Assembly: GCA_016284975.1 (NCBI GenBank)
Contig: JAEEPV010000313.1
Location: 1-11,848 of the forward strand
Length of the DNA: 11,848 bases
From: Solobacterium sp.
Lineage (GTDB): Bacteria > Bacillota_I > Bacilli_A > Erysipelotrichales > Erysipelotrichaceae
Direction: 5' to 3'
A program made the position numbers and the translations under genes. Each line of letters starts with the position of its first letter. Within the stretch, counting starts at the first letter, position 1. The notes beneath the pieces are model-generated. The model was not told the DNA's origin. It worked only from the letters and a program-made list of their open reading frames with translations, and ran no database searches. This document shows, piece after piece, positions 1-11,848 of this stretch.

Positions 1-345
1 ACAGTCCAGTACGAGATCCGCTTCCTTCAATGCGTCCGGAAGGCTTTCCTCATCCAGCACAGACTTTTTCGGAAGTCTGCGATATGCATGCCGTGCTTCC
101 TTTGTGGCAGGTTTTCCGTCACAGAGAAAAACACGGCATTGATAATCTTTTGCCAGAAGACGGCATACAACAAAGCCATCACCGCCATTATTTCCTTTTC
201 CGCAGAGAATGAGGATTTCAGAACCCGGTTCAAGGCAGGTGCGCAGCTGTTCTGCAATTGCTTCACCGACCTGTTCCATCAGATCGGTAACCGGTATGCC
301 AGATTCCTCTTCAATCTGCTTCATTCCGTTTTTGTCTGTAATCAT
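1..345 (-). CDS. nnrE: NAD(P)H-hydrate epimerase (YjeF N-terminal domain), 5' part only
   Basis: Read on the minus strand from ATG at 345, the frame stays open for 115 codons and leaves the window at position 1, so only the N-terminal half is visible. Residues 49-58 read GKGNNGGDGF, the nucleotide-binding signature of the YjeF_N family. Upstream of it are an amphipathic N-terminal helix with the family's GI...LME pattern (residues 16-23) and a beta strand ILILC. The family epimerises the R form of damaged NAD(P)H hydrate so that the partner dehydratase NnrD can repair it; in many bacteria NnrD is fused C-terminally. That cannot be tested here because the C-terminal end is missing. The start fits the usual beginning of the family, but no Shine-Dalgarno sequence lies in front of it. 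The gene is divergent from the histone-like gene. The family call is firm; mono- versus bifunctional is open. Confidence 0.9.
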   Translation of the reverse strand, partial: MITDKNGMKQIEEESGIPVTDLMEQVGEAIAEQLRTCLEPGSEILILCGKGNNGGDGFVVCRLLAKDYQCRVFLCDGKPATKEARHAYRRLPKKSVLDEESLPDALKEADLVLDC

Positions 346-367
346 AGGAGTGTACTGTTCTATGAGT

Positions 368-396
368 AGTATACGTGAAAACACTGTTTCCGTAAA
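368..396 (-). promoter_or_regulatory. Candidate promoter for nnrE
   Basis: On the minus strand a TATACT -10 box (368-373) and a TTTACG -35-like box (391-396) are separated by exactly 17 bp. Transcription would begin near 360-361, giving a leader of only about 15 nt before the ATG at 345, with no ribosome binding site in it. This is consensus matching only. Confidence 0.45.
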
Positions 397-412
397 AAGA
401 AGTGTTCAAACT

Positions 413-436
413 GCAAATGTATGCGCTGTCATTTGC
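413..436. repeat. Perfect 7-bp inverted repeat in the divergent intergenic region
   Basis: GCAAATG (413-419) and CATTTGC (430-436) are exact reverse complements separated by 10 nt. The dyad lies upstream of both divergent promoters. It could be a regulator site or a weak hairpin, but no T tract follows, so it is not an intrinsic terminator. A direct repeat GCATAAA (445-451 and 456-462, 11 bp apart) sits next to it, just upstream of the promoter at 466-494. Function unknown. Confidence 0.4.
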
Positions 437-465
437 GAAAAACCGCATAAAAAAGGCATAAATAG

Positions 466-494
466 GCTTAACATGCGTTAAAAAGTGCTATAAT
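466..494 (+). promoter_or_regulatory. Extended -10 promoter for the histone-like gene
   Basis: TATAAT at 489-494 is a perfect -10 box and is preceded by TG at 486-487, giving the extended form TGNTATAAT. The -35 region is poor: GCTTAA at 466-471 gives a 17-bp spacer and TTAACA at 468-473 a 15-bp spacer. An A-rich stretch (438-455) lies upstream and could act as an UP element. With the near-perfect ribosome binding site at 526-533, this suggests a well-expressed gene. Confidence 0.65.
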
Positions 495-539
495 CACTAA
501 TGTTTGAAAAGGATAGATTTGATTTAGGAGGAAAGAAAC

Positions 540-1034
540 ATGGTCGCAAAGAAAGCTACGGCAAAGGCAGAGCCAAAAGTTACAGCTGCCAAGAAGACAG
601 TTGTAAAGAAGGCAGCAGAAGTGAAAAAAGAAGAAGTTAAGGCTGAGGTAAAGACAGCAGTCAAGAAGGAAGTAAAGAAGACAGCTGTTAAAGCAACTGT
701 TGCGAAGAAGGCTGCAGCTAAGAAGCCTGCCGCAAAGAAGCCGGCAGTTGTAAAGAAGGGTGTCCAGGAATACAAGGACGTTATCAACTGGAAGAAGTGG
801 GAAGCTCACAACATGAACTGGCTCTACATTGAAGTAAATGCCGGTGATCTCATGACAGAGCTCGAAGCAGGAGTCAACAACATCAAGACTGTTACAGAAG
901 CGATGCTCGATTCCATGCTGGAAGGTGATACCTTCATCGTTGAGTCCGAGAAGGCAAGCACAAAGCTGACTGTTCGTTACTACTGCGATAACCTCAGTGA
1001 AGAACGCAGAAAGTACAGCGAAGTTAACGGCTAA
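540..1034 (+). CDS. Histone H1-like Lys/Ala-rich protein with a small C-terminal domain
   Basis: This 164-residue protein has two clearly different halves. Residues 1-73 are low-complexity, with 25 lysines, no arginine and mostly Ala, Val, Thr, Glu and Pro around them, in KK pairs and PAAKKPA-like units. This resembles histone H1 C-terminal tails and the tails of some bacterial HU proteins, and implies non-specific DNA or RNA binding in the nucleoid. Residues 80-152 look like a folded domain starting with aromatic residues (NWKKWEAHNMNW), then an alternating strand LYIEVNAGDL, helices around 112-126, EGD at 128-130, and a final strand TKLTVRYY. I cannot name this domain; it is not the HU fold. 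AGGAGGAA at 526-533, 6 nt before the ATG, fixes the start. The gene is monocistronic, with its own promoter and terminator. Frequent AAG, AAC, ATC and CTC codons suggest high expression. A chromatin or nucleoid role is inference from composition. Confidence 0.8.
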   Translation: MVAKKATAKAEPKVTAAKKTVVKKAAEVKKEEVKAEVKTAVKKEVKKTAVKATVAKKAAAKKPAAKKPAVVKKGVQEYKDVINWKKWEAHNMNWLYIEVNAGDLMTELEAGVNNIKTVTEAMLDSMLEGDTFIVESEKASTKLTVRYYCDNLSEERRKYSEVNG

Positions 1035-1055
1035 GTTTATTACTATATCGAATTG

Positions 1056-1082
1056 CGGACCGTCTCAGACGGCCCGTTTTTT
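1056..1082 (+). terminator. Intrinsic terminator of the histone-like gene
   Basis: A GC-rich stem pairs CGGACCGTC (1056-1064) with GACGGCCCG (1068-1076) around a TCA loop, with a single A-C mismatch, and is followed at once by six T (1077-1082). It starts 21 nt after the stop codon. The reverse strand has no T tract after the stem, so it probably acts only on plus-strand transcripts. Confidence 0.85.
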
Positions 1083-1090
1083 CATTTCCT

Positions 1091-1624
1091 TCATCGAAGA
1101 TTGGCGAAGAGTAACGAGAGACAGATTGTTTCGGAATAGACAAGTTCCGAAGGACCGCTGATGGAAAGGGCACTGAGCGCAAGCAGAAAGGCAAGCGTGG
1201 TGCCTGCAATGTAGATGATGCGGGCGCGGGGATGAAAGAGAAACAGCTGAAACAGTAGCCGGTTCAGATTCAGGAAAGCTGCCAGGCCCAGCAGAACATG
1301 CAGGCCGGACCAGAAATCCTCCTGCGCATGATAGGGTGTGATCAGGAGCGCGGCAGTGATTCCAAGCATCCACAGCAGTTCATTCCGCGCAGTTTTCTTC
1401 GGATAATGGCTGGAATAAGCTTTGTAAAAAGCCGTGCACATATATGCAAGCACCGGAAAAAGACAACAGCAGAGAGCCAGCGGATGCTCATTCAGAATAC
1501 CGGTATAGTTATCCTTCAGTGATCCGAACAGGAAAAACGGCAGAGCGTTGAGTATCATCGAAAGGATACCCAGAACTGTCAGCCCCTTCACGTTATTTGA
1601 GACGTCACGTGATAGAATTAGCAT
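1091..1624 (-). CDS. Small polytopic membrane protein, unknown function
   Basis: From ATG at 1624 this minus-strand frame encodes 177 residues with about five hydrophobic segments: near residues 18-36, 50-68, 86-100, 109-128 and 136-154, plus a moderately hydrophobic C-terminal stretch. Short loops rich in Lys, Arg and His lie between them, and a CCC run sits in the second segment. No catalytic motif was recognised and I cannot assign a family. The frame stays open further upstream, but that part lies inside pheA on the other strand, so a start at 1624 or later is more likely. No Shine-Dalgarno sequence precedes 1624, GTG at 1591 or ATG at 1558. A TATAAT box seven bases upstream of 1624 would make the mRNA leaderless. 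Long hydrophobic coding in a region with no other gene supports a real protein; the start is uncertain. Confidence 0.6.
   Translation of the reverse strand: MLILSRDVSNNVKGLTVLGILSMILNALPFFLFGSLKDNYTGILNEHPLALCCCLFPVLAYMCTAFYKAYSSHYPKKTARNELLWMLGITAALLITPYHAQEDFWSGLHVLLGLAAFLNLNRLLFQLFLFHPRARIIYIAGTTLAFLLALSALSISGPSELVYSETICLSLLFANLR
1588..1618 (+). promoter_or_regulatory. Candidate promoter of the pheA-aro operon with TCACGT repeats
   Basis: TAGAAT at 1613-1618 is preceded by TG at 1610-1611, giving an extended -10 (TGNTAGAAT). Transcription would start near 1625, giving a leader of about 33 nt before pheA. No good -35 is seen. The palindrome TCACGTGA (1605-1612) overlaps the extended -10, and a second TCACGT sits 17 bp upstream (1588-1593); these could be operator half-sites. 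No T-box or leader-peptide attenuator fits in so short a leader. Consensus matching only. Confidence 0.4.
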
Positions 1625-1630
1625 ATTAAA

Positions 1631-1636
1631 ATTATA
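1631..1636 (-). promoter_or_regulatory. Candidate -10 box for the minus-strand membrane protein
   Basis: Read on the minus strand, 1636 to 1631 is a perfect TATAAT. The expected start point, seven bases on, is the A of the ATG at 1624, so the transcript would be leaderless, which would explain the missing ribosome binding site. No convincing -35 box lies 16-18 bp upstream, so this may be chance in an AT-rich gap. Confidence 0.3.
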
Positions 1637-1657
1637 AGACGCAGAGGTAGTAAACGC

Positions 1658-2494
1658 ATGAGTATTAAAGTCGGATATCAGGGCACCAATGGTACATTCA
1701 GTGAAATCGCGGTTATGAAATATTTCGAGGGAACGGATTACGAGCCTCACAGCTACCGCAACTTCACCGATATTCTGAATGACTGTGATAACGGAATTCT
1801 GGATTGTGCGATGCTGCCGGTGGAAAATACAACGACCGGAGTGATTACCCGTTCCGTGGATTTGTTTCGAAATTACGGAATCCATGCGATTGGGGAAATC
1901 AATGTTCCGATTCGTCAGAATCTGATCGTATTACCTGGTACAAAACTGGAGGATATCCGGGAAGTCTATTCGCATCCAGAGGCAATCTCCCAATGCAGTG
2001 GATTCTTTGCCGAACATCCATCCATCCGTGCGATTGCCTACCAGGATACGGCGAAAGCCGCGGAATATGTAAAGTCGCAGATGGATTCTTCGATCGCGGC
2101 GCTGGGATCTGTACGGGCTGCGGAATACTATGAACTTGAGGTACTGATTCCAAGCGTTCAGGATTCCAATTTGAATATGACGCGGTTTCTGTGCATCAGT
2201 GAGCAGAACTATGTGGCACCCGACGCGGATAAGATCAGCTTGTATTTTGTGGTTACCCATGAGCCGGGCTCGCTGTATCAAGTGCTGGGTGTGCTCGCGG
2301 ATCATCAGCTGAATATGCTGAAACTGGAATCACGTCCGATTCCGGGGCAGCTGTTTGAATATTGCTTCTATGTCGATTTCAGCGGTCACCTGCATGACGA
2401 GAATGTTCGTTCGGCGATGAAAGAGATCCGTAAGCGCTGCTCGGAGTGTCGTGTACTGGGCTGTTATAAATCTGCTTCCAACAATCAGGAATGA
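1658..2494 (+). CDS. pheA: Prephenate dehydratase with ACT regulatory domain
   Basis: This 278-residue enzyme converts prephenate to phenylpyruvate, the committed step to phenylalanine, in the cytoplasm. The catalytic part (about residues 4-182) starts with VGYQGTNGTFSE and carries ENTTTG (56-61) and the TRF motif (175-177) that marks the active site. An ACT domain (about 193-268) holds HEPGSL (201-206) and ESRP (224-227), the segments that bind phenylalanine in the family, so feedback inhibition by phenylalanine is expected. There is no chorismate mutase domain: this is the stand-alone form typical of Gram-positives, not the fused P-protein. AGAGGT (1643-1648) lies 9 nt before the ATG. It is the first gene of the aromatic operon, and aroB follows after 9 bp. 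Confidence 0.95.
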   Translation: MSIKVGYQGTNGTFSEIAVMKYFEGTDYEPHSYRNFTDILNDCDNGILDCAMLPVENTTTGVITRSVDLFRNYGIHAIGEINVPIRQNLIVLPGTKLEDIREVYSHPEAISQCSGFFAEHPSIRAIAYQDTAKAAEYVKSQMDSSIAALGSVRAAEYYELEVLIPSVQDSNLNMTRFLCISEQNYVAPDADKISLYFVVTHEPGSLYQVLGVLADHQLNMLKLESRPIPGQLFEYCFYVDFSGHLHDENVRSAMKEIRKRCSECRVLGCYKSASNNQE

Positions 2495-2503
2495 ATGAGG
2501 TAA

Positions 2504-3508
2504 ATGATGAAACTGGATGTACATACAAAAAACAGCACGTATCCGATCTATCTGGAACGGGGAGTTCTGAACCGGGCAAAGGAACTGATCGGCGAAGCGA
2601 ATGTATTTCTGATCAGTGATGACGGTGTACCGGAAAAATGGCGGACTGCTTTGCAGAAGCAGTTCCCGGATGCCCCCATGCATGTAATCCCGCAGGGGGA
2701 AGGCTCAAAGTGTTTTGAGGTTCTCCAGGCTGTGCTGAAAGATATGCTGGATCATCATCTGTCCCGAAAGGATACAGTTGTCGCACTGGGCGGCGGTGTT
2801 GTCGGAGATCTTTCCGGATTTGCTGCATCGGTCTATATGAGAGGAATCCGTTATATCAATATCCCCTCTACGATGCTCTCGATGGTAGATTCTTCGATCG
2901 GAGGAAAAACGGCGATTGACTTTTACGGTATTAAGAATTGTGTCGGTGCGTTCTGGCAGCCGGCCATGGTACTTGTGGATGCAGACGTGCTGAGCACCCT
3001 GAACCCAAGACTGCTCCATGAGGGAATGGCGGAATCCATCAAAATGGGAATGACCCATGACGCAAAGCTGTTTGAAATCTTCGAGCGGGAAGATTTTATG
3101 GATCATATGGATGAGATCATTGAGCGCTCGCTTCTGGTAAAACGCGGCGTGGTCGAGAGGGATGAGAGGGAAAGCGGAGAGCGGAAGCTTCTGAATTTCG
3201 GTCATACCTATGGGCATGCATATGAAAGCTACTATGAATTGAACCGATATCTTCATGGTGAATGTGTCGCAATGGGAATGATGACGGTTCTGAAAAATCA
3301 GGAGCTGAAAAACCGGCTCAAAAAAGTACTTGACCGCCTGCAGCTTCCGACGAGCTGTGATGCGGATAAGGAGAAGATCTGTCAGCTGGTGAACAGTGAC
3401 AAGAAAGCGGATCACGGAACCGTGACCATGGTTCAGGTAGATGAACTCGGGAAAGGAAAGCTTGAAACCTGGGATGCGGAAATGATCCGGAAAGGAATTG
3501 GAATTTAA
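2504..3508 (+). CDS. aroB: 3-dehydroquinate synthase
   Basis: This 334-residue protein converts DAHP to 3-dehydroquinate, using NAD and a divalent metal. The NAD-binding GGGVVGD (96-102), the VDSSIGGKT segment (128-136) and the KN pair at 144-145 are intact. Metal ligands are visible as E177 in GMAESIK, H234 in NFGHTYGHA and H251 in HGE. It is slightly shorter than the usual roughly 350-360 residues, with a compact N terminus, but nothing essential is missing. Two adjacent ATG codons are possible: GAGG (2497-2500) lies 3 nt before the first and 6 nt before the second at 2507, so the second may be used and one methionine dropped. Its stop codon abuts the aroC ATG with no spacing, suggesting translational coupling. 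Confidence 0.95.
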   Translation: MMKLDVHTKNSTYPIYLERGVLNRAKELIGEANVFLISDDGVPEKWRTALQKQFPDAPMHVIPQGEGSKCFEVLQAVLKDMLDHHLSRKDTVVALGGGVVGDLSGFAASVYMRGIRYINIPSTMLSMVDSSIGGKTAIDFYGIKNCVGAFWQPAMVLVDADVLSTLNPRLLHEGMAESIKMGMTHDAKLFEIFEREDFMDHMDEIIERSLLVKRGVVERDERESGERKLLNFGHTYGHAYESYYELNRYLHGECVAMGMMTVLKNQELKNRLKKVLDRLQLPTSCDADKEKICQLVNSDKKADHGTVTMVQVDELGKGKLETWDAEMIRKGIGI

Positions 3509-4606
3509 ATGAAAAACACGTTTGGAAATGAAATCACGATCACGGTATTCGGTGAATCCCACGGACCAGCCATCGGCTGTGTTATCGACGGGCTGCCTTC
3601 CGGATTCAAGGTTGATATGGATCGGATCGCATATGACATGGAACAGCGACGTGCGGTTGGATCAATTTCAACCGGCAGGAAGGAAGCGGATGAAACGGAA
3701 ATTCTCTCTGGAATCAAAGATGGCATGACCGAAGGAACACCGGTTGCGATCATGATTCGTAATACAAATGTGCGTCGGGAAGACTATGATGCGATGCGGT
3801 ATCTGGCCCGTCCGTCCCATGCGGACTATGCGGCAGAGATTCGTTATAAAGGTTTTCAGGACGCTTCCGGAGGCGGACATTTTTCCGGCCGGCTGACTGC
3901 GCCGATCACTGCGGCGGGGAGTATCCTGCGGCAGATGCTGGAGAAGAAAGGGATCCTGATCGGGTCACATATCAAAAATCTGCATGGAATTGAAGATGAT
4001 CCGCTGCTTGAACATGAAATCAAAACAACAATTCGAAATCTGAATGCGAAGCAGTTTGCAGTCATCAATGAAGAGATAGGCGAGCAGATGAAGAAGGCAA
4101 TTGAAAAGGCAAGGGAAGAACAGAATTCCCTCGGCGGAATCCTGGAGACCGCTGTGGTCGGAATCGAAGCAGGAATCGGAGAACCGATTTTTGACTCGGT
4201 TGAAAGCAGGCTGAGCAGTGCGCTGTTTTCCATCCCGGCGGTTAAGGGAGTGTCTTTCGGCGCAGGTTTTGGATTTGCGCAAATGACCGGCAGAGAGGCA
4301 AATGACCGCTTTACGGTATGGCACAAAGGCATTGCGACGATTACCAATCATAACGGCGGCATTAACGGAGGAATTACCAACGGGATGACGATTCGGTTTA
4401 ATACGGTCATCAAGCCAACCCCGTCAATCGGTATTGAACAGACGACGGTAGATTTCAAAAAGAGAGAAAATACAACAATCGCAATCAAAGGCAGGCATGA
4501 TCCGGCCATCATTCACCGTGCCCGTGTGGTGGTAGATTCCATGACAGCAATCGTACTTGCAGATATGCTTGCGACGGCGCACGGAAATCAGTGGCTTGGA
4601 GAATAA
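3509..4606 (+). CDS. aroC: Chorismate synthase
   Basis: This 365-residue enzyme catalyses the last shikimate step, EPSP to chorismate, with reduced FMN as cofactor. Diagnostic segments are all present: FGESHGPAIG (14-23), QRRAVGSISTGRKEADE (46-62), RPSHADYA (101-108), the glycine-rich FQDASGGGHFSGR (116-128), NGGINGGITNG in the C-terminal third, and GRHDP followed by the R.R.VVVDSM helix near the end. The reduced-flavin active site therefore looks complete. No flavin reductase domain is attached, so the enzyme depends on cellular reductant. The ATG directly follows the aroB stop and AAGGA lies inside the aroB end, consistent with coupled translation. aroE/aroK follows after 4 bp. Confidence 0.97.
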   Translation: MKNTFGNEITITVFGESHGPAIGCVIDGLPSGFKVDMDRIAYDMEQRRAVGSISTGRKEADETEILSGIKDGMTEGTPVAIMIRNTNVRREDYDAMRYLARPSHADYAAEIRYKGFQDASGGGHFSGRLTAPITAAGSILRQMLEKKGILIGSHIKNLHGIEDDPLLEHEIKTTIRNLNAKQFAVINEEIGEQMKKAIEKAREEQNSLGGILETAVVGIEAGIGEPIFDSVESRLSSALFSIPAVKGVSFGAGFGFAQMTGREANDRFTVWHKGIATITNHNGGINGGITNGMTIRFNTVIKPTPSIGIEQTTVDFKKRENTTIAIKGRHDPAIIHRARVVVDSMTAIVLADMLATAHGNQWLGE

Positions 4607-4610
4607 TTCT

Positions 4611-5855
4611 ATGAAAATTGGTCTGATCGGTTATCCGCTTGGCCACAGCTGGTCAAAAGAAATTCATGCCTTTCTTCTTGGAGAGGATTGTTATACGCTC
4701 CATGAATGCAGACCGGAAGATCTGCAGACGTTTTTCCGTACGACAGATCTCGATGGTTTTAATGTGACGATTCCGTACAAGCAGGCGGTAATGCCGTTGC
4801 TTGATGAAATCGATCCGGCTGCGGAACGCATTGGCGCTGTTAATACGGTTGTCCGTAAGGATGGAAAATTTATTGGGTATAACACCGATTATGAAGGATT
4901 TATCCGCATGCTGGAGGCAAACGGAATTCAGATCAAAGATCGTAAAGCAGCGATTCTTGGAAGCGGCGGTGTTTCGAAGGCAATTCGGGCAGCAGTTGTA
5001 GCGCTGGGCGGAACGTACGATATTGTCAGCCGTAATGCATCTGACGAAACGATCACCTACGAACAGATGTATGCGAATGAATCAGACTACTCGGTCGTGA
5101 TTAATGCGACTCCGGTGGGAATGAGTCCGAAGGAAGAGGAAAGTCCTGCGGATCTTTCGCGCTTTTCAAAACTGGAAGCTGCCGTAGATGTCATAGCCAA
5201 TCCGCTTCGCACAACGTTCTGCTTTCAGGCACATGAACTTGGTATTCCGTACTGTGGTGGATTTGAGATGCTGGTCCGGCAGGCAATGGCTGCAGACCGG
5301 TGGTTTACAGGACAGCCGATGGATGAGGCACTTGCAATACCGTGCATGAATCATCTGCTGAAACAGCGGCGTTCCATTGTGCTGATTGGTATGCCAACAA
5401 GCGGGAAAAGTACAATCGCTCAACAGATCCATGAACTGACGGGAAGAGATCTTGTTGAAATGGATGAGATTCTGACGGAGCGGCTTGGCATGCCGATTTC
5501 ACAGTGCTTTGCAGAAAAAGGGGAGGCCTGTTTCCGGGCTGCGGAATCCGAACTGGCGAAAGAACTGACGTCCGGGAATGCGGTTATCTCCTGTGGCGGA
5601 GGCGTTGTCAAAAATCCGGACAATATGAGATATCTTTCCCGGAATGGACTGGTGTTCTGGATCGACCGCGACCCGTCACTTTTATTCGGAAGTGCTTCCC
5701 GTCCGCTTTCTCAGTCAAAGAAAGATATTCAGCGGCTGTACGAAGAAAGAAAGGATCTGTATCGCCGCTACAGTGATATACGGATTGAAAACAACGGTAC
5801 TTCGGAAGAAGCAGTTCGTAAGATCCTTCGGTTTACGGGAGAATCTGAATCGTGA
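4611..5855 (+). CDS. aroE-aroK: Bifunctional shikimate dehydrogenase / shikimate kinase (AroE-AroK fusion)
   Basis: One uninterrupted 414-residue frame contains two consecutive shikimate enzymes. Residues 1-250 are AroE, which reduces 3-dehydroshikimate: the substrate serines in GHSWS (11-15), the catalytic lysine K57 in NVTIPYK, N78 in GAVNT, D93 in GYNTD, the nucleotide loop LGSGGVSKA (116-124) and Q224 near the end. Residues 254-410 are AroK: a P-loop GMPTSGKST (260-268), shikimate-binding D285, GEACFR with R309, CGGG (328-331), and the lid arginine in RPL (364-366). There is almost no linker. Oddities are K16 where the family usually has proline (SPxxHN), SRN where NADP enzymes often have NRT, and T263 where shikimate kinases usually have glycine. 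GGAGAA (4598-4603) lies 7 nt before this ATG; an earlier in-frame ATG at 4557 is inside aroC and unlikely. The stop overlaps the aroA start (GTGA). Confidence 0.95.
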   Translation: MKIGLIGYPLGHSWSKEIHAFLLGEDCYTLHECRPEDLQTFFRTTDLDGFNVTIPYKQAVMPLLDEIDPAAERIGAVNTVVRKDGKFIGYNTDYEGFIRMLEANGIQIKDRKAAILGSGGVSKAIRAAVVALGGTYDIVSRNASDETITYEQMYANESDYSVVINATPVGMSPKEEESPADLSRFSKLEAAVDVIANPLRTTFCFQAHELGIPYCGGFEMLVRQAMAADRWFTGQPMDEALAIPCMNHLLKQRRSIVLIGMPTSGKSTIAQQIHELTGRDLVEMDEILTERLGMPISQCFAEKGEACFRAAESELAKELTSGNAVISCGGGVVKNPDNMRYLSRNGLVFWIDRDPSLLFGSASRPLSQSKKDIQRLYEERKDLYRRYSDIRIENNGTSEEAVRKILRFTGESES

Positions 5856-7117
5856 AAGCAATCATTGGAAAACGTAACGGCGGTCAGCCTGTCCGCATTC
5901 CAAGTTCCAAGTCTCTTTCACACAGGGCGCTGATCTCTGCTTCGCTTGCGGAGGGGACATCTGTGATCCGAAGAATTGTGAAAAACCAGGATACGGAAGC
6001 GACGATGCGGGCACTTCGTTCCATCGGAGTGGAATTTGAAGAAACGGAAAATTATGAACTGATCGTTCACGGAGTCGGAAGGCCGTCACTCTGCAGGGAG
6101 AAGATTGTTGACTGCGGGGAATCCGGCAGTACACTTCGTTTTCTGATACCGCTGTTTTCCCTGTGTGAAAACGAAGCTGTTTTTACCGGACACGGAAAAC
6201 TGATGAACCGCCCGCAGACGATCTACGAAGAACTGTTTCGGAAGCAGGAACTTCTGTTTGAAAAAGAAGGGAATCTTCTTCGAGTCAAAGGACCGATTCA
6301 AAGCGGCTCCTACGAAATACAGGGTAATATTTCTTCTCAGTTTATTACCGGTCTTCTGTTTACGCTGCCGCTGTTAAACGGCAGATCAGAAATCCGGATT
6401 CTTCCTCCATATGAATCAAAGTCCTATGTAGGACTCACGGAAGATATTCTGGAACAGGCTGGCATCCGTTTTCAGGATCAGGGAGAACGGATAACAATCG
6501 AGGGAGAGAGTACCTATCGGCCGATTGATCTGGAAATTGACGGAGATGATTCGCAGGCTGCGTTTTTTGCGGAACTGGCAGTGACTTCGGGACATCCGGT
6601 CACCGTATATGGGATGCGTCATAACAGCAGACAGGGTGATCATGTGATTGTTTCTCTGTTTGAAAAAGCCGGCGGCCGGAGTATCCCCGTAGAAAACGGG
6701 TATCGGTTTGAACCGGGAAGGCCGATCGGATTTGAGGCGGATCTTTCGGACTGCCCGGATCTTGGCCCGGCACTGTTTGCGATGGCTGCGGCATGCGGGG
6801 AGGAAAGCAGGTTTACCGGATGCGAGCGGCTGCGGATTAAGGAAAGTGACCGAATTGAGGCAATGCGGCAGGAACTGGAAGCGCTGGGTGCGTCGGTACG
6901 TATAGAAAAAGATACGGTTTTTATCAAAGGCGCGCCATCTCTTAAAGGCGGCGTCGTACAGGGACATAATGATCATCGGATCGTTATGGCTCTTTCCGCA
7001 CTTTCACCGGTATGTGAGGCGCCGCTGGTCATAGAAGGAGCGGAAGCAGTTAACAAAAGCTATCCGGATTTCTTCAAAGATTTTCAGCAGGCAGGATCGG
7101 AGGTAATAATGGAATGA
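5852..7117 (+). CDS. aroA: 3-phosphoshikimate 1-carboxyvinyltransferase (EPSP synthase)
   Basis: This 421-residue enzyme joins phosphoenolpyruvate to shikimate 3-phosphate. The N terminus has SSKSLSHRA (18-26) with substrate residues K20, S21 and R25. The phosphoenolpyruvate loop reads CGESGSTLR (88-96), where E. coli has GNAGTAMR, a variant I associate with clostridial-type enzymes. D297 in DLSDCPD is the likely catalytic aspartate, followed by KESDR (330-334) and HNDHR (372-376). The two-domain inside-out barrel length is normal. The start is GTG at 5852, overlapping the preceding stop by four bases, with GGGAGAA about 9 nt upstream. Glyphosate sensitivity class cannot be judged from these motifs alone. 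tyrA overlaps its end by four bases. Confidence 0.96.
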   Translation: MKAIIGKRNGGQPVRIPSSKSLSHRALISASLAEGTSVIRRIVKNQDTEATMRALRSIGVEFEETENYELIVHGVGRPSLCREKIVDCGESGSTLRFLIPLFSLCENEAVFTGHGKLMNRPQTIYEELFRKQELLFEKEGNLLRVKGPIQSGSYEIQGNISSQFITGLLFTLPLLNGRSEIRILPPYESKSYVGLTEDILEQAGIRFQDQGERITIEGESTYRPIDLEIDGDDSQAAFFAELAVTSGHPVTVYGMRHNSRQGDHVIVSLFEKAGGRSIPVENGYRFEPGRPIGFEADLSDCPDLGPALFAMAAACGEESRFTGCERLRIKESDRIEAMRQELEALGASVRIEKDTVFIKGAPSLKGGVVQGHNDHRIVMALSALSPVCEAPLVIEGAEAVNKSYPDFFKDFQQAGSEVIME

Positions 7118-7974
7118 TTACGAAACAGTCTGTGATCGGAATTGTCGGTCTTGGCGTGCTCGGAGGAAGTTATGCACAGGCGCTTCATTCAGCAGGCTAT
7201 GAAAATATTATCGGTTTCGATATTGATTCTGAAGCACTGCAGTATGCGTTGGAAAACAAATGGATCAAAGAGGGCACCGAAGATCCGGAAAGAGCGATAG
7301 AATGCGATCTTCTGATCTTCTGCCTGTATCCCGGCGTATTCGCAAAGTGGATCAGGGAAAACCGGAGCCACCTGAAGGATGATGTTTTGATCAGCGATGT
7401 GACCGGAGTCAAACGGGCGGTTCTGAATCAGATCAATAAAGACCTGCCGAAAAGTGCTGAATTTATTGCCTGTCATCCGATGGCAGGACGGGAATCCAAG
7501 GGGATCCGGTTTGCGGATGCCGGCAGATTTCAGAATGCGAATTTTATTATTGTACCAACCGAGAATAATACACCGAAGGCAATCGAAACAATGCGGCAGC
7601 TGGCACAGGATATGGGATTCCGGAGAATCACGTGTCTCAGTGCCGATGAACATGATCGTATGATCAGTTTTCTTTCCCAGCTGACTCATGTGATTGCAGT
7701 CTCACTGATGAATGCAAATGACAATACCAATCTTGCGGAATATACGGGAGATTCTTTTCGCGACCTGACCCGGATTGCCCGCATTAATGAAGATATGTGG
7801 CCGGAACTGTTTGTTCTGAACAAAGATTTTCTGATACAGGATATTGATGATTTTATCCGCGAGCTGGAAACCTTCCGGGAAATGATTCAGAAAGAGGATA
7901 CGGAGGGAATGAAACAGAAGATGATACTTTCTACAGAGCGCCGGCAGATGTTTGACGGGAAGGAGAAAAAATAA
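7114..7974 (+). CDS. tyrA: Prephenate dehydrogenase (TyrA family)
   Basis: This 286-residue enzyme oxidatively decarboxylates prephenate (or arogenate) towards tyrosine. The Rossmann loop GLGVLGGS (12-19) is followed by GFDID, whose acidic D36 at the end of the second strand suggests NAD rather than NADP. Family segments SDVTGVK (94-100), CHPMAGRESKG (120-130, with the catalytic-type H121), LTH (190-192) and SFRDLTRIA (214-222) are present. It ends after the helical dimerisation domain, without the C-terminal ACT domain found in Bacillus-type enzymes and without a chorismate mutase domain, so tyrosine feedback through an ACT domain is not expected. GGAGG (7099-7103) lies 10 nt before the ATG. 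The start overlaps the aroA stop (ATGA) and the stop overlaps the aroQ start (TAATG). Confidence 0.94.
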   Translation: MITKQSVIGIVGLGVLGGSYAQALHSAGYENIIGFDIDSEALQYALENKWIKEGTEDPERAIECDLLIFCLYPGVFAKWIRENRSHLKDDVLISDVTGVKRAVLNQINKDLPKSAEFIACHPMAGRESKGIRFADAGRFQNANFIIVPTENNTPKAIETMRQLAQDMGFRRITCLSADEHDRMISFLSQLTHVIAVSLMNANDNTNLAEYTGDSFRDLTRIARINEDMWPELFVLNKDFLIQDIDDFIRELETFREMIQKEDTEGMKQKMILSTERRQMFDGKEKK

Positions 7975-8420
7975 TGAAGATCATGGTAATCAACGGACCA
8001 AACCTGAATATGGTCGGAATCCGCGAGAAGAATATATATGGAACCGTTAATTATGAGACCATTATCCGCATGATCAAAGAAGAAGCTGAAAAACGCGGTG
8101 TGGAAACCGACTGCCGTCAGTCCAATCATGAGGGAGATCTCGTAGACTGGATCCAGGAAGCGTTTTTCCAGCATTACGATGGTATCGTGATCAATCCGGG
8201 CGCATATACGCATACGAGTATTGCACTTGCGGATGCGGTTCATGCGATCGAACCGATGCCGGTTGTAGAGGTGCATATCAGTGATATCAGCCAGAGGGAA
8301 GAGTTCCGGCATATATCCTATGAAGCTGCTTACTGTATCGCGCAGATCAAGGGCCGTGGCCCACAGGGGTACGTAGACGCCATCGACTGTGTTATTGAAC
8401 ATCTGAAAAAGGCGGAATAA
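7974..8420 (+). CDS. aroQ: 3-dehydroquinate dehydratase, type II
   Basis: This 148-residue protein dehydrates 3-dehydroquinate to 3-dehydroshikimate by the type II (trans-elimination) mechanism and would form a dodecamer. Signature positions are GPNLNMVGIRE (8-18) with the catalytic-loop R17, IYG with the catalytic Y22, QSNHEGDL (49-56), NPGAYTHTS (74-82), the E99/H101 pair in VEVHIS, REEFRHIS (108-115), and the closing GRGPQGY. Length is normal. It is unrelated to the type I AroD enzyme and should not be confused with the AroQ-class chorismate mutase of similar name. AAGGAG (7960-7965) lies 8 nt before the ATG, which overlaps the tyrA stop by one base. Confidence 0.96.
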   Translation: MKIMVINGPNLNMVGIREKNIYGTVNYETIIRMIKEEAEKRGVETDCRQSNHEGDLVDWIQEAFFQHYDGIVINPGAYTHTSIALADAVHAIEPMPVVEVHISDISQREEFRHISYEAAYCIAQIKGRGPQGYVDAIDCVIEHLKKAE

Positions 8421-8430
8421 GATAGAATCC

Positions 8431-8784
8431 ATGAAGAAGAAAGAATGGATCATAATCGCTGTTCTGGCAGCTGTCAGTATTGCGGCGATACTGTATATGA
8501 GATTGAGGCCAAAAAGCAGCGGATATGTAGTGGCGGTTCAGCATCGGATGACAATCGTAAAGGAATTTGATCCAATGGTGGATGCGATATATCACATTGA
8601 CGGAGATGTCGGAGGTCTGGACGTAGAGGTCAAAGATGGTCGGTGGCACGTGATCAACGAGCATTGCCCGAATCATATTTGCGCTCAGATGGGATGGATG
8701 GGAGTGGAAGATAATCTCATGCCTATCACCTGTCTTCCAAACAATGTTGTTATTTTCCTGCAGGAGTCACCAGATGGGAATTGA
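8431..8784 (+). CDS. NusG domain II-containing membrane-anchored protein
   Basis: This small protein of 117 residues has a basic start (MKKKE), one hydrophobic segment at about 6-23, and a soluble part that fits the NusG_II family: strand-rich, with DVEVKDGRWHVI (64-75), HCPNHIC (78-84) and C101 in ITCLPNNVVI. The three cysteines C79, C84 and C101 are typical of the family and could form a disulfide or bind a ligand. The topology predicts that the domain faces outside. Despite the name it is not a transcription factor. It is usually found beside Gx-transporter genes, as here, where the next gene overlaps by 11 bp. Its ribosome binding site is weak, so translation may depend on ribosomes coming from aroQ, 10 bp upstream. 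From memory, a similar pair in Listeria extracellular electron transfer loci is called EetA/EetB; that link is inference. Confidence 0.75.
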   Translation: MKKKEWIIIAVLAAVSIAAILYMRLRPKSSGYVVAVQHRMTIVKEFDPMVDAIYHIDGDVGGLDVEVKDGRWHVINEHCPNHICAQMGWMGVEDNLMPITCLPNNVVIFLQESPDGN

Positions 8785-9286
8785 GAGAAACAGACGGTTT
8801 ACATATCTGGCGATGCTTTCTGCGGTGGCGATTGCCCTGAATTTACTGGAGTCGATTTATATCGGACCAATCTTTGGTGTACTGCGGCTTGGTCTTGCCA
8901 ATATCGCAGCGTTGCTGGCACTGAAGCTGATGGGACGAAAAGAAATGGTAATCGTCAATGTCATGCGTGTCGTAATTGGCAATCTTTTGAGAGGCACAAT
9001 CTTCGGAAGTACCTTCTGGATCAGTTCGGGAGGTGTGCTGCTTTCCAGTACTGTCATGGTTCTGCTGAATATGGCGGATGCTTCGATTCTGTTTACTTCC
9101 ATATGCGGTTCGATTGCGCATTCTATGGGGCAGGTGCTGATCGTTTCCTTCCTCTATAAACAGATCGGGATGACGGCGATTCTCCCATACCTGCTGCTGG
9201 GGTCTATACCGACCGGTATCGCGATCGGCGTAACAGCGAATCTGGTTTTAAAACACATTCGTCCTCTGACGGAAAAGAAGAGATAA
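8774..9286 (+). CDS. Gx transporter family membrane protein (heptaprenyl diphosphate synthase component I-like)
   Basis: This 170-residue protein is almost wholly hydrophobic, with five or six membrane segments. The segment GVLRLGLANIAALLAL (residues 35-50) is the family hallmark of the Gx/Hpre_diP_synt_I group. Members were named after heptaprenyl diphosphate synthase component I but are integral membrane proteins resembling substrate-binding subunits of ECF-type importers, so a prenyl synthase activity is doubtful. AGGAG (8762-8766) is 7 nt before the ATG at 8774; an ATG 30 nt earlier in frame is less likely. The gene overlaps the NusG-II gene by 11 bp and is the last gene of the operon, directly followed by a terminator. 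The substrate is unknown; the setting would suit a flavin, quinone-precursor or aromatic compound. Confidence 0.78.
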   Translation: MGIERNRRFTYLAMLSAVAIALNLLESIYIGPIFGVLRLGLANIAALLALKLMGRKEMVIVNVMRVVIGNLLRGTIFGSTFWISSGGVLLSSTVMVLLNMADASILFTSICGSIAHSMGQVLIVSFLYKQIGMTAILPYLLLGSIPTGIAIGVTANLVLKHIRPLTEKKR

Positions 9287-9309
9287 TGACCGTTCGTCAT
9301 TGTTTTTTT
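9285..9309 (+). terminator. Intrinsic terminator of the aromatic operon
   Basis: A perfect 6-bp stem, AATGAC (9285-9290) with GTCATT (9296-9301), closes a 5-nt loop and is followed by G and seven T (9303-9309). The hairpin begins inside the stop codon of the Gx gene. The stem is short and AT-rich, so some read-through into the sucrose genes is possible. Confidence 0.75.
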
Positions 9310-9316
9310 ATTTCAT

Positions 9317-9345
9317 GCTTTTCGAAAGATAAATTCCTATATAAT
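9317..9345 (+). promoter_or_regulatory. Candidate promoter of the fructokinase-amylosucrase genes
   Basis: TATAAT at 9340-9345 is a perfect -10 box in an AT-rich stretch. The -35 region (GCTTTT at 9317-9322, 17-bp spacer) is poor. It lies between the operon terminator and the fructokinase start, giving a leader of about 27 nt that contains AGGAG at 9363-9367. No inverted-repeat operator was seen in the 92-bp gap. Confidence 0.55.
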
Positions 9346-9378
9346 TAAACTATTAACGAAAGAGGAGATTTAATAATT

Positions 9379-10353
9379 ATGTCCAAAAGGTTCGATGTAA
9401 CTGCACTTGGCGAACTCCTGATTGATTTTACTCAGAATGGGATGTCAGAACAGGGAAACCCTGTTTTTGAAGCAAATCCGGGCGGTGCTCCTTGCAATGT
9501 GCTGTCCATGCTGTCCCGTCTTGGCAGAAAGACTGCTTTCATCGGTAAAGTTGGTAATGACGGATTCGGCAAACAGCTGACAGAAGCAATCGAGGAAGTA
9601 GGAATCAATGCTGAAGGCCTGCTGTACGATGATGAAGTTCATACGACGCTCGCGCTTGTTCATACATTGGCGGACGGTGATCGGGATTTTTCCTTCTATC
9701 GTAATCCGGGAGCGGATATGAATTTGAATGAGAATGAGCTTCCTGCAGATCTGATCAAAGATGCGAAGGTCTTCCATTTCGGAACGCTTTCTCTGACCGA
9801 TGAACCGGTCAAGAGTGCAACCCATAAAGCGGTTGCGGTTGCGGAAGCGGAAGGACTGCTGCGTTCGTTTGATCCGAATCTGCGCCCGCCGCTCTGGAAG
9901 AGTCTGGATGATGCGAAGCGGGAAGTTGCCTGGGGACTGCAGCACTGTGATGTGCTGAAGATTTCAGACAATGAGATCACCTGGTTCACCGGTCTGGATG
10001 ACTATGATGAAGGCATTGCATATCTTCGGAAAAACTATCCGGATATCAAGCTGATCTGTCTGTCTCTGGGGCCGGATGGAAGCCGTGCCTATTACAAAGA
10101 CATCCGAGTGGAGGTAAAGCCGTTCCTTCAGAAAGAAACGATTGAAACGACCGGTGCCGGCGATACCTTCGGTGCCTGCGTGATCGATGGGGTTCTGGAA
10201 GAAGGGATCGACAGCCTCGATGCTGAAAAACTGACACGGATTCTGACATTTGCCAATGCGGCAGCTTCCATCGTTACAACTAAAAAAGGAGCTCTGCGCG
10301 TAATGCCGGACAGAGCGGCCGTTGAAGCGTTCATCGCTTCCTTCAAAGGATAA
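9379..10353 (+). CDS. scrK: Fructokinase, PfkB/ribokinase family
   Basis: This 324-residue kinase belongs to the PfkB family. The N-terminal GELLIDF and NPGGAPCNV (33-41) form the sugar site, GKVGNDGFG (56-64) follows, DPNLRP (165-170) is characteristic of bacterial fructokinases, and TTGAGDTFGA (257-266) carries the anion hole and catalytic base D262. It would phosphorylate fructose with ATP to fructose 6-phosphate in the cytoplasm. The next gene encodes an amylosucrase, which releases fructose from sucrose, so the substrate assignment fits the context. AGGAG at 9363-9367 lies 11 nt before the ATG. Length is normal and the frame is intact. Its stop codon directly abuts the downstream TTG start. 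Other PfkB sugars (for example 2-keto-3-deoxygluconate) are possible but less likely. Confidence 0.9.
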   Translation: MSKRFDVTALGELLIDFTQNGMSEQGNPVFEANPGGAPCNVLSMLSRLGRKTAFIGKVGNDGFGKQLTEAIEEVGINAEGLLYDDEVHTTLALVHTLADGDRDFSFYRNPGADMNLNENELPADLIKDAKVFHFGTLSLTDEPVKSATHKAVAVAEAEGLLRSFDPNLRPPLWKSLDDAKREVAWGLQHCDVLKISDNEITWFTGLDDYDEGIAYLRKNYPDIKLICLSLGPDGSRAYYKDIRVEVKPFLQKETIETTGAGDTFGACVIDGVLEEGIDSLDAEKLTRILTFANAAASIVTTKKGALRVMPDRAAVEAFIASFKG

Positions 10354-11848
10354 TTGAAAAACCGTATGACATTAGAAAAGAAACGTGATCCGGTGTTTGT
10401 GAAGCGTCTGAATGAATGTCTTGATGAACTGAAATGGCTCTATATGGAACTTTATCAGGACGAACATGCATTCGATTATTTCACAGACATGTTGTATCAG
10501 TTCTATACGGATCGTTCAAAACAACTGAAAAAGTGGGATGAGAAGCGCATTGCTGCCAAAGACTGGTATAAAGGCAATCAGATGCTTGGCATGGTAATGT
10601 ATGCCAATGCGTTTGCAAAAAATATCAACGGTGTACGCAAACATCTGGATTATATCGAAGAATGCGGCGTCAATTATCTTCACCTCATGCCGTTGCTTGA
10701 ATCTCCGGAAGGAAGAAGTGACGGCGGTTATGCGGTCAGCGACTTCCGCAAGGTGGAGCCTGCACTTGGTACGATCAAAGATCTTGCGGCGTTATCAGCC
10801 GACTGTCATAAACGCGGCATCTCGGTCTGTCTGGATTTTGTGATGAATCATACCAGTTAGGATCATGAATGGGCGGTAAAGGCAAAGCAGGGAGATATCG
10901 AATGTCAGAACCGGTATTTCTTCTACGATGACTGGACCATTCCAAACGAATTTGAAAAGACGGTGCCGCAGGTATTCCCGACAACGGCTCCAGGAAACTT
11001 TACCTGGAATGAAGAGACCGGAAAGGTTGTTATGACAACCTTCTATCCCTACCAGTGGGATCTAAACTATGCCAATCCGACCGTCTTCAATGATATGACG
11101 GCGAACATGCTGTTTCTTTGCAACAATGGTGTGGATATCATACGGCTTGATGCAGTGCCGTATATCTGGAAAGAGCTTGGCACCAACTGCCGCAATCTGC
11201 CGCAGGTTCATAACCTTGTACGGATGATGCATATGGCGGCGGATGTTGTATGTCCGGGAACGCTTCTGCTTGGAGAAGTCGTCATGGAGCCAAGCAAAGT
11301 TGTACCGTACTTCGGAACCGTCGAAAAACCGGAGTGCCAGATGCTCTACAATGTCACAACAATGGCCAGTACCTGGCATACGCTTGCCAGCCGCAGTGTC
11401 AAACTGCTTTCTCATCAGCTTGAGACAGTGTTCGCACTGCCGAAGGATTATACCTTCCTGAACTATCTGCGCTGTCATGATGATATTGGATGGGGTCTTG
11501 ATTACGAATACCTGGAATCCGATGGTCTCAAACAGATCCCGCATAAAAAATATCTGAATGATTATCTGACCGGTAAGTGGGAGGGAAGTGATTCCCGCGG
11601 AGAACTTTATAACGATGATCCGAGGCTCGGTGATGCAAGGCTGTGCGGAACAACCGCATCCCTTTGCGGCATTGAGACTGCACTGTACGAAAAGGACAGT
11701 GCCAAACTGGAGTGGTCACTTCGTCTGGATATCATGCTGCATGCATTCCTGTTAACGCAAAGCGGTGTTCCGGTATTGTATTCCGGAGATGAGATCGGCC
11801 AGCTGAATGATTATTCCTATCATGATGATCCGGAAAAATGTGCCGACA
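10354..11848 (+). pseudogene. Amylosucrase (GH13), interrupted by an in-frame TAG and cut by the window edge
   Basis: The frame encodes a sucrose-using GH13 glucosyltransferase of the amylosucrase type. Before the stop are an N-terminal helical region and the barrel start NYLHLMPL (residues 107-114), SDGGYAVSDFR (122-132) and DFVMNHTS (161-168). Then TAG (10858-10860) stands where the family continues with a residue followed by EHEWA; here DHEWA follows in the same frame. The next 329 codons have no further stop or frameshift and keep all catalytic residues: the nucleophile in DIIRLDAV (Asp, near 11150), acid/base Glu in LLGEVV (near 11275), and HDDIGW (near 11480). Typical segments YQWDLNYANP and SGDEIGQLND are also present. 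The start is either TTG at 10354, adjoining the fructokinase stop, or ATG at 10366; AAAGGA (10345-10350) suits neither ideally. It may be a recent nonsense pseudogene, a read-through gene or a sequence error. Confidence 0.85.
10858..10860 (+). other. In-frame TAG within the amylosucrase reading frame
   Basis: The TAG lies right after NHTS, at codon 169 counted from 10354, in the first conserved GH13 region. The following codons GAT CAT GAA TGG continue the family motif without a gap, so this is a substitution and not an indel. A single base change from CAG, AAG, GAG, TAT or TAC would produce it. The next base is G, and no in-frame ATG with a ribosome binding site follows closely to restart translation. 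Confidence 0.9.

Follow-up and report, generated by a model that had tools for sequence, protein, structure and literature searches.

A lone in-frame TAG in an amylosucrase-like gene of a Solobacterium draft genome is probably an assembly error or a recent private mutation

The window analysed here, a stretch of 11,848 nucleotides, ends in an amylosucrase-like gene whose reading frame is broken by one TAG codon, which raises the question of whether this codon is an error of the assembly, a recent mutation or a stop that the cell reads through. The window is the entire contig C12 of a draft genome of 2,221,423 bases in 378 contigs, with a completeness of 69.85%. A preliminary description made from the letters of the window had offered a very recent lesion, a base-call error and read-through side by side; the first two are supported by the comparisons below, and read-through is not. 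From sequence comparisons we infer, with a probability of roughly 0.93, that an assembly error (base error or strain mosaic) or a recent private nonsense mutation put the stop into an otherwise ordinary amylosucrase-like gene.

The 5′ part of the gene occupies positions 10354..10857 of the forward strand (168 codons, first ATG at 10366), the in-frame TAG positions 10858..10860, and the 3′ part positions 10861..11847, where 329 codons are open up to the contig end. The translation of 10354-11847 runs through CLDFVMNHTS into the stop and continues with DHEWA, exactly as first described, and the two pieces match consecutive stretches of the Pfam alpha-amylase domain PF00128 (profile positions 18-93 and 96-281). 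The motifs RLDAV, LLGEV and CHDD, seen by eye in the 3′ piece, presumably hold the catalytic Asp, the catalytic Glu and the HDD motif, which had been said to be kept downstream of the stop. The further claim of no other lesion downstream holds for the 498 codons present and not for the entire enzyme, as the gene runs off the contig; the frames of 14 orthologues from the genus are open over 614-721 codons.

When the frame was translated through the stop with an X at that position, its best match among solved structures was the amylosucrase 7esh_A (E 2.3e-129, residues 16-497), followed by the sucrose hydrolase 3cze (E 1.1e-108), and the best trehalose synthase reached E 6.5e-54. The predicted product is an amylosucrase-like enzyme of family GH13. 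Directly upstream, at 9379..10353 on the forward strand, lies a PfkB-family sugar kinase that NCBIfam matches best to fructokinase, at a score below the cut-off of that family; a fructokinase-like neighbour suits an enzyme that frees fructose from sucrose. Aromatic amino acid synthesis genes are found further upstream of the kinase among the members tested, and in the window they include a single forward-strand ORF at 4557-5855 that joins shikimate dehydrogenase and shikimate kinase domains. Elsewhere in the window, a forward-strand ORF at 540-1034 encodes a 164-aa protein without a Pfam match, whose N-terminal half is rich in Lys, Ala and Val and resembles histone H1 by eye. A literature search on amylosucrase together with Solobacterium found nothing.

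The same codon was compared in 59 other genomes of the genus, drawn evenly from a larger group. An amylosucrase orthologue was found in 14 of them, and all 14 have Glu at the site (12 GAA, 2 GAG). Among the best 120 of 7996 scored homologues, whose close members come from metagenome-assembled genomes named Solobacterium sp., the residue is Glu in 119 and Asp in one, so that no stop occurs at this site in any of the 14 orthologues or of these 120 homologues. The TAG is private to this draft among the relatives examined. One genome (G028) carries two different amylosucrase copies, on contigs C114 (L033) and C280 (L035), and the extra copy on C114 has a Glu codon as well; because that contig matches G021 at 99.97% identity across its 3,020 bases, it does not count as independent, and this near-identity suggests that G028 is a mixed bin. 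A TAG tallied for another genome (G039) was rejected as a shared stop, since it is the codon with which the matched stretch begins, and at the amylosucrase site G039 encodes Glu.

None of the 120 listed homologues of fragment length exceeds 73% identity, and such fragments end at many scattered places. A single distant one, P0136 (one of the 120 listed, seen as protein and not as DNA), ends at the same residue as the interrupted frame. The homologues examined include no copy from the same species. When named genomes were scanned, the 80 loci that were kept contained no copy with more than 82% identity; records of the genome itself or of its closest neighbours may be absent from that set.

Selection was estimated separately for the two parts of the gene. 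Against G021, with dS near 0.5, dN/dS was 0.061 before the stop and 0.043 after it; the corresponding values were 0.124 and 0.063 against G007, and 0.098 and 0.046 against G022. For the G028 copy on C280, dS was saturated after the stop and gave no ratio there. Purifying selection is strong and similar on either side of the TAG. Because the constraint does not differ between the two parts, the lesion is either very recent or not real.

We give an assembly error, by base call, low coverage or strain mosaic, slightly better than even odds. In this most likely course of events, a base or strain-mosaic error would have introduced the TAG during assembly, a view that the fragmentation and incompleteness of the draft support. 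The contig end points in the same direction. The 50 bases at 11776..11825 of the forward strand recur without change at the beginning of contig C139 (L036, 1-60), which continues the gene, and the final 23 bases of the window then diverge from C139; the encoded end of the window is also unlike G021. Because the two contigs disagree after this overlap, the assembly branches within the amylosucrase gene itself, about 1 kb 3′ of the TAG, and the divergence reflects either variation between strains or an error at the contig end. The lack of a near relative among the 120 listed fragment-length homologues further favours an assembly error, although a private mutation would be expected to leave the same pattern.

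Other lone stops in the draft also support a technical cause. For this comparison, 41 stretches of G021 (694,303 bases, part of that genome) supplied the ORFs, which were matched against 82 contigs that make up part of the draft; pairs were kept as coding if they had at least 8 differences with at least half of these at third codon positions (73 of 85 pairs, and 87 of 90 in the reverse direction). The 73 coding pairs, spanning 22,860 codons, contained 6 stops in the draft, 2 of them inside clear genes, namely the amylosucrase TAG and one TAA, in argB. In the opposite direction (87 pairs, 26,102 codons), G021 showed 4 stops, each no more than 15 positions from one end of its match, and no internal nonsense codon inside a gene. 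These numbers are small (two or three stops), and G021, itself partly sampled, is the sole yardstick. Several candidates were discarded on inspection: two apparent stops, 15 positions into the match, are followed by an internal ATG ahead of the domain, one falls on the penultimate residue of its match, one on C139 falls in a false ORF extension upstream of a FeoA domain, the remaining stops seen before filtering were in pairs that failed the coding-frame filter, and what looked like a frameshift beside a glutamate 5-kinase-like gene lies in sequence before that gene starts.

The argB gene (acetylglutamate kinase; L081, G000:C10, 2642-3508, reverse strand) carries its lone in-frame TAA at 2827. 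Over 289 aa it shares 95% identity with the intact copy of G021, for which TIGR00761 gives 260.6 bits; the gene is also uninterrupted in 9 other relatives with a near full-length match. A further lone TAA, at 2180-2182, interrupts a DUF2130 gene (L130, G000:C57, 1532-3022, forward strand) just before the domain; of four matching relatives, three (about 57-59% identical) extend across the stop position, where each has a sense codon. This gene came to light among 22 TAA- or TGA-ended ORFs followed by at least 100 open codons, and because only 8 of the 22 were looked at, the lone stops counted in the draft are a lower bound. At least 100 open codons also follow 9 of the 35 TAG-ended ORFs described below; the eight other than the amylosucrase gene were rejected by eye as split genes, being a gene end plus the next gene or chance frames. 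At least two further genes of the draft, argB and the DUF2130 gene, thus contain lone stops, both of them TAA. Lone stops of two types in unrelated genes fit scattered base errors, a strain mosaic or private mutations and do not fit a recoding of TAG.

A genuine nonsense mutation in the sampled strain, making the gene an incipient pseudogene or a polymorphism, is the next most likely origin of the stop, to which we assign somewhat less than an even chance. A recent point mutation would account for a stop that is private and that is accompanied by no further stop or frame break in the 498 codons, and the similar constraint on either side implies that little time has elapsed. The lone stop in argB of the same draft, however, is easier to explain by a common technical cause. 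The codon itself tells against error and mutation alike, because two base changes separate TAG from GAA, the codon in the nearest relative; one change separates it from the GAG of 2 of the 14 orthologues.

Read-through of the TAG by an amber-suppressing tRNA or a programmed mechanism, for which the intact and conserved downstream frame and the end point of P0136 might speak, is very improbable. Fragment ends are scattered, which weakens the case of P0136, and neither the orthologues nor the listed homologues share the stop. The preliminary description had correctly tallied the stops of the 12 complete genes of the window as 7 TAA, 5 TGA and no TAG; its suggestion that TAG may be rare in this genome is not borne out, as TAG is an ordinary stop that ends about 10% of long ORFs. 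TAG terminated 35 of 346 non-overlapping ORFs of at least 120 aa in the 82 contigs (452,048 bases), a count that takes in some chance ORFs and the amylosucrase site. In the same contigs it also closed 21 of the 221 open stretches that span 250 codons or more. Because the chance of finding no TAG among 12 genes at about 10% usage is about 0.28, the tally in the window is no proof of unusual TAG usage.

The count of TAG stops and the search for an amber suppressor or pyrrolysine system that had been proposed as checks likewise gave read-through no support. The draft encodes release factor RF1 (prfA, 487.7 bits against a cut-off of 423.25), and none of 60 genomes of the genus exceeded the TIGR02367 cut-off for PylS; weak matches below this cut-off occurred in 54 of the 60 and in most controls, and 1 of 14 controls exceeded it. 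The draft yielded 33 tRNA matches, and ARAGORN found no CTA anticodon in 30 of these loci, in the contigs of the other three or in the 82 contigs, which in a draft about 70% complete is a weak argument. The RNA 3′ of the stop folded no better than shuffled sequences (z 0.17). Still less credible is the idea that an amber-inserting tRNA missing from the incomplete draft, or simple leakiness, might yield some full-length amylosucrase and make the stop a dial for enzyme level.

If the stop is real, translation would yield no more than 168 residues and stop short of most of the catalytic barrel, with probable loss of the enzyme. If the draft is annotated as it stands, the genome could be scored as lacking amylosucrase and perhaps arginine synthesis. 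When a conserved gene in a fragmented draft shows a single in-frame stop, caution is called for, and relatives and other lone stops of the same draft should be compared before recoding is considered. Truncated predicted proteins have been taken as a sign of assembly indels (PMC6785717), in work that concerns long-read indels and is only loosely relevant here.

As an enzyme, the gene product resembles the amylosucrases of GH13 with solved structures (7esh, 3ucq, 1g5a), a likeness that extends over residues 16-497 of the read-through frame, and the sucrose hydrolases represented by 3cze are its next relatives; unlike the known amylosucrases, the copy in the window has one TAG in its frame and is missing the 3′ portion that lies beyond the contig. 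As a lesion, it corresponds to the lone nonsense codons that occur as a general kind in draft or metagenome assemblies through base error or private mutation. The features in common are a single lesion, no decay around it, no sharing with relatives and more such lesions in the same draft, and we saw no difference from this general kind. The interrupted gene is most likely a case of this kind and not of a new form of decoding.
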